A stretch of DNA of 64,000 nt from Lentilactobacillus parafarraginis DSM 18390 = JCM 14109 (lineage in GTDB: Bacteria > Bacillota > Bacilli > Lactobacillales > Lactobacillaceae). Positions 1 to 64,000 of the stretch are shown piece after piece. The DNA lies in NCBI RefSeq assembly GCF_001435895.1, contig NZ_AZFZ01000010.1, positions 1 to 64,000 on the forward strand. The letters run 5' to 3'. Within the stretch, counting starts at the first letter, position 1; each line of letters opens with the position of its first letter. Below the pieces are notes generated by a model that saw only the letters and a program-made list of their open reading frames with translations, made no database searches and had not been told where the DNA came from. Both the position numbers and the translations under genes were made by a program.

Positions 1-151
1 AAGTGTCAACCCTAAGGGGTATTGTACGCATGATTCGGTGTGACCGTCGTTTCAATATCTAATGAATTAATAACACCATCACTATTGACTTCCCCGCCTT
101 CCAACCCTAGCATAAGAAACACCACATTAACATTCAAAAGGAGCTTGTATA

Positions 152-646
152 ATGAACAAACCAGCCCTACTCGTTATCGACATGCAAAAAGGATTAAATG
201 AAGTTTTTAACTTCCCTGATCTCGTAAATAAGGTAAATCAAAGAATCGACTCGTATCATCAAGAAACTCGGCCCGTTATTTTCATGCAACACACGGATTC
301 AGAGCTTCCATATGGATCTGATGATTGGCAGATTGTCAGTGCCCTGCACCGCTCAAAAAGTGACCGCGTCTTTCTAAAATATCACAGCGACTCATTTTAT
401 GAAACTGGATTAGAATCATACTTACACCATCAAAACATTGGGACCCTCGACGTTTGCGGGCTCCAAACCGAATATTGCATCGACACTGCCATCCGAGTGG
501 GCCATGATCGGGGGTTCAAAGTCATCACAACTTCGGGACTTAATTCAACATTCGATACCGATGATTTGACGGCTAAGCAAATTATCAAGCACCATGAAGC
601 CATTTGGGATGGGTCGTTTGCGAAAGTGAATACAATATCCGATTAG
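152..646 (+). CDS. isochorismatase-family cysteine hydrolase
   Basis: The 164-residue protein fits the isochorismatase-like hydrolase fold, whose members hydrolyse amides such as nicotinamide or cleave isochorismate; the substrate here is unknown. The catalytic triad of the family is visible: Asp10 in VIDMQ, Lys76 in FLKYHSD and the nucleophile Cys109 in TEYCIDTA. Length is slightly short for the family (about 170-210). The ATG has a good Shine-Dalgarno (AAAGGAGC) about 8 bases upstream, and a possible promoter TTGACT-17-TAGCAT starts near position 86. The quinone-reductase-like gene follows on the same strand about 110 bases later, so the two may be co-transcribed. The family is secure; the substrate cannot be told. 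Confidence 0.9.
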   Translation: MNKPALLVIDMQKGLNEVFNFPDLVNKVNQRIDSYHQETRPVIFMQHTDSELPYGSDDWQIVSALHRSKSDRVFLKYHSDSFYETGLESYLHHQNIGTLDVCGLQTEYCIDTAIRVGHDRGFKVITTSGLNSTFDTDDLTAKQIIKHHEAIWDGSFAKVNTISD

Positions 647-756
647 GCTTATTGATCATCCCTCCTCTCCTTCAAAAAACTTAAAGTATGAAGGAAGCAT
701 CGACTACCGAATACCTTTATTATCACGCACGGGATCAACAGAAAGGAAATGCCGAA

Positions 757-1707
757 TTGAAAGCTTTATACTTTAACGAGTTTGGCGATAGCTCTGTCCT
801 AAAATACGGAGACGTCCCCACTCCCACCATCACCAAAGATGAACTTCTGGTCAAAACATCGGACATTGGCTTGAATTTTGCGGACATTTATCGCCGTCGT
901 GGCACCTATCATCTTGAGAAACACACGCCATACATAAACGGCTATGAAGCTGCCGGAACAATTGAAAAAGTTGGTGGTACGGATTCGAGTTGGCACATCG
1001 GTGAAGCAATCCTATTTGTGGATGTCCCACTGGCAAATGCCGAGTATGTCGCCATCCCGAAAGAAAATGCCATTCGACTTCCCCAGGGTATCAGTCTGAA
1101 ACTGGCGGCAACCATTGGCCTCCAAGGCCTCACGGCTGACTTTCTTGCCCATGATTTAGCTAAAAACAAACCTGGTGACAAAGCATTTATCCATGGAATC
1201 AGTGGCGGGGTTGGTCAAATTCTTTCGCAAATATTGACAGCGGATGGGGTTCAAGTCTATGGATCCACGTCCACGCAAGATAAGCAACGAATTGCGTTAA
1301 ACGAAGGGGCTAAAGATGTCTTCATCAGGCACCCCCACTGGGATGATAAGTTAGCATCAAAATTTACCACCGTATTTGACGGCGTCGGCCGGACACTGCC
1401 GTTAAGCTTGAAGTTAGCAAGCAGACGGGGGAAAGTCGTCTTCTTTGGAATGGCTGGCGGGAATCCGCCGAAGATCGATTTGTTAGAAGTCATGGGAAAG
1501 TCTCAGACAATCGCTACCGGTGATCTCTGGGACTATCTCACAAGCTTTGATGAACGAAAAAAGCGCAGCCAGCGCCTATTCGATTACTTTCTAAACGGAA
1601 AGATTCACTTGAGCTCACCAACCACTTTTAAGTTGGCCGAAGGAAGACAAGCTCATGAGCTTCTGGAATCGGGGAAAAGTTCTGGGAAGATATTGTTGGT
1701 GCCTTAG
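757..1707 (+). CDS. NADPH:quinone-reductase-like oxidoreductase (zinc-independent MDR)
   Basis: This medium-chain dehydrogenase/reductase resembles quinone oxidoreductase (QOR), a cytosolic NADPH-dependent reductase of quinones or enones. The N-terminal GroES-like domain carries the QOR pattern (NFADIYRRRGTY), and the nucleotide-binding motif HGISGGVGQ is at residues 146-154. The catalytic-zinc cysteine ligands of alcohol dehydrogenases are absent. The frame is open from an ATG at 688, but I prefer the TTG at 757: it is preceded by GAAAGGA at 741-747, and the protein then begins KALYFNEFG, as the family does; the ATG at 688 would add 23 residues without homologous character. The resulting length is 316 residues. 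It probably shares a transcript with the hydrolase upstream. The substrate is unknown. Confidence 0.88.
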   Translation: MKALYFNEFGDSSVLKYGDVPTPTITKDELLVKTSDIGLNFADIYRRRGTYHLEKHTPYINGYEAAGTIEKVGGTDSSWHIGEAILFVDVPLANAEYVAIPKENAIRLPQGISLKLAATIGLQGLTADFLAHDLAKNKPGDKAFIHGISGGVGQILSQILTADGVQVYGSTSTQDKQRIALNEGAKDVFIRHPHWDDKLASKFTTVFDGVGRTLPLSLKLASRRGKVVFFGMAGGNPPKIDLLEVMGKSQTIATGDLWDYLTSFDERKKRSQRLFDYFLNGKIHLSSPTTFKLAEGRQAHELLESGKSSGKILLVP

Positions 1708-1832
1708 TAAATTGATTGGAGTTGGATCGGACGAAGGTTGAGGAAATTGTATCACGTTAACTTTTATTTCAGCCCTACTAATTTTTAGGCTTATTAGTTC
1801 CTTCTAATAAATCTATTTTCTAACTGAAAAAG

Positions 1833-1853
1833 CCCTTCCTGAATAAGGAAGGG
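1833..1853 (-). terminator. terminator of the secreted protein gene
   Basis: A perfect 8-bp stem (CCCTTCCT / AGGAAGGG) with a 5-base loop is followed, on the minus strand, by CTTTTTC. It lies 16 bases beyond the stop codon of the minus-strand gene. Confidence 0.75.
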
Positions 1854-1869
1854 GTACATATTACTTACT

Positions 1870-2718
1870 TCATTTGGGAATTCCCAACTGGATTAAGCAT
1901 GCGCCATAATCTTGCATATCCTGAAAGTTTGAAAGCTTGACTGGATATCGGTACTTGTTAGCGAGGTTTAATTGACTTTGCTGATCAAAAGATTCCGCAT
2001 AGCCGACAATGATTAAACCAATGTCGTAATTAGACATACTATTTCGCTTATCTTGATCGTATCCTAGCTCTGTAAGTCGCTGATCGATCAGCTTAATGGC
2101 TTTAGAAGGGGCCATCCGTTCATAATAAGTGAAATTTCCTTCACTATCAAATGAATTTAGACCTATCGCTTTGGTATTTGTAAATCCGTTCAATAAATCC
2201 GTTTTTTGGGGTAAGGAAACGTACAAGCTTTTAGACAGATTCAGGTTAACTTGGGAATTGGGAAACAGCTTAGCAACCATTCGGGTTAACTTTAACGCTT
2301 TATTGCTGCTTAAGTCGTTAAGGTAGGCTTGTTGGCTATTAAATAGGACTGGCAACTTAATAATACTTTTTTTGAAATAACCGTACCAAGCAATCCCTTT
2401 AACCTTTTTATTGTATGCCGAATATAACTTGTAATACACTTGATTCTTACCTTTAACCGGCTTCACAAATGCCTTGGAAACCAACCAGACAGTATTAGGA
2501 TAGTTCTTTAAGTTATGAATTCGTTTGGTTTGGGAATTGTTCCAAATATAAGCTTTTTGGCTTTTGGTACTTGAATAATACGGAATTGGCCCCGTAAACT
2601 TGGAGCCATCGAAAGAATAGTTGCTTGGAACAGTCTTCGCTGATACCGAGCCAACATTTAATAAGCCAAGAAAAATAACCCCTAACAGTAAGAAAAATGA
2701 CAGACTTCTTTTTAGCAT
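1870..2718 (-). CDS. secreted protein of unknown function
   Basis: I do not recognise a specific function. The 282-residue protein starts with a clear Sec signal peptide (KR, then a hydrophobic stretch at about residues 6-22, ending SVSA before KTVPSNY). The rest is rich in Tyr, Lys, Asn and Ser. Residues about 30-110 (KAYIWN, VYYKLYS, IAWYGYFKK) look like the SH3-like/SLAP-type modules of secreted lactobacillar proteins; the C-terminal half is unlike anything I can name. There is no LPXTG motif and no membrane anchor. An ATG 15 bases upstream is in frame, but its own bases form the Shine-Dalgarno (GGAGGT), so the ATG at 2718 is the likely start. It has its own terminator. Confidence 0.8.
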   Translation of the reverse strand: MLKRSLSFFLLLGVIFLGLLNVGSVSAKTVPSNYSFDGSKFTGPIPYYSSTKSQKAYIWNNSQTKRIHNLKNYPNTVWLVSKAFVKPVKGKNQVYYKLYSAYNKKVKGIAWYGYFKKSIIKLPVLFNSQQAYLNDLSSNKALKLTRMVAKLFPNSQVNLNLSKSLYVSLPQKTDLLNGFTNTKAIGLNSFDSEGNFTYYERMAPSKAIKLIDQRLTELGYDQDKRNSMSNYDIGLIIVGYAESFDQQSQLNLANKYRYPVKLSNFQDMQDYGACLIQLGIPK

Positions 2719-2794
2719 ACTAGATACCTCCATTGCTTATATTGTAACAAAAAGATTATGTATTTGGGGGGTACACTCCAAAACCCAGGGGGGT

Positions 2795-3010
2795 GGATTT
2801 CGTTCTCCTCAGACAGGGAAGCCAGTCGCTTTTCCATCGCTTTGATTGGTCTGGCGATTTACCGGATTGAGTTTTGGCTTGGCCCTGGATCCACTTATGA
2901 ACTGTTGAATAGCCAATGCCATATTCCCTGGCCAGTTGGGCAGCTAATTTACCCTATTTATATAGATTGATGATATTCTGCTTGAATTCTTTGTCGTAAT
3001 GAGTTGGCAT
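2795..3010 (-). pseudogene. IS3-family OrfA remnant, stop codon plus frameshift
   Basis: Translating the minus strand from the ATG at 3010, which has an AAGGAAGG Shine-Dalgarno, gives MPTHYDKEFKQNIINLYK, an in-frame TAG, then GKLAAQLAREYGIGYSTVHKW, a typical IS3-type OrfA helix-turn-helix. A frameshift near 2845 is needed to continue into EKRLASLSEENEI, the start of the coiled coil. No OrfB follows; the coding sequence runs straight into a stretch with GTACACTCC/CCCCCC that may be an IS end. This is a decayed, internally deleted element. The two lesions are visible in the sequence; the IS3 assignment is by family pattern. Confidence 0.75.
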
Positions 3011-3223
3011 GTAAAAATTCCCTTCCTTTTGAGAGACGATTTATTCATTATACCCGCTCTTAAAAGTTATCTCAGGAATCAGCTTTTGATGTACTTTCAG
3101 TATACGCGATTAGATGGTCAATTTAAAAAAACAAGGTCAGTTGATTGTTAGATGTCCCATAACTGGACAAATTCTGTCACTTCAAGGACATTATCGGCAA
3201 TAAACATTGAGTAATCGCTTGTA

Positions 3224-3256
3224 ATTAAGTACTTAATAAAGTACAACATTAAGTAC
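3224..3256 (+). promoter_or_regulatory. operator of the toxin-antitoxin operon
   Basis: A perfect 14-bp palindrome (ATTAAGTACTTAAT, 3224-3237) is followed by further copies of AAGTAC at 3239-3244 and 3251-3256. The three AAGTAC cores begin exactly 12 bp apart (3227, 3239, 3251). The array ends just before the antitoxin Shine-Dalgarno, as expected for autoregulation by a Phd-type antitoxin or its complex. Confidence 0.65.
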
Positions 3257-3272
3257 AGAAGGGGTGATTCAA

Positions 3273-3554
3273 ATGACCGTTGCTTTAACTCAAAGTGATT
3301 TTCGCTCACATTTAAAAAAATATCTTGACCAAGTCAATGATGATGACGAAACCGTCTACATTGCCCGCTCGAACAACCGCTCAGTCGCCGTTATTTCCCA
3401 GGAAAAAATGGATTGGTATGAACGGGCTTTGCGGGCCAAAGAAGGGTCGCTGGAATATGCCGTTGCTCGCGATCAACTGATTAAACGTCATGTCTTGCCA
3501 GACGATGAAATTGTCGAATCCGACGACCATTATTGGGATCAGTTTAAAGCATGA
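3273..3554 (+). CDS. type II antitoxin, Phd/YefM family
   Basis: The 93-residue acidic protein (MTVALTQSDFRSHLKKYLDQV) has the Phd/YefM N-terminal DNA-binding fold with the usual start and the VYIARSNNRSVAVISQEKMDWYE core, plus a disordered acidic C-terminus that would wrap the toxin. It neutralises the downstream toxin and probably represses the operon through the AAGTAC repeats. The reading frame is open from a GTG at 3264, but GAAGGGG at 3258-3264 is the Shine-Dalgarno for the ATG at 3273, which I take as start. Its stop overlaps the toxin start by four bases (ATGA), implying translational coupling. Confidence 0.88.
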   Translation: MTVALTQSDFRSHLKKYLDQVNDDDETVYIARSNNRSVAVISQEKMDWYERALRAKEGSLEYAVARDQLIKRHVLPDDEIVESDDHYWDQFKA

Positions 3555-3910
3555 AAAAACTCCGATTCAAACCACGAGCAACCTTTAATGCTGACCTGAA
3601 ACGGCTGGCCAGCTTGGATCACAACATTATTGATGAAGTTCGGGCAGCCATTGATCTGCTGCTGGAAACGCATCAGCTGCCGCCAGAATTTGATGACCAT
3701 GAACTGACCCGCCGATTAGTCGGATACCATGAATTTCATTTACGTGACACACCCTCAGGAAATCAGCCCAATGATATAAATGACATCTTCGTTGTTTATA
3801 CCATTGATGAAGATGAATTAATCTTAATTGCTATTCCAGTTGGTTCTCATGATCGGCTATTTCCGAATCAAAACAGCGCGACGAAGTACCGAAAAAGCGA
3901 TGATAAGTAG
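3551..3910 (+). CDS. type II toxin, RelE/YafQ-type mRNA interferase
   Basis: The 119-residue basic protein matches the RelE/ParE superfamily YafQ type: KLRFKPRATFNADLKRLA at the start, LPPEFDDHELTRRLVGYHEFHL in the middle and DIFVVYTIDEDELILIAIPVGSHDRLF near the end, including the C-terminal His-containing GSH segment typical of YafQ. YafQ toxins cleave mRNA on the ribosome. There is an unusual insertion (TPSGNQPNDIND, about residues 74-85) before the DIFVVY strand, and a C-terminal tail rich in Lys and Asp. It is translationally coupled to the antitoxin by a 4-base overlap. The gene is intact and sits among decayed insertion sequences, which suggests horizontal acquisition. Confidence 0.85.
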   Translation: MKKLRFKPRATFNADLKRLASLDHNIIDEVRAAIDLLLETHQLPPEFDDHELTRRLVGYHEFHLRDTPSGNQPNDINDIFVVYTIDEDELILIAIPVGSHDRLFPNQNSATKYRKSDDK

Positions 3911-3978
3911 GGTTACTTTAAATTAAATACCACAAAAGCAGCCCCTCAAGTCACACTATTGTGCTATGGTATCCTCCA

Positions 3979-4082
3979 GGTTGACAGATGAAATAATATA
4001 ATTCATCTATCAACCCGGAGGTTTTATTATGCCGAGAAGTAAGTATAGCGCAGAAGAAAAATTATACGAAATCCTCGATTAG
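3979..4082 (+). mobile_element. IS3-type left-end fragment with 17-codon OrfA stub
   Basis: An inverted repeat (3979-3992 against 4002-4015, 14 bp with one mismatch) precedes a CCGGAGG Shine-Dalgarno and an ATG at 4029 opening MPRSKYSAEEKLYEILD, the usual beginning of an IS3-type OrfA, which then stops at 4082. Nothing transposase-like follows. I read it as the left end of an insertion sequence that has lost the rest. It is distinct in sequence from the remnant at 2.8-3.0 kb. Confidence 0.55.
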
Positions 4083-4298
4083 CTTCAATAGCAGATAGAT
4101 AGTGAAGAAAATTCCTACAAGAAACAAGGTGAGAAATATTTCAGTAATCGGCATAAAATCAACAAAGAAGCCTAAGAATCTGCCAAAACGCTTGTTAAAT
4201 TTATTGGTTAAATACACGGCCAAATTATAAACCCATGCAAAAATATCTCCAATTTGACTTAACATTCTTTTCAAACTTTTCGCCTTCTTTATCTTCAA
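4062..4298 (-). CDS. small membrane ORF, possibly a truncated gene
   Basis: A 78-residue frame starts at a TTG (or the ATG at residue 12) and ends in a strongly hydrophobic helix (about residues 51-73, ITEIFLTLFLVGIFFTIYLLL). The N-terminus is basic. I recognise no family. Its last residues and stop codon are read from the antisense of the IS3-type OrfA stub, so the original C-terminus may have been replaced by the insertion-sequence fragment. No convincing Shine-Dalgarno precedes the TTG. It may be a real small protein, a fragment of one, or a chance frame in AT-rich DNA. Confidence 0.3.
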   Translation of the reverse strand: MKIKKAKSLKRMLSQIGDIFAWVYNLAVYLTNKFNKRFGRFLGFFVDFMPITEIFLTLFLVGIFFTIYLLLKLIEDFV

Positions 4299-4424
4299 TC
4301 TTCACCAATATCATAGTATATACCCCCTGTGCTAGTTGAAGCTCGAATCCTGGCATCAAAAGAGCTCTCGCATTAAAATGAGCCCCGATTGAATCATCCA
4401 AACTTTAATCGGGAGGCATTAATC

Positions 4425-4690
4425 ATGCGAAAGCACCTTATATCGTCATGAATTACAACGCAAATATCAAAAAGTCTATCGGGTTATCAGCTCTTTGTAC
4501 CAGCAGTTGGTCCCGATAGCCATTCGGCATCGCCGCAACTACCAGCATTTAGTCGTTTCAGACGTCGAAATTATCACGACCACCATTTTCATTTTTCATC
4601 ACAGCTAAAAGGTTATCATTGGTTGTGCCGCACGCGGTTTGCCCAGCGACCGTTTATTGAACGCTCACGCCGGCGCCGGCTCATGACAGT
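4425..4690 (+). pseudogene. IS982-like transposase remnant
   Basis: From 4438 one frame reads LYRHELQRKYQKVYRVISSL, then YQQLVPIAIRHRRNYQHLVV and SDVEIITT, the N-terminal pattern of IS982-type transposases. It then breaks at a stop near 4610, and a second frame continues QLKGYHWLCRTRFAQ and RPFIERSRRRRL, matching the next conserved block (ERSRFNRR-like). The ATG at 4425 is in yet another frame. A CCCGATT...AATCGGG stem (about 4386-4414) lies just upstream. At least two frameshifts and the missing catalytic part show it is dead. The family assignment is by pattern only. Confidence 0.6.
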
Positions 4691-4866
4691 CAAGTTGTCA
4701 ATTATCTTTTGTTATCAATAAGCCGCAACTTGGTAGTTTTAGGCGATTTAAACTAGACGAAGCAGTGCGATCTAAGGACTAACGGGATTATATTGTGGAT
4801 TCCTAAGCAATGCAATGCCGCCAACGAAATGGCGCAACAGGCTAGGTTCCTTGTTTCAATCTTGGT
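4691..4866. other. non-coding stretch in the IS graveyard
   Basis: I see no gene, repeat or regulatory motif that I can support here. It probably contains further decayed insertion-sequence DNA and the lost part of the AbiEii toxin junction. Confidence 0.4.
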
Positions 4867-5022
4867 TTACTGATCATGGGTGCGATATTTAGAAGTTGCT
4901 AGTAAACTTAAGAAACCGTCAATAAAGTATTTTCTTAATAAGATGGTCATATCGATCCCATTTTGTGCGCGCAAGTTCTTTAATTGATCCCTTAAACGGT
5001 TAATTCGCGCTTCATCTTTCAT
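4867..5022 (-). pseudogene. truncated AbiEii-type toxin (51 codons)
   Basis: The ATG at 5022 overlaps the AbiEi stop by four bases (ATGA) and opens MKDEARINRLRDQLKNLRAQ, continuing IDMTILLRKYFIDGFLSLLA and ending TSKYRTHDQ. This is the N-terminal helical part of AbiEii/AbiGii nucleotidyltransferase toxins, which normally continue after the K-Y/F-R motif into the (I/V)LKGG catalytic entry and run to about 280-300 residues. Here it ends in TAA at once and everything downstream is insertion-sequence debris. The nucleotidyltransferase domain is missing, so no toxin activity is expected. Confidence 0.7.
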
Positions 5023-5648
5023 AGCATAATTCCTACCAATTCTTGAACCTGGTTAGCTCTTCGTAAACGTTGTGCAGTTGCCATCAGTTTATTTAAGTTG
5101 CGCTGAGGCGACCTTAAATAACGTTGAAAACTTTCCTTTAACAATTCTGGATCCCGATTAGCAGGCTTAACTAGTTCAGTTAGTACTCGTTCACGAGAAT
5201 ATACCCGGATTTTCCGGGTCGTTCCAGTTATTGATATTTTTTCAAAATCTTCGGTTAACCGCGGTTTTCGAACTTGCTTAAATTGCACATTTTGAGTCCA
5301 TTCAGCATACCGGTGACCGGGCTTTTGATAACCCAGTCGAACAGCCAATTGGATCGTATAAGGAAATGTATCGCTTAATTGCCATAAATATAGCGCTGTA
5401 TTGCCTGTATAGATTCCTTGTCCTAAAACTAACTGCCGGATAAGAAAGTCGTTGAGCGGCGCATTTTTAGTAACCAATACTCGGTTTGCAATATCCTCTA
5501 ATACACCCGCTTTAGTCATAATCATTGCGATTTCTTTTTCTTCCGGTGTCAGTTCAGCCATTACTAGCAGCTGATCTTGTTTAACTTTGTTAATTAGTGC
5601 TCGCAATTTGGTGTCGTAAGCAGCATAAAATTGGTCGATTGTGGACAT
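5019..5648 (-). CDS. AbiEi-type antitoxin (type IV TA system)
   Basis: The 209-residue protein has the AbiEi layout: an N-terminal winged-helix-like segment (GVLEDIANRVLVTKNAP), the diagnostic GIYTGNTALYLWQLSDTFPY block, then FKQVRKPRL and a C-terminal YSRERVLTELVKPANRD / NLNKLMATAQRLRR region equivalent to the family's ERT-CDL and NL-KLM-YAK motifs. AbiEi represses its own promoter and counters the AbiEii nucleotidyltransferase; here the partner is truncated, so it is an orphan antitoxin. The frame extends 25 codons upstream, but AGAGGTGA sits 8 bases before the ATG at 5648. A -10 (TATACT, minus strand 5669-5674) lies about 20 bases upstream in AT-rich DNA. Confidence 0.8.
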   Translation of the reverse strand: MSTIDQFYAAYDTKLRALINKVKQDQLLVMAELTPEEKEIAMIMTKAGVLEDIANRVLVTKNAPLNDFLIRQLVLGQGIYTGNTALYLWQLSDTFPYTIQLAVRLGYQKPGHRYAEWTQNVQFKQVRKPRLTEDFEKISITGTTRKIRVYSRERVLTELVKPANRDPELLKESFQRYLRSPQRNLNKLMATAQRLRRANQVQELVGIML

Positions 5649-5674
5649 CAAAATCACCTCTCTTATCAAGTATA

Positions 5675-6013
5675 GCAAATTATTGATAAAAGTAATTATA
5701 TTTACAATGATAATTGCATTCAATCCAGATGTAATTGCATTTTATTATGTCATTTCATATATCAACAAAATTCTTGATCGTCGTTGAGGCTTTACCCATG
5801 TACCAATTTCAAATATAAGTTAGCCAGTGACAGTGAACAGACTCAAATCGTTATCGCGTGGTGACTTTTTAACTGATTATCGATACATTGAACATTGGTC
5901 GGACTAATCACTGTTACTGATTTTTCGGTAGCGCCAAGTATGGCATCTCAGTATGCTTCACAATACCATTACGCTTAAATATCAAAAATTGGTAGCCGTC
6001 ACTCAATACGACA
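5675..6013. other. intergenic DNA without recognisable genes
   Basis: AT-rich DNA between the divergent AbiEi antitoxin and the MarR module. It includes partial repeats of ATTGATAA/ATGATAAT around 5680-5715, which could be an AbiEi operator. I see no gene in it. Confidence 0.4.
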
Positions 6014-6064
6014 TTGCTTTTTTTCACAAATGCCGTATACTATTAGTGTTCGTTTTCGAACACT
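6014..6064 (+). promoter_or_regulatory. promoter and MarR operator
   Basis: A sigma-A promoter, TTGCTT (6014-6019), 16 bases, TATACT (6036-6041), is followed at once by a perfect 8-bp inverted repeat AGTGTTCG-TTTT-CGAACACT (6045-6064) covering the expected transcription start. The position is what a repressing MarR protein would use for autoregulation of the marR-MFS operon. Confidence 0.75.
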
Positions 6065-6086
6065 TACACGATTGGAGGTGTCCATC

Positions 6087-6518
6087 ATCGATCAAAAGCA
6101 ACGGGATTTATTGAAACAAATGATCTTTTTGAACCGTGGCATCCGTCGGACCGAACGGCGCTTGCTACGAAAATATGCCCGGCAACACGGCCTGGCACCC
6201 AACGAACTGCTCCTCATCGACACACTGGCCGACTTTCCAAACAACTCGATCATGGGACTTGCCGATATCTTGGAGCTCAACAAAAGCACGGTCTCAACGA
6301 TTGCCAAACAGCTTATCAATAAGCATTTGGTGTCCCAGGAGATTGATCCTGCCAATCACAGTCGGTTTCGGCTTAACGTGACTTCGAGGGGTCGCCAACT
6401 GGCTGAAGGGATTTACGATGCCTATCTAACCGAACTCAACACGGTCTTTTCACTGGACCAACTGGATTTGAACCGGATTAAAGACGTGTTGACGATCATT
6501 CATAAGAGAATTGACTAA
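6087..6518 (+). CDS. MarR-family transcriptional regulator
   Basis: This is a winged-helix MarR repressor: dimerisation helix (RGIRRTERRLLRKYARQHGL), recognition region (MGLADILELNKSTVSTIAKQ) and the wing (DPANHSRFRLNVTSRGRQ). It probably represses itself and the efflux gene 27 bases downstream through the AGTGTTCG dyad. The start is odd: a strong GGAGGTG at 6074-6080 has no ATG, GTG or TTG at proper distance, only ATC ATC at 6084-6089; the open frame from 6030 begins upstream of the predicted transcription start, and the next ATG (6120) would trim helix 1. I place the start at the second ATC provisionally. A non-canonical start or a sequencing error is possible. Confidence 0.85.
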   Translation: MDQKQRDLLKQMIFLNRGIRRTERRLLRKYARQHGLAPNELLLIDTLADFPNNSIMGLADILELNKSTVSTIAKQLINKHLVSQEIDPANHSRFRLNVTSRGRQLAEGIYDAYLTELNTVFSLDQLDLNRIKDVLTIIHKRID

Positions 6519-6545
6519 CTGTATTTAACGAGAGGAAGCGTTTAT

Positions 6546-7742
6546 TTGGAAACCCATCAATTATCTAAACTTCAAACTGGCCTGATTGTCACCCTACTCA
6601 TTCTGATCGGGGCCAATTTGCGAACTGCCCTGACGGCCGTACCGCCACTGTTAAGCAATATTTCGACAACCTTTAACCTGCCCGACTGGTTTCTTGGCAG
6701 TCTGACGACCATCCCACTATTGTGTTTCGCGATCGTTTCCCCATTCGTCAGCCGACTGGTCCATCGATTCGGGATGCTGCCACTAATTGCGGCGGCTCTG
6801 GTTGTCCTTGGGATCGGCTCGTTTCTTCGAATCTATTCATTTACGGCCCTGCTCTTGGGGACCCTGCTCATCGGCTGCTCAATTGCAATTTTAAACGTCC
6901 TGTCCCCCGCCGTTGTGGCCAAGTATTTCCCCAGAAAAATCGGCTTAATGACCAGCGCCTACACGCTGTCGATGACCATTTTCAGCGCCCTGGCAGCGGG
7001 CATGAGCGCGCCAGTTTCTTCCGTCATTAAATGGCAGCCCACTTTACAATGGCTGACAATTTTTCCGATTTTAACTTTGATTGTCATGTTCATTAATCGA
7101 CAGGTTCAGCGACATAATCCGCCAAAGCATCTCAAAAGATCCAGTAGCCCCACTCACCATACGAAATCAGTTTGGCGGCAGCCTTTAGCCTGGGCAATGA
7201 CGATTTTCATGGGACTGCAGTCACTGCTATTCTACACAATCCTAACGTGGGTACCGTCAATTTTTGTTGCCCACGGAATGAGCCAAAATACGGCGAGCCT
7301 CTTGTTGGGCTTACTCCAACTGTCCTCTCTGCCGATGGCGTATTTGATTCCAAATTTGGCTGGACGCCGAGAAAAACAGGCGCCGCTGATGTGGATGATC
7401 TTCGGATTATTTGTATTGGGACTGGGCTGCCTAATGATTCAATCCACGTCACTGATCATCGCCATCGTTGCCTGTGTCCTATTAGGCTTTGCGACCAACG
7501 CCGCATTCAGCATGGCAATGATCCTGTTCTCACTGAAAACCAGTAATCCTTACGAAACGTCCGCCGTCTCCGGCATGGCCCAGTCGATTGGCTATTTAGC
7601 GGCTTCGGTTGGCCCCATGATGGCCGGCTTCCTGCACAGTCAATTTAATTCATGGACCGTCGCTCTGGCCGTGCTGATCGTGATCGTCGTGATCATGACC
7701 GGCTTCGGGTTGGCTGTGGATCGGCGCAAGAGTGTTTTCTAA
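6546..7742 (+). CDS. MFS transporter, CynX/NimT type
   Basis: The 398-residue membrane protein has about 12 predicted helices and the CynX/NimT signature near the start (LILIGANLRTALTAVPPLL), a subgroup linked to cyanate, nitroimidazole and other small-molecule transport. The substrate cannot be read from sequence. It begins at a TTG preceded by GAGAGGAAG and follows the MarR gene by 27 bases, so it is almost certainly the regulated target of that repressor. It ends at a strong shared terminator. Confidence 0.88.
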   Translation: METHQLSKLQTGLIVTLLILIGANLRTALTAVPPLLSNISTTFNLPDWFLGSLTTIPLLCFAIVSPFVSRLVHRFGMLPLIAAALVVLGIGSFLRIYSFTALLLGTLLIGCSIAILNVLSPAVVAKYFPRKIGLMTSAYTLSMTIFSALAAGMSAPVSSVIKWQPTLQWLTIFPILTLIVMFINRQVQRHNPPKHLKRSSSPTHHTKSVWRQPLAWAMTIFMGLQSLLFYTILTWVPSIFVAHGMSQNTASLLLGLLQLSSLPMAYLIPNLAGRREKQAPLMWMIFGLFVLGLGCLMIQSTSLIIAIVACVLLGFATNAAFSMAMILFSLKTSNPYETSAVSGMAQSIGYLAASVGPMMAGFLHSQFNSWTVALAVLIVIVVIMTGFGLAVDRRKSVF

Positions 7743-7756
7743 GGTTGCGATAACTC

Positions 7757-7813
7757 AAAAGTGTGCTTCTGACAGATAGGCAAACCGCCTCGTTGTCAGA
7801 AGCACACTTTTTT
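7757..7813. terminator. bidirectional terminator
   Basis: An 18-bp stem (AAAAGTGTGCTTCTGACA with its complement) encloses a small inner AGGC/GCCT hairpin and is flanked by A- and T-runs, so it can terminate both the MFS gene (plus) and the convergent YoaK-family gene (minus). Confidence 0.88.
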
Positions 7814-7820
7814 AAATCGA

Positions 7821-8474
7821 TTATTTCCCAAATATCATCGCCAACAGCACAATCGCCGCTGACAACAGAATCGTCTGCCCGTGGAAATACTGCACCAAAT
7901 ACCCGCTCGCGGCGGCGCCAACAAAGAAGGTGATGATCAACGTAATGATGTCACCGGCCTTCCGCAGCGCTTTGGTGTCGCCCTGAGTCACAAAATCCAG
8001 CACACTTTCGGATAGGATTCGAACGTTACCGGTCATCATTAATGATGTAAACGGCCCGTTTTTCAACGTTCGAAACTCCTGCAGTTGGGCTGCGGCCGCC
8101 ATTGCCAGCAAACCAGTAGTCCACAGAATTGAAACCCGGCCTGCCAAAAAGCTCACCAACACAAAGATGATGATTTCGTACGATAACGTCACAACCTTGC
8201 GGCGCAGCGCCCGTTCACTGGGGTAGTGGTATTGGGCAACCCGAATGATGGCTACCCCCACTGCGAACATTCCCAGGGAGACCAGCGCTTGAATAATCGC
8301 GCCGAACTCACCGCGGCCAACTCGCAAGCCCGTCAAAATCAGGTTCCCGGTTTGCAGGCCGGCGAAGACCCCGCCGTCCTCCAAGTAGGTGTAGGCATCT
8401 AGTGCCCCGGCAGCCATTGTTAACAGCGCGCCGCTTAGCAAGCGTTCATATGCGCCAAATTCACGTTCCTGCAT
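7821..8474 (-). CDS. YoaK-family (DUF1275) membrane protein
   Basis: The 217-residue protein shows the DUF1275/YoaK pattern: GALLTMAAGALDAYTYLEDGG, the conserved TGNLILTG, and a second half with FTSLMMTGNVRIL, predicted to form about six membrane helices with an internal repeat. The family's function is not established. It is transcribed alone, converging on the MarR-regulated MFS gene. Confidence 0.88.
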   Translation of the reverse strand: MQEREFGAYERLLSGALLTMAAGALDAYTYLEDGGVFAGLQTGNLILTGLRVGRGEFGAIIQALVSLGMFAVGVAIIRVAQYHYPSERALRRKVVTLSYEIIIFVLVSFLAGRVSILWTTGLLAMAAAAQLQEFRTLKNGPFTSLMMTGNVRILSESVLDFVTQGDTKALRKAGDIITLIITFFVGAAASGYLVQYFHGQTILLSAAIVLLAMIFGK

Positions 8475-8656
8475 TGCTGTTCCCCCTTACAATTGATCAA
8501 AACAATATGCTCAATCATAAGAAGTTGGCGATGCAAATACAAGTGATTTGATTGCAAAAAACCAGCAACCAACTAATCACTTAGTCAGTTACCGATTCTT
8601 CAATATTAGCTGAATTTCCAAATCAAATTAAGGAAAATACATTATCACGGTTATTT

Positions 8657-10440
8657 TTATTCACTTTTGTGCCATTTATCAGTCCAAAACGCAACTGGAC
8701 ACATTAATGTTAGGAACAAGAAAGCAATCCAAAACGTTTTTGTGAAAGCTAACGTCAATTCGGTATGCTTACTTCGGTTAATTTGATTTTGGAGTGTTTG
8801 AAGCTCATGTTTTTGGGCTTCCAAAGCAACTGCTTCACCCATCAGCTTTTGCTTTGCAGCGAGATCTCTGGTACCAATCATCAATTGGCGGGCGCTTTTA
8901 TTAACGAGTCGAATTCTTTTGGTTCCCGCGTATAGTTGATTGACGCTGTTGGCAATCTTCACATTTCCAAGAACCAGCTTCTGTTCCCCTTCATATACCT
9001 GCTTTAGATTAGACGAGTCCGCGGGAACGGGGATCCGATAACGATCTTTTGCCGCCGCACGGATTGCGGCCGAATTTTGGCGCGTATGATTTTCCACATT
9101 CTTGTCCAGTGCGTGGCGAACAGATGAAGAAACCTGGGTCACTCTGATATGCTGATATGCTTCGGCTTTAATCGCTGACTTAGCATTGTCTACATTGTTA
9201 TTAAGAATGCCGACTAACAACGCAATTCCTAAGCAGGTGCCGAGCTGCCGGGCAGCGTTGATCATTCCCGAAGCAATCCCAGCTTTTTCAATGGGAATGT
9301 ACTGTACCGCCGACACCAAGGAAAGACTTGTTAACCCAAATCCAAGACCGATAATCGCCATGTCAATAATCATCGTAAAGTTTGACATTGCATAAGTAAT
9401 CTGAGTCAGTACCAAACCACCCATTGCCATTAAAATTGTGCCGATCACGTTAACCCACCGATAATTCAATTTTTGGCCAAGTTGACTCCCCATCGGTAAA
9501 GCAATAATAACCATTATTGAACTAATCATAATGATATTACCAGCATGCAGAGGACTGAACCCCCGAACGTTTTCAAGAAAGAAATTAAACACAACACTCG
9601 ACATCACAACTGTGAACCCACAAGTAAAGTACAGGAGCGTGGATGAAAGAAATGTCCGATCTCTAAAAAGTTTAAATTCGACCAGTGGTTCTTTTCGCCT
9701 CAAATCCAAATAGACAAATAGCCATAATGCCAGAACGCCCCCACACTCATTAATAGGATCCGCAAAGAAAGCCACCCAAAATCATATCCTTTCAGTAAAA
9801 CAAAGGTAATTAAGAAGAGTCCGATACTTAGCAAAATGATACCAGCATAATCAATTGATTTGGAAATTGTCATATCATATGATTCGTGAAAACAGAAAAT
9901 CGTTAAAATCAACGTAACAATAACGACCGGAACGTTGATAAAGAAGATCTCATGCCATGACCACAGGTGAATGAGTAACCCGCCGATTGGAGGACCCGCA
10001 GCGGCCGCAATCGCTGCGAAGGCCCCAATAATTCCCACAATCTGGTTTGCCCTTTCCCTTCCAAACAAATTAACTGATAATGGCACAATGATTGGCGTGA
10101 TAATGGCACCACTCAGGCCTTGAATTGCCCGCATTGCAATCAGCATACCGATTGAATTAGCCATTCCACAAGCCAGCGATCCGGCTCCAAATAGGATCAG
10201 CCCAACAAGTATCACTTTCTTTCTACCAATTTGATCAGCCACCTTAGCCATGGGGATCATGAAAACCGATAATAACAAAACATAAATCGTACTTATCCAA
10301 TTACTCGTATCAAGCGTTGTTGAAAAGTAACTTGTGATGTTGGGAAGCGCAATGTTGGTGATTGTCGTGTCCAAGGTCACGATGAACATCATTAAACAAA
10401 GCGCTGTTAATCCGCCGGCCTTCTGCAATTTAGAATACAT
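8657..10440 (-). pseudogene. DHA2-family drug exporter, split by a frameshift
   Basis: Two overlapping frames together give one 14-helix DHA2 (EmrB/QacA-type) proton-coupled multidrug exporter of about 590 residues. The first frame (9700-10440) holds helices 1-6 with LDTTITNIALPNI and the ADQIGRKK loop; the second (read from about 9740 down to 8657) resumes at LALWLFVYLDLRRKEPLVEF and contains the rest, including a long hydrophilic loop (about 150 residues) before the last helix. The shift lies at a 5-base C run (9738-9742, plus strand); one additional base would restore SVGGVLALWLF. True pseudogene, slippage or sequencing error cannot be distinguished. The gene follows its MarR regulator and has its own operator. 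Confidence 0.85.
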
Positions 10441-10467
10441 GGATTCATCTCCTCTAGATTTCTATAT

Positions 10468-10494
10468 GAAACTGTTTCATTATGAAACAGTTTC
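10468..10494. promoter_or_regulatory. MarR operator before the DHA2 exporter
   Basis: A perfect 12-bp inverted repeat with a 3-base centre: GAAACTGTTTCA-TTA-TGAAACAGTTTC. It lies between the marR stop (10503) and the exporter start (10440). The same core (GTTTCATTATGAAAC) occurs before marR, tying both to one regulator. Confidence 0.8.
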
Positions 10495-10502
10495 CCAAAA
10501 AA

Positions 10503-10973
10503 TTATTCCTGGCGTTCCTTAATCAATTTTTTAAAGAATTTTTCCGATTCTTTACTAACAGTCGCGAAATAGGGTAATAATTCAGATGGCACCTTTTGAT
10601 AAATCGCAATTAACTGTTGATCTAAATAAGCAACATATTCAGTATGAGACTCATTGGCAATTTTGCCCTTGCTTGTCAGCATGAGGGATAACTGAGTTTC
10701 TGAATTGGGCGCGAATGTTTTTACAACCATCCCCTTCTTGACTAACTTCTGAATCAATTTGGTGGTTGTCCCCTTCGTTACATCAAGGTATTGACTTAAT
10801 TCCGTTAAACTACTTCCAGGATGAGCATTAATTGTTGTGATGGCATGAATCTCTGGGGGGAATAAGGGAATCCCGGTTCCATACGTGCTGGTTGTTTGAT
10901 CTAACTCACTATATAATTTAGCAATTCGTTTAAAGGGGCGAATAATCTGCTGCACAAGGTCTTCTTGATCCAA
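10503..10973 (-). CDS. MarR-family transcriptional regulator
   Basis: The 156-residue MarR protein has the expected winged helix: SSLTELSQYLDVTKGTTTKL as recognition region and a short wing (APNSETQLSLMLTSKGK). It starts at a TTG with AAGGAGG eight bases upstream. It is unrelated in detail to the MarR at 6.1 kb. Two copies of the GTTTCATTATGAAAC-type dyad precede it and one lies before the adjacent exporter gene, so it probably controls both as a ligand-responsive repressor of drug efflux. Confidence 0.9.
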   Translation of the reverse strand: MDQEDLVQQIIRPFKRIAKLYSELDQTTSTYGTGIPLFPPEIHAITTINAHPGSSLTELSQYLDVTKGTTTKLIQKLVKKGMVVKTFAPNSETQLSLMLTSKGKIANESHTEYVAYLDQQLIAIYQKVPSELLPYFATVSKESEKFFKKLIKERQE

Positions 10974-10994
10974 ATAGGTACCTCCTTAAAATGA

Positions 10995-11025
10995 GTTTCA
11001 TTATGAAACAGGTTCAGTATGAAAC
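10995..11025. promoter_or_regulatory. two MarR operators before marR
   Basis: GTTTCATTATGAAAC (10995-11009) is a perfect dyad and GTTCAGTATGAAAC (11012-11025) a degenerate copy, spaced about 17 bp apart. Both match the operator before the DHA2 exporter, suggesting autoregulation. Confidence 0.75.
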
Positions 11026-11135
11026 TAGTATCGTAAAATGTCAAGGCCTTTTTAACTAAACAATCCAACTTAATGAATCAGCTTTTGGATCAGCACCACA
11101 TCGGCATTTCATGACATCTTTACTGAAATCGACCA

Positions 11136-11180
11136 AAATAAAAACCGGAAGCATACTAATCTCTTAGTTTACCCCGGTTC
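11136..11180 (-). terminator. terminator of the 40-residue protein gene
   Basis: On the minus strand AACCGG...CCGGTT pairs around an inner CTAA/TTAG hairpin and runs into TTTATTTT. It starts a few bases after the small gene's stop codon. Confidence 0.6.
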
Positions 11181-11185
11181 TCAAA

Positions 11186-11308
11186 TTACTTAGCTGGCTT
11201 TTGCTTCAAGAAATGTTGAAGTTGAGCTAATTCTTTATTCCGCTTGATATCTTTCTTGCGGCTGATTGGTCGACGGCCTTGAACGCCGTTTGGATGACAA
11301 ATACGCAT
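11186..11308 (-). CDS. 40-residue basic protein of unknown function
   Basis: A complete short gene: ATG at 11308 with AAGGAG eight bases upstream, 40 codons, TAA, then a hairpin terminator. The product begins MRICHPNGVQGRRPISRKK and continues with a Lys/Arg-rich helix (DIKRNKELAQLQHFLKQK). One Cys and two His residues are present, too few for an obvious zinc finger. High positive charge suggests nucleic-acid or ribosome binding, but that is a guess. I do not recognise the family with confidence. Confidence 0.65.
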   Translation of the reverse strand: MRICHPNGVQGRRPISRKKDIKRNKELAQLQHFLKQKPAK

Positions 11309-11473
11309 AATAAAACGCTCCTTATTTTTGATTTCGATTATATGAAATTCCAATAGACTAAATTATTATAATACAAATGACCATTTGAACGCAAACCCAT
11401 TTCGAAATTTCTCCCCAAATTTTAATGGGTGTGCTATCCTTTAGATTAATAACACAACTTTGAGGTGATCTTT

Positions 11474-12286
11474 TTGGCAAACGAATTTCCACAGGCCTGC
11501 ACGATTGCGGGCTCAGACAGCGACGGCAGTGCCGGGATGCAGGCAGATTTACATACGTTCTTTAGGCGAAAAGTCTATGGGACCGCCGTTATGACGGCCG
11601 CCGTGGCTGGCAACAGTTATGGGATTCACGATTCGGTGACTTTACCAACCACATTTATTGATCAAGAATTCAAGGACCTGGCAGATGACTACCATGTTCG
11701 CGCCAGTAAGACGGGAATGCTAGCGGATAGCGAACTCATTCGCACGGTCATTAAGAATTATCAGGCGTACGACTTCGGGCCACTGGTGGTTGATCCGGTT
11801 ATTACCACCAAGCATGGCAATATGCTGCTGGAACAGAATGCTTATAAAACTTTGCGCGATGAACTGATTCCACTGGCAACGGTGATCACGCCGAATTTCT
11901 TTGAGGCCCAAAAGCTCGCCGAAATGCCGATTAACACCCGAGAGGATATGGCAACCGCGGCTCAAAAGCTTCGCCAATTGGGCGCCAAAAGCATCGTATT
12001 AAAGGGCAGTCACCATGATCCCAATCAGAAAACCGTTTCCGATTACGTCCTTCTTGAATCGGGCGAGGCCTTCTGGATGACCGGTAAGTTCTTCCCAACA
12101 GATCGGAAGAACGGTACCGGCGACAGCCTCTCCGCCTGCATTGCGGCCGAACTTGCCAAGGGCAACAGCGTTAAAGACGCCGCAAAAATCCCCAAAAGAT
12201 TTGTCGATATTGCGATTGAAAATGACATTGCCGTCGGCCACAAGTTTGGCCCCATCAACCACTGGGCACCGGCTGACGAACTATAA
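11474..12286 (+). CDS. ThiD/PdxK-like pyrimidine or pyridoxine kinase
   Basis: The 270-residue protein belongs to the ribokinase superfamily, ThiD/PdxK branch, which phosphorylates hydroxymethylpyrimidine (thiamine synthesis) or pyridoxal-type vitamers. Visible motifs are SDSDGSAGMQADLHTF near the start, LVVDPVITTKHGNMLL in the middle and the anion-hole/catalytic motif NGTGDSLSA with Asp217 as base. The frame is open from a GTG at 11465, but GAGGTGA there is the Shine-Dalgarno for the TTG at 11474. No thiamine genes are adjacent, and in lactobacilli such solitary homologues are often annotated as pyridoxine kinases, so the substrate stays open. Confidence 0.82.
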   Translation: MANEFPQACTIAGSDSDGSAGMQADLHTFFRRKVYGTAVMTAAVAGNSYGIHDSVTLPTTFIDQEFKDLADDYHVRASKTGMLADSELIRTVIKNYQAYDFGPLVVDPVITTKHGNMLLEQNAYKTLRDELIPLATVITPNFFEAQKLAEMPINTREDMATAAQKLRQLGAKSIVLKGSHHDPNQKTVSDYVLLESGEAFWMTGKFFPTDRKNGTGDSLSACIAAELAKGNSVKDAAKIPKRFVDIAIENDIAVGHKFGPINHWAPADEL

Positions 12287-12311
12287 CTGCAGAACCAAAT
12301 TAACTAGATTT

Positions 12312-12412
12312 GGCATCCCAAAACACTTATACTTGAGTTGGGCGAAAGCCCCAAAATGGACCTCGAGTCCGCAAGCCCGCTTTGGCACTTGATGCCGTAT
12401 AATGGGCTTTGC
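12312..12412 (+). ncRNA. candidate structured RNA or attenuator-like element
   Basis: The stretch after the kinase gene has several nested pairings: GGCATC (12312-12317) with GATGCC (12391-12396); ACTTGAG (12331-12337) with CTCGAGT (12362-12368) closing a GGGC-GAAA-GCCC tetraloop hairpin; and GCAAGCCC (12371-12378) with GGGCTTTGC (12404-12412), which would be exclusive with or knotted through the first helix. A strong terminator follows at 12445. A TATAAT at 12398-12403 has no clear -35. It matches no RNA family I can name. It may be a 3'-UTR structure, an sRNA or coincidence. Confidence 0.3.
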
Positions 12413-12444
12413 AGTTTGGCGTTACCTGCTTAAAGAGCGCCGGA

Positions 12445-12473
12445 CGATCCCTCTTTTTGGGGGATCGTTTTTT
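12445..12473 (+). terminator. terminator
   Basis: CGATCCC / GGGATCG stem with a short loop followed by six T bases, 160 bases after the kinase stop and about 85 bases before the lectin gene. Confidence 0.85.
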
Positions 12474-12558
12474 ATGTCCAGCTTCTCATAATTAGAAACT
12501 GGCATGTTACAATGAGAGCAAAGTAATGAACGATTTTATTTGAAACGAGGCTGGGATA

Positions 12559-14961
12559 ATGAGTCAATCAGACAAGCAGTTATCAAGATTATCGATAAAT
12601 GCATTATACGGTGTAGCGATATTTAGCTCTTTACTTTTTGGAAGCGCTGCTAGTTTGACGAGTGTCCAAGCTAAAGCATCACTGAATGTGACGACTCAAA
12701 CGGTTCAGCAAACCCAAGGAGACCTGAATAACCAAATCACGATTGGGCCAGCAAATTTTGAAACCTATTTTCAACGATCAGCAAAAGCAAGCTATGATTC
12801 TCAAAACGGAACCGTACTGCTTTATCCAATTAATAATCGGTATATTAATGACAGTGGTGAATTTGAATATAAAGGCGGCGTGAATGACGGACCTGACAAT
12901 CCTGCTTTGGCAGGCTCAGTCTACCTCAATAAGAATCTAATTGATATGGCTAACGACTTTTCGCTAAGTGGTAGCATCATGATCAAACCTGACACAAGAC
13001 GCCAAGCCGCTGCAAATGGCACAAATATCACCGATGAAGGTAAAAATAGCTACCAGTATGGTGATGGCTTTTCATTCGCTTTTCGACCAGCAAACTCCGC
13101 ACCAGTTGGGGTCGCCGGTATGGGCCTTGGCATGACGGGAATTCCACATGCATTCGGTGTTGGGATTGACCTCTACTATAATAAAATTGAAAAGGATAAT
13201 AAGCTGTGGCTCGCGGATCAGCCAGCTCCCAACATTGGTTTTGCATCTACCCAGGATATCCCCGGAATTTACAACGCGGTTCGCTACACGATTGGGGATG
13301 GCGTTAACATCACTGGCAATGATCTTGATTGGATGACCACGTTCGACAGTCACAATATTCATTCTTTAAACTTCAAGGATCTTACCAATAACAGCGACGG
13401 GACCATGCCCTTCACCTTAACTTGGCACGCAAAAACTAATGAACTTAGTTATCAGTTTACAGACGCATCCGGCAACCAATACACTGGTACAAAAGTATTC
13501 CCAGATCATCCCAATCTTGCTAATTTTGCCATTGCAGGATCAGGAAATGCCGCCCAAGCCGAATACCGAATTAAGATTGATAAAATTCAGTATGCTGCTT
13601 ATGGGATTGTGAATGCCAAGTACTTATCACAGGATACCGACAATGATTCGGTAATCGAAATCCCTGGCGTCCCCGAGCACCAAACCACTGGTTCACTTGG
13701 TGAAACAGCAACTATTAGCTCTAAACTAACCGACGTTGTGTCACCCGATGCCACTGCCGATGAAAAACAAGCACTCGCGGATTATTATTTGTGGAAGGTT
13801 TCGGGATTCCCAACGGATGAATTAAAGGACTACTACAATCTTCCATTCAGCGGTAACGCAGCGCAACTACCATTTTCAGACGTCACTCAAAATGTCCAAT
13901 TATATTATCGGAAGAAGTCTGAATTATCGCTACTCGTCAATTATGTTGATGAAAACGGAAAAAAGATCGCTGATTCCCAAACAATTCGTGGTGCTTTTGG
14001 ATCTGAACAGAATCTGCCAATCAGATCAATTAGCGGATACACCTTTGATACATCGAATCCGAGGACGTTCAAGTTGGGCACTCTCGGACCTGATGGTAAA
14101 ACGGTTACTCAATTAAATTTAACATATCATAAAAATCAACCAAGCAGTTCATCCAGCGATACGACCCCCAGTATCCCAGCACAACCAGGTTCAAGTTCAT
14201 CTTCATCTATTGGCTCGGGGTCTAGCAGCGTACAAAGCAATCCACCCGCCAAATTACCACTACCCAACTACGCCGCAAAGAAAAACGCCGCCGTCTATGC
14301 CATAAATCCAGTCTACTTGTACAAGCATGCTGATTTTAAAAAAACTCAGCGGCTTGCCGGATACGTCAAGAAGCCCCGCGTTTACCGACCAATGTTCGTC
14401 GTCACCGGATACGCCCGCTCCTCGACTGGTAAATTACGATATGAAGTTCGCGACGTCAACCACTTAAGTAAAACGGCTGGAAAGCGCGGCTACATTACCG
14501 CCAACTGGCAGTATGTTCGTCCCGTCTACTATGCGAAGAAGCATTCGATCGTTACAGTGATTAACCCCCGAGGTGTCAGGGAATATCGTAACGCCCGTTT
14601 AACTGGAAAATCCAAATTATATAAACAGGGGTCCGTCCTTCGGGTTAAACGAATTATTACGCATAATCTCACAACTCGCTTCGTCTTAACAAACGGCCGC
14701 TACATCACTAGCAACCGGAAGCTTGTCAATATGGGCCGTCAGAAGCAGGTACGGGCCGTCACAACCAAACGCGCCATCAATCGGTACCGAACCGTTAACC
14801 TCACTCATAAAAATCGTCATATTGCACAGGGGAAACGGCTGAGAGTGCGCGGTTATGATTACACTTCGGAAAATAATTTTCGCCAACGGGGCCTTCTCCG
14901 CTACCGGGTCGCAGGTGGTTACATTACAGCAAATTCCAAGTATGTCCGTGCGTTTAAATAA
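12559..14961 (+). CDS. secreted L-type-lectin/MucBP/DUF5776 surface protein
   Basis: An 800-residue exported protein. Residues 1-38 form a signal peptide (hydrophobic LYGVAIFSSLLFGSAASLT, cleavage near VQA). Residues about 55-350 resemble a bacterial L-type (legume-like) lectin domain: ITIGPANFETYFQ, YQYGDGFSFAFRP, FGVGIDLYYN. A MucBP-like module follows near 453-525 (LLVNYVDENGKKIADS), then a Ser/Pro-rich linker (about 528-570) and three DUF5776-type modules of about 75 residues (ending YITANWQYV, YITSNRKLV, YITANSKYV). There is no LPXTG motif; the basic DUF5776 repeats probably hold it on the cell wall. It should bind glycans or mucus. A paralogue with the same layout lies at 53.3-55.5 kb. 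Confidence 0.88.
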   Translation: MSQSDKQLSRLSINALYGVAIFSSLLFGSAASLTSVQAKASLNVTTQTVQQTQGDLNNQITIGPANFETYFQRSAKASYDSQNGTVLLYPINNRYINDSGEFEYKGGVNDGPDNPALAGSVYLNKNLIDMANDFSLSGSIMIKPDTRRQAAANGTNITDEGKNSYQYGDGFSFAFRPANSAPVGVAGMGLGMTGIPHAFGVGIDLYYNKIEKDNKLWLADQPAPNIGFASTQDIPGIYNAVRYTIGDGVNITGNDLDWMTTFDSHNIHSLNFKDLTNNSDGTMPFTLTWHAKTNELSYQFTDASGNQYTGTKVFPDHPNLANFAIAGSGNAAQAEYRIKIDKIQYAAYGIVNAKYLSQDTDNDSVIEIPGVPEHQTTGSLGETATISSKLTDVVSPDATADEKQALADYYLWKVSGFPTDELKDYYNLPFSGNAAQLPFSDVTQNVQLYYRKKSELSLLVNYVDENGKKIADSQTIRGAFGSEQNLPIRSISGYTFDTSNPRTFKLGTLGPDGKTVTQLNLTYHKNQPSSSSSDTTPSIPAQPGSSSSSSIGSGSSSVQSNPPAKLPLPNYAAKKNAAVYAINPVYLYKHADFKKTQRLAGYVKKPRVYRPMFVVTGYARSSTGKLRYEVRDVNHLSKTAGKRGYITANWQYVRPVYYAKKHSIVTVINPRGVREYRNARLTGKSKLYKQGSVLRVKRIITHNLTTRFVLTNGRYITSNRKLVNMGRQKQVRAVTTKRAINRYRTVNLTHKNRHIAQGKRLRVRGYDYTSENNFRQRGLLRYRVAGGYITANSKYVRAFK

Positions 14962-14992
14962 ATGATGGCTTAGCTTAAAACGTTGATTTAAC

Positions 14993-15059
14993 AAAAAGTT
15001 CCGGTTTGAGGAATCCCTAATGTTGTTACTTTAGGAATCCCTTAACCCGGGACTTTCTT
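14993..15059 (+). terminator. terminator of the lectin gene
   Basis: A long imperfect stem (AAAGTTCCGGTTTGAGGAAT with its partner ending GGGACTTTCTTT) just after the lectin stop; the tail TTTCTTTACT is T-rich. Confidence 0.7.
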
Positions 15060-15073
15060 TACTAATTGTATGG

Positions 15074-15253
15074 TTACCACTTCTCCGGGCTCCACGTCCG
15101 CCCATCAATCTCATCCTGGGCTTGCTGGCGACGCTTCTCCTGCTCGCTAACGAGATCCTGTGCCGCCGCTAATAGCGATTTGTTAATGAACGACTGCTGG
15201 TCGTCGGCAATTTTTTGCAGCTGCTGGGCCGCCCACTTATTGGTTTCTGCCAT
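15074..15253 (-). CDS. small coiled-coil protein of unknown function
   Basis: A 59-residue hydrophilic protein (MAETNKWAAQQLQKIADDQQ) predicted to be one amphipathic helix, rich in Gln, Ala and Glu. The start at 15253 is chosen because AGGAGG lies seven bases upstream; an ATG six bases earlier overlaps the previous stop codon but is too near the Shine-Dalgarno. It is almost certainly co-translated with the oxidoreductase upstream. The C-terminal part of that enzyme (SWLVAQLEKMAADLPDDQQQ) resembles this protein, so the small gene may be a partner or a duplicated tail. Confidence 0.7.
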   Translation of the reverse strand: MAETNKWAAQQLQKIADDQQSFINKSLLAAAQDLVSEQEKRRQQAQDEIDGRTWSPEKW

Positions 15254-15255
15254 TG

Positions 15256-15951
15256 TCATTCCTCCTGATCACGAATCATTTTGACATTCAGCTTCAGATC
15301 CTCCAACTGGTCCTGCTGGTTCTTAATTGTCTCAATCACCAAATTCAAGGACTGCTGCTGGTCATCCGGCAGATCAGCAGCCATCTTTTCGAGTTGGGCA
15401 ACCAGCCAGCTTTCCCGATTGGCGAAACTAAGCGGCATCTTCGCGCTCAAATACTGAAGATAATCAACTAACAACCGTTGCTTCTGATTTTCGTCCAGAT
15501 AGCCGAATTGCGCGATAACAAACGGTTTTAAGTAAGTCATCCCCGCCTTATTGGCAAACGCCTCAAACGGCCGCATGAGCTCGGAGATCGTAAAGTGTTC
15601 GGCCCCACCAGCGCTAAATTCAGCCAGTGAATCACCAATGGTCAAAACGATCCCTAAATCCTTATTTTTCAGAGCGTGATTAGCCACCACATAGTTACGG
15701 GTAAACACGTCGTCCATGTATTGTTTCAGACTAGCGGGTGAGGAATACCAGTACATCGGAAACTGTAATATTACCCGGTCAAATGATCGCAAAAGCGCTT
15801 GTTCAGCGGCCACGTCAATCCGGTGAGCAGCATACTGATCATCGATATTGCGCCAAGTAACGCCTTCAAGTGCGGCACTGCTGGTCTTGAGAAATGCCTG
15901 GGTTGCGGATCCCTTCTCATCTGGATGGGCAACCAATATGATTGTTTTCAA
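15256..15951 (-). CDS. flavodoxin-like NAD(P)H oxidoreductase
   Basis: The 231-residue protein belongs to the flavodoxin_2/NQO fold (MdaB, KefF-like), FMN- or FAD-dependent enzymes that reduce quinones by two electrons. Motifs: ILVAHPDEKGSATQAFL at the N-terminus, the FMN/quinone segment ILQFPMYWYSSPASLKQYMDDV, and a glycine-rich TIGDSLAEFSAGG loop. It has about 50 extra C-terminal residues forming a helical Gln-rich tail not typical of the family. It starts at a TTG with a weak GGGGGAC upstream. It is divergent from osmC, another redox-stress gene, and probably co-transcribed with the small coiled-coil gene. Confidence 0.85.
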   Translation of the reverse strand: MKTIILVAHPDEKGSATQAFLKTSSAALEGVTWRNIDDQYAAHRIDVAAEQALLRSFDRVILQFPMYWYSSPASLKQYMDDVFTRNYVVANHALKNKDLGIVLTIGDSLAEFSAGGAEHFTISELMRPFEAFANKAGMTYLKPFVIAQFGYLDENQKQRLLVDYLQYLSAKMPLSFANRESWLVAQLEKMAADLPDDQQQSLNLVIETIKNQQDQLEDLKLNVKMIRDQEE

Positions 15952-15982
15952 CTTTTGTCCCCCATTCCGTGCATATTTCTTG

Positions 15983-16012
15983 TTGACACCTGCTATTATT
16001 GTAGACTATAGG
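15983..16012 (+). promoter_or_regulatory. promoter of osmC
   Basis: TTGACA (15983-15988), 18 bases, TATAGG (16007-16012). The surrounding TGCTA...TAGCA arms (about 15991-16017) form an imperfect dyad across the -10 and could bind a regulator. The osmC Shine-Dalgarno AAAGGAG follows at 16023. Confidence 0.55.
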
Positions 16013-16039
16013 TAGCAAATCACAAAGGAGATCCTTCAT

Positions 16040-16459
16040 ATGGCAGTCTATACAGTTCACACCACCTATCGCAACATCGGTTCGCAAACCATGAATCGAG
16101 TTGGGGATCATCAGTTTATCGCCGACGAGCCCACCATCTTTCTGGGCACCGATGCCGGCCCGAATCCCGTATCTTATTTATTGGGAGCTGTCGGCGCTTG
16201 TCTGGGCGCCAGCGCGGCCTCGATCGTTCACCGGCCAAAATCCACCGTCAAAATTAAAAAGTTTGAAGTTGAAGTAACCGGGGAAACCGAACGCTTCGCC
16301 GACAAATCATCCCGGGTCGCCAAAATTCACGTTAAGTTAACCTGCGAGACTAATTTGAACCCGGCGGAAAATCAAAAATTCATTGAGGAAACCATCCATC
16401 TGTGCACGGTTCACAATACATTAAAGGATGCGGTTGAATTTTCGTTTGAAATTAACTAG
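16040..16459 (+). CDS. OsmC-family peroxide-detoxifying protein
   Basis: A 139-residue OsmC/Ohr superfamily protein. These thiol peroxidases reduce organic hydroperoxides with two conserved cysteines: Cys54 in GAVGACLGAS and Cys121 in TIHLCTVHNT are both present, Cys121 in the TVH context seen in OsmC-like members (a third Cys is at 101). It is slightly short. The ATG has AAAGGAG ten bases upstream. It is divergent from the flavodoxin-like oxidoreductase. It ends about 25 bases before a CIRCE-like repeat that could also act as its terminator. Confidence 0.9.
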   Translation: MAVYTVHTTYRNIGSQTMNRVGDHQFIADEPTIFLGTDAGPNPVSYLLGAVGACLGASAASIVHRPKSTVKIKKFEVEVTGETERFADKSSRVAKIHVKLTCETNLNPAENQKFIEETIHLCTVHNTLKDAVEFSFEIN

Positions 16460-16484
16460 GAGATCATTCCGATAACAAACGTTG

Positions 16485-16511
16485 TTAGCACTCTTATTGA
16501 TTGAGTGCTAT
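16485..16511. promoter_or_regulatory. CIRCE-like inverted repeat (HrcA operator) or terminator
   Basis: TTAGCACTC-N9-GAGTGCTA followed by T, one mismatch from the CIRCE consensus (TTAGCACTC-N9-GAGTGCTAA) and with the exact 9-base spacing. CIRCE is the binding site of the heat-shock repressor HrcA. It lies between osmC and clpL, about 84 bases upstream of the clpL -35. It is also followed by TTTTTTATT, so it could be the osmC terminator; both roles are possible. Confidence 0.65.
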
Positions 16512-16594
16512 TTTTTATTGTCTTTATTTATATTAAGTCGCTCTATCTGCTGATATATAAGCATTTATCAACATAACATTTTTCGTTGAAAGTC

Positions 16595-16656
16595 TTGCAT
16601 CAATAACCTATTTGTGATATTATATAGTTGTTGGTGAGGGGAACAGATATTCCCCT
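16595..16656 (+). promoter_or_regulatory. clpL promoter and 5'-UTR hairpin
   Basis: TTGCAT (16595-16600), 17 bases, TATTAT (16618-16623) with an extended -10 (TGA immediately before). The predicted start near 16630 is followed by AGGGGAA-CAGATA-TTCCCCT (16637-16656), a stable hairpin at the 5' end of an 87-base leader. No CtsR heptad direct repeat is visible. Confidence 0.7.
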
Positions 16657-16716
16657 AGTAACCAATTAAATCTTCATTTCGAAGGTTTTTAACTCAGTTA
16701 ATATGGAGGAATGCAT

Positions 16717-18741
16717 ATGAACAACGATATTTTTAATGACATTTTTAACGACCCGTTCTTTAAGGAACAGTTTCCAGGAACTGCCGGTCGTCAGGAAATG
16801 CGCCAGCCAGTTCAAGTGCAGGAACGTCAACCTCAAAATAAATCAACTTTATTAGACAAATACGGGACCGATCTGACCAAGATGGCCAAAGACGGCAAGC
16901 TTGATCCGGTGATCGGTCGGGATAAAGAAATTGAACAGATGGAAGAAGTTCTGAGTCGCCGAACCAAGAATAATCCGGTTTTGATCGGAGAAGCCGGGGT
17001 TGGTAAGACGGCCGTCGTTGAAGGACTTGCTCAAAAGATTGTTAACGGCGACGTTTCAGAGAAGTTGCTGAACAAGCGCATCATTTCCGTCGACGTTGTC
17101 TCACTCGTTCAAGGCACCGGAATTCGGGGCCAATTCGAAGAGCGGATGAAGCAGTTAATCGACGAAGTTTCCAAGAACAAGGACGTCATTCTGTTTATTG
17201 ACGAAATTCATCAAATCATCGGTGCCGGTTCAACTGGTGAAGGTGACAAGATGGACGCCGGAAACATTCTCAAGCCGAAGTTGGCCCGGGGTGATTTTCA
17301 ATTGATCGGTGCGACAACCAGCAATGAGTACCGGGATATCGAGAAGGATCAAGCGCTTGCTCGTCGGTTCCAGCCAATTATGGTGAAGGAACCAAGTGAA
17401 GCCGACACCCTCAAAATTATTAAGGGCCTCAAGCCGAAGTACGAGAAGTTCCATCACGTTTCTTACACGGACGATGCCTTGAAGGCTGCCGTTTCAATGA
17501 GTAACCGTTATATCCAGGATCGGATGAACCCTGATAAGGCCATTGATTTACTGGATCAGGCCGGTGCCAAAGTTGCCATGGGCTCATCAATTACCAAGGA
17601 TAATTCCGGTCTCCAACAAGAAGCCAGCCAGCTCGAAAAGCAAAAGGACGTTGCTTCCAAGAACGAAGAGTATGAGAAGGCCGCCAAGCTTCGTGACAAG
17701 CTCGATAAAATCAACGACCAGATTAAGGCCATTGATAACGGCACTAAGGTTGAAGTGCCAAAGGTCACCCCGGACGTCATCAAAGACGTTGTTGAACGGA
17801 TTACCGGCGTGCCAGTCACCGATGTTAACAAGGATCAGGTCAGCCAGTTAAATCAGTTAGACGGCGACCTGAAGCACGAAGTTATCGGCCAGAACAAGGC
17901 GATTGACGCCATTTCAGCTGCTATCAAACGCAGTCGAGTCGGCTTTACCGAGGGCAATCGACCAATCGGCAGCTTCCTGTTCGTCGGCCCGACCGGGGTT
18001 GGTAAGACCCAGATGGCTAAAGCTCTCGCCAAAGAGTTGTTTGGCACGACCAAGGCCATGTTCAGATACGATATGTCCGAATACATGGATAAGATCAGTG
18101 CTTCCAAGTTGATTGGTTCAGCACCCGGCTACGTTGGCTATGAAGAAGGCGGCCGGTTAACCGAACAAGTTCGTCGCCACCCTTACAGTTTGATTCTGCT
18201 GGACGAAATTGAAAAGGCCCATCCAGATGTCTTAAATCTGTTGCTCCAAATTCTTGATGACGGTCGCCTGTCTGATGCTCAAGGTCGAACGGTTGACTTC
18301 AGCAACACCGTGATCATTATGACCAGTAATGCCGGCCAGAACCACGTCGATGATAAGCAAAGCGTGATCGATCGTCTGAAGCCTTACTTCAAGCTTGAAT
18401 TCTTGAATCGGATTGATGATATCATCCAATTCAATTCATTAACCAAGCCGGATCTGCTTCAAATTCTGGATCTGATGCTCACCGATTTGGACAATTTGGT
18501 TAACAAGTCCCGGGGCATCCACTTCGATGTCACTGACGATGCCAAGAACAAATTAGTCGACATGGGTTACAGTAAGGAACTTGGTGCGCGTCCAATGCAC
18601 AGAGTTATCACCAAGGAAATTACCGATAAGCTGACCAACAGTTATCTGCAGCACCCAGAAGAAAAGAAGTTTACCGTGACGGTTAAAGACGACCAAATCG
18701 CCGTCGTACCGGCAGCTAAGGCAGCAAAAACAGCCGCATAA
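16717..18741 (+). CDS. clpL: ATP-dependent Clp chaperone ClpL
   Basis: The 674-residue Hsp100/Clp ATPase has the ClpL form: a short, Asn/Gln-rich N-terminus in place of a full N-domain, then D1 with Walker A GEAGVGKT (residues 91-98) and [12 protein letters not shown], a short middle region with a UVR-like segment ([15 protein letters not shown]), and D2 with GPTGVGKT (424-431) and [12 protein letters not shown]. There is no ClpP-binding tripeptide loop that I can see, consistent with ClpL being a disaggregase rather than a protease partner. The ATG at 16717 is preferred over 16711 because GGAGGA lies at 16705-16710. Heat-shock control is suggested by the CIRCE-like repeat upstream. Confidence 0.93.
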
Positions 18742-18775
18742 TCCGGTGAGTTTACCAATTACTCTGGTCAATCCA

Positions 18776-18943
18776 TTGACATCTAGCGAGGATGTTGGTA
18801 TATTATAGTCAATGTGTTTTAGGTTTCGATTTTCAAAGGTACTTGTTTTATAGTTTTATGAAATGACTTCCTTGGAATTACGTTCAACTAGATACATTAA
18901 AAAAATTATTTCGCGTGAATAACGCAAGGAGGTTTCATATATT
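18776..18943 (+). promoter_or_regulatory. cold-shock gene promoter and long leader
   Basis: TTGACA (18776-18781), 17 bases, TATATT (18799-18804). The leader from about 18812 to the ATG is about 130 bases, the usual length for cspA-type mRNAs whose untranslated region acts as a temperature-sensitive RNA. I see no consensus cold box that I would insist on. Confidence 0.75.
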
Positions 18944-19147
18944 ATGAAACAAGGTACTGTTAAATGGTTCAACGCTGACAAAGGTTACGGCTTCATTACT
19001 ACTGACGATGGTGACGTATTCGTTCACTTCTCAGCTATCAACAAGGAAGGCTTCAAGTCATTAGACGAAGGCCAAAAAGTTACCCTTGATGTTGAAGATA
19101 GCGACCGTGGCCCACAAGCTGCCAACGTTACTCCAATTGAAGACTAA
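18944..19147 (+). CDS. CspA-family cold-shock protein
   Basis: A 67-residue single cold-shock domain with both RNA-binding motifs: KGYGFIT (RNP1) and VFVHFSAI (RNP2), beginning [14 protein letters not shown]. It acts as an RNA chaperone that melts structure at low temperature. The Shine-Dalgarno AAGGAGG is 13 bases before the ATG. It is monocistronic with a perfect terminator. Which csp paralogue it is cannot be told. Confidence 0.97.
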
Positions 19148-19173
19148 TTAAAAGTTAACAATTAATTTTCGAG

Positions 19174-19198
19174 CCGGCGAGTGATCGCCGGTTTTTTT
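19174..19198 (+). terminator. terminator of the cold-shock gene
   Basis: CCGGCGA-GTGA-TCGCCGG followed by seven T bases; a textbook intrinsic terminator. Confidence 0.95.
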
Positions 19199-19323
19199 GT
19201 GGCCTTTTTTTGAAGAGCGCCAATGTCGGTCATCAATGATATACCCCACCAATAATTAAGGATAGTCAATCAGTCAAAAATGACGTATACTTATTATTGG
19301 ATTTTAACTGAGGAGTAATCATC

Positions 19324-21114
19324 ATGACAAATAAACCTTATCATCGATTCATATTTTTACTGGGGATTTTGGGCTTTCTCGCCATTTTTACTTGTCCCAG
19401 CGTTCTCACCAACCATACATATGCAGCCACTAATCAAGCGTCGGCAGCGGTGCCAAGTTCCCCGGCTGATTCCCCGCAAGAATCACCTGAAGTCACGGTC
19501 TCAACCGATGATGGAACTACTGCAACTGAATCAAGCGAAACCAGTGTTTCATCTGAATCGCAAGCTGAATCGGCAAGTGCGACCGAAGCAAGCCAGGAAT
19601 CATCGATCGACGCTCAGCAAGCGGACAGCCAAGTGACCGCGGAATCTGAATCCAACGACCAGGACGTCCCCGCCGAAACGGATCAAAGTGATGAGTCAGT
19701 TGCCAACGAGGAGTCGCCGCAAGCGGATGACGCCAGTGACCAAACCGCAACCATCACAAATGTGGGCTCAGCCACTGTTAACAGCTCAACTAATACCACC
19801 GCTGACGGGACAATGAATCCCGGTCCAACCAGCCAGTCAAGCACCACGGCCGGCGATGCCTCCACAGAATCAACGACCGCGACGACTTCACCCACAGCAA
19901 CCGCCGATCAATCCGAAACGCCGGCAACCGCGGCCACCAATGACGATCAGCTGACAATCGATGGCGTCAACAATTCAACCGACCCAACGATTAAACAATC
20001 CAGCGATAACCCAATCATTCATTTTCTCACCAGCATCACGAGTGCTTCGGCTGCCGCGCTGATTTATCCGTTTGTCGCAACCCGCCAAGGCTCGCATCTG
20101 CTATCACAAATTCGAACGCTGCTGTCGCCTTCCCGCTACGACGTCGATCAAATGTGGTCGGATTTAGACAATCAGTACGATCCAAGTTATACCAAACAGT
20201 ACTATACCGAGGCCAAGAACTGGTATGACAATGAAGTCAAAAAACAAACGTTAACCGTCCCGTTCGCTGATGGGACCGGGACCGCGTCAGCAACCTATAT
20301 CGCCGCGCCCGGCTCCACTAAAACCATCATCTATGGTCAGGGCTGGACGACCGAACCCGAATGGATGGGCTACATTTCAAAAATCTTCTATGATATGGGT
20401 TATAACGTGCTCATGCCCTATACGCGGGGCCAAAACAGCAGTGACGGTGAATTTCTAACGTTTGGCTACAAGGATAAGCAGGATTGGATCAATTGGATTA
20501 ATAAAATTGACGCCCTGAACGGCAAAAACAGTGAGGTCATTTTATACGGCCAATCCCTGGGCGCTGATGACGCGCTGGAAACAGCGGCTCAAAAATCGTT
20601 GCCATCGTCGGTGAAAGCCGTGATCGCGGACTGCGGATATTCCACAGTGCCATCATTGCTCAAGTCACTTTATTCCGGGGTTGCGACCTCGCTTAATAAT
20701 CTGACTTCAAAGATTGGCTGGCAACTAAACGGATCAATTCCCTTGGTTCCATATGACCAATTTTTGAACGCCTTCAACGGGATCAACCAGCTTCTTCAAG
20801 GATTTAGTTTGGACGATGTTTCTGGCATTTCTGCAGTTCAAAATTCAACGCTGCCAACCCTCTTCATCGCGACGGCTGACGATACATTCATCCCAGATAC
20901 GGAAACCGAGACAATGTATCACCTGAGCAATTCCCAATTTAAACAACTTTGGATTCTCCAAGGCAATGTTGGTGGTCATGCTTCGGCTAACAACGCCGTA
21001 TTGGACTACAAGAAAAATATCGAAGCCTTTCTTAACGCGGTTGAATCGGGCAAAACACCTGATTCAAATCAATCTGATCTGAAGGTTGATTCAGACCAAC
21101 GGGTTGCCGCTTAA
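19324..21114 (+). CDS. secreted alpha/beta-hydrolase with a long Ser/Thr/Asp stalk
   Basis: A 596-residue exported protein. Residues about 9-37 form a signal peptide ending HTYAA. Residues about 38-215 are a low-complexity region rich in Ser, Thr, Ala, Asp, Glu and Gln, like the wall-spanning stalks of surface proteins. The C-terminal half is an alpha/beta-hydrolase: YGQGW oxyanion region, nucleophile Ser411 in GQSLG, Asp519/520 in TADDTF and His552 in GGHAS. No LPXTG motif or C-terminal helix is present, so anchoring is unclear. The substrate may be an ester or peptide; cytosolic relatives are YqkD-like hydrolases. GAGGAG precedes the ATG, and the gene is flanked by terminators. Confidence 0.85.
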   Translation: MTNKPYHRFIFLLGILGFLAIFTCPSVLTNHTYAATNQASAAVPSSPADSPQESPEVTVSTDDGTTATESSETSVSSESQAESASATEASQESSIDAQQADSQVTAESESNDQDVPAETDQSDESVANEESPQADDASDQTATITNVGSATVNSSTNTTADGTMNPGPTSQSSTTAGDASTESTTATTSPTATADQSETPATAATNDDQLTIDGVNNSTDPTIKQSSDNPIIHFLTSITSASAAALIYPFVATRQGSHLLSQIRTLLSPSRYDVDQMWSDLDNQYDPSYTKQYYTEAKNWYDNEVKKQTLTVPFADGTGTASATYIAAPGSTKTIIYGQGWTTEPEWMGYISKIFYDMGYNVLMPYTRGQNSSDGEFLTFGYKDKQDWINWINKIDALNGKNSEVILYGQSLGADDALETAAQKSLPSSVKAVIADCGYSTVPSLLKSLYSGVATSLNNLTSKIGWQLNGSIPLVPYDQFLNAFNGINQLLQGFSLDDVSGISAVQNSTLPTLFIATADDTFIPDTETETMYHLSNSQFKQLWILQGNVGGHASANNAVLDYKKNIEAFLNAVESGKTPDSNQSDLKVDSDQRVAA

Positions 21115-21127
21115 CTGCCACAACAGA

Positions 21128-21178
21128 AAATAACGTCTCGAAATCATTTCAGTTGATTCCGAGACGTTATTTTTTTAG
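21128..21178. terminator. bidirectional terminator
   Basis: A 13-bp stem (AATAACGTCTCG and complement) with an inner imperfect hairpin and A/T runs on both sides, between the hydrolase and the convergent kinase-like gene. Confidence 0.88.
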
Positions 21179-21185
21179 GCCATTT

Positions 21186-22037
21186 TTAGGCTAACGATCG
21201 TAAGAGCCGCTTAACGCTGCCCTGATATTCCATCCCGAATTTTCCGAGATGCAGCATCAAATAATACAATTGATAGAATGGCAACCGCTCCTGATACCCG
21301 TCATCAAGCGGATATTCGTCCTGATAGCCCTGATAAAATTCGTTGTCAAAGCCGGCGAAAACTTGGGTAACCCCAATGTCGAATTCGCGATCACCATAGA
21401 ATACCGTCGGATCAATGATGACCGGCTGGGCGTTCTCATCAAACATAAAGTTACCGGACCAAAAATCACCATGGAGCAGTGACGGCGTTGAATGATGGGT
21501 CTTCATGAGCGCTTTAAAATGGGCAACCGCTTTTTGGTAGCGGGCATCCATCGCCCCAGTCCAAAGATGGCGATTCATAATAATGCGTTTGCGGACCTCA
21601 AGCCGTTCATTGATGAAAAACGACTGCCAATCCGGATACCAAACACCGCCATCAGTTGTCCGGCCTTCCGGATCATCGACATTGAATCCAAACTGCCCAT
21701 TTTGACTGGTTCGTTTGTGAATCTTGCCGACGACCCGTCCTAAGGCGTACTGATCACCGAAGGGCTGTGAGGCAATGTAACTCAGCAGCAGGTACGCATC
21801 CGCGCCCCACATGCCGTTTGCCAGTACCTGAGGCACCTTGGCAGTCTGCCCCAGAAGCTGCAGGCCAACGATTTCTTGTTGGTAAAAATTCTTTGAATCA
21901 CTTGGATGCATTAATAGAAAATATTGCTGGTGATCAGTGGTGGTTAATTTGAACGCCTGATTCACGTCGCCACCGCCAACTGGTTGACTATCGATCACTG
22001 ATTTAATAGGTAATTGTGCTAAAAGTTGTCGATCCAA
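21186..22037 (-). CDS. fructosamine-3-kinase-family protein
   Basis: The 283-residue protein fits the fructosamine kinase/ketosamine-3-kinase family, which phosphorylates sugar adducts on protein amines and so helps deglycate proteins. Motifs: the glycine-containing GGGDVNQAFKL at the start, the catalytic loop LLHGDFWSGNFMFDE and the metal-binding IIDPTVFYGDREFDI. It begins at a TTG with GGGAGGC upstream. Substrate specificity in bacteria is not settled. It is transcribed alone, or from the same direction as the gene upstream (148 bases away). Confidence 0.88.
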   Translation of the reverse strand: MDRQLLAQLPIKSVIDSQPVGGGDVNQAFKLTTTDHQQYFLLMHPSDSKNFYQQEIVGLQLLGQTAKVPQVLANGMWGADAYLLLSYIASQPFGDQYALGRVVGKIHKRTSQNGQFGFNVDDPEGRTTDGGVWYPDWQSFFINERLEVRKRIIMNRHLWTGAMDARYQKAVAHFKALMKTHHSTPSLLHGDFWSGNFMFDENAQPVIIDPTVFYGDREFDIGVTQVFAGFDNEFYQGYQDEYPLDDGYQERLPFYQLYYLMLHLGKFGMEYQGSVKRLLRSLA

Positions 22038-22184
22038 ACTATGTGCCTCCCTATTCGAACTTCAACCTAATCGTAAAACCAGCTTGAAGTCCTTGTCAAA
22101 GGAGAAATTAACTTCTATGTGAAAATATGGATGATCTATGTGCGCTTTTGTGAAAGCGATGGGTGGTCCTATGTGTGCAAACCA

Positions 22185-23210
22185 TTAAGCTCTTTCTTGA
22201 ACGGCATCCTTCTTGGTGGCTGCTTGCTTCTCGCCGTCCAGAACGGATTGGATGTAACCGTCAACGTCGAAAGTGCCGGAAAATTCTGCCAAATGAACCA
22301 AATTTCTCAGGAAATCATGGGTCTTAGCTTCGTAATGGTATTTCAACCCGAGATCGTAGATGTAACCGTTGATGTAGTCAACTTCGGTCTGACGATTTTT
22401 GGAAATATCCTGATACATGGATGGAAAATGAAGCGGATTGGAAACCCGGCTGACGTATGAAACGGTCGCCCATTCCTCTTCACGCGTGTTCAGTAACGTA
22501 ATGCCAGCTCGCTCGCAGACGTCAAAGGCTTCGTTGATTAACTGCACGCCCAATTTCTTGGCAACCGGCGATTGAATGTACTCGCCCATGCGAATCTTGA
22601 ACATCGTGCACAGCGTGTTGATCACGGAGTTAAAGATGACTTTGGCCATCAGAGTTCCCAGGAAGTTCGTGGTTAGGTTGGGATTCAAGCCCGCCTGTTC
22701 AAATTCAGCGACAATTTTATGAGTCATGTCATCCGGCTTCTCAGTTTCATTTGCCAGATTCATGGAACCAGCGCCCTTTGGCCCAATAAAGTCAACGTCC
22801 CCGGCTTTATTCAAAACCGTCCCAATTAAGGCCGTCCCGCCAAGAACCCGTTCCTTTGGGAAGTACTGATTCAGCTTTTCAATGTGACCCATGCCATTCA
22901 TGCACGTGACGACATACTGCTTATCGTTGAAGAAGCGAGCACTGCGCTTGAGAAAATCGGCTAGTTGATATTGTTTGGTGAACACAATCAACACGTCGGG
23001 ATCGCCCTTATATTCTTCAGGGTAGTAAACGTTAACTGGGACTAAATGCTTATTTTGCCCATCGCGGGAAACGTAAACGCCCTTCTGTTGGCGAATGGCT
23101 TCAACCTGATCTTCCCAAGTATCCACAAAATCAACATCAAACCCGGCCTCTTGTAATAACACTCCGTAACGTAATCCCATTGCACCTGCACCTAAAACTG
23201 TATATTTCAT
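22185..23210 (-). CDS. ketopantoate reductase (PanE/ApbA)-family dehydrogenase
   Basis: The 341-residue protein has an N-terminal Rossmann fold (LGAGAMGLRYGVLL), the family motif TCMNGMGHIEKL and the helical C-terminal domain with KVIFNSVINTLCTMF, containing the conserved Lys-Asn pair. The family reduces 2-ketopantoate, but lactococcal PanE also reduces 2-keto acids from branched-chain amino acids to hydroxy acids. A T-box leader directly upstream means its expression answers to an uncharged tRNA, which fits amino-acid/keto-acid metabolism better than vitamin synthesis. It is longer than typical PanE (about 300). The C-terminal tail is Lys/Ala-rich. Confidence 0.85.
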   Translation of the reverse strand: MKYTVLGAGAMGLRYGVLLQEAGFDVDFVDTWEDQVEAIRQQKGVYVSRDGQNKHLVPVNVYYPEEYKGDPDVLIVFTKQYQLADFLKRSARFFNDKQYVVTCMNGMGHIEKLNQYFPKERVLGGTALIGTVLNKAGDVDFIGPKGAGSMNLANETEKPDDMTHKIVAEFEQAGLNPNLTTNFLGTLMAKVIFNSVINTLCTMFKIRMGEYIQSPVAKKLGVQLINEAFDVCERAGITLLNTREEEWATVSYVSRVSNPLHFPSMYQDISKNRQTEVDYINGYIYDLGLKYHYEAKTHDFLRNLVHLAEFSGTFDVDGYIQSVLDGEKQAATKKDAVQERA

Positions 23211-23276
23211 GTCGATAACTTCCTTTCAAAACTCCGTGTTATGTATCAACGCATCAATTTCTAAACGAGTCGCCCA

Positions 23277-23573
23277 ATAAAAAAGTCGCCCCTCTGTCAC
23301 TAAGACAAAAGGACGACAATTGGCCGCGGTACCACCTTCATAAGCAGTTGACGCCGAAACGCCACCGCTCACTCGTTAACATGCTTTAACGGACAAGTCC
23401 GAAACCGGCTAACATGCACTGCTCACCGATCTATATTCGAAAGCATGAAAGTCACAATCTACTCATTCAATGTCATCTCTCAGTCGCCGAATGACTTTCC
23501 TGGAATTGAATCAGGTAAACGCTTCTTTCAAATTGATACTTCGCATTATGAGATATAAATGATAGGTTGTCAA
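23277..23573 (-). promoter_or_regulatory. T-box riboswitch with promoter, upstream of the panE-like gene
   Basis: On the minus strand: promoter TTGACA (23568-23573), 17 bases, CATAAT (23545-23550). A stem GAAAGTCA/TGACTTTC forms a short stem I base (about 23444-23496). The T-box sequence AGGTGGTACCGCGG lies at 23324-23337. The terminator GTCGTCC...GGGCGAC with a T run is at 23277-23317. Antiterminator formation needs uncharged tRNA. I cannot assign the specifier codon. An 82-codon open frame on this strand (23511-23759) overlaps this promoter, has no Shine-Dalgarno and is not called. Confidence 0.9.
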
Positions 23574-23897
23574 GGATTGTTTTAGAAATTGATGTGAAGT
23601 ATTGTAAAAATTGTTATTTTGCGGTCTTCTAAGAGCCGGCTTTAATAGGCTTTCGAATAATTCATCTCTTTTATAATTTCGGAAACTAATTTTTTCGAAA
23701 ATTCTTTTAATTTTCGCATACCTATAAGGCCACAAATTATTATTTTTACGGTTGATCATAGAAAAGGCATACTTTCTTCATAGTATACCCCATGTTATTT
23801 CCAACAATCACCTCATTTTGTTCACAAATTCTTCAATAAGATTGATTAGAATCTATTTATGCTATTCATTAGCAAATAAATATTTGAGGTGACCTCC
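23574..23897. other. AT-rich intergenic region
   Basis: Divergent upstream DNA between the T-box transcript and the LPXTG protein. The only open frame is the unsupported 82-codon one on the minus strand. Promoter-like sequences for the surface protein are present in the last 80 bases (TTGATTAG-type and TATTTATGCTATTC), without a clear best choice. Confidence 0.4.
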
Positions 23898-26800
23898 ATG
23901 AATCAATGCAAAGTCGAAACCAAACGAACCCATTTCAAGATGTACAAGGCCGGAAAAGTTTGGCTTTTCGCGTCAGTTGCGATGATCAGCTTGGCAACTG
24001 GTACGCTGTCGGGCACATCTGTATTGGCAGATGACTCACAACCGGTGACAACTACTCAGTCCTCGGGTGATCAGTCCCCTGGTTCAGCATCAACAACCCA
24101 GGCAACAGCTTCACAAGGTGTCGATACATCCCAGGGACAGCAAGCACCTCAGAGCACTCAAGCATCAACAGCGACAAATACTGAAGTCGCAGCAACTTCT
24201 AACGAGTCCACAATGCCAGTGAATACAACTACCAGAACCACGGACGAAACGCCATCCCAATCGAATGATCAAGTGGCAACAGAAAGTCAAACAGTACAAG
24301 ATCCCACTCCAAATTCAAATAATCAAGGGGTTCAGCAATCAATAACTAATCAATCCCCAACAGCTCAAGTTACTGAAACAGCACCATCAACAGGTGGAGG
24401 CACCACACCAACAACTAATCAACCTGCAAATCAACAGACATCAAGTTACCCAGTAAACGCCTCTCAAGCCCCTACTGATCAGTCTTCTTCAAACCAAGTT
24501 ACAATCGACTATTCTAACAAAGTCAAAAATAAACAAGTTGATAATTCTGAGCAGAAAGCGGATGAGACAAGTACTAACACCGAAAAGTCACATAACAAAA
24601 CTGCAAATATAGAAAAAACTGCCGAAAAAAGTTCATTAAAAAATACCGATCAAAAAGCACGGGCGCAAACAAAAAAATACATTGATTTCGATGATGTTAA
24701 AGATGATAATCCCAAACAATATCGCCGTATCGTTGTAAGTAAAACAACCGACAATGGGCAGGAATATTATGTCTACTCAGAAAAAGACAACAAATTTACT
24801 TTGGCAGACAACGAGGTGATGAAAGAAATTGCGGCCGCAAAGGACGCTAAAAAGCTTAAAACCTACTACTGGGAAGATCAAGACAAACTAAAGGAAGCTC
24901 TTGACGATCCAGAGAAAGAATTTGCGGATCGGTGGATTTTGGTCCGTGACTCCAAAACACTACCCGAAGGAATTGGGAAAAATTATATCGAAACGCAAGC
25001 TCAGGAATTTTACGATAAGCAGAGTGAATCTAGGCCTGAAAATGCCACTGATTTGATTTTTATTCCTGATGGTGAAGAATATCTCGTTTACGATCCAAAA
25101 AGCGAAACATTCGAGAGTGCCACAGACGAACAAAAAGTGCTGATCACGAACGCCCTAAAAGATCCAAATGCGCCAGTGAAGAGCCGCTATCAAACAAATA
25201 CAGAGCAGTTGGAAAAAGACTATGACTCGAATCTGAAATTTAGCGGTATGTTCCTAATCCGAACGACGAACGAGGAACCCAGCATTCCAAGTGTTACTCG
25301 TTATACAGGGGAAAGAATTGATTATCACTCGCCTAACAGTGGTATTGAAAGCGCTGAAACAAAGACAATTTACAAAGATAATGGTAAATATTACATCTTT
25401 AACAACGGTGTCTTCAGTATGCTTTCTGATTCAGACGAAGCCCTCATTGATTACAAGAATGCTGTTAACAAGGCCGTAACGAATTACTTACCTAAAGATT
25501 ATGAGTCAGAATTACAAAAAGCCGTTAACGATAACCAGTCATTTGTTCAAATTGACGGTCAAATTTATAAAATCGTGTTGACACCACCAGGCCAGGAGCT
25601 TGATCAAAACACTGCTGCCTATACAATTACAAGTCCAGTCAAGATTGACAAAACAGATGGTCAAGAAGCCAACGAGAAATTAGTTCCGCTTGACACAGTC
25701 AATCCAAGCAAAAACGGACTTATATCAGTGATTGACTATACCGTTGATGAAGAGAACAAATTCACCGATGAAATTGGTGCGAATAAAGGCCATACAATTA
25801 AGTTTTCAAGGGGTGGAAGCAATATTGAACATGTCTTAGATGAACCATGGAACAATTACTGGTCTAAAGGGGCAACGGGAGGAATTGTAAAGAACCAGTT
25901 AAATGACAAAGGCTATCCTGTAACTGCCGTTGGCGAGGAAGAATCTCTTGAATATCTTTTCAATCCATCGACTAATTCAGAATTCATAGAATCAAAAATG
26001 AAAAACGGTCATCCAGACATGTTTATTAGCGATGGTGAGGGCGGCTTTAGCTTTGACAGTACTAAAAATCATGCAATTTTAAATGAAGATGGTACGAATA
26101 TCATAATCTACAACAAAGCAAACAAGCCTTCAGAAGACAAAAGTGGCCAATTCTTCCCCTTAGCAGAATTACAAAATTTTTTCGATGACGATGCACCAAT
26201 AGGCTATGAAACCAGCGGCAATAAAGAACTGCATCATTACTTTGGCGTTTCAATGGAAACAAACTACGTTCAACCGGCGAATGGTCAAATTGAGCACAAT
26301 GGCGAAAAAAAACCAATGAAATTCTCATTTAGTGGTGATGACGATTTTTGGCTATTCATTGATGGAAAGCTAGTACTGGATATTGGTGGAATCCACGATA
26401 CGCTTAGTGGTAGCATCAATTTTGCAACTGGTGATATCGAGATACCAACCTATGCAAACGATTCTGGGGAAAATATTCCAACTAATCTAAAAGATATATT
26501 CGGCGCTGATTGGCAAGAAACCGGCAAACAGCATACCATGAAAATCTTCTATCTAGAACGGGGAAATAACCTTTCGAACCTTAAAGTTGACTTCAATCTT
26601 CAACTCCCCGAAAACTACCATGCCGAAAACACTCAATATGATCGGGTTGTAGTCCCTATTGACCCGATTTACATTTATGCGGAAAATCAAGATTTCTCGT
26701 ATACAGAAAACCCTGTATACTCATACGCAACCAGTGATAGATTTGGTGTGGAATTAGTTGATGAGCTCATCCCGCCAGTTACTCCTGACCCAGATCCTAA

Positions 26801-27332
26801 TCCAGATCCCGATCCTGACCCGATTCCCGAAAAACCAAGCCCGGAAACACCAACTCCCGAAAAACCAACCACTCCAGAAATCGAAGTGGAACAAGGATTA
26901 CCGGGACACCCGGACGAAGAAGCCGAAACGGGAGCTGATTTAGAGGATGCTGAGGGGTTGCCTGGGTTACCTAGTAAGTCCACAACAGGCCGCAAACAAA
27001 CCAAACAAGTTGGGACCCAGACAGGTAGCCAATCCAGAAAAGCAGCCAGTGAGTCCGCAATTGCACAACCGATGGGCCTGGGCGCTCAAACCCCATCCGT
27101 AAGTGGTTCTAAAGCAGAATCCCCGACACCACTTGCTAATCAATCAACTCAAACAGCTGCTCCGACTGAAACACCAGCTCAACCCACCTCTCCAGATAAA
27201 ATTGACCAACAATCAATCTTACCGCAAACCGGTGATGAATCGAGTCATTCAATGACAATTGCCGGAATGGTTGTTCTTGCAATTTCTGCGGTGCTTGGCG
27301 GTCTTAAGTTAGCTCGTCGGAAAGTTAAATAA
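23898..27332 (+). CDS. LPXTG-anchored surface protein with fibro-slime domain
   Basis: A 1144-residue wall protein. The KxYKxGKxW signal motif is exact at residues 14-22, then a hydrophobic core ending VLADD. Residues about 45-260 are a Thr/Gln/Ser-rich stalk. The middle (about 260-760) contains repeated modules of KxxYYxxxx-type (ETKTIYKDNGKYYIF, TDLIFIPDGEEYLVY). A fibro-slime/PA14-like domain follows, with GDDDFWLFIDGKLVLDIGG at 813-831. A Pro-rich Asp-Pro repeat (about 960-1000) leads to LPQTG at 1108-1112, a membrane helix and a basic tail. It should be sortase-anchored and mediate adhesion. GAGGTGA is the Shine-Dalgarno for the ATG at 23898, not a GTG start. Confidence 0.92.
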   Translation: MNQCKVETKRTHFKMYKAGKVWLFASVAMISLATGTLSGTSVLADDSQPVTTTQSSGDQSPGSASTTQATASQGVDTSQGQQAPQSTQASTATNTEVAATSNESTMPVNTTTRTTDETPSQSNDQVATESQTVQDPTPNSNNQGVQQSITNQSPTAQVTETAPSTGGGTTPTTNQPANQQTSSYPVNASQAPTDQSSSNQVTIDYSNKVKNKQVDNSEQKADETSTNTEKSHNKTANIEKTAEKSSLKNTDQKARAQTKKYIDFDDVKDDNPKQYRRIVVSKTTDNGQEYYVYSEKDNKFTLADNEVMKEIAAAKDAKKLKTYYWEDQDKLKEALDDPEKEFADRWILVRDSKTLPEGIGKNYIETQAQEFYDKQSESRPENATDLIFIPDGEEYLVYDPKSETFESATDEQKVLITNALKDPNAPVKSRYQTNTEQLEKDYDSNLKFSGMFLIRTTNEEPSIPSVTRYTGERIDYHSPNSGIESAETKTIYKDNGKYYIFNNGVFSMLSDSDEALIDYKNAVNKAVTNYLPKDYESELQKAVNDNQSFVQIDGQIYKIVLTPPGQELDQNTAAYTITSPVKIDKTDGQEANEKLVPLDTVNPSKNGLISVIDYTVDEENKFTDEIGANKGHTIKFSRGGSNIEHVLDEPWNNYWSKGATGGIVKNQLNDKGYPVTAVGEEESLEYLFNPSTNSEFIESKMKNGHPDMFISDGEGGFSFDSTKNHAILNEDGTNIIIYNKANKPSEDKSGQFFPLAELQNFFDDDAPIGYETSGNKELHHYFGVSMETNYVQPANGQIEHNGEKKPMKFSFSGDDDFWLFIDGKLVLDIGGIHDTLSGSINFATGDIEIPTYANDSGENIPTNLKDIFGADWQETGKQHTMKIFYLERGNNLSNLKVDFNLQLPENYHAENTQYDRVVVPIDPIYIYAENQDFSYTENPVYSYATSDRFGVELVDELIPPVTPDPDPNPDPDPDPIPEKPSPETPTPEKPTTPEIEVEQGLPGHPDEEAETGADLEDAEGLPGLPSKSTTGRKQTKQVGTQTGSQSRKAASESAIAQPMGLGAQTPSVSGSKAESPTPLANQSTQTAAPTETPAQPTSPDKIDQQSILPQTGDESSHSMTIAGMVVLAISAVLGGLKLARRKVK

Positions 27333-27367
27333 GTATATTCGAGCAGTTTAATTACCAGTTCCAAAAC

Positions 27368-27406
27368 AAAACCAAGGACGGGATACACTCCCCGTCCTTG
27401 GTTTTT
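27368..27406. terminator. bidirectional terminator
   Basis: AAACCAAGGACGGG pairs with CCCGTCCTTGGTTTTT across a short loop, between the LPXTG gene and the convergent ABC gene. Confidence 0.92.
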
Positions 27407-27426
27407 ACATACTCATCAAATTATTC

Positions 27427-28209
27427 TCATTTCGGATACACCGCCAACCGATTCCCAGTAATCGTCACGGTCTGGATTGGCTTCTGGTAAAAGTGGGTCA
27501 GGCTTTCTTCGTTCAAGACGTCGGCCCGCTTGCCTTTCTGGATAATATGTCCCTGCCGCAACAACAGCACGTTGTTAAAGCACGGCAACAATTCTTCGGT
27601 ATAGTGGGACACCAGCAGCAACGCCGGCCGGTTCGGCATCTCGGCAATTTTGCCAACCCGCTTCAATAATTCCTCACGGGCAAATAAATCCAACCCGTTA
27701 CATGGTTCGTCCAGAATCAATAGTTGCGGATGGGCCATCATCGCCCTGGCAATCAGAACCAGTTGCCGCTCTCCCTGGGACAAAACTTCGTATGATTTCC
27801 CCAGCAATTTCTCGCCACCCATGTCAATTAAAATCTGCCGAGCTTCATCCAGATCTGCCTGGGAAAACTGTTGGTAAATGCCGATACTGGCAAATTTACC
27901 GGAGAGCACGATGAAATCAACCAGGTCGCCCTGATGCAGCATATCCTGTAGCGCGTTACTGACCCAACCAATTTTAGTCTTTAATTCCGGAATATTGGTA
28001 TGCCCGAAGACACCGCCCAGCACTTCCAGGCGCCCGGTTGTTGGCCACAAATCACCGTGGATCATTTTTAACATGGTGGTTTTCCCAGCCCCATTTAATC
28101 CGAGAATCGCCCAGTTTTCATTTTGATTCACTTGCCAATCGATGTGATGCAAAATTTTCTTTTTTCCCCGCGTGACTGAGACGTCATCGAAGCGTAAAAT
28201 TCGTTCCAT
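27427..28209 (-). CDS. ABC transporter ATP-binding protein, YlmA/ModF-like
   Basis: A 260-residue single ABC ATPase: Walker A GLNGAGKT (37-44), signature LSQGE (143-147), Walker B LLILDEP (163-169) and an H-loop in LLLVSHYTEELLP. The sequence around the Walker A and the early tryptophan (ENWAILG) is that of stand-alone YlmA/ModF-like ATPases. No permease gene is nearby, so its partner or substrate is unknown. GGAGGT precedes the ATG. It lies downstream of ilvC but is separated from it by a hairpin. Confidence 0.9.
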   Translation of the reverse strand: MERILRFDDVSVTRGKKKILHHIDWQVNQNENWAILGLNGAGKTTMLKMIHGDLWPTTGRLEVLGGVFGHTNIPELKTKIGWVSNALQDMLHQGDLVDFIVLSGKFASIGIYQQFSQADLDEARQILIDMGGEKLLGKSYEVLSQGERQLVLIARAMMAHPQLLILDEPCNGLDLFAREELLKRVGKIAEMPNRPALLLVSHYTEELLPCFNNVLLLRQGHIIQKGKRADVLNEESLTHFYQKPIQTVTITGNRLAVYPK

Positions 28210-28240
28210 AATCTACCTCCAAAAATGAATATGTATTCAA

Positions 28241-28281
28241 AAGGACTGAATAAACCGGAGTGGTTTTTATTCAGTCCTTTC
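28241..28281 (-). terminator. terminator after ilvC
   Basis: A perfect 15-bp stem (AAAGGACTGAATAAA and complement) with an 11-base loop. The following minus-strand sequence starts TTGAATA, a weak T tract, so leakage into the ABC gene is possible. Confidence 0.65.
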
Positions 28282-28412
28282 GACAAATTTGCTTGGTCAT
28301 TTGTGGTCAAATGACCACTCGCAATCCGCAAGTGCATTTACGGAATCAATTTATCATTTTATTATCGACATGTTTGTTTAGAAAGTGATTCTATGGTTCA
28401 GCAAAGATTGGA

Positions 28413-29459
<1,047 letters not shown>

Positions 29460-29561
29460 TTACGTTAAGTATTTTCTGAAACATTTTGTCGTAGGCGTGT
29501 AACTATGCAACATTAAACAAATTTTCCACTTATGGCACCACCTCCTTACCTGTGAAAAGCT

Positions 29562-31265
29562 TTAGAATCCGATCATGTCGCGGTTGGCATGTCCCGGGGC
29601 AACCATTGGATAAACCTGCTCGGTTACGGGAACCTGGACTTCAACCAGCGTTGACTTCGGATCATCGAAGACATCATTTAACTGCTGTTCTAATGGAATT
29701 TCAGGATCAAGCCGCTGATAATTAATGTCGTAGGCGGCGGCTAATTTCTTGAAATCCGGTTGATGATCAAATAGTGACTTCGAACGGTGATTCGAATAGA
29801 AGGCATCCTGCCATTGTCTAATCATTCCTAATGCATGATTATTCATTAAGAAGATTTTGACGTTTAAGTTTTCAGCCGCTAACACTTCCAGCTCCTCACT
29901 GGTCATCTGAAAGCCGCCATCCCCAACGAAGAGGACAACGTCGCGATCTTGATTGCCAAATTTGGCACCGATCGCGGCTGGCAGCCCATATCCCATGGTT
30001 CCCAGACCACCAGAAGTGACCAATTGCCGCGAATGCTTAAATGGATAGGCCTGAGCCGCCCACATTTGGTGTTGGCCAACATCGGTAACGACAATTGCGT
30101 CACCATTTGTGGCCTTTCCAACTGCCCGAACCACTTCATGGGGATCAAACTCCCCCTTTCCCGGCTTAACACTGTCGGGATGTTGGTCCTGCCAGTCAGT
30201 TGTTAACTGATGCCATGCAAGAATCTGGGGCTTATCAACCGGCCGGCTGTTCATTTCTTGGAGAGCAGCCTTCGCGTCGGCTTCAACCGCATAATCGGCG
30301 TGAAGAATCTTATTTAATTCGTGGGTATCAATATCGATATGCACAATGGTCTTCTGGTCAGCAAAATCCGCTGCCCGTGGAACCATCCGATCATCAAATC
30401 GTGAGCCGATATTTAAGATAAAGTCGCTTTCATCCAGTGCCATGTTGGCGGCGTATGAGCCATGCATCCCGCCCATTCCAAGGAATAGCGGGTCATCACT
30501 TGGAAAAGTTCCTAAACCTAACAGCGTGGTGACAACTGGTAATTCCCAGTTCTGAACGAACTGATTAAATTCTTTAGTTGCGCCAGAAGCGGCAACCCCA
30601 GCCCCAACCACAACGATTGGTTTAGCGGCGTTACTCAAGGCGTTTAACGCCTTGGTAATCGTCTCCTTTTGCGTTTTTCCCAATCGCGGCTTGCTCATTG
30701 CCTTGGTGCGCTTGGCAGCTTCTTCAAAAATGGCGCTGTCGGCAGTCACATCCTTAGGCAAATCGACTAATACAGGGCCCTTACGACCACTTTGAGCAAG
30801 CTTGAATGCTTTAGTAACAACACTATGTAAGTCTTCAACATTCTGAACCTGGAAATTCGCTTTGGTGATCGGTTTGGTCACACTCACAATATCCAACTCT
30901 TGGAATGCATTGGTTCCGATTGCTGATCGCGTTACCTGGCCTGTAAATACAACCAATGGAACTGAGTCCATCTGCGCATCGGCAATTCCAGTCACAACAT
31001 TTCCAGCACCCGGTCCGCTTGTAACACATACAACCCCGGTTTTCCCGGTTGTTTTGGCGTATCCTTCAGCTGCGTGGACCGCGCCCTGTTCATGACGGGT
31101 TAACACATTGCTAAATGATTTCGTGTAAAGCGCGTCATATAAGGGGAGAACGGCACCACCGGGATAGCCAAATAAGAATTCAACATTCTGCTCATTCAAG
31201 GCGTCGACTAAGATTTCGGCACCTGTCTCAGTATCGGTTGCTGGTTTTGATTCTTCTGCTAGCAT
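29562..31265 (-). CDS. ilvB: acetolactate synthase, catalytic subunit
   Basis: A 567-residue ThDP-dependent enzyme joining pyruvate with pyruvate or 2-ketobutyrate, the first common step to Val, Leu and Ile. Visible are the catalytic Glu in LTRHEQGAVHAAEGYA, the ThDP/Mg motif GDGGFQMTSEELEVLAAENL, and the NNHALGMIRQW segment of anabolic AHAS. The ATG at 31265 is chosen over a TTG seven codons upstream, whose region carries the Shine-Dalgarno (GAAAGGA). The small regulatory subunit (ilvN) normally next in line is missing; the 120 bases to ilvC hold no ACT-domain gene. Confidence 0.95.
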   Translation of the reverse strand: MLAEESKPATDTETGAEILVDALNEQNVEFLFGYPGGAVLPLYDALYTKSFSNVLTRHEQGAVHAAEGYAKTTGKTGVVCVTSGPGAGNVVTGIADAQMDSVPLVVFTGQVTRSAIGTNAFQELDIVSVTKPITKANFQVQNVEDLHSVVTKAFKLAQSGRKGPVLVDLPKDVTADSAIFEEAAKRTKAMSKPRLGKTQKETITKALNALSNAAKPIVVVGAGVAASGATKEFNQFVQNWELPVVTTLLGLGTFPSDDPLFLGMGGMHGSYAANMALDESDFILNIGSRFDDRMVPRAADFADQKTIVHIDIDTHELNKILHADYAVEADAKAALQEMNSRPVDKPQILAWHQLTTDWQDQHPDSVKPGKGEFDPHEVVRAVGKATNGDAIVVTDVGQHQMWAAQAYPFKHSRQLVTSGGLGTMGYGLPAAIGAKFGNQDRDVVLFVGDGGFQMTSEELEVLAAENLNVKIFLMNNHALGMIRQWQDAFYSNHRSKSLFDHQPDFKKLAAAYDINYQRLDPEIPLEQQLNDVFDDPKSTLVEVQVPVTEQVYPMVAPGHANRDMIGF

Positions 31266-31364
31266 ATCTGATTCACATCCTTTCAAATCAAGATCATTCT
31301 GACATCGTCACGTTAAGTTGCTCAGAAATATTAATTGCTGAATAACGTTTTGGTGATGGTTGAA

Positions 31365-31393
31365 ATTTAACACGGTTATTTCGAGTTTGTCAA
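31365..31393 (-). promoter_or_regulatory. ilvB-ilvC promoter
   Basis: Minus strand TTGACA (31388-31393), 17 bases, TTAAAT (31365-31370). The leader to the ATG is about 95 bases with no T-box sequence and no I/L/V-rich leader peptide that I can find, unlike the divergent plus-strand genes. Confidence 0.75.
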
Positions 31394-31677
31394 CACCCAA
31401 ATTAGATATTTTTTAATTTGATTCTCATGTTTAGGCGTGAAAACGCTGACACGGTGGTGCTTGAAGCCCGAAAAAACTTTTTTTCGAATCTAAATTCCGG
31501 CAATTGACATGTGATAACTTAGCGAAATTTAATTCTTGCCTAATGACAATACTAGCTTTTTGAAACAAGTCAACCCCTTTTTTGAGGTTTGTTACACACT
31601 GGTGTGACGGTTTTTCGCCCGTTATATGAAGAAAAACTTTTAAATGATTTTCACGGAAAAACTTTTATCGAAACTTG
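31394..31677. other. divergent intergenic region of the ilv cluster
   Basis: Between the ilvBC promoter and the T-box promoter. It contains a palindromic CGAAAAAA/TTTTTTTCG stretch (31470-31487) and repeated GAAAAACTTTT words near 31631-31671. I see no gene. These could be regulator sites, but no known motif is evident. Confidence 0.4.
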
Positions 31678-31965
31678 TTGCATTTTTCACAGCTCGTGTT
31701 ATAGTTAGCGTCAAGTTAAAAAATGAGAAATCGATTCAGGAAGAAGTAACTTGACTGACTGTTAGCAAGAGAGTCCTGGGATGCTGGAACAGGATAGCAA
31801 TCGTTAAGTGAAAGTAGGTCCGGTTTGTAATCGAACAGGTGCTGCCCGATATCCAGCAGTGTATGTACTTCACACGATTGAGACAGTTAGTAACATAACC
31901 GTGAACAAAGGTGGTACCGCGTTAATAACGCCCTTTGAAAAACTTTTTTCGAGGGCGTTTTTATT
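31678..31965 (+). promoter_or_regulatory. T-box riboswitch with promoter
   Basis: Promoter TTGCAT (31678-31683), 16 bases, TATAGT (31700-31705). A long structured leader follows with the T-box core AAAGGTGGTACCGCG (about 31908-31921) and the terminator GCCCT...AGGGC with T tract (31930-31963). This is a tRNA-sensing transcription attenuator. The cluster suggests a branched-chain tRNA; an ATC within GATATCC (near 31849) is one candidate specifier, but I could not fold stem I reliably. Confidence 0.9.
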
Positions 31966-32022
31966 TTTCACTTTTTTGCTTTGATAAGTTTTAGATCTTA
32001 AATTCAGAAAGGAATGATGACC

Positions 32023-32742
32023 ATGACGACTAGCATAATCCCAGCAGCCGCAAATGCGCCAATGCTGAAATACTTCGAATCACAAGGATTCAACGAACTT
32101 TATATCGACAAGGACTCGGTGGAAAACCAATTATTGGGTGGAGATACTAACCGAGTGTTAGCCCTGTCTGACTATGCGCATTATCTGCAGTGCATGAGAA
32201 ATGCTACCAGTGCTCACCTGCTTGCCGATACGTCATTCGGCGGCGATGATGCCGCTAACTGGGCCGACACTGCCGACCAGTTGGTTCGTTGTGGCGCCAA
32301 CACAATCCTAATCAGCGATTACCAAAGCAAGACCTCTAACCACCAGCCCAACCTCCTGCTTGATGAGGACTTTGAGGCTAAGATTCGAACGATGAAGGCT
32401 GAATTGACCGATACAAACACCGATGCAATGGTTAACTTGGGTGGTTTTTCAACGTACGGTATTGACGGCTTGAAAAAGCGCATCCAGATTGCCCGTTCCG
32501 AAAACATCGCCAAGATCTCAATCAGCAACGTTGCCGCAAAGGACCTTTCAATCATCGGGGCCATTATGAAGCCAAACCAAGAAATTGGTTTGGCGATCGA
32601 TAACCCAAAGATGACATTTGGCAGTGCGCAACAGGTTAACCCTGCATTTGTTTTGGATACTTATCATCCCAAGAAAGCCACCCAACAGTGGGTTCAGAAA
32701 GCTGGTCCTTCAGTCGTTCTGCGCCTTTACATGGGCAATTAA
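32023..32742 (+). CDS. PEP-mutase/isocitrate-lyase-like protein, T-box controlled
   Basis: The 239-residue protein weakly matches the PEP mutase/isocitrate lyase TIM-barrel superfamily: LLADTSFGGDDAANWADTAD resembles the (V/I)D.DTGYGD segment, followed by QLVRCGANTILISDYQ (the aGa.gi.iED strand) and later AMVNLGGFSTYGIDGLKKRI. Several usual catalytic residues, including the KKCGH-type loop, are absent, so a lyase activity is unsure. It sits between ilvBC and ilvA and is directly under a T-box, so it should serve branched-chain amino-acid or keto-acid metabolism. The ATG at 32023 is preferred to two ATGs overlapping the Shine-Dalgarno. I cannot name the reaction. Confidence 0.7.
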   Translation: MTTSIIPAAANAPMLKYFESQGFNELYIDKDSVENQLLGGDTNRVLALSDYAHYLQCMRNATSAHLLADTSFGGDDAANWADTADQLVRCGANTILISDYQSKTSNHQPNLLLDEDFEAKIRTMKAELTDTNTDAMVNLGGFSTYGIDGLKKRIQIARSENIAKISISNVAAKDLSIIGAIMKPNQEIGLAIDNPKMTFGSAQQVNPAFVLDTYHPKKATQQWVQKAGPSVVLRLYMGN

Positions 32743-32766
32743 TTGAGAAATCGCGTATCTTAAATC

Positions 32767-32810
32767 AAAATCCGGGACCACTGTCAATTTCGCAGTGGTC
32801 CCGGATTTTT
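32767..32810 (+). terminator. strong terminator between the T-box gene and ilvA
   Basis: A perfect 17-bp stem (AAAATCCGGGACCACTG with complement) and a run of T. It begins 25 bases after the upstream stop and ends 27 bases before the ilvA ATG, leaving no room for a promoter in between. Confidence 0.92.
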
Positions 32811-32837
32811 AGTTCAAGAAAGGAAAGTGAGATTTAT

Positions 32838-34106
32838 ATGCAAACAAGAACAAGTAAACTTAACGCAACTGATGTGACCAACGCCTACGAGGTTTTAAAG
32901 CCGATTGTCACCCATACGGATCTACAGTACAGCCGCTACTTATCCGATCGGTACCACGCCAACGTGTATCTGAAACGTGAGGATCAACAGCTGGTTCGCT
33001 CCTTCAAACTTCGCGGGGCCTACTACGCCATTTCCCAAACACCGGAAGGCACCCGAAAAGCCGGGGTTGTCTGTGCAAGTGCCGGAAATCACGCCCAGGG
33101 GGTTGCCTGGACCTGTAAACGGATGAAAATTCCGGCCACCATCTTCATGCCAACCACCACCCCTGCCCAAAAGGTCGGTCAGGTGAAATACTTTGGCGGC
33201 GACTACGTGACCATCAAGTTAACCGGCGACACATTTGACCAATCCGCGGACGCGGCTTTGGACTTCTGTCAGGAAAACGGCCAAACCTTCATTGCTCCGT
33301 TCGACAACCTCAACACGATGGCGGGTCAGGGGACCATCGCCGTTGAAATCTTTAACGACGCAAAAAAACAGAACCTCCAAATCGACGACCTGTTCGTTGC
33401 AATCGGCGGCGGTGGTCTGCTAAGTGGGATTAGTACATACACCAAGTCCGTGAGTCCCAAAACTGAAATTGTCGGCGTTGAACCCAGTGGTGCCGCTTCG
33501 ATGAAGGCCGCATTTGATGCTGGGCACCCCGTCGATCTCGAGCAACTGGATAAATTTGTCGACGGCGCGGCGGTTCAAAAGGTCGGCGAACTGACCTACG
33601 CAACTTGTCGGGCAAACGTGGATCGATTATGCCAGGTGCCGGACGGACAGGTCTGCAATACAATTTTGGACCTGTATAGCAAAACGGCGATCGTTGCCGA
33701 ACCGGCCGGTGCCCTGAGTGTTGCCGCCCTGGAAGCCAACAAGGATAAGATTGCCGGCAAAACGGTGGTTTGTGTCATCTCTGGTGGGAATAACGACATC
33801 AACCGGATGCAGGAAATCGAAGAACGGTCGCTCATCTACAACGGCCAGCAACACTACTTCATCGTCAACTTCGCGCAACGGGCCGGTGCCCTCCGTGAAT
33901 TTGTCAATGAAGTCCTCAATCCCGACGATGATATCACGAAGTTTGAGTACACCAAAAAGGTCAACAGTACCATGGGCCCCGTCCTCATCGGGGTTCGGCT
34001 TGGAAACGTTGATAACCTGGACGCGTTATTGGCCCGCGTGAAGCGCTTCGACCCGAAGTACATTAACCTGCAGGAAAACCAAATGCTCTACCGGATGTTA
34101 GTTTAA
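32838..34106 (+). CDS. ilvA: threonine ammonia-lyase (threonine deaminase)
   Basis: A 422-residue PLP enzyme converting threonine to 2-ketobutyrate, the entry to isoleucine. PLP-binding Lys57 is in VRSFKLRGAYYA; the phosphate-binding GGGGL loop is VAIGGGGLLSG. A C-terminal ACT-like regulatory domain (about residues 335-422, HYFIVNFAQRAGALREFVNE) implies feedback control by isoleucine/valine; the short form has one such domain. The start at 32838 has AAAGGAAAG upstream; a longer open frame from 32688 runs through the terminator and the end of the upstream gene and is not real. How it is transcribed behind that terminator is unclear. Confidence 0.94.
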   Translation: MQTRTSKLNATDVTNAYEVLKPIVTHTDLQYSRYLSDRYHANVYLKREDQQLVRSFKLRGAYYAISQTPEGTRKAGVVCASAGNHAQGVAWTCKRMKIPATIFMPTTTPAQKVGQVKYFGGDYVTIKLTGDTFDQSADAALDFCQENGQTFIAPFDNLNTMAGQGTIAVEIFNDAKKQNLQIDDLFVAIGGGGLLSGISTYTKSVSPKTEIVGVEPSGAASMKAAFDAGHPVDLEQLDKFVDGAAVQKVGELTYATCRANVDRLCQVPDGQVCNTILDLYSKTAIVAEPAGALSVAALEANKDKIAGKTVVCVISGGNNDINRMQEIEERSLIYNGQQHYFIVNFAQRAGALREFVNEVLNPDDDITKFEYTKKVNSTMGPVLIGVRLGNVDNLDALLARVKRFDPKYINLQENQMLYRMLV

Positions 34107-34274
34107 TCGCAAAAAATGAGAACCTCTAATCTTTTTATCACAATTGTCCCGGTCACTAACCCCAATCGGTTAAGCGGCCGGGGCTGTATTGTATCAAGCT
34201 TCCAGCAAGCAATATTCTTGACTTTTGAAAATTAATTGCTCCAAATTATAGGGGTTTTCCCTTAATTTCGAAAG

Positions 34275-34304
34275 TTACTATTTACAAGTGAGGATAATTA
34301 TAAT
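34275..34304 (+). promoter_or_regulatory. promoter of the ilvD leader
   Basis: TTACTA (34275-34280), 18 bases, TATAAT (34299-34304), with a predicted start near 34311. That gives a 270-base leader before ilvD containing the leader peptide and attenuator. The upstream stretch from 34107 holds a GC-rich hairpin (CCCGG/CCGGG) without a T tract and no gene. Confidence 0.6.
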
Positions 34305-34347
34305 AAGCTTAATGCAATTCTCATACAAGTGAAAGGAAATACCGACT

Positions 34348-34416
34348 ATGAAAAACACTAACGCCACATCATTACAAATTTTAGTCTTAGTCCTCGTCGT
34401 GATTATTATTAGCTAG
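34348..34416 (+). CDS. Ile/Leu/Val-rich leader peptide of ilvD
   Basis: A 22-codon open frame with GAAAGGA ten bases before its ATG. Residues 1-10 are MKNTNATSLQ; residues 11-21 are only Ile, Leu and Val (4 Ile, 3 Leu, 4 Val), then Ser and stop. Such a run of the pathway's end-product codons is the hallmark of ribosome-mediated transcription attenuation, as for the enterobacterial ilv and lactococcal ilv-leu leaders. A hairpin (GACGGGC/GCCCGTC, 34416-34441) starts at its stop codon and a strong terminator follows. It should sense charged branched-chain tRNAs during translation. It is too short for ordinary gene finders. Confidence 0.88.
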   Translation: MKNTNATSLQILVLVLVVIIIS

Positions 34417-34508
34417 ACGGGCGATTTTGTAATGGCCCGTCGAAATCAGGCGGGCAGCGTTGGTGGATTCAAGGCCAAGAGCTGTTCAACACAGCTCTTG
34501 GCCTTTTT
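34416..34508 (+). terminator. attenuator of ilvD
   Basis: Hairpin 1 is GACGGGC (34416-34422) with GCCCGTC (34435-34441). The terminator is a perfect 15-bp stem AAGGCCAAGAGCTGT/ACAGCTCTTGGCCTT (34471-34505) followed by TTT. Alternatives exist: GCCCG (34435-34439) with CGGGC (34451-34455), and CAGC-TTGG (34456-34464) with CCAA-GCTG inside the terminator arm. Which pairing wins under starvation must be folded. Confidence 0.85.
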
Positions 34509-34581
34509 CTTTTACCAACATACTTGGGAATGAATCTTCGGTGCCGAACACACCACTACATATCAGAGAGGATGGTAGTTA

Positions 34582-36324
34582 ATGGCAAATACACTTGATT
34601 TTAACGCAGAGGGGGAAGGAATCCATAAACGGTCCGACAAGATTAAAGTCGGCGTTGATGAAGCCCCTTCCAAGAGTTTGCTTTATGCAACCGGTCGAGT
34701 AAAGAACGAACACGACATGAAGAAGCCGTTTATTGCGATCTGTAATTCGTATATTGAAATTGTTCCCGGCCACATTCATTTACGGAAGTTAGCAGATATC
34801 GCCAAACGCGCGATTCGTGAGGCCGGCGGAATTCCGTTCGAATTTAACACAATTGGGGTTGATGACGGAATCGCCATGGGCCATGTCGGCATGCGGTACT
34901 CGTTACCAAGTCGGGAAATCATCGCCGACTCAGCCGAAACCGTAATTAACGCGCACTGGTTTGACGGCGTTTTGTTCATGCCAAACTGTGACAAGATCAC
35001 CCCAGGCATGTTAATGGCCGCCGCGCGAACCAACGTCCCATCAGTCTTCGTATCTGGTGGTCCAATGAGAGCCGGGGTTGATCCTAAGGGTCGCGCCACT
35101 ACTTTATCAACCATGTTTGAAGCCGTTGGGGCCTTTAAGAGCGGCAAGTTATCCAAGGAACACCTCTTGGAATATGAAAAGAACGCCTGTCCAGGATGTG
35201 GTTCATGTGCCGGGATGTTTACCGCTAACTCAATGAACTCACTGATGGAAGCTTTAGGAGTTGCCCTTCCATACAACGGGACGGCATTAGCTGATTCGGA
35301 TGAACGAAAAGATTTAGTCCGCCGAGCCGCCAAACAAGTGATGTACATGGTTAAGAACAACATTAAGCCCCGTGACCTGATGACCAAGGAAGCCTTCGAT
35401 GATGCCTATGCGCTTGATATGGCAATGGGTGGTTCAACCAACACCATTCTTCATGGATTGGCAATTGCCCACGAAGCCGGCATCAAGTACAACTTGGATG
35501 ATATCAACAAGATCAGCCGCAAGGTACCTTACTTAGCTAAGATTGCCCCATCATCTCACTGGACGATGCAAGATGTTCACGCTGCCGGTGGCATTCCCGC
35601 AATCTTAAATGAATTAATCGAAAAGGGTGACATTCTTCATCCTGATCGAATGACGGTTACCGGCAAGACCCTTCGCGAGAACGTTGCTGGCGCCCACACC
35701 AAGAATCCAGAAGTCATTCACACCGTTGACAACGCCTACTCAACGGTTGGCGGCTTGTCAGTCCTTCACGGTAACCTTGCCAAAGACGGTGCGGTTATCA
35801 AAGTCGGTGGCGTTGACCCAGACATTCGCAAGCAAGGTAAGTTTACTGGAACCGCAATCTGCTACGATTCCCATGATGAAGCCGTTCACGGCATCGATTC
35901 CGGCGAAGTTAAACCAGGCCACGTTGTCGTCATTCGCTATGAAGGTCCTAAAGGTGGTCCCGGCATGCCAGAAATGCTGAACCCAACCTCAAGTATCGTT
36001 GGTCGGGGCTTAGGTCGTGACGTTGGTTTGATTACCGATGGGCGTTTCTCAGGTGCCACCCGGGGAATTGCCGTTGGCCATATTTCACCAGAAGCTGCTG
36101 AAGGCGGCACCATCGCCCTGGTTAAGAACGGCGATCAAATCACGATTGATTTGAAGAACCATGACATTTCCGTTGATGTGTCCGATGAAGAACTTGCGGA
36201 ACGGCGCAAGCACTTACCTAGATTTGAACCAAAAGTTCGTTCAGGTTACCTTGCCCGTTATCAAGCACTGGTTACTTCAGCCAACACGGGTGGTGTTATG
36301 AAAGGTTACGACGAATTATTCTAA
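34582..36324 (+). CDS. ilvD: dihydroxy-acid dehydratase
   Basis: The 580-residue Fe-S enzyme dehydrates dihydroxyisovalerate and its homologue to the keto acids of valine and isoleucine. Cluster ligands and motifs are visible: [16 protein letters not shown] and [20 protein letters not shown], plus the C-terminal [13 protein letters not shown] and [13 protein letters not shown] blocks. Length is slightly over the usual 560. AGAGAGGATGG precedes the ATG, and transcription is probably set by the leader peptide and attenuator just upstream. The transporter gene follows at 46 bases, apparently in the same operon. Confidence 0.96.
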
Positions 36325-36370
36325 ATACTTAGCAGTTAAAAGAGAATTGAATTATTTGGAGGAAATGCAT

Positions 36371-37354
36371 ATGAAAACTGTCTCAAAAGTTGGTAATTGG
36401 ATGAGTAAGTGGTTTACGCTCCTCGTTATCTTATGGGCTGCCGTTAACTACTTCTTACCACAAGCAAGTTTATGGATCGCACCAAACACTTCCTATCTAT
36501 TGGGAATTATCTTGTTTGGAATGGGGTTGACATTAAGTAAAGATGATTTTGCCCGAATCTTAAAGCGTCCGGTCCCGGTTATTTTAGGAACGGTTGCCCA
36601 CTACGTTATCATGCCGTTCATCGCCTTTGCGCTTTGCCAGATCTTCCATTTAACTGGCGCCACTGCCGTTGGGGTTATTCTCGTGGGATCATGCCCAAGC
36701 GGAACTTCTTCAAGCGTGATGGCCTACTTGGCAAAGGGGGATGTTGCCCTCGATGTCTCAATCGAAGCCCTTTCGACATTATTAGCACCGATTATGCTGC
36801 CAGTTATGCTCCAGTTTTACGCTGGCCGGTACGTTGCCATTCCAACGACCCAGCTATTCATGAGTACCCTGAAAATTGTTGTTATCCCCATCATCCTTGG
36901 GGTTGTTGTTCACACGTTATTCTCAAAGCAGGCTGCCAAAGTTAACTTGGTATTGCCATTAATTTCCCAGCTCGCTATTCTTGCAATCATCGGTGCTGTC
37001 TTTGCAGCTAACCATGATGATCTGTTCACTGCCCAGACTGCTCTGGTTATCCCGGTTGTTATGCTGCATAACCTGAGCGGATATGCGCTTGGTTACTTGT
37101 TTGGTCACCTGATCCGCTTGCGTCAACCGCAGCGAAAGGCGATCACCTTCGAAGTTGGGATGCAGGACTCAAGCCTTGGGGCAACCTTGGCCATGAAGTA
37201 CTTCGTGCCAGCCGCTGCCATTCCATCAACGATCTTCTCGATCTGGCACAACATTTCCGGTTCAGTGCTTTCGTCTTGGTGGCGTCAACACACAACCGAA
37301 AGCGTCCGCGATTCGATTCGGGCAACCGCATCGACTCACGCCACGAACAACTAG
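36371..37354 (+). CDS. BASS-family (bile acid:Na+ symporter-like) transporter
   Basis: The 327-residue protein has about ten membrane helices and the BASS core motifs (VGVILVGSCPSGTSSSVMAYLAKGD, EVGMQDSSLGATLA). The family moves bile acids, pantothenate precursors (PanS), pyruvate and other organic anions with sodium. In an operon with ilvD, a 2-keto acid or ketopantoate is the natural suspect, but that is inference from context. The ATG at 36371 has GGAGG seven bases upstream; the open frame from a TTG at 36347 overlaps that Shine-Dalgarno. A terminator follows. Confidence 0.88.
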   Translation: MKTVSKVGNWMSKWFTLLVILWAAVNYFLPQASLWIAPNTSYLLGIILFGMGLTLSKDDFARILKRPVPVILGTVAHYVIMPFIAFALCQIFHLTGATAVGVILVGSCPSGTSSSVMAYLAKGDVALDVSIEALSTLLAPIMLPVMLQFYAGRYVAIPTTQLFMSTLKIVVIPIILGVVVHTLFSKQAAKVNLVLPLISQLAILAIIGAVFAANHDDLFTAQTALVIPVVMLHNLSGYALGYLFGHLIRLRQPQRKAITFEVGMQDSSLGATLAMKYFVPAAAIPSTIFSIWHNISGSVLSSWWRQHTTESVRDSIRATASTHATNN

Positions 37355-37390
37355 TTTTTTAAACGTTATTATTGACCCTATATAATAGTA

Positions 37391-37420
37391 GAGACTGACC
37401 AGAAAATGGTCAGTCTCTTT
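37391..37420 (+). terminator. terminator of the ilvD operon
   Basis: GAGACTGACCA/TGGTCAGTCTC with a 5-base AAAAT-type loop and TTTT. Confidence 0.9.
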
Positions 37421-37488
37421 TGGGTTAGTCATTATAAAATGCCTTTAACTCGCAGTTCAGGGGGCCGATTGGTTTCAGTTTAACCGTC

Positions 37489-38508
37489 TCATTCGCTAGT
37501 TAATTGAGATTCAAGAAATTCTGTCAACTGATCAGCGTCAATGTTTGCTAAATTCCCCTTCTTAACCGCCTTTTTGATAACTCTGGAACTTGGCTTGCGA
37601 TCGACCAGCTGCTGTTCAACAGCGGTTAAATCACCAGTGGCCTTGAAGAACGGGTTGAATTTAATGTGGGCAACCTTCCCATCGGTCACTGTCCAATTAA
37701 TTCCCAGCTTGCCGGCTTCAAACTGATGGTCCGTATAGTGATAATAACCGGGGTTGTGACCAAAGTTCCATTCATCGGTCCCATAGGTTTCAGCCAGCCG
37801 TTGATCAGCCACTTTCCAATCATCGTCAGTCATATGATAGGTTTCGATATCATCCAGTGACGAAACTTTGAAGAGTTCCTTCAATAAATATTCCCGGAAA
37901 TCGGCCATTGTCATGCCATCCGGCAAGTAATCTTTCAAGTTCACGATTGGACTGCGCTTCGACAAAACCCCCAACCGCTTGCGTTTTTCATCCTGGTTTT
38001 CGGTTAAAACTTTCTTGGCATTTTCAATGTTTAAATCGTACATGATCGTGCCACCAGCCGCGATTCCCTTGCCGCTTTTGAACATGGTCATCCCCGACCA
38101 CTTCTTACCATCTAAGATGAGGTCGCTGCTATTTTCCTTCATCGCGACGTTGATCCCGAGCTTCTGCAGGGCCTTTAAAACCGGTTCAGCAAAGTGCCCG
38201 TAATCGCCAAAGTCGGAGGCATCGTCAGTCAGAATATTTTCAAAAATAAAGTTTCCCATATCATGATAAACCGCGCCGCCACCGGACGTTCGGCGAACGA
38301 GTTGGATATTGTGTTCATGCAGGTAGTCAATGTCGACCTCGGCCCAAACATTTTGATTTCGACCAATAATCACGGACGGCTGGTTCACATAAAACATCAG
38401 CCCGTGCCCCGGTAATTTCAAATCATTGACAAAGTAATTATCCAGCGATTGGTTCACCCGGGCATCATAACTGGGCTGCCCATTTCTGGAAATATCAATT
38501 AGGTACAT
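37489..38508 (-). CDS. lplA: lipoate-protein ligase
   Basis: A 339-residue LplA: activates lipoate with ATP and transfers it to lipoyl domains. Motifs: the RRTSGGGAVYHDMGNF loop near residues 72-87, the catalytic lysine region DGKKWSGMTMFK, and a C-terminal accessory domain. It is divergent from a small GcvH-like lipoyl protein, a likely substrate. GGGAGG precedes the ATG. Whether PDH/KGDH subunits are also substrates cannot be judged from this window. Confidence 0.94.
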   Translation of the reverse strand: MYLIDISRNGQPSYDARVNQSLDNYFVNDLKLPGHGLMFYVNQPSVIIGRNQNVWAEVDIDYLHEHNIQLVRRTSGGGAVYHDMGNFIFENILTDDASDFGDYGHFAEPVLKALQKLGINVAMKENSSDLILDGKKWSGMTMFKSGKGIAAGGTIMYDLNIENAKKVLTENQDEKRKRLGVLSKRSPIVNLKDYLPDGMTMADFREYLLKELFKVSSLDDIETYHMTDDDWKVADQRLAETYGTDEWNFGHNPGYYHYTDHQFEAGKLGINWTVTDGKVAHIKFNPFFKATGDLTAVEQQLVDRKPSSRVIKKAVKKGNLANIDADQLTEFLESQLTSE

Positions 38509-38685
38509 TCAAATTCCTCCCTGTTGGGCCAGCACGTGTCTTGGTGAGCTGACCCATTTGTGTTCGATTATTATATGAAGCGGTTTCATTTTAAAGGCGT
38601 TTCAACTTTCTCCGCCATCGCATTACCGACGTTCCCTTTCATTATACGTTATAATTGAAGTAAATAATATTGAGGCGGTGTAGAC

Positions 38686-39063
38686 ATGGCAAAAGTTTCA
38701 TTATGGACACGAATTAAAAACTTCTTCACGGGCAAGAAGCAGCCAACCCTAACGGACGCAAAGGTCAAAGACGGCATCTGGTACGCTAAGCAGCCCGACG
38801 GCAACTATTTATTGGGAATTGACGAATCCGTTTACCAGCTGATGGGCAAAATTACCTTTGCTGATTTTCCGACCCAGTTAAATAACTTGCAGGTTGAGGA
38901 TGATTTACTTGATATTGAAGGCGACAAATCCGTTGAAACCTTAAAATCTCCCATTGCCGGAACGGTCATTGCTAAAAACGACGCCATTGGGAAAGATATT
39001 GAGACGCTCAACGAACCAAATCCCCAAGTTAACTGGATCGTTAAAGTTAAGCCGGCCCAATAG
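38686..39063 (+). CDS. GcvH-like lipoyl-domain protein
   Basis: A 125-residue protein of the glycine-cleavage H type: GIWYAKQPDGNYLLGIDE, then DIEGDKSVETLKSPIAGTV, where Lys81 aligns with the lipoylated Lys of H proteins (ESVKAVSDIYSP-type motif). The basic N-terminus (residues 1-20) is an addition relative to standard GcvH. No gcvP or gcvT is in the window, and many lactobacilli lack them, so it may instead be a lipoyl carrier for lipoate relay or lipoyl-based redox signalling, as with GcvH-L proteins. Its divergent neighbour is lplA. Confidence 0.85.
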   Translation: MAKVSLWTRIKNFFTGKKQPTLTDAKVKDGIWYAKQPDGNYLLGIDESVYQLMGKITFADFPTQLNNLQVEDDLLDIEGDKSVETLKSPIAGTVIAKNDAIGKDIETLNEPNPQVNWIVKVKPAQ

Positions 39064-39143
39064 CTGATTAATGAAACAATTTTTGTGTCAAATCTGAAAT
39101 TTGAACTATAATAGAATTAGATACAAAAAGGAGGTAGTTATCT

Positions 39144-39377
39144 ATGGCAGAAGATTTAGAAGAAAAACCAGGTGCAGAATCCCCATTACTTAACAAGCAT
39201 ATGAATGAGGCTTTCGACTGGAGCGATAGTAAGCTTCCGGTTCGAGACGCTCTATGGGATTATTACATGGAAAACAACGATCACGATACCATGAAAACTG
39301 GTAAAGACATGGAAAAGTACATGGACATGTCCACCGATGATCTTAAAGCAGATGTTGAAAAGTTACTCAAGAAGTAA
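39144..39377 (+). CDS. small acidic protein of unknown function
   Basis: The 77-residue hydrophilic protein (MAEDLEEKPGAESPLLNKHM) has no recognised domain; it is acidic, Asp/Glu/Met-rich, with a possible helical C-terminus (DMEKYMDMSTDDLKADVEKL). It has a very strong Shine-Dalgarno (AAAGGAGG) and a promoter candidate TTGTGT-18-TATAAT just upstream (about 39084-39113), plus its own terminator, so it is probably real and expressed. Confidence 0.75.
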   Translation: MAEDLEEKPGAESPLLNKHMNEAFDWSDSKLPVRDALWDYYMENNDHDTMKTGKDMEKYMDMSTDDLKADVEKLLKK

Positions 39378-39391
39378 TTTTTCTCATAAAA

Positions 39392-39422
39392 AAGGAATTC
39401 AACCGTGGTTGGATTCTTTTTT
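39392..39422. terminator. bidirectional terminator
   Basis: GAATTCAACC/GGTTGGATTC stem with A runs before and a T run after, between the acidic protein and the convergent gene. Confidence 0.8.
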
Positions 39423-39745
39423 TATTTGGCCTGATTTTTAAGCTCTTTGGTTGCCGCCTCAAGAACATCATCCGCCACAAACTCGTTAGTGAACCGCTGA
39501 AGCGGCGTGTAATCATGGCGATCCTTGAAGACCACCGGATAATCCTGGACAATTGCGACCATCAGATTATTTTCAGTGATAAATACCTGTCCCAGGCGCT
39601 TAAACTTCCCCTTGGTGTGCTTGCCAGTCCGCCAACTGTGGAGCTTAAACGCGCCGTTTTCATCACGCTTGATTTGATAATTTCCTGAATCGTCGGTTTC
39701 CAGCGGAACGCCGATATACTGGGACACAGCGTATTTTCCTTTCAT
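39422..39745 (-). CDS. hypothetical protein, 107 residues
   Basis: I do not recognise the family. The protein (MKGKYAVSQYIGVPLETDDS) looks globular with a beta-rich pattern: GKFKRLGQVFITENNLMVAI and VQDYPVVFKDRHDYTP, then a helical tail. There is no signal peptide or membrane segment. CAGGAGGAATT precedes the ATG. It is convergent with the acidic protein and divergent from a DegV gene. Confidence 0.75.
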   Translation of the reverse strand: MKGKYAVSQYIGVPLETDDSGNYQIKRDENGAFKLHSWRTGKHTKGKFKRLGQVFITENNLMVAIVQDYPVVFKDRHDYTPLQRFTNEFVADDVLEAATKELKNQAK

Positions 39746-39854
39746 AGTTAATTCCTCCTGTCTTAATGATTCCAGTCATATTATTTATCAAATGGTTATA
39801 ATAATGGTAATGTACATTATAGGCATTATGTTAGTCACAAAAAGGGGTGATTGA

Positions 39855-40697
39855 ATGCAATCTATTAAAATTGTGACCGATTCAGCGGCGCACCTATCAC
39901 CAGGAGACGTTGCCCGCTACAATATTACGGTCATGAATTCTCCAATCTTAGTTAACGATAAGGTGTTTGGCTATATTAATCAGATCAGCGAGCAAAAATT
40001 CCACCAACTCTTCGATCACCCGAGCGGTCGGCCCAGGATTGGCGAAATTAGCGTGGCTGCGCTTGTCGATACTTATAATCAATTAGGCGCTGATGGTAGT
40101 AAAATTCTGTCCGTGCACCTCAGCAATAAGATTACCCATACTTATCAAAACGCTCGGCAAGCGGCTAAACGCTCCACCAGTGACATGACCGTTATCAATA
40201 GCCAGGTCACCGCCGCGGGATTGACGTACCAAGTACTCACGGCTGCCAAACAAATTAACCGGGGAAACGTCACGATTGAAACGCTTATTCCAACGTTAGC
40301 ACAAATTCGCGATCGGACCCAGATTTATTTTTCAACGCCAAATAATGCTCAGCTCGTCAATCAACGAATTATCGGCCGCTTTAGAGGCCAAATTGAAAAG
40401 CGGCTTAACATTTCGTACATCATTCAGTTCATTAATAACGACTTTTCCTTCATTACCCGCAGTCGCAAAGAGGATTTAGCGACGACGTTTTGGGACCGGC
40501 AACTCGCAACCATGCACGACCAGAGCATCGTTCAATTGTCCATCCTGCACACGGGTGATCCGGAACGGGCAGATTATCTCTATGAGATGCTCCGCACGGA
40601 ATTTCCCTTTGTCCCTATCGAAAAGGTCGCTACTAACCCAGAAATGGCCTGCTTTATCGGGTCGGATGCAACCGGCGTCACGTACCTGTTAGGTTAA
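39855..40697 (+). CDS. DegV-family fatty-acid-binding protein
   Basis: A 280-residue DegV/FakB-type protein. These bind a fatty acid and present it to the kinase FakA. The N-terminal KIVTDSAAHL and a middle SVHLSNKITHTYQNARQAA match the family; the C-terminal IGSDATGVTYLLG is a divergent form of the usual HTGPGA-type end. It is markedly less typical than the DegV at 47.1 kb. AAAGGGGTGA precedes the ATG. Confidence 0.85.
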   Translation: MQSIKIVTDSAAHLSPGDVARYNITVMNSPILVNDKVFGYINQISEQKFHQLFDHPSGRPRIGEISVAALVDTYNQLGADGSKILSVHLSNKITHTYQNARQAAKRSTSDMTVINSQVTAAGLTYQVLTAAKQINRGNVTIETLIPTLAQIRDRTQIYFSTPNNAQLVNQRIIGRFRGQIEKRLNISYIIQFINNDFSFITRSRKEDLATTFWDRQLATMHDQSIVQLSILHTGDPERADYLYEMLRTEFPFVPIEKVATNPEMACFIGSDATGVTYLLG

Positions 40698-40724
40698 CGC
40701 CACTAAGAATATCGATTGAAAGCA

Positions 40725-40768
40725 ACAGGGGTCTGAAATCAACCAATTTGGTTATTTCAGATCCCTGT
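40725..40768. terminator. bidirectional terminator
   Basis: ACAGGGGTCTGAAAT pairs with ATTTCAGATCCCTGT around a 14-base loop; a T run follows on the plus strand. It lies between degV and the convergent MMPL gene. Confidence 0.85.
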
Positions 40769-40779
40769 TTTATCATTCA

Positions 40780-43674
40780 CTATTTCTGTTGATTCTCTTG
40801 AGAAGCATTTTGACGGTGCTTAAACCTTAACTCTTTAAAGTGGAAACCTTCATAGGTTAGCCGCATGAGTCCCGGCATCAACGCTGGCACCACAATTCCA
40901 AAAATGATCAGGCCAAAGATAACAGCAATTGCGACTTGAATTAACGTCAGAACCCCCGATGGAATAAGTGAGGCAAACGAAATACCAATCACGACAACCG
41001 CGAAGATGATGACCGTCCCAATCAAAATTGACGCGTTAATCATCCGCTCTGCCGACTTGGTTTTGCCAGTCGTCTGTTTGTACTTCATGAGCAGATAAAT
41101 ACTGTAATCGACGCCTAACGCCAGCAACATCATAAACGTCAGGAATGGCGTTTGCCACGTCAACCACTTTTCACCCATGAACTGGCCGCTGAACCACTTC
41201 GTAAAGCCAAGTGACATCAGGTAAGTAACGCCCAACATCCCCATCAAATAGATTGGCTGTAAAATCGATTCGGAAACAATCATAAGAATTACCGCAGCGA
41301 CAACGCCTAACAGAATCGCAACCTTCTTAAAGCTGGCGCGGGCGACCTGCTGGGTATCGGCTTGTTCGGCATTATAGCCACCGACGGCAACCGTTGCCGA
41401 ATCTAGGACGGTCCCTTTCAAATCGTAACTGACCTGATTTTGGAGACTTTGAACCATGGCGAGCGACTTTTTGGAGCCCGGCGTAGCATCTAAGACGACA
41501 TCAATTCTCGTTGATTTTTCATTAGTCGACATATAAGCATCAATCATCGTCTTGAAGTACGGCGCGTTAATGATATTATCCGGAACATAAATCGTATCAC
41601 CGACTGACGACTTGGCCAACGCCTTCAAGAAATCATTGGAGGAATTGAGCGAGTTATTTAAGCTGTCAACTGATGACGCGTAACCCCGAACCTGATTTTG
41701 AACCGATTGCAGTTCACTCTTATAGGAATCAACGGTCGACTTAATCGAATCGGTTTGCATCCCCAAACCAGACAGCGCACTGTTCATTTGGGTTTGCTGC
41801 TGTTGATCGTTTAATGCCCGACTAAGGGCCTCGGTGACAACCGTTCTCTGAATAGCGGTCAACCGCCGGCGATGTTCACTGCGTAATTGAGCCTGTAATT
41901 CATTGACCATCTGAGCGGGAGTTGCGAAGACCCCGCTGTTATTAAAGTTTGTTTGAATCGTTGATAGCATGCCAGAAATTGACTGTGAATTCCCAGTGAT
42001 GGTATCCAATGGCGATGTATCAATCGTGGTGCTCTTTAGACGCTTGGAAGTATCCTTTAAACCATTGGAAACCGCGTCATTATCAGCGGTCAACGTATCC
42101 AGCTGCTGGTTCACATAAAGCTGCTTTAAAGGTTCTCCATGGGGCTCGGTTGCTGAGTTAACACTGTGAATGCCCTTTTCTTCCCGCAGCTGGCGGGTGA
42201 CCATCTCAAGCTGCTGGAGATCGGCCTGATTACGCAACCCATCCTTAGCCTTAATGTAAATTGAAATTGGGGCATTCTGGCCGTTGGCATAGTGTTTATT
42301 AATCGTGTTGTAGCCGACCTTCGAATCGTACTTCTGGTAAATCTCGTCAGCCCCGTTAAAGTTAACGTGATTCTGATTTAACAGAACAAACGGCGTTGCC
42401 ACAACAATTGCAATTAACAGGGCAATTAATGGATGGCCAGCCGACTGTTTGGACAGAAATCCCCATGAACGACTATAATTATGGGCTTCCAAATTGGATG
42501 ACGGCCAGAACAGCTGCTCACCCATAAAGAATAGGAAGAACGGCATAAATGTGAACAGGACAAGCATTAGAACCAGCATGCTAATTGCCACGCCAATTAG
42601 AGATTCATAAACTGAGAAATTAGCAAATCCCAGCAAGCTAAACAGCACAATTAACGTTAAGCCGGCCACTAAAATTGTCTTGCCGGCATTCTTACGAGCT
42701 GCCAGCGTGGCCTCAAGCTGGTCCTTATCTTGCCGAAGCTGCTGCTTAAATTCATTGATCATCAAAATACTGAAGTCGGTCCCTAAAGCAAGGGTCAAAA
42801 CCAGCATCAGAATCTGGGTAAAACTGGAAAACGGAAAGTCATACCGGGCAACCAGGTTCAACACGATGGCTAGAGAAATCAAGTACGCAATTCCCGAAGA
42901 TAGGAGGGAAACGATTGGAATGAGCAGTGAGCGGAACAGAACAATCAGCACTAAGAAGATGACAATGATTGCGATGATGGCAGTTTTTAAAACCGCCGAT
43001 TTGGTGGCAGACTGCGCATCAGCGTTGAGGCTTTCCGGACTGGTTATGTACGTCTTAACACTGGCAGTTCGAACGGCAGCCTTTAATTTCTGATCCATTG
43101 AACGGACACTGTCACGATTACCCACATTCAACTGGGCAATCATCGTCGTTCCATCCTTAGAGTTCAGTTGGGCCGAGGTATTCGGGTCATTACCTTCAAT
43201 TGACGTATCCTGACCCGAACTGGCACCAACGGCAGAACTCTGGCCAGTGGCGGGAACTGACGATTGATTGGCAGCGGTTGTTTGAGCCGATGACTGACCG
43301 GCCGCCGATGCTTGCGGGGTATTGGCCGCCGGGGTTGAACTGTTAACCGCCGGCTTAATCATATTTTTAATATCGTACTGATCCCGCTTACCATCCAGCG
43401 TCACCAACGTGTTATTGATTTGATTGCGTTGAATGTCATTTAATTTGGTTTTCCCGTTGCTAAAAACAACCAGGACCTGGCGGGTGTTATTTTCCTGCGG
43501 GCCCCAGTGATTTTTAATTGTTTTGGCAACCTGACTGACGGCCGTCTTTGGCAGTTTAGTTTGGCCATGGCTTGCCACTAAGTCAAAAGAATTCGGGATC
43601 AGAAAAATTGCAGCAATCGCAACGACGATCCATGCAATGACGACCCCGATGTATTTTTTGAAGAATTTATTCAT
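40780..43674 (-). CDS. MMPL/RND-type membrane exporter
   Basis: The 964-residue protein has the MMPL duplicated layout: helix 1 (GVVIAWIVVAIAAIFLI), a long outside loop with a Ser/Ala/Gln-rich insert (about residues 110-175), helices 2-6 with GTDFSILMINEFKQQL, a second large outside loop with coiled-coil character, and helices 8-12 with LGVDYSIYLLMKYKQT. Members export lipids, siderophores or drugs by proton motive force. The substrate is unknown. The frame is open 36 codons further upstream, but GGGAG near 43686 marks the ATG at 43674. It is followed, on the same strand upstream, by a LacI-type regulator gene with a gap of about 290 bases. Confidence 0.9.
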   Translation of the reverse strand: MNKFFKKYIGVVIAWIVVAIAAIFLIPNSFDLVASHGQTKLPKTAVSQVAKTIKNHWGPQENNTRQVLVVFSNGKTKLNDIQRNQINNTLVTLDGKRDQYDIKNMIKPAVNSSTPAANTPQASAAGQSSAQTTAANQSSVPATGQSSAVGASSGQDTSIEGNDPNTSAQLNSKDGTTMIAQLNVGNRDSVRSMDQKLKAAVRTASVKTYITSPESLNADAQSATKSAVLKTAIIAIIVIFLVLIVLFRSLLIPIVSLLSSGIAYLISLAIVLNLVARYDFPFSSFTQILMLVLTLALGTDFSILMINEFKQQLRQDKDQLEATLAARKNAGKTILVAGLTLIVLFSLLGFANFSVYESLIGVAISMLVLMLVLFTFMPFFLFFMGEQLFWPSSNLEAHNYSRSWGFLSKQSAGHPLIALLIAIVVATPFVLLNQNHVNFNGADEIYQKYDSKVGYNTINKHYANGQNAPISIYIKAKDGLRNQADLQQLEMVTRQLREEKGIHSVNSATEPHGEPLKQLYVNQQLDTLTADNDAVSNGLKDTSKRLKSTTIDTSPLDTITGNSQSISGMLSTIQTNFNNSGVFATPAQMVNELQAQLRSEHRRRLTAIQRTVVTEALSRALNDQQQQTQMNSALSGLGMQTDSIKSTVDSYKSELQSVQNQVRGYASSVDSLNNSLNSSNDFLKALAKSSVGDTIYVPDNIINAPYFKTMIDAYMSTNEKSTRIDVVLDATPGSKKSLAMVQSLQNQVSYDLKGTVLDSATVAVGGYNAEQADTQQVARASFKKVAILLGVVAAVILMIVSESILQPIYLMGMLGVTYLMSLGFTKWFSGQFMGEKWLTWQTPFLTFMMLLALGVDYSIYLLMKYKQTTGKTKSAERMINASILIGTVIIFAVVVIGISFASLIPSGVLTLIQVAIAVIFGLIIFGIVVPALMPGLMRLTYEGFHFKELRFKHRQNASQENQQK

Positions 43675-43960
43675 GTTGTTCTCCCTATCTTCCATGATTA
43701 GTATTCCCCGATTACCGAAACGTTCCCCCACGGCATTGTCGGTATGATTTAAGAAATGGATCGTTAATGGTGAATGCCTCATTTTAAAACACTGGATATG
43801 TATGAACCATCACGTAAAGCTTCGCAAACCGCGCACTTTACGCAGGCCATTTTACAGCTAACCGTATTACAGCATATACATAAATTATAATTGTAATCAC
43901 TGATAAGTCAACACAACATGTGGCTTAATCGCCGTTCTATCAACGAAATTCGCGTAACGG
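43675..43960. other. intergenic region upstream of the MMPL gene
   Basis: About 290 bases between the LacI-family gene and the MMPL exporter, both minus strand. It should carry the MMPL promoter. I see no gene and no clear operator. Confidence 0.4.
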
Positions 43961-44956
43961 TTACTTGCTGGATTCGCGTTTGATAAATCGATTACCCACA
44001 ATTACCTTTTCAGGGGTGTGATAATCAGCATCGTCATCATCACCGGCGTCAATCATCGAAACGGCAACCTCGCCCATCTTCCCGGTATTCACCTTGATTG
44101 AACTGAGCGCCGGAATCACATATTTCGCCACCGCGGTGTCGTTAAAGCTGACCAAGCTGACGTCTTCAGGCACCCTGACGTGATTTTGATTAAGGGCCTT
44201 CAAAGCGCCAACGGCCATGGCATCATTGGCGACGTACAGGGCATTCGGAAAGTCCTTACGATCGGCATTTAGCGCGTTATTGATCAAATCAAATGCCGAC
44301 TGCATGGTGAAATCACCAACGTAGACGTTCGACGGATCGTACAACGAATGGCTTTCGAGGTAGTCCTTAAAAATGTCAAACCGAGGATCACTAATTTCTA
44401 ATTGGTGGTCACTGGAGTATTCGACCCCGGAAAGCATGCCGATCCGCGTTAAGCCTTGGTCAATGAAGTACTGTAACACCGTTTCAGTTGCGTTATCAAA
44501 GTCGGTCACAACACAGTCATAGCCCTTGGCCAGCGTGTCAAAATCTACGAACACGACGTTTGGAGTCACCTTGAGCATGCTCTTAATCTGAGCGTCACTG
44601 AATTTACCGATGGCAATGATCGCCCGGACATCCTTAATTTTTGCCAGCGAATCGTTGGCAAAGAACCGGTGCACCTTATAGTGCAGCCGTTCAGCCCGTT
44701 TTTCGGCCCCCATTCGAATGGATAGGTAATAAAGGTCATCGAGTTCCTGCTTCTCGGTATACCATTGCACAATCGCAATGGTATCCTTGGCGTTGCCGGC
44801 CTTTTTCTTCTTCGTGTAGGCCATATCTTCAGCAACCCGAAAAATTTTCTTACGGGTTGTGTCACTGACCGAAAGTGTTTTATCGTAATTAAGTACTCGT
44901 GAAACGGTCGTAATTGAAACGCCCGCTTTTTTAGCAATGTCTTTAATCGTTGCCAA
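43961..44956 (-). CDS. LacI/GalR-family transcriptional regulator
   Basis: A 331-residue LacI-family repressor: N-terminal helix-turn-helix TIKDIAKKAGVSITTVSRVL, the hinge segment, and a periplasmic-binding-like effector domain (ISFND-type motif VSLVSFNDTAVAKYVIPALSS). The pattern (AEKRAERLHYKV) is like EbgR/GalR proteins that sense galactosides. The start is the TTG at 44956 because GAGGGGTG lies just upstream; the GTG at 44965 overlaps that Shine-Dalgarno. It is divergent from phosphoglucomutase, and CGTT-centred dyads in the shared promoter are its probable targets. Confidence 0.88.
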   Translation of the reverse strand: MATIKDIAKKAGVSITTVSRVLNYDKTLSVSDTTRKKIFRVAEDMAYTKKKKAGNAKDTIAIVQWYTEKQELDDLYYLSIRMGAEKRAERLHYKVHRFFANDSLAKIKDVRAIIAIGKFSDAQIKSMLKVTPNVVFVDFDTLAKGYDCVVTDFDNATETVLQYFIDQGLTRIGMLSGVEYSSDHQLEISDPRFDIFKDYLESHSLYDPSNVYVGDFTMQSAFDLINNALNADRKDFPNALYVANDAMAVGALKALNQNHVRVPEDVSLVSFNDTAVAKYVIPALSSIKVNTGKMGEVAVSMIDAGDDDDADYHTPEKVIVGNRFIKRESSK

Positions 44957-45062
44957 GACATTCACCCCTCGTTTCTTTGAAATTAAGTTTTGAATCGTTC
45001 AATATAATTTACTAAAATAAATATATTTTGTTTTACCTAATAAGTCAAGGACCGTGCGAAAT

Positions 45063-45117
45063 ATAAACGTTTATCGGTAGTAAAAACGTTGACGAAATGC
45101 ACGTAAATTTCTATAAT
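45063..45117 (+). promoter_or_regulatory. pgcA promoter with LacI-type dyads
   Basis: Promoter TTGACG (45089-45094), 17 bases, TATAAT (45112-45117). A perfect 12-bp palindrome ATAAACGTTTAT sits at 45063-45074 and a related AAAACGTT half-site (45083-45090) overlaps the -35. CG-centred dyads of this kind suit LacI-family regulators, including CcpA. Confidence 0.7.
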
Positions 45118-45148
45118 GAAGCTGGACAAATAAAAGGAGGTTCATCTC

Positions 45149-46894
45149 GTGAACGACAATATTGAACACGCTTACCAAGAATGGGCAAAGCAGCCCAACC
45201 TACCAGAAAACATTGTGCTTGACCTTGAAAAGTTGAATCAAGATGATGATCAGAAAACCGATGCGTTTGGCACCAATTTATCATTCGGAACTGCCGGCAT
45301 GCGCGGCGTTATGGGTGCGGGAACCAACCGCATGAACATTTATACGGTTCGCCAAGCCGCTGAGGGCCTGGCCTCATTTATGGATACCCTGGATGAGAAG
45401 ACCCGCCAGCGAGGCGTCGCCATTAGTTTTGATTCCCGTTATCATTCAAAGGAATTCGCCCATGAATCCGCCAAAGTATTGGGATATCATCACATTCCAA
45501 CCTTCGTCTTTGACGACATTCGGCCAACGCCAGAATTATCATTTGCCGTTCGGCACCTTCACACCTATGCCGGGATTATGATTACCGCCAGCCACAATCC
45601 TAAGCAGTACAACGGCTTTAAGATTTATGGTGAAGATGGGGGTCAAATGCCGCCGAAGGAATCGGATCTTATTACTTCCTATATTAGAAAGCATAGTGAT
45701 CTGTTTGCCATTAAAGTAACTCCTGAGCAGGAACTTCGTGAAGCAAAATTGATGTCATTAATTGGTGAAGACGTCGATATCGATTACCTCGCCAACGTCA
45801 AAACGGTTAACGTTGATCATGATTTAATTAATACGGTCGGCAAGGATATGAAATTTGTCTACTCGCCACTTCACGGGACTGGGAAAGTAATCGCGCGCCG
45901 GGCCCTGGAAGAAGCCGGTTTTAATAACTACGTTGTTGTGCCGGAACAAACCATTGCCGATCCCGAATTTCCAACGACGCCGTTTCCAAACCCGGAATTC
46001 CCACAAGCCTTTGATTTGGCAACCAAATTAGGCAAAAAGATTTCCGCTGACGTTCTGATTGCCAGTGATCCGGACGCCGATCGATTAGGGGCCGCCGTTC
46101 GCCAACCTGATGGCAATTATCAGCTCCTAAGCGGTAACCAAATCGCAAGCGTATTACTCAATTATATCCTATCTGCCAAGAAAAAGGCGGGTTCCCTCCC
46201 AGATAATGGCACAATTGTCAAATCAATCGTTTCGACTGACTTGGCCGTTAAAATTGCTGCCGATTACGGGGTCGCTACCAATAACGTGCTCACCGGCTTC
46301 AAGTTCATCGCTGAAGCCATTCACCATTACGAAACCAAGCACGACCACACCTTCCTATTTGGCTTTGAGGAAAGTTTCGGCTACCTGATCAAGCCGTTTG
46401 TTCGGGATAAGGATGCGATTCAAACCGTTCTGTTGCTGGCTGAAGTGGCTGCTTACTATAAGAGTCAGGGTAAGACGCTGTACGATGGCGTTCAAGAGAT
46501 GTTCAAGAAGTACGGCTACTACGCCGAGAAGACCATTGCCAAAGAATTTGACGGCCTTAACGGCAAGGACAAGATGGCCCATATCATGAGCGAACTGCGT
46601 GACAACCCACTAACCGAACTTAATGGGCACAAAGTTTTGAGCCACGCGGATTACAGCACATCCGTTCTAACTGACAAGGACGGCAAGACCGAACCAATTG
46701 ATTTGCCAAAATCCAACGTGTTGAAGTACTGGCTGGATGACGAAACCTGGGTCGCCGTTCGCCCTTCAGGAACCGAGCCTAAAGTAAAGTTCTATTTGGA
46801 AGTGGTCGACAAGGACCAGGCTTCAGTCGATGCCAAACTCAAGCAGTACGTTGATCAGTTAGACCAAGTGATTACCAAATTAATCAACAATTAG
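45149..46894 (+). CDS. pgcA: alpha-phosphoglucomutase / phospho-sugar mutase
   Basis: A 581-residue member of the phosphohexomutase family, interconverting glucose-1-P and glucose-6-P for sugar catabolism and cell-wall precursors. Motifs in order: FGTAGMRG near the start, the phosphoserine loop TASHNPKQYNG, the Mg2+ loop ASDPDADRLG, the sugar-binding GFEESFGYL, and the phosphate-binding RPSGTEPKVKFY. Start is GTG with AGGAGG upstream. Divergent from the LacI regulator. Confidence 0.95.
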   Translation: MNDNIEHAYQEWAKQPNLPENIVLDLEKLNQDDDQKTDAFGTNLSFGTAGMRGVMGAGTNRMNIYTVRQAAEGLASFMDTLDEKTRQRGVAISFDSRYHSKEFAHESAKVLGYHHIPTFVFDDIRPTPELSFAVRHLHTYAGIMITASHNPKQYNGFKIYGEDGGQMPPKESDLITSYIRKHSDLFAIKVTPEQELREAKLMSLIGEDVDIDYLANVKTVNVDHDLINTVGKDMKFVYSPLHGTGKVIARRALEEAGFNNYVVVPEQTIADPEFPTTPFPNPEFPQAFDLATKLGKKISADVLIASDPDADRLGAAVRQPDGNYQLLSGNQIASVLLNYILSAKKKAGSLPDNGTIVKSIVSTDLAVKIAADYGVATNNVLTGFKFIAEAIHHYETKHDHTFLFGFEESFGYLIKPFVRDKDAIQTVLLLAEVAAYYKSQGKTLYDGVQEMFKKYGYYAEKTIAKEFDGLNGKDKMAHIMSELRDNPLTELNGHKVLSHADYSTSVLTDKDGKTEPIDLPKSNVLKYWLDDETWVAVRPSGTEPKVKFYLEVVDKDQASVDAKLKQYVDQLDQVITKLINN

Positions 46895-46924
46895 TTTTAA
46901 ACAGGAACGTCATTAATCAAATTG

Positions 46925-46972
46925 AGGTGTGTTCAACACGATCGTCGTGTTTGGGCACGCTTTTTTAGTCCC
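46925..46972 (+). terminator. terminator of pgcA
   Basis: AACACGA/TCGTGTT inner stem with outer GTG/CAC pairing, followed by CGCTTTTTTAG. Confidence 0.8.
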
Positions 46973-47118
46973 CAAATTGACTTTCTCAGTGAACATCCTT
47001 GAATCATGAATTCCAGTAATTATCACATTAAATCCATGACATCCATTTATTTTCAGGGTAGACTGGTAGGGAAACCTAATCAATCGAACAACACAGAATA
47101 ACACAATGGGGGCTTAAA

Positions 47119-47982
47119 ATGAAAACCGCAGTCATCACCGATAGTGCCAGCTACTTGGATCCAAAGGTAGCCGCTCAATACAAGATTAAGGTATTACCCA
47201 TTACCATTATATTTGGGACCACCCAGTATCGCGACGGTGTTGACATCACGTCCCGTGAATTTTTAGAAAAACTGGCAGCTGCCGATCAACTGCCAACAAC
47301 CGCTCAAGTGACCATGCAGCAGATGCAGACCGCCTTTGACGAGCTCAGTGCTGCCGGCTATGATGAAGTCATTTGCGTCAACCTGTCATCAGGAATCACC
47401 AGCTTCTATGAAAATTTGGTGGCCTATAGTCGCACGGTGACCAACATCAAGGTGTACCCGTTTGATTCTAAAATCGCCAGTGCTGGGGAAGCCGACTTGG
47501 CTTTGCTGGCGGGATCCATGGCGTTGGAAGGTGAAAATGCCAAGACCATTATGCCCCGCCTGGTAGAACTCAGAGATTCCATCAACGTTTGTCTCGTCGT
47601 TGACAGTTTAGATCACCTATTACGAACCGGCCGCATCTCAAGCACCTCGGCATTTGTCGGCAATCTCTTGAAAATTAAGCCAATGTTGACTTTCGATGAT
47701 GCCGGCAAGATTGTCCCGCTGGAAAAGGCGCGGACTATGAAGCAGGCGCTCGCCAAGATTCTGGATCGCATCGACCAGACAGTGACCGATTCCGATTCGC
47801 AAATGCGGGTTTCAATCGTCAACGCCGATAATCCTAAAGTTAGTCACGAATGGGTCGCGGCGATTAAAGCCCGGTTCCCCAATGTCGCCGTCAGCACTTA
47901 CGAAATCAGCCCCGCAATTACGGTCCATACCGGTGAAAAGGCAATGGGCGTTGTGTGGGACAAGGACTGGGAAGCCCTTTAA
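47119..47982 (+). CDS. DegV-family fatty-acid-binding protein
   Basis: A 287-residue DegV/FakB protein with the canonical start AVITDSASYLDP, the CVNLSSGITSFYENLV region, DSLDHLLRTGRISSTSA and the C-terminal SPAITVHTGEKAMGVVWDKDW. It binds a fatty acid for phosphorylation by FakA, in phospholipid synthesis. The second family member in the window and the more typical. Shine-Dalgarno GGGGG-type sequence precedes the ATG. Confidence 0.92.
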   Translation: MKTAVITDSASYLDPKVAAQYKIKVLPITIIFGTTQYRDGVDITSREFLEKLAAADQLPTTAQVTMQQMQTAFDELSAAGYDEVICVNLSSGITSFYENLVAYSRTVTNIKVYPFDSKIASAGEADLALLAGSMALEGENAKTIMPRLVELRDSINVCLVVDSLDHLLRTGRISSTSAFVGNLLKIKPMLTFDDAGKIVPLEKARTMKQALAKILDRIDQTVTDSDSQMRVSIVNADNPKVSHEWVAAIKARFPNVAVSTYEISPAITVHTGEKAMGVVWDKDWEAL

Positions 47983-48002
47983 CAATTCCAATAAATCAAG
48001 AT

Positions 48003-48041
48003 TTTTAGGCCGGGACAAAGCACAAATTGTCACCGGCCTAA
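48003..48041. other. stem-loop without U tract
   Basis: TTAGGCCGG pairs with CCGGCCTAA, with extra GACAA/TTGTC pairing inside. It lies between degV and the DHA2 transporter and is not followed by a T run on either strand. It could be a weak terminator, an RNA-processing site or a regulatory site. Confidence 0.5.
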
Positions 48042-48077
48042 CTGTTGCCATAAAATAAGTCCAATGGAGTGATTAAC

Positions 48078-49481
48078 TTGACTGAAAAAATCAGCCGCCG
48101 CACCCTGCTTTCCTTACTTGCAGCGGCCCTACTATCATTTACCGGTATTCTAACCGAAACTTCAATGAACGTAACCTTTCCGGAACTCACGCGCCTGTTT
48201 GGGGTGACGCTGGATACCGTTCAGTGGCTGACAACCGGTTACCTGCTAATGGTCACGATTGTCATGGCGACCACGGCCTTCTTACTAAAAAAATTTCCAT
48301 CGCGTAATCTTTTTATTTTTGCGGCATCCGCATTCATGCTCGGGGACTTGCTCTGTGCCACGGCCCCCAACTTCTCATTACTATTAGGCGGCCGAATTAT
48401 TCAGGCGATGTCGACCGGGCTGTCAACGCCACTCATGTTTCACATTATCTTCACGCAAATTCCGAAAGGGCGAATTGGTTCGATGACCGGGCTCGCCGGG
48501 ATGGTTATTTCTTTGGCACCGGCACTGGGGCCGACTTACGGCGGCGTGATTTCATCGATCGCTTCTTGGCGGCTAATCTTTTGGTTAGTCCTGCCGATCG
48601 TTCTGATTGCGTTGTTTTTGGGAGCCCGCTATATCAATATTGCCCCGCTTGGAATTAAGGAATCGTTTGATTTTATCAGCCTGCTATATCTGGCCGGCAC
48701 TTTGACAGCGTTCGTTTACACCGTCAGTAAAGCCGCCTCATTCAAACTGACGAGCCCACAATTTTTGATTCCCTTAATTCTTGGCGTTGTCCTGTTGATC
48801 CTCTTCATCATTACCAACAGCCACGGGACCAACGGATTGCTTGATCTCAGCATTTTGGAACAGGCAACCACCTCACTTTCAGCATTTACCTATTTCAGCC
48901 TGCAGTTTATCAACATCGGAATCTCGTTTGTCATTCCGGTTTACTGCCAATACGTGCTCCACACCTCGGCAATGGTTGCCGGATTGACCCTGCTCCCCGG
49001 TTCACTCCTCGGTGCTTTAGTATCGCCATTTGCCGGGAGTATCGCCGATGCCAAGGGCTACGGGATGCCAATCAAAATTGGGTTGGTATCTCTCACCCTT
49101 GGTGGGCTAATCTTTGTTCTGGCGCAGCCTTGGTTGTCCGCTTTGATCATCACGATCGGGTTCTGTGTCCTGCGGTTTGGCTTTAACATGGGCTTTTCAA
49201 ATTCAATTTCAAATGCAACCCTGAACGTTGCCCGCGAAAACACTGCCGACGCCAACTCATTTTTTAACACGCTTCAGCAGTTTGCCGGATCCATCGGCGT
49301 TGGCATCATGGCCGCGATTATGGCATCCAGCCAAAATCGCTCCGGTGGGACGTTTGTAACCCGTTCGTATACTGGCGGCCGCTATGATTATCTGTTTGTC
49401 ACAATCTTGGCGGTTTTGGCACTGGTTGCCGCAATCATTAATTTTCGAATTCAAAAGCACCAGACCCCACTGAACCGCTAA
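48078..49481 (+). CDS. MFS transporter, DHA2 (EmrB/QacA) type
   Basis: A 467-residue multidrug-exporter-like protein with predicted 12-14 helices: ETSMNVTFPELTRLFGV (start of helix 1 and motif D1), GRIIQAMSTGLSTPLMF (motif B region) and the motif C-like GMVISLAPALGPTYGG. It probably exports drugs or metabolites by proton antiport. Intact, unlike the DHA2 gene at 8.7-10.4 kb. GGAGTG is the Shine-Dalgarno for the TTG at 48078, not a GTG start. Confidence 0.9.
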   Translation: MTEKISRRTLLSLLAAALLSFTGILTETSMNVTFPELTRLFGVTLDTVQWLTTGYLLMVTIVMATTAFLLKKFPSRNLFIFAASAFMLGDLLCATAPNFSLLLGGRIIQAMSTGLSTPLMFHIIFTQIPKGRIGSMTGLAGMVISLAPALGPTYGGVISSIASWRLIFWLVLPIVLIALFLGARYINIAPLGIKESFDFISLLYLAGTLTAFVYTVSKAASFKLTSPQFLIPLILGVVLLILFIITNSHGTNGLLDLSILEQATTSLSAFTYFSLQFINIGISFVIPVYCQYVLHTSAMVAGLTLLPGSLLGALVSPFAGSIADAKGYGMPIKIGLVSLTLGGLIFVLAQPWLSALIITIGFCVLRFGFNMGFSNSISNATLNVARENTADANSFFNTLQQFAGSIGVGIMAAIMASSQNRSGGTFVTRSYTGGRYDYLFVTILAVLALVAAIINFRIQKHQTPLNR

Positions 49482-49518
49482 CCCCTCATCTTCAGTTACG
49501 TATCAATCTGCATAGGAA

Positions 49519-49575
49519 AAGACGCCTCATCGATGAACCCAATTAGTTGGGAATCATGAATGAAGCGTCTTTTCT
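49519..49575. terminator. bidirectional terminator
   Basis: AAAAGACGCCTCAT and GAAGCGTCTTTTC pair around a large imperfect loop, between the DHA2 gene and the convergent ABC-F gene. Confidence 0.82.
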
Positions 49576-49620
49576 TGTTGACCAGCCGACCACCGCTATT
49601 CTGATAACCGGTAAGCCAGA

Positions 49621-51246
49621 TTAATCATATAAGTCAGCCAATTTTTTCTGAACATCCGGATGATTAATGAACTCATCATAAGTCGTGTCGGCCTTATCGA
49701 TGATTCCGTTACTGGAAACTTCAATCACGTGGTTAGCAATTGTTTGGATAAATTCATGGTCGTGGGAGGTGAACAAAATCGATCCGGGAAAACCAACCAG
49801 GCCCTCATTTAGAGACGTAATCGACTCCAAATCCAAGTGATTGGTCGGATCATCCAGCAGCAACGTATTCCCCTTTTCCAGCATCATTTTGGACAGCATG
49901 CAGCGAACCTTCTCGCCTCCGGATAACACCTTAACCTTCTTATCAACGTCATCCCCGGAGAATAACATTCTCCCGAGAAATTGACGAAGAAAAGCATCGT
50001 CATCGCTACCCTTTGGCGCGTATTGCCGCAGCCAGTCAATAATCCGCAGGTCGTTGTTATTGAATTCGGCCGCGAAATCTTTCGGAATCGACGATAATTC
50101 AACGGTTTGTCCCCAAGTCACTTCGCCGGCATCCGGTTTAACCGCTCCCGCTAAAATCTGCATCAGCGTGGTTGTGACCAAGTCATTGCGGCTGACAAAG
50201 GCCGTTTTATCACCTGGGCGCAGCGTAAAGGTCACGTTATCCAAAATTTGAACCCCGTCAATTGCCTTGGATACTTTATCAACCCGTAACAAATCATTGC
50301 CTAATGACCGTTGTTCTTCAAACTTAATGAACGGGTACTTTCGCGATGACGGCTTGATGTCTTCCAGCGAAATTTTATCCAACTGTTTCTTTCGCGAAGT
50401 TGCCTGTTTAGACTTCGACGCGTTAGCGCTAAACCGGGCAACGAATTCTTGAAGTTCCTTGATCTTGTCGGCCTTCTTGGCGTTAGAATCAGCGCGCATC
50501 TTGGCCGCTAACTGACTGGATTGCAGCCAAAAGTCATAGTTCCCAACATACATGCGAATCTCACCAAAATCAACGTCACACATTTGGGTACACGTTTGGT
50601 TCAGGAAATGCCGGTCATGGGAAACGATAATTGTGATTTTCGAATAGTCCGCTAAGAAGTTTTCCAGCCATTCGATCGTGTAAACGTCAAGCCCGTTGGT
50701 GGGCTCATCCAACAACAGAATGTCCGGATCGCCAAATAACGCGCGAGCCAGCAGTACCTTGACCTTCTGGCCCTCAGTCAATTCACTCATCAGCTGCTCG
50801 TGAAGATCTTCTGGAATTTCCAATGACTGAAGCAGCTGGGAGGCATCAGCTTCCGCATTCCAACCGTCCATTTCGGCGAATTCAGCTTCCAAATTTGCAG
50901 CCTTTATGCCATCTTCATCCGAAAAATCCGCTTTGGCGTATAGGGCATCCTTTTCCTTCATGACATCGTACAGGTGTTGGTAGCCCTGAATGACGGTTTC
51001 CATCACTGTTTGATCCTCAAAGCCGTAATGGTCCTGGCTCAAGCTGGAAATCCGTTCGTTCTTATCAACGTGAACCTCCCCAGTTGTCGGCGTCAGCTTC
51101 CCCTCTAATAATTTTAAGAAGGTTGATTTTCCGGCACCGTTTGCGCCGATCACACCATAACAGTTCCCCGGTGTGAACTTAAGATTGACGTTGTCATAAA
51201 GTTTTTTCCCTGAGATTTGTAATCCCATGTCTGAAATTGTAATCAT
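49621..51246 (-). CDS. ABC-F family ATPase, YkpA/YbiT-like
   Basis: A 541-residue cytosolic protein with two ABC domains. First: Walker A GANGAGKS and the signature LTEGQ, with Walker B LLLDEPTNGLD. Second: LSGGEKVRCML and NTLLLDDPTNHLDLES. ABC-F proteins act on the ribosome, changing translation elongation or protecting from antibiotics. The pattern follows YkpA/YbiT, a housekeeping type, not an antibiotic-resistance subfamily. The first signature is degenerate, as is common in this branch. GAGGGA precedes the ATG at 51246; the frame is open further upstream without Shine-Dalgarno. The histidine phosphatase gene lies upstream on the same strand. Confidence 0.9.
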   Translation of the reverse strand: MITISDMGLQISGKKLYDNVNLKFTPGNCYGVIGANGAGKSTFLKLLEGKLTPTTGEVHVDKNERISSLSQDHYGFEDQTVMETVIQGYQHLYDVMKEKDALYAKADFSDEDGIKAANLEAEFAEMDGWNAEADASQLLQSLEIPEDLHEQLMSELTEGQKVKVLLARALFGDPDILLLDEPTNGLDVYTIEWLENFLADYSKITIIVSHDRHFLNQTCTQMCDVDFGEIRMYVGNYDFWLQSSQLAAKMRADSNAKKADKIKELQEFVARFSANASKSKQATSRKKQLDKISLEDIKPSSRKYPFIKFEEQRSLGNDLLRVDKVSKAIDGVQILDNVTFTLRPGDKTAFVSRNDLVTTTLMQILAGAVKPDAGEVTWGQTVELSSIPKDFAAEFNNNDLRIIDWLRQYAPKGSDDDAFLRQFLGRMLFSGDDVDKKVKVLSGGEKVRCMLSKMMLEKGNTLLLDDPTNHLDLESITSLNEGLVGFPGSILFTSHDHEFIQTIANHVIEVSSNGIIDKADTTYDEFINHPDVQKKLADLYD

Positions 51247-51413
51247 TAAATAATGTCCCTCGCGTTTCTTTACTCTAAAAATGGCCAGGGCAAACTGTGT
51301 CCTGACCAACATGTCTATTCGATTTAATTTATCATAATTCGAGGTGATTAGCAATAGTGCTGCCGAAATAACGCCCCTATTAAAAACAACCACGGTAATT
51401 CAAGACTGATTCA

Positions 51414-52079
51414 TTACTCAATCACGCGATCCAAATCATTTGCCCAATCAACCGTCACATCATCATCGGTGATCGTTAATTTTGTAATCGCCCCGTTGGC
51501 AATCGGCACGCCGGTATCTAAATCAGGGGCGAACCGGTCAACAATCGACCGAATCGTCATACCATGAGAAACAATCAGCACAACCTGACCATCCTGCGTA
51601 TTTTGGCGAACCTTGTCAAACCCAATGTTCAAACGTTCCCAGAACATCGCGTTGTTTTCTGCGTTGTTATAAAGATCGGCGCGGTGAATCAAGTCTCTGG
51701 CACGTTCAAGGCCGAAGTCTTTTAAAACTTCCTTTTCAGACGTCTTCTGCACCTGGGCCCCAACAAATTGCCACATTTGGTTAAGATCATTACCTTCGAA
51801 ATACCCGTGGAACTGTTCACGCCATTCCGGATATTGATAACTGACAATGTTCATATTATGGGGGTTGGCTCGTAAAATAATTCGCGCGGTATCAATTGCC
51901 CGCCCGGAATCGCTTGAAAAAGCAGCGTTAAAGTTAATGTTTTTCAACCGCTCACCAGCGTTTTTGGCATCCGAAATGCCCTTTTCAGTAAGTGGTGAAT
52001 CAATCCATCCCTGAACCTTATTATATAAGTTCATGTAGGTTTGTCCGTGACGGACAAGATATGCAGTGACTTTTTTCAC
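51414..52079 (-). CDS. histidine phosphatase (phosphoglycerate-mutase-like)
   Basis: A 221-residue histidine acid phosphatase superfamily protein. The phosphohistidine motif is TAYLVRHGQTYMN with the catalytic His in RHG; the second His is in LIVSHGMTIRS. The long insertion with WREQFHGYFEGND is typical of the superfamily's sugar- or phospholipid-phosphatase members; the substrate is unknown. The start is the GTG at 52079: GGAG in the preceding ATG at 52094 acts as its Shine-Dalgarno. Confidence 0.88.
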   Translation of the reverse strand: MKKVTAYLVRHGQTYMNLYNKVQGWIDSPLTEKGISDAKNAGERLKNINFNAAFSSDSGRAIDTARIILRANPHNMNIVSYQYPEWREQFHGYFEGNDLNQMWQFVGAQVQKTSEKEVLKDFGLERARDLIHRADLYNNAENNAMFWERLNIGFDKVRQNTQDGQVVLIVSHGMTIRSIVDRFAPDLDTGVPIANGAITKLTITDDDVTVDWANDLDRVIE

Positions 52080-52308
52080 AAAAACCAGCTCCATTCATGT
52101 TTATTGAACAATTTCTACCCTTAGTATAGCGAATTAGTGACTAACATTCACTTAAAGCCACTAATTTTCACTCGAGTTAGCCGCTTTAAGGGCCAAACCA
52201 TTAATACATACAACTAAAATCAGCCAATTAATTAACTGAATTTGTTATAATTATACCATAAAGTGTCATTGCTCTTTCAAACTACAAACAGAAAGTTGGT
52301 GGCCCGCC

Positions 52309-53127
52309 ATGACCTTTCTTCTGAGCCTGCCCTCATGGCAGCAGGCCCTCCTTGCCACACTTTTCACCTGGGGCGTCACGGCCCTCGGGTCGGCGCTGGT
52401 ATTCGGTTTCAAAACCATCCGCAGTCACGCTTTGGCCATGATGTACGGATTTGCCGCTGGTGTCATGATCGCCGCATCCTTCTGGTCCCTGCTGGATCCG
52501 GCCATCAGTTTAGCCGCCAAGCTCGATAAGACCCCCTGGTTAGTGGTTGCGATTGGGTTTGGATTAGGCGGTCTCTTCCTCTACGCTGCCGACAAGCTCA
52601 TTGCCGTACTTGTTCTCAATCGCAGCCAGGACCAGCAGCCGCCCCGCCAAGTCAAACAAGCAATTCTGCTGGTCTTTTCAATCACTTTGCATAACATTCC
52701 CGAAGGATTAGCCGTTGGGGTCGCCTTTGGTGCGATCGGGGCCGCTGGAAATACGGAACATGCCGCAATGGTCCTGGCAGCGATGACGGTCGCAATTGGA
52801 ATTGGCCTCCAAAACTTTCCGGAAGGCGCGGCCGTCTCAATTCCGCTTCGGCAAAATGGGATGAGTCGCTTGCGAGCCTTCATGTATGGTCAGGCAAGCG
52901 GAATCGTCGAACCATTTGCGGGTGTTCTGGGCGCCCTCTTAGTCTCCTCGGTGAACACTATTTTACCCTATGCCCTCTCATTTGCCGCCGGCGCCATGAT
53001 CTACGTCGCTTGTAAAGAATTAATTCCCGAAGCCCACGCCAGGACCAGGGCAGAGTCCCACTGGGCGATATTTGGTATCATGAGCGGCTTTATGCTGATG
53101 ATGGTACTGGATGTGGCGTTGGGGTAA
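52309..53127 (+). CDS. ZIP-family metal transporter, GufA-like
   Basis: A 272-residue membrane protein with eight predicted helices. The ZIP metal sites in helices 4 and 5 are intact: HNIPEGLAVGV and QNFPEGAAVSIP. GufA-type ZIPs carry zinc and other divalent cations into the cytosol. The upstream open frame from 52263 is out of frame and not real. The Shine-Dalgarno is weak (GGTGG). A stem-loop follows. Confidence 0.9.
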   Translation: MTFLLSLPSWQQALLATLFTWGVTALGSALVFGFKTIRSHALAMMYGFAAGVMIAASFWSLLDPAISLAAKLDKTPWLVVAIGFGLGGLFLYAADKLIAVLVLNRSQDQQPPRQVKQAILLVFSITLHNIPEGLAVGVAFGAIGAAGNTEHAAMVLAAMTVAIGIGLQNFPEGAAVSIPLRQNGMSRLRAFMYGQASGIVEPFAGVLGALLVSSVNTILPYALSFAAGAMIYVACKELIPEAHARTRAESHWAIFGIMSGFMLMMVLDVALG

Positions 53128-53160
53128 GAAGTAACATTCTGCCACACTGCTTCTTGTTAC

Positions 53161-53204
53161 AGAGAACGCCGGCCATTCACAATCACGATTGGCCGGCTTT
53201 CTCT
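53161..53204. terminator. stem-loop after the ZIP gene
   Basis: AGAGAACGCCGGCCA pairs with TGGCCGGCTTTCTCT around a 14-base loop. There is no clear T run after the stem, so termination may be inefficient. Confidence 0.6.
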
Positions 53205-53292
53205 ATGAAAAACACGCTGTCGATGGTTGTCCCCACGCATTATTAAGCGGGTTATGGTTATCCCGATCAACGATTTTAAACAAACGCAACTG

Positions 53293-55536
53293 CTACGAAC
53301 GCGTCATCTTTTCAATCTGAACATCATCAGGATTTGCCGTGATGTAACCGCCCTTCACGGCGTATCGCTTGTGCCCCCGCGCCTGCATCGTGGCCGCTTG
53401 AGAATAGCCAGTTTTGTTAACGGCTAACGTTTGCCCACTTCCAATCTGCTTTTGCACATGGGTAAATTCCGGATCTGCATACAAGTTAAGCGCCTTTTTA
53501 ACCCGCACGGCCTTCGAAAAGGGGTGCTTGCCCGAAATGACGAGCTTTCGATTCGCGGTCATGTATTGGCCGTCCGCCAAAATAAAGCGGGTCGTCAGAT
53601 TATGCCGGGTAATTCCTTGAACCGGAATAACTTGTCCCTGCCGGTAGTGACCGGTCCGGTGGCGCAAATTCTTCTTGGCATAACGATTAACCCCTTCAGG
53701 ATTAATAACGGTCACGATTGGGTGAGCTCCTTGATAATAAACTGGTAACGTGAATCGACTATCAGCTGTGATGTAGCCGGTCTTGCCAGCCGTCCGGCTT
53801 TTGTGGTTAACGTCTCTAACCTGATAACGCAATTGGCCATCCTTGGAACGGGCATAGTCGGTGACAACAAACATGGGCCGGTTAACCCGCGGCTTTTTCG
53901 CGTAAAAGGCCTTTCTCTCAGATTTGTTAAAGTCTGCGTGCCGGTATAGGTAAATTGGCTTAACCGTGTAGACAGCCGCTCCCCTTTTAGCAATCAGCGA
54001 TGGCCGTGACTCATCCGGCTGACTGCTTGAAGACGCCCTTGAATCACTGGTCGGATCTGGAGACGGAATTGCCGTTGGCTGAGACGGCGCAATGGGTTGG
54101 AAAGCAGCCGGTGAGCCTGGCATTTTCGGTGTCCCCGAACTAGTTGAGTGATTTTGATGATACTTGAGTGTCACCTCTGTCAAAGTCTTGCCACTCTCAT
54201 CCAGCGCCCCAAATTTAAGATGAGTTGGATTGGCCGGATCTGCGGTATAGCCGGTAATTGCCTGATTCAGATTAGGAATTGAAGTCCCAAAGGTTCCCGA
54301 AACCTGTTGACTTGGCGCAATTGATTGGTGAGTATCGGCGTCGACGTAATTAATCTTAACGGCAATCTTATCCGCGATGTCTTTCTTAAAGTAGAATTTA
54401 ACCTCTTGGAGGACATCTTTATATGGCAGCTTGGATAAGTCCTCCGTGCCACCGAACGGCAATGTTGCGTTATCGTAATCGTAACTTTTGGGAGCCGCGA
54501 CCTGATCCAGCCGGTAGCCCTGTTTTCGTAACGTATCGATAACCGAAGCACTCTTTATGTAGGCCATTTCGTTCAATCCCCCCTTCAGCGTCGATGACTC
54601 AGGGAGCTTGGTTCCGGTCTGCTCATCGATGTAGTCAACGTTAACAACCCCCATCGCTGAAAATTGAATCGAATTGACTAACAGGTTAACCCTTGCCTGC
54701 GATGCTTCGCCACCTGAAGAAATCGCCAAATTCATGCCAGTATTGCCACTCACCTCCTGCGAAAAATCGTGAGTTCCTTGGTAGTGGCGGCCATCAACAG
54801 TTGTCAGTGAATAGGACATTTGTTTCGTGGCGCCATCATAGGAAATTGTGAACGGCAGTAAGTTCCCCTTTTTAAAATCACCGTACCTAAGCCCCTGAGG
54901 ATGACTTTCACGATCATCAATCATCGCCTTTGCATACGAAGAATGGATGATATTCGAGCTAACGGAACTTAGACCTGGACTGCTCAGATTCTTAAAAAAT
55001 GAAATATACGGGCTGACTATCGGATCTGACTGGCTCCTGCCAATTTCGCCCACACCGTTATAATACGTATCGATCACAACCCCAAACGCCCCCTTAATGC
55101 CGCCAACCCCGATTCCGGCTCCCGGATTACCCACTTGGGTTGGATCCCCCGGCCGAAAGGCAAACACAATCCCATCACTATAGGTCGAGCCCGAAAAGCC
55201 GGGTTGAATTTCGATTTCCCCAGCAAGATGGAAGCTCTTGTTCATGTCCATATTGCCGCTTAGATAGGTCATTCCGGCAACTGGAACACCATTTGGCGAC
55301 TTATCCGGAATTAGGTTAACAACGCCATTTTGTTGGTCGTAACTGGCATCCCCCGACTCCTGAAAGTAAGTCGAAAAATTATCCTTGTTAATCGCAATGG
55401 TCGTCCCGCTATTTGCAGCATCTGCTTGAGCGGAAACGACTCCCAGTTCAAAATCTTGTGAATGCCCATTGTCACCCCAAACTGAAAAACTTAATAACCC
55501 AACACCAAGCCCAAATATTGCGACTGCTTTATTCAA
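53293..55536 (-). CDS. secreted L-type-lectin/MucBP/DUF5776 surface protein (paralogue)
   Basis: A 747-residue exported protein with the same layout as the gene at 12.6 kb: signal peptide (about 1-38, ending VSAQA), L-type lectin-like domain (about 45-300; DGIVFAFRPGDPTQVG, GAFGVVIDTYYN), MucBP-like module (about 385-460; IAVKINYVDADTHQSI), a Ser/Pro linker, and DUF5776-type repeats (KAFYAKKPRVNRPMFVVTDY, with YITADSRF, YMTANRKLV and YITANPDDV ends). It starts at a TTG preceded by AGGGGTGG. It likely binds glycans at the cell surface. The lectin part is shorter and divergent from the paralogue; the repeats are most alike. Confidence 0.88.
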   Translation of the reverse strand: MNKAVAIFGLGVGLLSFSVWGDNGHSQDFELGVVSAQADAANSGTTIAINKDNFSTYFQESGDASYDQQNGVVNLIPDKSPNGVPVAGMTYLSGNMDMNKSFHLAGEIEIQPGFSGSTYSDGIVFAFRPGDPTQVGNPGAGIGVGGIKGAFGVVIDTYYNGVGEIGRSQSDPIVSPYISFFKNLSSPGLSSVSSNIIHSSYAKAMIDDRESHPQGLRYGDFKKGNLLPFTISYDGATKQMSYSLTTVDGRHYQGTHDFSQEVSGNTGMNLAISSGGEASQARVNLLVNSIQFSAMGVVNVDYIDEQTGTKLPESSTLKGGLNEMAYIKSASVIDTLRKQGYRLDQVAAPKSYDYDNATLPFGGTEDLSKLPYKDVLQEVKFYFKKDIADKIAVKINYVDADTHQSIAPSQQVSGTFGTSIPNLNQAITGYTADPANPTHLKFGALDESGKTLTEVTLKYHQNHSTSSGTPKMPGSPAAFQPIAPSQPTAIPSPDPTSDSRASSSSQPDESRPSLIAKRGAAVYTVKPIYLYRHADFNKSERKAFYAKKPRVNRPMFVVTDYARSKDGQLRYQVRDVNHKSRTAGKTGYITADSRFTLPVYYQGAHPIVTVINPEGVNRYAKKNLRHRTGHYRQGQVIPVQGITRHNLTTRFILADGQYMTANRKLVISGKHPFSKAVRVKKALNLYADPEFTHVQKQIGSGQTLAVNKTGYSQAATMQARGHKRYAVKGGYITANPDDVQIEKMTRS

Positions 55537-55698
55537 TTAATCCACCCCTAAACTGATTTAAGTCAAAAGTAACATCCCATGGACATTAATTCGAAATCTA
55601 GTTTATCAGATTAATGCGCGAAAATACGCGGTCAGGTTAATTGTCAAGGCCATGTAAGGTTGGCAATGAAAATTTAATATAAAATCAGAGGAAGACAC

Positions 55699-55736
55699 AA
55701 AAAACCGGCGCTCAATTGGGATGAGTGACGGTTTTT
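55699..55736 (-). terminator. terminator of the aldo/keto reductase gene
   Basis: AAAAACCGGCGCTCA pairs with TGAGTGACGGTTTTT around a 7-base loop, with T runs on the minus strand. Confidence 0.82.
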
Positions 55737-55751
55737 GAAAAATCTGTGAAA

Positions 55752-56609
55752 TTAATGATGCGGATATTGATGCCCAATTTCGTAAACCATTTCTGGTTCC
55801 TGGCTAATTCGGGTGTTGTGGTTGATGCTATCAACCAGCTTCATTTCGTCAACGCTCAATTCAAAATCGTAGATATCAGCGTTTTGGCTGATTCTTTGCG
55901 GATGAACCGACTTTGGAATAAAGGCGTCGCCGCGTTGGAGGTGCCACCGGAGAATCACCTGAGCAGCGGATTTATCATGAGCCTTTGCGATCTTAACAAT
56001 CACTGGATCATCAAAAATCCGCCCGCGGCCAAGTGGCGCCCATGCCTGGGTCACGATGTGGTTTTCACGATCAAAGTCGACCATTGCCTGCTGTGACAGG
56101 TACGGATGAACTTCCAACTGGTTGACAACCGGCATCTCATTGGCCTTAGTAGCCAAATACTGCAGGTGCAGCATGCCGTAATTGCTTGTTCCAATTGACT
56201 TGACAAGCCCCTGCTTTTTCAAGTCTTCAAACGCCCGCCAGGTTTCAAAGAAGTGGGTGTGAATCGGCCAGTGCACCAATAACAGGTCGACGTAATCCAT
56301 CTGAAGTTTCTTTAATGATTCCTCAAACGAGGCCATCACCTGGTCGTAGCCCTGATTTTCTTCGGCGATCTTTGTGGTAATAAACAAGCTCTCACGGTCA
56401 ACGTTTAAATCCTTAATCGCTTCACCCACTGCCGCTTCGTTACCATACATTTGGGCAGTATCAAAGAGCCGATAACCGTCTTCGTAAGCGGACTTCACTG
56501 ACTTGATCAGTTCATCGGGCTTTGTCATCTTATAAACACCGAGGCCTTCAATCGGCATCTTATTGCCGTCGGCCAACTCAATTCTGGAACCAATTGTTTG
56601 CTTGGACAT
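55752..56609 (-). CDS. aldo/keto reductase
   Basis: A 285-residue AKR, NADPH-dependent reductase of aldehydes or ketones. The tetrad is visible: Asp and Tyr in YRLFDTAQMYGNE, Lys in LFITTKIAEE and His in LLLVHWPIHTHF. The cofactor-binding IPKSVHPQRISQN segment shows NADPH preference typical of AKR5-like enzymes (2,5-diketogluconate reductase type). The ATG at 56609 follows GGAGGAATT. It is preceded by the sugar acetyltransferase on the same strand at 16 bases, so they form an operon. Confidence 0.92.
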   Translation of the reverse strand: MSKQTIGSRIELADGNKMPIEGLGVYKMTKPDELIKSVKSAYEDGYRLFDTAQMYGNEAAVGEAIKDLNVDRESLFITTKIAEENQGYDQVMASFEESLKKLQMDYVDLLLVHWPIHTHFFETWRAFEDLKKQGLVKSIGTSNYGMLHLQYLATKANEMPVVNQLEVHPYLSQQAMVDFDRENHIVTQAWAPLGRGRIFDDPVIVKIAKAHDKSAAQVILRWHLQRGDAFIPKSVHPQRISQNADIYDFELSVDEMKLVDSINHNTRISQEPEMVYEIGHQYPHH

Positions 56610-56625
56610 CAAATTCCTCCATTAA

Positions 56626-57186
56626 TTACTCTAATTTTTTAAGGATCCGAGCGGGATTGCCGCCAATTAACACGTTGTCACCAAATGATTTTGTCACAAC
56701 AGCGCCTGCAGCAATTATAACATTATTGCCAAGGGTCACGTTTGGGGTAATCACCGCACTGCCGCCAGCCCACAAATTGTCACCAATCGTGACGGGGCCC
56801 GGGATTTCAACGCCGTTATTCCGCTCTTCAACATCAAAGGCGTGATCCACCGTATAGATTTGGCAGTTCGGGCCCAACAGGCAGTTATCGCCAAAGGTAA
56901 TCGGGGCAACATCGATGAACGTGCAGCCATAATTGGCGAAGAAATTGTCGCCAACCGTCACGCTGTAACCGTAGTCACACTGAAACGGCGCCATCACGTC
57001 AAACTTTTTCCCGGTTTGCTTGAATACGCTGCTCAATAACGTATTGGCAGCCTTAGGGTCTTCCTTAAATAAGTCATTAAAGCGGTTAATTTGTTTGCGA
57101 GTCCGCCACCGGTCGGCTGATAGTTCCTCATCGGTGTTGTAATATTTCATTCCAGCTAACATTTTTTGCTTTTCAGTCATTACCAT
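56626..57186 (-). CDS. maltose/galactoside-type O-acetyltransferase
   Basis: A 186-residue left-handed beta-helix (hexapeptide) acetyltransferase of the Maa/LacA/NodL kind, transferring acetyl from acetyl-CoA to sugars. N-terminal MTEKQKMLAGMKYYNTDEEL is the Maa domain; hexapeptide repeats run from VGDNFFANYGCTFIDVAP on, with the catalytic His in YTVDHAFD. Specificity is unknown; proximity to araA suggests a pentose or non-metabolised sugar. AGAGG precedes the ATG. Confidence 0.93.
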   Translation of the reverse strand: MVMTEKQKMLAGMKYYNTDEELSADRWRTRKQINRFNDLFKEDPKAANTLLSSVFKQTGKKFDVMAPFQCDYGYSVTVGDNFFANYGCTFIDVAPITFGDNCLLGPNCQIYTVDHAFDVEERNNGVEIPGPVTIGDNLWAGGSAVITPNVTLGNNVIIAAGAVVTKSFGDNVLIGGNPARILKKLE

Positions 57187-57244
57187 ATGTTCAAAATTCC
57201 TCTCTCATTGACGGTGTCATTACTTCATTCAACGACCACCGATA

Positions 57245-57282
57245 CAAAAAAACGGGGTTGCCCATTCAACGGCATCCTCGTT
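57245..57282 (-). terminator. terminator of araA
   Basis: AACGAGGATGCC/GGGCAACCCCGTT stem read on the minus strand and followed by TTTTTTT. Confidence 0.85.
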
Positions 57283-57311
57283 CTTCGATGGTTCAATTTA
57301 AGTTGAAATTT

Positions 57312-58736
57312 CTATTTAATATCATCAAATGGGAGATCAAACATAGTTGCAAGATCAGCAATTTGTTGTTCGCTGGCAGTGAATGTCAGAACGGTATGGT
57401 GACCGCCACCATCGTGAATCCATTGAGTAGCGCCAGCCTTCAAGCCAACCTTTGGTGTCCACATCTGTTTTGCAACTGGCAAATGTGGTGTTGGCTTTGG
57501 AGCCTTGTGGCCTTCAACGGCGTAACCGATCAGACGGTATTCGTTACCAAAGTCTGACATGGTAACATCGAATGCGTCACCTTCACGGCCGGTAAATACC
57601 AAACGGGCAGGATCAGCTTTGCCACCAATATCCAATGGGTGAACTTCAACCCGTGGCTTGTCTGAAGCGATGCTTGGATCAACTTCAAGCATGTGTGAAC
57701 CAAGGATGGCTTCTTTACCCTTTTGTAATTCAAGGGTGTAGTCTTCCATGAACGCAGTTGCTTGATTATGAGTCAAGATCTTAACTAAGCGGTCAAGAGC
57801 GGCCGTCTTCCAATCACCTTCGGCACCGAAACCATAACCGTCAGCCATGAGCAATTGTGCTGCCAGGCCAGGTAATTGTTCCAAACCGTAAAGGTCTTCG
57901 AAGTTAGTTGTGAATGCTGAGTAGTTACCTTTGTCAAGGAAGTTCTTGATACCGAAGTATTCACGAATTTGGTAACGAACTGAATGTTCGTACTTATCCT
58001 TGTCATTGTCACCCTGAACAAATTCATACTTATCTTGGAGTTCCTTGTACTTAGCGTCAATGTCGCTTTCAGAAACAGCGTTAACTGATTCTACCAAGTC
58101 GCCAAGGGCGTAATAGTCAACGGTCCAGCCAAATTGAATTTGAGCTTCAACCTTGTCACCTTCAGTAACGGCAACGTTTCTCATGTTGTCACCAAAACGG
58201 GCAACCTTGATCTTGAAGCTTTCGTTGTAGGCAACGGCAACGTCTTCCCAGTCAGCAATTTCTTTTTGAACTTCTGGATCACCCCAGTAGCCGTAAACAA
58301 TCTTGTTGTTCTTACGAAGACGAGCGTTGATAAAGCCGTACTCACGATCACCATGAGCACTTTGGTTCAAGTTCATGTAGTCAAAGTCAATGGTGTCATA
58401 TGGAATGTGATCCAAGTACTGGGTTGCTAAATGAAGCAAAGGCTTCTGAAGTAATTTTGTACCTCTAATCCAGTTCTTGGCAGGTGAGAATGTGTGCATC
58501 CAAGTAATCACACCGGCAACGTTATCATCATAGTTTGCATCCTTCATCAACTTAGTGATGCTGTCAGCAGTGGTTGCAACAAGCTTGAACTTAATTGGAT
58601 AAGGAAGCGTGTTCGTTGCGTTTAATTTGTCAACGATATCACGGGCATCCTTTTCAACTGATTTCAGTTGTTCTTCACCATAAAGGTGCTGACTACCGGT
58701 AACAAACCAAAATTCATAATCAGGAACTTGTAACAT
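57312..58736 (-). CDS. araA: L-arabinose isomerase
   Basis: A 474-residue AraA converting L-arabinose to L-ribulose (and, weakly, D-galactose to tagatose), a Mn2+ enzyme. Hallmarks: [12 protein letters not shown] at the N-terminus, [13 protein letters not shown], the metal/catalytic region [40 protein letters not shown] and the C-terminal [19 protein letters not shown] precedes the ATG. It follows the sugar transporter at 80 bases; a TATTGAAG/CTTCAATA hairpin lies in that gap. araB and araD are not in the window. Confidence 0.97.
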
Positions 58737-58816
58737 AATAGTTTCTCTCCTCTTTGATAGATATTATTAAAACAGGTTTTATTAATATTGAAGATCGAAG
58801 CCTTCAATACTGATAA

Positions 58817-60190
58817 CTATTTAATGGTGGATGTGTCACTCGCCACGCCGGAAGCTTTATGCAAATCAAGTTCAATCTCTTCAAGTGATTTCCCACGAGT
58901 TTCGAGGAACTTGCTGTGGCATACCCAAATGGCAATTCCACAGATGACGGCATAGAACAGGAATGAATTATCCAATCCCCATGAGCTGAGCATCATTGGG
59001 AATGTCAGTGATACAACCATGTCGGCTAACCAGTTAGTTGCCGAGCAAAGTGATGTTCCCAACCCACGAATGTTCAATGGGAAGACTTCACCAATCAGAA
59101 CCCAGGTAACTGGTGCCCAAGTTGTGGCATAAAAAGCAATGTAGACGGTTAATGCAATCGCACTAACGTAAGCAGCTGCTTGTGAACCGTTATCGAACTT
59201 AAGAATGGTGTACATAACCAGAAGGGAAAGACCCATCCCAGCGGCACCAAACTCCAGCATCTTCTTACGATCAACTTTGTCCATCATCAACATGGCAACA
59301 ACCGTTACGGCAACGTTGACAATCCCAATTCCGATATGGGCAAGCAATGCGGCGATAACTCCCCAGCCAACATCCGTAAAGATGGTTGGCGCATAGAAGA
59401 TAACACTGTTACTACCAATAACTTGTTGGAAGATCGCAACGCCAAGCCCAGTGATTAAGGCTGGCCGAACGCCCTTACCAAATAATTCTTTCCAACCACC
59501 AACCGGTTGTTTTGCGGTTTCGGTGATTTCAGTAAGCGCGGTATCAACAGCTTTGGCATCGTGCTTGTTGGTGTCCATCAGAACTTCACGGGCCTCATCA
59601 ACCTTACCAACCTTAACTAAGAACCGAGGGCTTTCTGGTAAGAAGAGGGCTCCAAAGAACAGGATGGCAGCTGGTAAAGCAGCGAATCCTAACATCCAAC
59701 GCCAACCGGTATACAAGTGAGCAAATGAATAGTTCAGGATGTATGCCAGCAAAATACCAATCATGACCATCAACTGGAACATTGTTGCAACCGCACCATG
59801 CATGCTCTTAGGAGCAAGTTCGTGCAGATAGGCTGGAATTAATGCGGAAGTAATTCCGACACCAATTCCTAAAATAACTCGGGTAAAGACCAGAACGTAA
59901 AATTCTGGTGCAAAACCGGATGATAAAGCACCGATGAAGAAGATAACCGATGCCCAAATGAGCAACTTTCGACGTCCATAAGTATCTAGGAATTTACTGG
60001 TTGCCAACGCACCGATAATGGCACCAATTAAAACTGAACTAACAACCCAACCTTGTTGCCATGGTCCTAAGTGAAGTTGCTTTTGAATAAATAGAATTGC
60101 ACCAGAAACTGACGCAATATCGTATCCAAATAGTAATCCGCCTAAGGCTCCAAATGTATATATAAAGCCGTTATTCGTGACTTTCTTCAA
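58817..60190 (-). CDS. sugar/H+ symporter, probably pentose (arabinose) transporter
   Basis: A 457-residue MFS sugar-porter with 12 helices: GGLLFGYDIASVSGAILFIQ (first helix with the sugar-porter pattern), LDTYGRRKLLIWAS, PESPRFLVKVGK, QQVIGSNSVIFYAPTIF and the GRKS-like ending. By context with araA and an AraR regulator it should carry L-arabinose (or xylose), analogous to AraE. Start is the TTG at 60190 after GGGGTG; the ATG at 60223 has no Shine-Dalgarno of its own. Regulation is described with the operator entry. Confidence 0.9.
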   Translation of the reverse strand: MKKVTNNGFIYTFGALGGLLFGYDIASVSGAILFIQKQLHLGPWQQGWVVSSVLIGAIIGALATSKFLDTYGRRKLLIWASVIFFIGALSSGFAPEFYVLVFTRVILGIGVGITSALIPAYLHELAPKSMHGAVATMFQLMVMIGILLAYILNYSFAHLYTGWRWMLGFAALPAAILFFGALFLPESPRFLVKVGKVDEAREVLMDTNKHDAKAVDTALTEITETAKQPVGGWKELFGKGVRPALITGLGVAIFQQVIGSNSVIFYAPTIFTDVGWGVIAALLAHIGIGIVNVAVTVVAMLMMDKVDRKKMLEFGAAGMGLSLLVMYTILKFDNGSQAAAYVSAIALTVYIAFYATTWAPVTWVLIGEVFPLNIRGLGTSLCSATNWLADMVVSLTFPMMLSSWGLDNSFLFYAVICGIAIWVCHSKFLETRGKSLEEIELDLHKASGVASDTSTIK

Positions 60191-60233
60191 AACGAGCACC
60201 CCATTCGTAAATTTGTATAACATATAGCAAAAC

Positions 60234-60332
60234 CTTTGTGCGCACTGTAAACGGTTTCTGACATCGCTTACAAAAAGAGTATAAGATATTTATCCGCATA
60301 AATCAATGGATATTTCACTTATTAGCACAAAT
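60234..60332 (-). promoter_or_regulatory. araE-araA promoter with AraR and cre sites
   Basis: Minus strand promoter TTGATT (60301-60306), 17 bases, TATACT (60278-60283). Downstream of it AGAAACCGTTTACA (60246-60259) matches the cre consensus at all but one conserved position, so CcpA would block elongation. ATTTGTGC-type sequences lie on both sides: 60312-60332 upstream of the -35 and TTTGTGCGCA at 60234-60243 in the leader, candidate AraR boxes. Confidence 0.75.
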
Positions 60333-60409
60333 ATTTTTTCTATACGAAGCCCGAATGGGGCAAACGCACGGGCAGCACCACCTTTCATAGCTATTTAATT
60401 GACTTAAAA

Positions 60410-61510
60410 TCACATTGTCTTTGTTGGGCTGATTGCCTTTGTCGAATCACGGACAACCAAATCGGCGTCAAATATCTTAGAAGCACGATCTTTCTTATTA
60501 ATCATATCAACCAGCATTTCAGCAGCGGTCTTTCCCAACTGCCGTTTCGGATGAATCATCGTGGTAATGCCAGGATGAATGTACTTCGAAATTTCATAAT
60601 CATCAAAACCGGCAACCGAGATGTCATCAGGTACGGAGAAGCCTTCCTTCCCCAGCATTCCAATGACTTCCATAGCCAATTGATCGTTGTAACAAACAAT
60701 GGCCGTGGGCTGGGCGTTATCCGGGACTTCTACCCGGTTCTTAATTTTTTGCAATACATCATTAATATCATCCGATGAACGATACATCATGATATCGCCC
60801 GATGACGCCACGTTCGGGTGGGTTTGGTATGACCGAATATACCCATTCATTCGGTTAACGCCCTGCATATCATCAACCTGGAAAACCCCTAGAACTCGTT
60901 CGTGACCATGATCCAGCAGATAATCCATTAATTTCTTTTCGCTGGCCGTATCGGCGACTTCCACGTACGGGAAGTCCAAATCGGGATAGTGAGCGTTAAT
61001 AAAAACGGCCGGTTTGCCTGATTGGATAATCATTTGATACACGTCCAAATTGGGATTTTCCAACGTACTTCTTGTTGGTTCGATGATGAATCCTAAAACA
61101 TCGTTATCCAGCATGTTCAATAAATTGTGGCGTTCGTTGTCATGCTCATTGTGGGTGTTTCCCAACAATAACGAGTAACCGGCGTTGGAAACCACCTGGT
61201 CAATGCCACTGATAATATTTGGGAAAATATAGTCGGCAATGTGGGTGGTAATCACGCCAATGCTTTGGTTGGACCGCTCTGAACGGACTTTATTGTTGAT
61301 CCAGTCGTTCACGTACATGCCGCCGCCCTGAACCCGATAGATATAGCCTTCGTGTTCGAGGTCACCCACTGCCCGCCGAATAGTGTACCGGCTCACTTCA
61401 TAGATCGCCATTAATTCAGATTCAGTGGGGATTTTTTCGTTAATCTTGTACTTGCCATTGATAATGTTGTGTTTAATGTCTTTTTTAACCATGACATACT
61501 TTGTTTCCAT
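60410..61510 (-). CDS. araR: AraR-type repressor (GntR DNA-binding, LacI-like effector domain)
   Basis: A 366-residue chimeric regulator: N-terminal GntR winged helix (GKYKINEKIPTESELMAIYE, then VSRYTIRRAVGDLEHEGYIY) and a C-terminal LacI/periplasmic-binding effector domain (IGVITTHIADYIFPNIISGI, DDISVAGFDDYEISKY). AraR represses arabinose genes until L-arabinose binds. The adjacent araE-araA operon with ATTTGTGC-like boxes fits. A GGGGGAT sequence precedes the ATG. Confidence 0.9.
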   Translation of the reverse strand: METKYVMVKKDIKHNIINGKYKINEKIPTESELMAIYEVSRYTIRRAVGDLEHEGYIYRVQGGGMYVNDWINNKVRSERSNQSIGVITTHIADYIFPNIISGIDQVVSNAGYSLLLGNTHNEHDNERHNLLNMLDNDVLGFIIEPTRSTLENPNLDVYQMIIQSGKPAVFINAHYPDLDFPYVEVADTASEKKLMDYLLDHGHERVLGVFQVDDMQGVNRMNGYIRSYQTHPNVASSGDIMMYRSSDDINDVLQKIKNRVEVPDNAQPTAIVCYNDQLAMEVIGMLGKEGFSVPDDISVAGFDDYEISKYIHPGITTMIHPKRQLGKTAAEMLVDMINKKDRASKIFDADLVVRDSTKAISPTKTM

Positions 61511-61564
61511 GATAATCCCCCGCTTTCAACTTAATGATTTTTTACGACTTCGTCAGGAATGCAA

Positions 61565-61753
61565 TTATCCCCGGCTTGGACTGGCCAAAACCAACAAGCC
61601 GAAAGTTAACGCAATGCAGAAAATCGCCCACCAGCCGAAATGATGATTCGGTTTAGTTTGATCTTTGCGGGCAAATTCGTACATTGCCATGAAGATAAAA
61701 ACAATAATCATTACGTCGGAAATTCCCGAAAGAATATACAATGCCGTTTTCAT
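61565..61753 (-). CDS. small membrane protein, 62 residues
   Basis: A two-helix membrane protein (SGISDVMIIVFIFMAMYEFA and WWAIFCIALTFGLLVLAS) with a short charged loop (RKDQTKPNHHFG). No family recognised. GGAGAGGG precedes the ATG. It lies 54 bases upstream of araR on the same strand, so it may be co-transcribed, and it shares a promoter region with the divergent galM. Confidence 0.7.
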   Translation of the reverse strand: MKTALYILSGISDVMIIVFIFMAMYEFARKDQTKPNHHFGWWAIFCIALTFGLLVLASPSRG

Positions 61754-61853
61754 AAGTAACCCTCTCCATCCCCCAAAATACGCTTCACCAATAAAATATC
61801 ATACTTTGGGCAAAATTTATATAGAATTATACGGATAAATTCAATATTTAGTG

Positions 61854-61902
61854 TTGCACTACCATACAAAAAAATATTATAATACAGATAAAAGCGGTTT
61901 CA
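61854..61902 (+). promoter_or_regulatory. galM promoter and cre-like site
   Basis: TTGCAC (61854-61859), 18 bases, TATAAT (61878-61883). TAAAAGCGGTTTCA (61889-61902) reads on the minus strand as TGAAACCGCTTTTA, close to cre, just after the -10. That suggests catabolite repression of galM. Confidence 0.7.
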
Positions 61903-61942
61903 TAGCTTTAAATTTATTTTTTATAAGGAGAGTCTAACGCTA

Positions 61943-62959
61943 ATGCAAGCCAAAACAGAATTGTTCGATAAATATAATGACCAAGATATTCAAAAATTTA
62001 CCTTAACCAACGATCACGGTGTTTCTATTTCAGTGATTTCATTGGGCGCTACCTGGAACGCCTTTACGTTCCCAGATAAGGACGGAAAAGAAGGCAATGT
62101 CCTATTAAGTATGGACAGCAGTGCCGCCTACATGAAGGACCAGTATTTCTGCCAAGCAATTGGCCGAACCGCCGGCCGAATTACCAACGGCACGTTCAGT
62201 ATCAAGGGCAAGGAATATCACGTGGACCAAAACGAAGGCACCACAACCCTTCACGGTGGCCCACACGGCTTTAACAGTCAGGTATGGGATGGCTCAATCG
62301 AAGATAACAAGATTATCCTCAAGAAGCACATTGATTCGTCATATGATTCATTCCCAGGAAATATCGACGTCACCATCACCTGGACGTTGAGTGACGATAA
62401 CGTTGCCACGGTTTCATACAGCGCCAAGAGCGATGCTGACACGTTGTTTAACCCAACTCAGCATGCTTACCTTAATTTAGGAGACACCGAAAACGTTTAT
62501 GGCCACTCACTGACCATCGACGCCGACAACTACCTGGAACTTAACAAGGACAAGACGCCAACCGGTAAGAAAGTGCCCGTTGACGACACCCCTTACGATT
62601 TCCGTGATTCCCAAAACCTTAAATTAGGAATCGATGACATGAAGGCTGAAGTTGGCCACACTTACGATGAAGTTTATGCCATCAACGACCATGCCGATGA
62701 CCAACCAATTGCCAAACTGGCTGATCCGGATTCTGGCCGCAGCGTTTCCATCTTTTCAACCCGAAACGCCTTAGTTGTCTTCACTCCTGACGATTTGGAC
62801 GGCATTAAATTTGAACGCGGTGCTGGCGTCCCTCACATGGGCGTTGCTCTGGAAGCGCAAAACTTACCAGACACACCAAACCACGAAGGCTTCGGCAGCG
62901 TTTTATTGCCAGCCGGTGAAGAAAAGACTTACTCAATCAGTTATAAGGCGCAATTCTAA
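61943..62959 (+). CDS. galM: aldose 1-epimerase (mutarotase)
   Basis: A 338-residue mutarotase interconverting alpha and beta sugars. Motifs: GRTAGRITNGTFSIKGKEYH, the TLHGGPHGFNSQVWD loop with the catalytic His, FNPTQHAYLNLGD with the second His, and the catalytic Glu in VALEAQNLPDTPNH. AAGGAGA precedes the ATG. It accompanies arabinose genes and could serve several sugars. Confidence 0.95.
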   Translation: MQAKTELFDKYNDQDIQKFTLTNDHGVSISVISLGATWNAFTFPDKDGKEGNVLLSMDSSAAYMKDQYFCQAIGRTAGRITNGTFSIKGKEYHVDQNEGTTTLHGGPHGFNSQVWDGSIEDNKIILKKHIDSSYDSFPGNIDVTITWTLSDDNVATVSYSAKSDADTLFNPTQHAYLNLGDTENVYGHSLTIDADNYLELNKDKTPTGKKVPVDDTPYDFRDSQNLKLGIDDMKAEVGHTYDEVYAINDHADDQPIAKLADPDSGRSVSIFSTRNALVVFTPDDLDGIKFERGAGVPHMGVALEAQNLPDTPNHEGFGSVLLPAGEEKTYSISYKAQF

Positions 62960-63008
62960 TTTAGATCCCCTCTAAATTAACCCCTCAAAATTCATAAACG
63001 AATGGACG

Positions 63009-63043
63009 CAAAAAACTCGATCGGATGAACCGGTCGAGTTTTT
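63009..63043. terminator. bidirectional terminator
   Basis: AAAAACTCGATCGG pairs with CCGGTCGAGTTTTT, with A and T runs, between galM and the convergent MFS gene. Confidence 0.9.
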
Positions 63044-63061
63044 TTGACGTTAAACCTGATT

Positions 63062-64000
63062 TTATTTAATAGCTTTCTGATCGGTTTCCGGTCCAAACAG
63101 GCCAATCACGATCGCCGCAATAATTGCCAGCGCGGCAATTGCGTAATAGATAAACGAAGCGGACACCTGGGTAATCATGAAGGCCACGAAGGTTGGCATC
63201 AACACATTCAGCAGTTTTGACGTGCCGTTAGCGATCCCGGCGCCCCGGAAGCGATGGGAAGTCTCAAACAATTCGTTGGTATAGATACTAACAACTGAGG
63301 CTACCAAAATGTAGAGGGTAATTGTCAGCAGGAACCCGTTAATGAGGATCCCCGGGGTGCTTCTCTCGTAAGCGTAGGCAATCCCTAAAATTGCCGTGGC
63401 GATAAAGGCGGTTACAATCAGTTTTTTGCGGCCGGTACGATCAACCAGAAGGGCCCCGATGGCAGCACCAATGGGCGCACCAATCATCATAATGGCGGAA
63501 AAACTGATTGAATCAACAATGTTAATCCCCTGCTTCAACAATAACGTTGGTACCCATGACGTGAAGGTATACTGGCACAGCAACGTGGCACTAACCGCCA
63601 CAATCGCGATAAACAAGCCCTTGGCAAAACTGATATGGCTGACCGGTTCATCCGGATGGGTCATCTCATCCTTCTCATATAACCCGCGAGTGGTGAGCTT
63701 TTGAATAATGGCATTGGCCTCTTCAGTTCGCCCCTTCGCAAGCAGCCAGCGGGGGATTCTGGAAAATGGCGGCGCGCCAACCAAAGAATCAGTGCTAAAA
63801 TCCCCATCGTGATGAACATCGACCGCCAGCCAAACTTGGGAATCATGAATGACGCAATCAGTAAGGTAATTGGCGCTCCGGTATTGGCAACGATTGCCGT
63901 CATGCCGGACCAGTGACCCCGGCGTTTGATTGGGGCGAATTCATTGACAACCGCGTAGCCGGTCACAATTTCCGCTCCTAAGCCGATGGCGGCAATAAAT
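63062..64000 (-). pseudogene. MFS transporter, frameshifted and cut by the window edge
   Basis: Two minus-strand frames make one MFS protein whose N-terminus lies beyond the window. The first (from the edge to 63661) reads FIAAIGLGAEIVTGYAVVNE, EFAPIKRRGHWSGMTAIVAN and LILWLARRHFPESP; the second (from about 63755 to 63062) resumes PRWLLAKGRTEEANAIIQKL and holds the last six helices. The PESPRWLLAKGR loop is typical of the sugar-porter/SP-like family. The shift is at a 5-base G run (63751-63755); one more base restores SPRWLLAKG. Substrate unknown. Sequencing error, slippage or a true pseudogene are all possible. Confidence 0.8.

Follow-up and report, generated by a model that had tools for sequence, protein, structure and literature searches.

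Why does a gene for a lyase-like protein without lyase residues carry its own T-box in the midst of a branched-chain amino acid cluster? The gene, here called SMALLilv, lies within a window of 64,000 nucleotides, the whole stretch of DNA that was analysed, on contig C2 of the 3.08-Mb genome of Lentilactobacillus parafarraginis. Its neighbours are set out in Table 1; 3′ of ilvD follows an SBF-family transporter whose best NCBIfam match is PanS (275 bits, below the model cut-off of 400). The named loci found belong to Lentilactobacillus hilgardii, L. farraginis and L. raoultii, with protein identities of 90, 91 and 83%, respectively.

Table 1. Coordinates, strand and supporting evidence for features of the ilv locus in the window
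Feature	Position	Strand	Evidence
ilvC	28413..29456	-	Pfam KARI_N + KARI_C
ilvB, acetohydroxyacid synthase catalytic subunit, without adjoining ilvN	29562..31286	-	Pfam; ilvN searches
T-box leader, specifier GUA (Val), antiterminator core GGUGGUACC	31730..31938	+	cmscan RF00230; GAAAGUA as in host valS T-box
SMALLilv, 242-aa protein of predicted PEPM/ICL fold without canonical catalytic residues	32014..32742	+	ORF, profiles, model, selection
Region 1, codons 1-40, synonymous sites nearly frozen	32014..32133	+	identical-codon fraction 0.87 (30 codons, four species)
Region 2, codons ~176-208, synonymous sites nearly frozen, putative embedded ilvA cis-element	32539..32637	+	best 30-codon window 0.94
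Perfect 10-bp inverted repeat with GAAA loop, inside region 2	32571..32594	+	sequence
Terminator-like hairpin between the SMALLilv gene and ilvA	32767..32809	+	dG -31.0
ilvA, threonine deaminase	32838..34106	+	Pfam PALP + Thr_dehydrat_C
ORF MKNTNATSLQILVLVLVVIIIS, 22 codons, BCAA-rich, probable ilvD leader peptide	34348..34416	+	sequence + translation
ilvD	34582..36324	+	Pfam

The T-box that the preliminary description had placed ahead of the gene is borne out by cmscan, which matches RF00230 completely (model positions 1–219) at 71.8 bits (E = 7.4e-15). The gathering score of RF00230 is 93, so a default Rfam scan omits this element and a permissive scan recovers it; among the 47 T-box matches in the host genome at E ≤ 0.01, 33 lie below the gathering score and 14 pass. 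Stem I with its specifier loop and the UGGN antiterminator core (here UGGU) are present. The T-box serves the SMALLilv gene, which a strong terminator-like hairpin sets apart from ilvA. Its specifier loop reads GAAA-GUA-G, and GAAAGUA also occurs in the T-box of the host valS, a gene called by NCBIfam NF004349 (valine--tRNA ligase, 761 bits against a cut-off of 704). A T-box core is found at 13 of 15 orthologous loci, and all 13 display a valine codon (GUA in nine, GUU in four), with the base preceding GU variable; at the G333 and G408 loci the core was looked for and none was recognisable. SMALLilv is probably switched on upon valine shortage.

Other RNA elements were observed in passing. A T-box match (23306–23536, minus strand, 52 bits) lies upstream of a PanE/ApbA-family dehydrogenase gene in the window (22185–23210), and elsewhere a second PanE/ApbA-family gene (L037) stands behind a T-box whose codon, read by eye, looks like one for isoleucine. 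A cspA thermoregulator RNA match (18834–19199, 86.1 bits, above the gathering score of 78) lies downstream of a Clp-like ATPase ORF, also by eye.

SMALLilv matches at E ≤ 1e-8 occur in 40 of 397 Lactobacillaceae genomes, and 15 of these hold the ilv-linked form, each with at least 189 bits. All 15 orthologues are divergent from ilvB-ilvC (in G016, ilvB is split by a contig break and ilvC is on another contig), and ilvA comes next in 11, the exceptions being G131, G315, G327 and G339. This neighbourhood survey agrees with the ilv linkage that had been proposed, against which unlinked homologues would have counted: all orthologues found are ilv-linked. ilvC itself is present in 48 of the 397 genomes, all 15 SMALLilv hosts included. 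In a 295-genome sample of the order, the ilv-linked form was found in the window's own genome only, and four other genomes gave weaker matches of 65.7–70.5 bits.

What kind of protein is it? Pfam at E ≤ 1 returns only PEP_mutase (PF13714, 24.4 bits, E = 2.5e-5, under the curated cut-off of 31.5) and no ACT domain. A profile of the 15 orthologues searched against the PDB finds phosphonopyruvate hydrolase (1.6e-8) and PEP mutase (3.4e-8), and also PrpB and petal death protein. An AlphaFold2 model built with four sequences (mean pLDDT 70.1, pTM 0.73; residues 1–13, 198–209 and 229–233 poorly modelled) has as its best structural match the oxaloacetate decarboxylase 3b8i (Z 18.4, 2.9 Å, 201 residues), followed by methylisocitrate lyases and their relatives. 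Among the 50 PDB entries listed, the top 36 are PEP-mutase/isocitrate-lyase (PEPM/ICL) proteins or labelled so (Z 15.2–18.4); OMP decarboxylase is the next kind of protein at Z 15.0, a small margin at the low end, and structural absences hold for the Foldseek-ranked chains only. SMALLilv has, by its model, a PEPM/ICL-type barrel fold; the superfamily assignment of the preliminary description stands, and no other fold displaces it as best match.

The roles of the catalytic residues of PEPM/ICL enzymes are known, and petal death protein is a 2-alkylmalate/oxaloacetate lyase. We compared the catalytic columns of the 15 orthologues with those of 35 small and 37 big (BIG) partners from a related two-protein operon, in BIG numbering. 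BIG keeps D86, D88, E115, K121, C123, G124, H125 and R158 in 37 of 37 proteins and E188 in 36 (D in one); the catalytic residues of a 2-alkylmalate lyase of the petal death protein type are thus present in every BIG and absent in SMALLilv. The small partners keep D86 in all 35, have Q for D88 in 34 and N for E115 in 29, and none has C123. Among the metal ligands of the orthologues, the D86 column holds D in 12 proteins and E in the other three, D88 survives in one and E115 in none. K121, C123, G124, H125, R158 and E188 occur in none of the 15, an R stands in the R122 column of one, and the catalytic loop (K-R-C-G-H) is gapped in several orthologue rows. D116 is found in all 87 aligned proteins. 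The loss of the usual catalytic residues, claimed earlier for the window's protein, extends in this way to the canonical set in all 15 orthologues, and the alignment makes ordinary PEPM/ICL catalysis by SMALLilv unlikely. Of the two roles that had been proposed, the supply of a keto acid through standard PEPM/ICL catalysis is unlikely without these residues, and regulation of the pathway fits better as a candidate.

The protein is nonetheless under selection, since dN/dS is 0.025–0.11 among pairs with computable dS. Residues invariant in 15 of 15 orthologues include N14, Y30, Q39, Y54, Y57, D102, R156, D196 and D215, and the position of several of them at strand ends of the model suggests that a pocket is retained. 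SMALLilv could be imagined as an enzyme still, one whose chemistry has changed. It might work without a cofactor as a lyase, decarboxylase or isomerase on some keto acid in valine/isoleucine synthesis, using invariant residues at strand ends of the barrel; N14, Y30, D102, D196 and D215 are invariant, and several of them lie at such ends. Strong purifying selection and an unfailing position beside ilvBC fit such an enzyme. The residues of known PEPM/ICL enzymes are gone, however, identity to the window's protein is 31–47% in the 10 orthologues outside the genus, less than one would expect if it catalysed a step in a conserved pathway, and the small partner of the pair operon is equally bare beside an intact protein. 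Altogether, we find this explanation somewhat unlikely.

The pair operon itself offers clues to the origin of SMALLilv. BIG, an intact protein of ∼300 residues resembling petal death protein (best PDB match 1zlp, E = 2.2e-69), is encoded at 37 places in 33 of the 397 genomes, the host's included, and each adjoins a small, catalytically bare partner (SMALL) whose ORF end often overlaps that of BIG. In G330, SMALL and BIG are fused in one 546-codon ORF (L126 4649–6289; small profile at residues 14–185, big at 239–535), so the small kind can be a subunit. A T-box core precedes 25 of the 37 small-partner ORFs examined, and 23 share the GUA signature. One kind of MFS transporter lies within three ORFs in 24 of 30 listed pair loci and is 52–55% identical to the MFS protein encoded after leuABCD in the host, G009 and G131; leuABCD of G016 has no adjoining MFS gene, and three other MFS proteins of the window reach at most ∼26% identity in alignments of more than 100 residues. 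In the pair operon of the host itself, the MFS gene (L018 3063–4378) is apparently split into two overlapping ORFs, reflecting a frameshift or an assembly error. No ilvC is found in 15 of the 33 BIG genomes.

In a tree of 57 proteins the 15 orthologues form one clade among the small partners (SH-aLRT 100), and sequence relationships place the SMALLilv family as a descendant of the bare small partner of this lyase-like pair operon. 2-Isopropylmalate, when cleaved in a retro-aldol reaction, yields 2-ketoisovalerate and acetate. From this chemistry we infer that the SMALL/BIG pair may salvage imported 2-alkylmalate for valine. Could SMALLilv, then, be an alternative small subunit that works only with BIG, feeding 2-ketoisovalerate from imported 2-alkylmalate into the ilv pathway? 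Its place among the small partners, the SMALL-BIG fusion, the valine T-boxes ahead of both operons and the presence of BIG in the host would all be in keeping with this. However, the BIG matches listed at E ≤ 1e-40 include none from seven of the 15 SMALLilv genomes (G016, G018, G035, G095, G327, G333 and G408), so the ilv-linked form appears independent of BIG, and we regard the proposal as improbable.

A possible partner closer to hand is IlvB. It is the best candidate because the SMALLilv gene always lies opposite ilvB and because none of the 15 genomes was found to have an ilvN next to ilvB. PF10369, the ilvN C-terminal domain, is found in none of them, and ilvN adjoins ilvB in 17 of the 33 ilvC genomes without SMALLilv against none of the 15 with it. 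In the other 16 of the 33, ilvN was unrecognised, so these appear to have neither; in G163, a gap of 330 bases between ilvB and ilvC could hold an unrecognised ilvN. A single SMALLilv genome has a PF22629 match above the cut-off (G095, in a 239-codon frame on another contig), and most of the other 14 give weak matches, among them 89-codon frames far from ilvB in G000 (E = 0.0079) and G019 (E = 0.0047); in our judgement the frames of these three genomes encode other ACT proteins. As a sharp test, ilvN replacement is weakened by two circumstances, that both traits are largely split by genus and that 16 genomes appear to have neither, and it serves as a lead only.

In the IlvB tree, rooted at its midpoint, the 15 hosts all fall on the same side of a 20-row branch (SH-aLRT 95). 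The same branch holds G091, G258, G321, G371 and G380, which have neither an intact SMALLilv gene nor ilvN. Since a related IlvB persists in these five genomes without either, IlvB does not appear to depend on SMALLilv, and the gene is, on this comparison of genomes, useful but dispensable. A separate observation concerns the closely related genomes G125 and G151 (L116 and L117), whose IlvB proteins are 85% identical against 98–99% for four neighbour proteins, a possible ilvB replacement.

The SMALLilv ORF has a second peculiarity, in its synonymous sites. Where a residue is conserved among four Lentilactobacillus species, the codon is also identical in a fraction of 0.37–0.62 over most of the gene, 0.82–0.85 in windows on the first 40–50 codons and up to 0.97 near codons 176–208; these two stretches are regions 1 and 2 of Table 1. 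The best 30-codon windows of other genes, in three or four species each, reach 0.75 in ilvB, 0.71 in ilvD, 0.65 in ilvA, 0.64 in the SBF gene, 0.63 in lplA and 0.51 in an ABC gene. In the pair operon they reach 0.62 in the small partner, which has no such frozen region, and 0.57 in BIG. An ilvC window reaches 0.88, but the overall level of that gene is high (0.68); as ilvC also has high windows, region 1 alone is weak evidence. Outside the first 45 codons, none of 5000 shuffles reaches the observed 30-column maximum. Valine specificity, the related two-protein operon and these frozen sites all go beyond the preliminary description.

Region 2 is still shared with the others by G016 (0.73–0.81), whose protein is 58% identical. 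It is unconstrained between G339 and G315, where no ilvA lies downstream (0.22–0.37 against 0.55 overall, a single pair), and mixed between G327 and G339, also without ilvA (0.22–0.64 on 9–13 codons, overall 0.43). Among G333, G408 and G095 the windows from codon 169 through 199 show a raised fraction of 0.59–0.78, against 0.55 overall, and the G125 and G151 sequences are too similar to judge. The inverted repeat within region 2 has no second copy in the genome within three mismatches, so nothing points to an operator family. Against codon shuffles, the region-2 hairpin gives a clear z of −6.7 in G003, a moderate −3.7 to −3.9 in G018, G019 and G016, and a weak −3.0 in the window, where 37% of shuffled genes contain an equally stable stretch; both the window's gene and that of G016 have lower-z stretches elsewhere. 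The region-2 hairpin falls outside the four lowest-z stretches in G095, G333 and G408, whose aligned place has a different hairpin, and it was not seen in G035, G125 and G151. G016 keeps it even though ilvA lies ∼500 nucleotides further on, without the same terminator.

Control of ilvA from within the gene is suggested from another side by its decay. A strong hairpin, the putative terminator, separates SMALLilv from ilvA at all 10 short-gap orthologous loci. G321, G371 and G380 have, in place of the full gene, an ORF of 87–92 codons before ilvA. An unrelated leader peptide was considered for this ORF and rejected, as the G321 ORF shares 40 identical bases with G333 and its end, in a shifted frame, resembles that of the G333 gene; by these similarities the short ORF is probably a remnant of SMALLilv. 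All three remnants keep Ile-rich codons, hairpins and the terminator ahead of ilvA. In L183, L184 and L185 the short ORF has two strong hairpins (15 and 11 bp), the first with compensatory changes seen by eye, and then a terminator. A search for antiterminator pairing did better than shuffles at the 0.05 level in one of 12 loci only (G035, where 0.005 of shuffles were as low), and no consistent antiterminator emerged.

An overlapping antisense gene is a possible cause of the frozen sites that we do not favour. One antisense frame is open across region 2 in all five Lentilactobacillus sequences (53–113 codons stop to stop), but counted from a start codon it spans anything between 21 and 106 codons, and it is closed in nine of 10 other orthologues, G327 being the one in which it is open. 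Region 2 is perhaps instead a cis-element for ilvA inside coding sequence. The extreme form of this idea, in which the ORF persists chiefly because it is a long cis leader for ilvA and the protein does nothing, would account for the frozen sites and for remnants that keep the 3′ element and terminator and not the protein, but it is very improbable given the dN/dS values and the persistence of both protein and T-box in the four genomes where ilvA does not follow.

Attenuation may be familiar to this host, as the BCAA-rich short ORFs ahead of its ilvD and leuA genes suggest. ORF MKNTNATSLQILVLVLVVIIIS, with the inverted repeats that follow it, is probably a Leu/Val/Ile attenuator leader ahead of ilvD. 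Upstream of leuABCD-MFS (L200, G000:C203), a T-box match (739–976, 52.9 bits) is followed by a 26-codon ORF (1238–1318) ending ATTLLVLLL, possibly a tandem of T-box and Leu-rich attenuator; LeuA of this locus has 387 residues and no C-terminal regulatory domain by Pfam.

Taken jointly, these lines of evidence lead us to favour, tentatively, a reading in which SMALLilv is a pseudoenzyme that regulates or assists the ilv enzymes, and its mRNA also carries control of ilvA. Uncharged tRNA-Val would let transcription read through the T-box, and SMALLilv would be made. The protein would do no ordinary PEPM/ICL chemistry and, because the canonical residues are missing, would most likely bind rather than convert a ligand, its old barrel pocket perhaps sensing a keto acid or a 2-alkylmalate. 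In this capacity it would serve the valine/isoleucine enzymes, IlvB most probably, as a subunit with a regulatory or accessory function. Meanwhile the 3′ portion of the ORF, with region 2 and the hairpin after the gene, would act in cis as a leader controlling read-through into ilvA. A single transcript could in this way combine two signals: valine, sensed by the T-box, and a second, plausibly isoleucine, sensed by translation of the SMALLilv ORF.

A more specific version assigns SMALLilv a dual job: (i) in trans, the protein would replace IlvN as the ligand-sensing subunit of acetohydroxyacid synthase (AHAS); (ii) in cis, the 3′ end of the ORF would couple isoleucine supply to ilvA. The gene would derive from the inactive subunit of a salvage lyase, an enzyme that forms 2-ketoisovalerate out of a 2-alkylmalate taken up by the cell, for instance 2-isopropylmalate. 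So detailed a scheme is, we think, rather unlikely to hold in full.

We found no published account of the SMALLilv family or of such an ilvA leader, although T-box catalogues in supplementary files may list the gene; 'phosphonomutase' is absent from the main texts of PMC3766115 and PMC2494555, whose relevant passages are silent on the SMALLilv gene. The finding points to a pseudoenzyme family tied to valine by its regulation, and SMALLilv may be a new kind of pathway regulator. The related operon of enzyme and pseudoenzyme may give food bacteria a salvage pathway for branched-chain keto acids, and a protein-coding gene may double as an attenuator leader.

Several known systems offer points of comparison. 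With T-box riboswitches of RF00230 the SMALLilv leader shares a complete match, the UGGU core and a valine specifier, but it governs a gene without assigned function, and the specifiers of its orthologues are either GUA or GUU. With the PEPM/ICL superfamily (PrpB, the 3b8i oxaloacetate decarboxylase, phosphonopyruvate hydrolase and PEP mutase) the protein shares its predicted barrel and its sequence profile, whereas it lacks the canonical metal and catalytic positions save one acidic residue and has 242 residues against 301 in BIG. Petal death protein (1zlp) is the counterpart of the BIG partner; SMALLilv represents another, apparently non-catalytic line with no BIG adjoining. Like the AHAS regulatory subunit IlvN/IlvH, SMALLilv is encoded beside ilvB, and the two were never found together at ilvB among the 48 ilvC genomes; it is a predicted barrel in which no ACT domain was found, so the likeness to IlvN/IlvH is an analogy only. 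Ribosome-mediated leaders of BCAA operons include the leucine-rich attenuator of S. aureus (PMC5794164). With attenuators of this type the SMALLilv/ilvA arrangement shares isoleucine codons followed by a hairpin and a putative terminator before ilvA; unlike those leaders, whose antiterminator has no counterpart found here, the SMALLilv ORF encodes a 242-residue protein predicted to fold.
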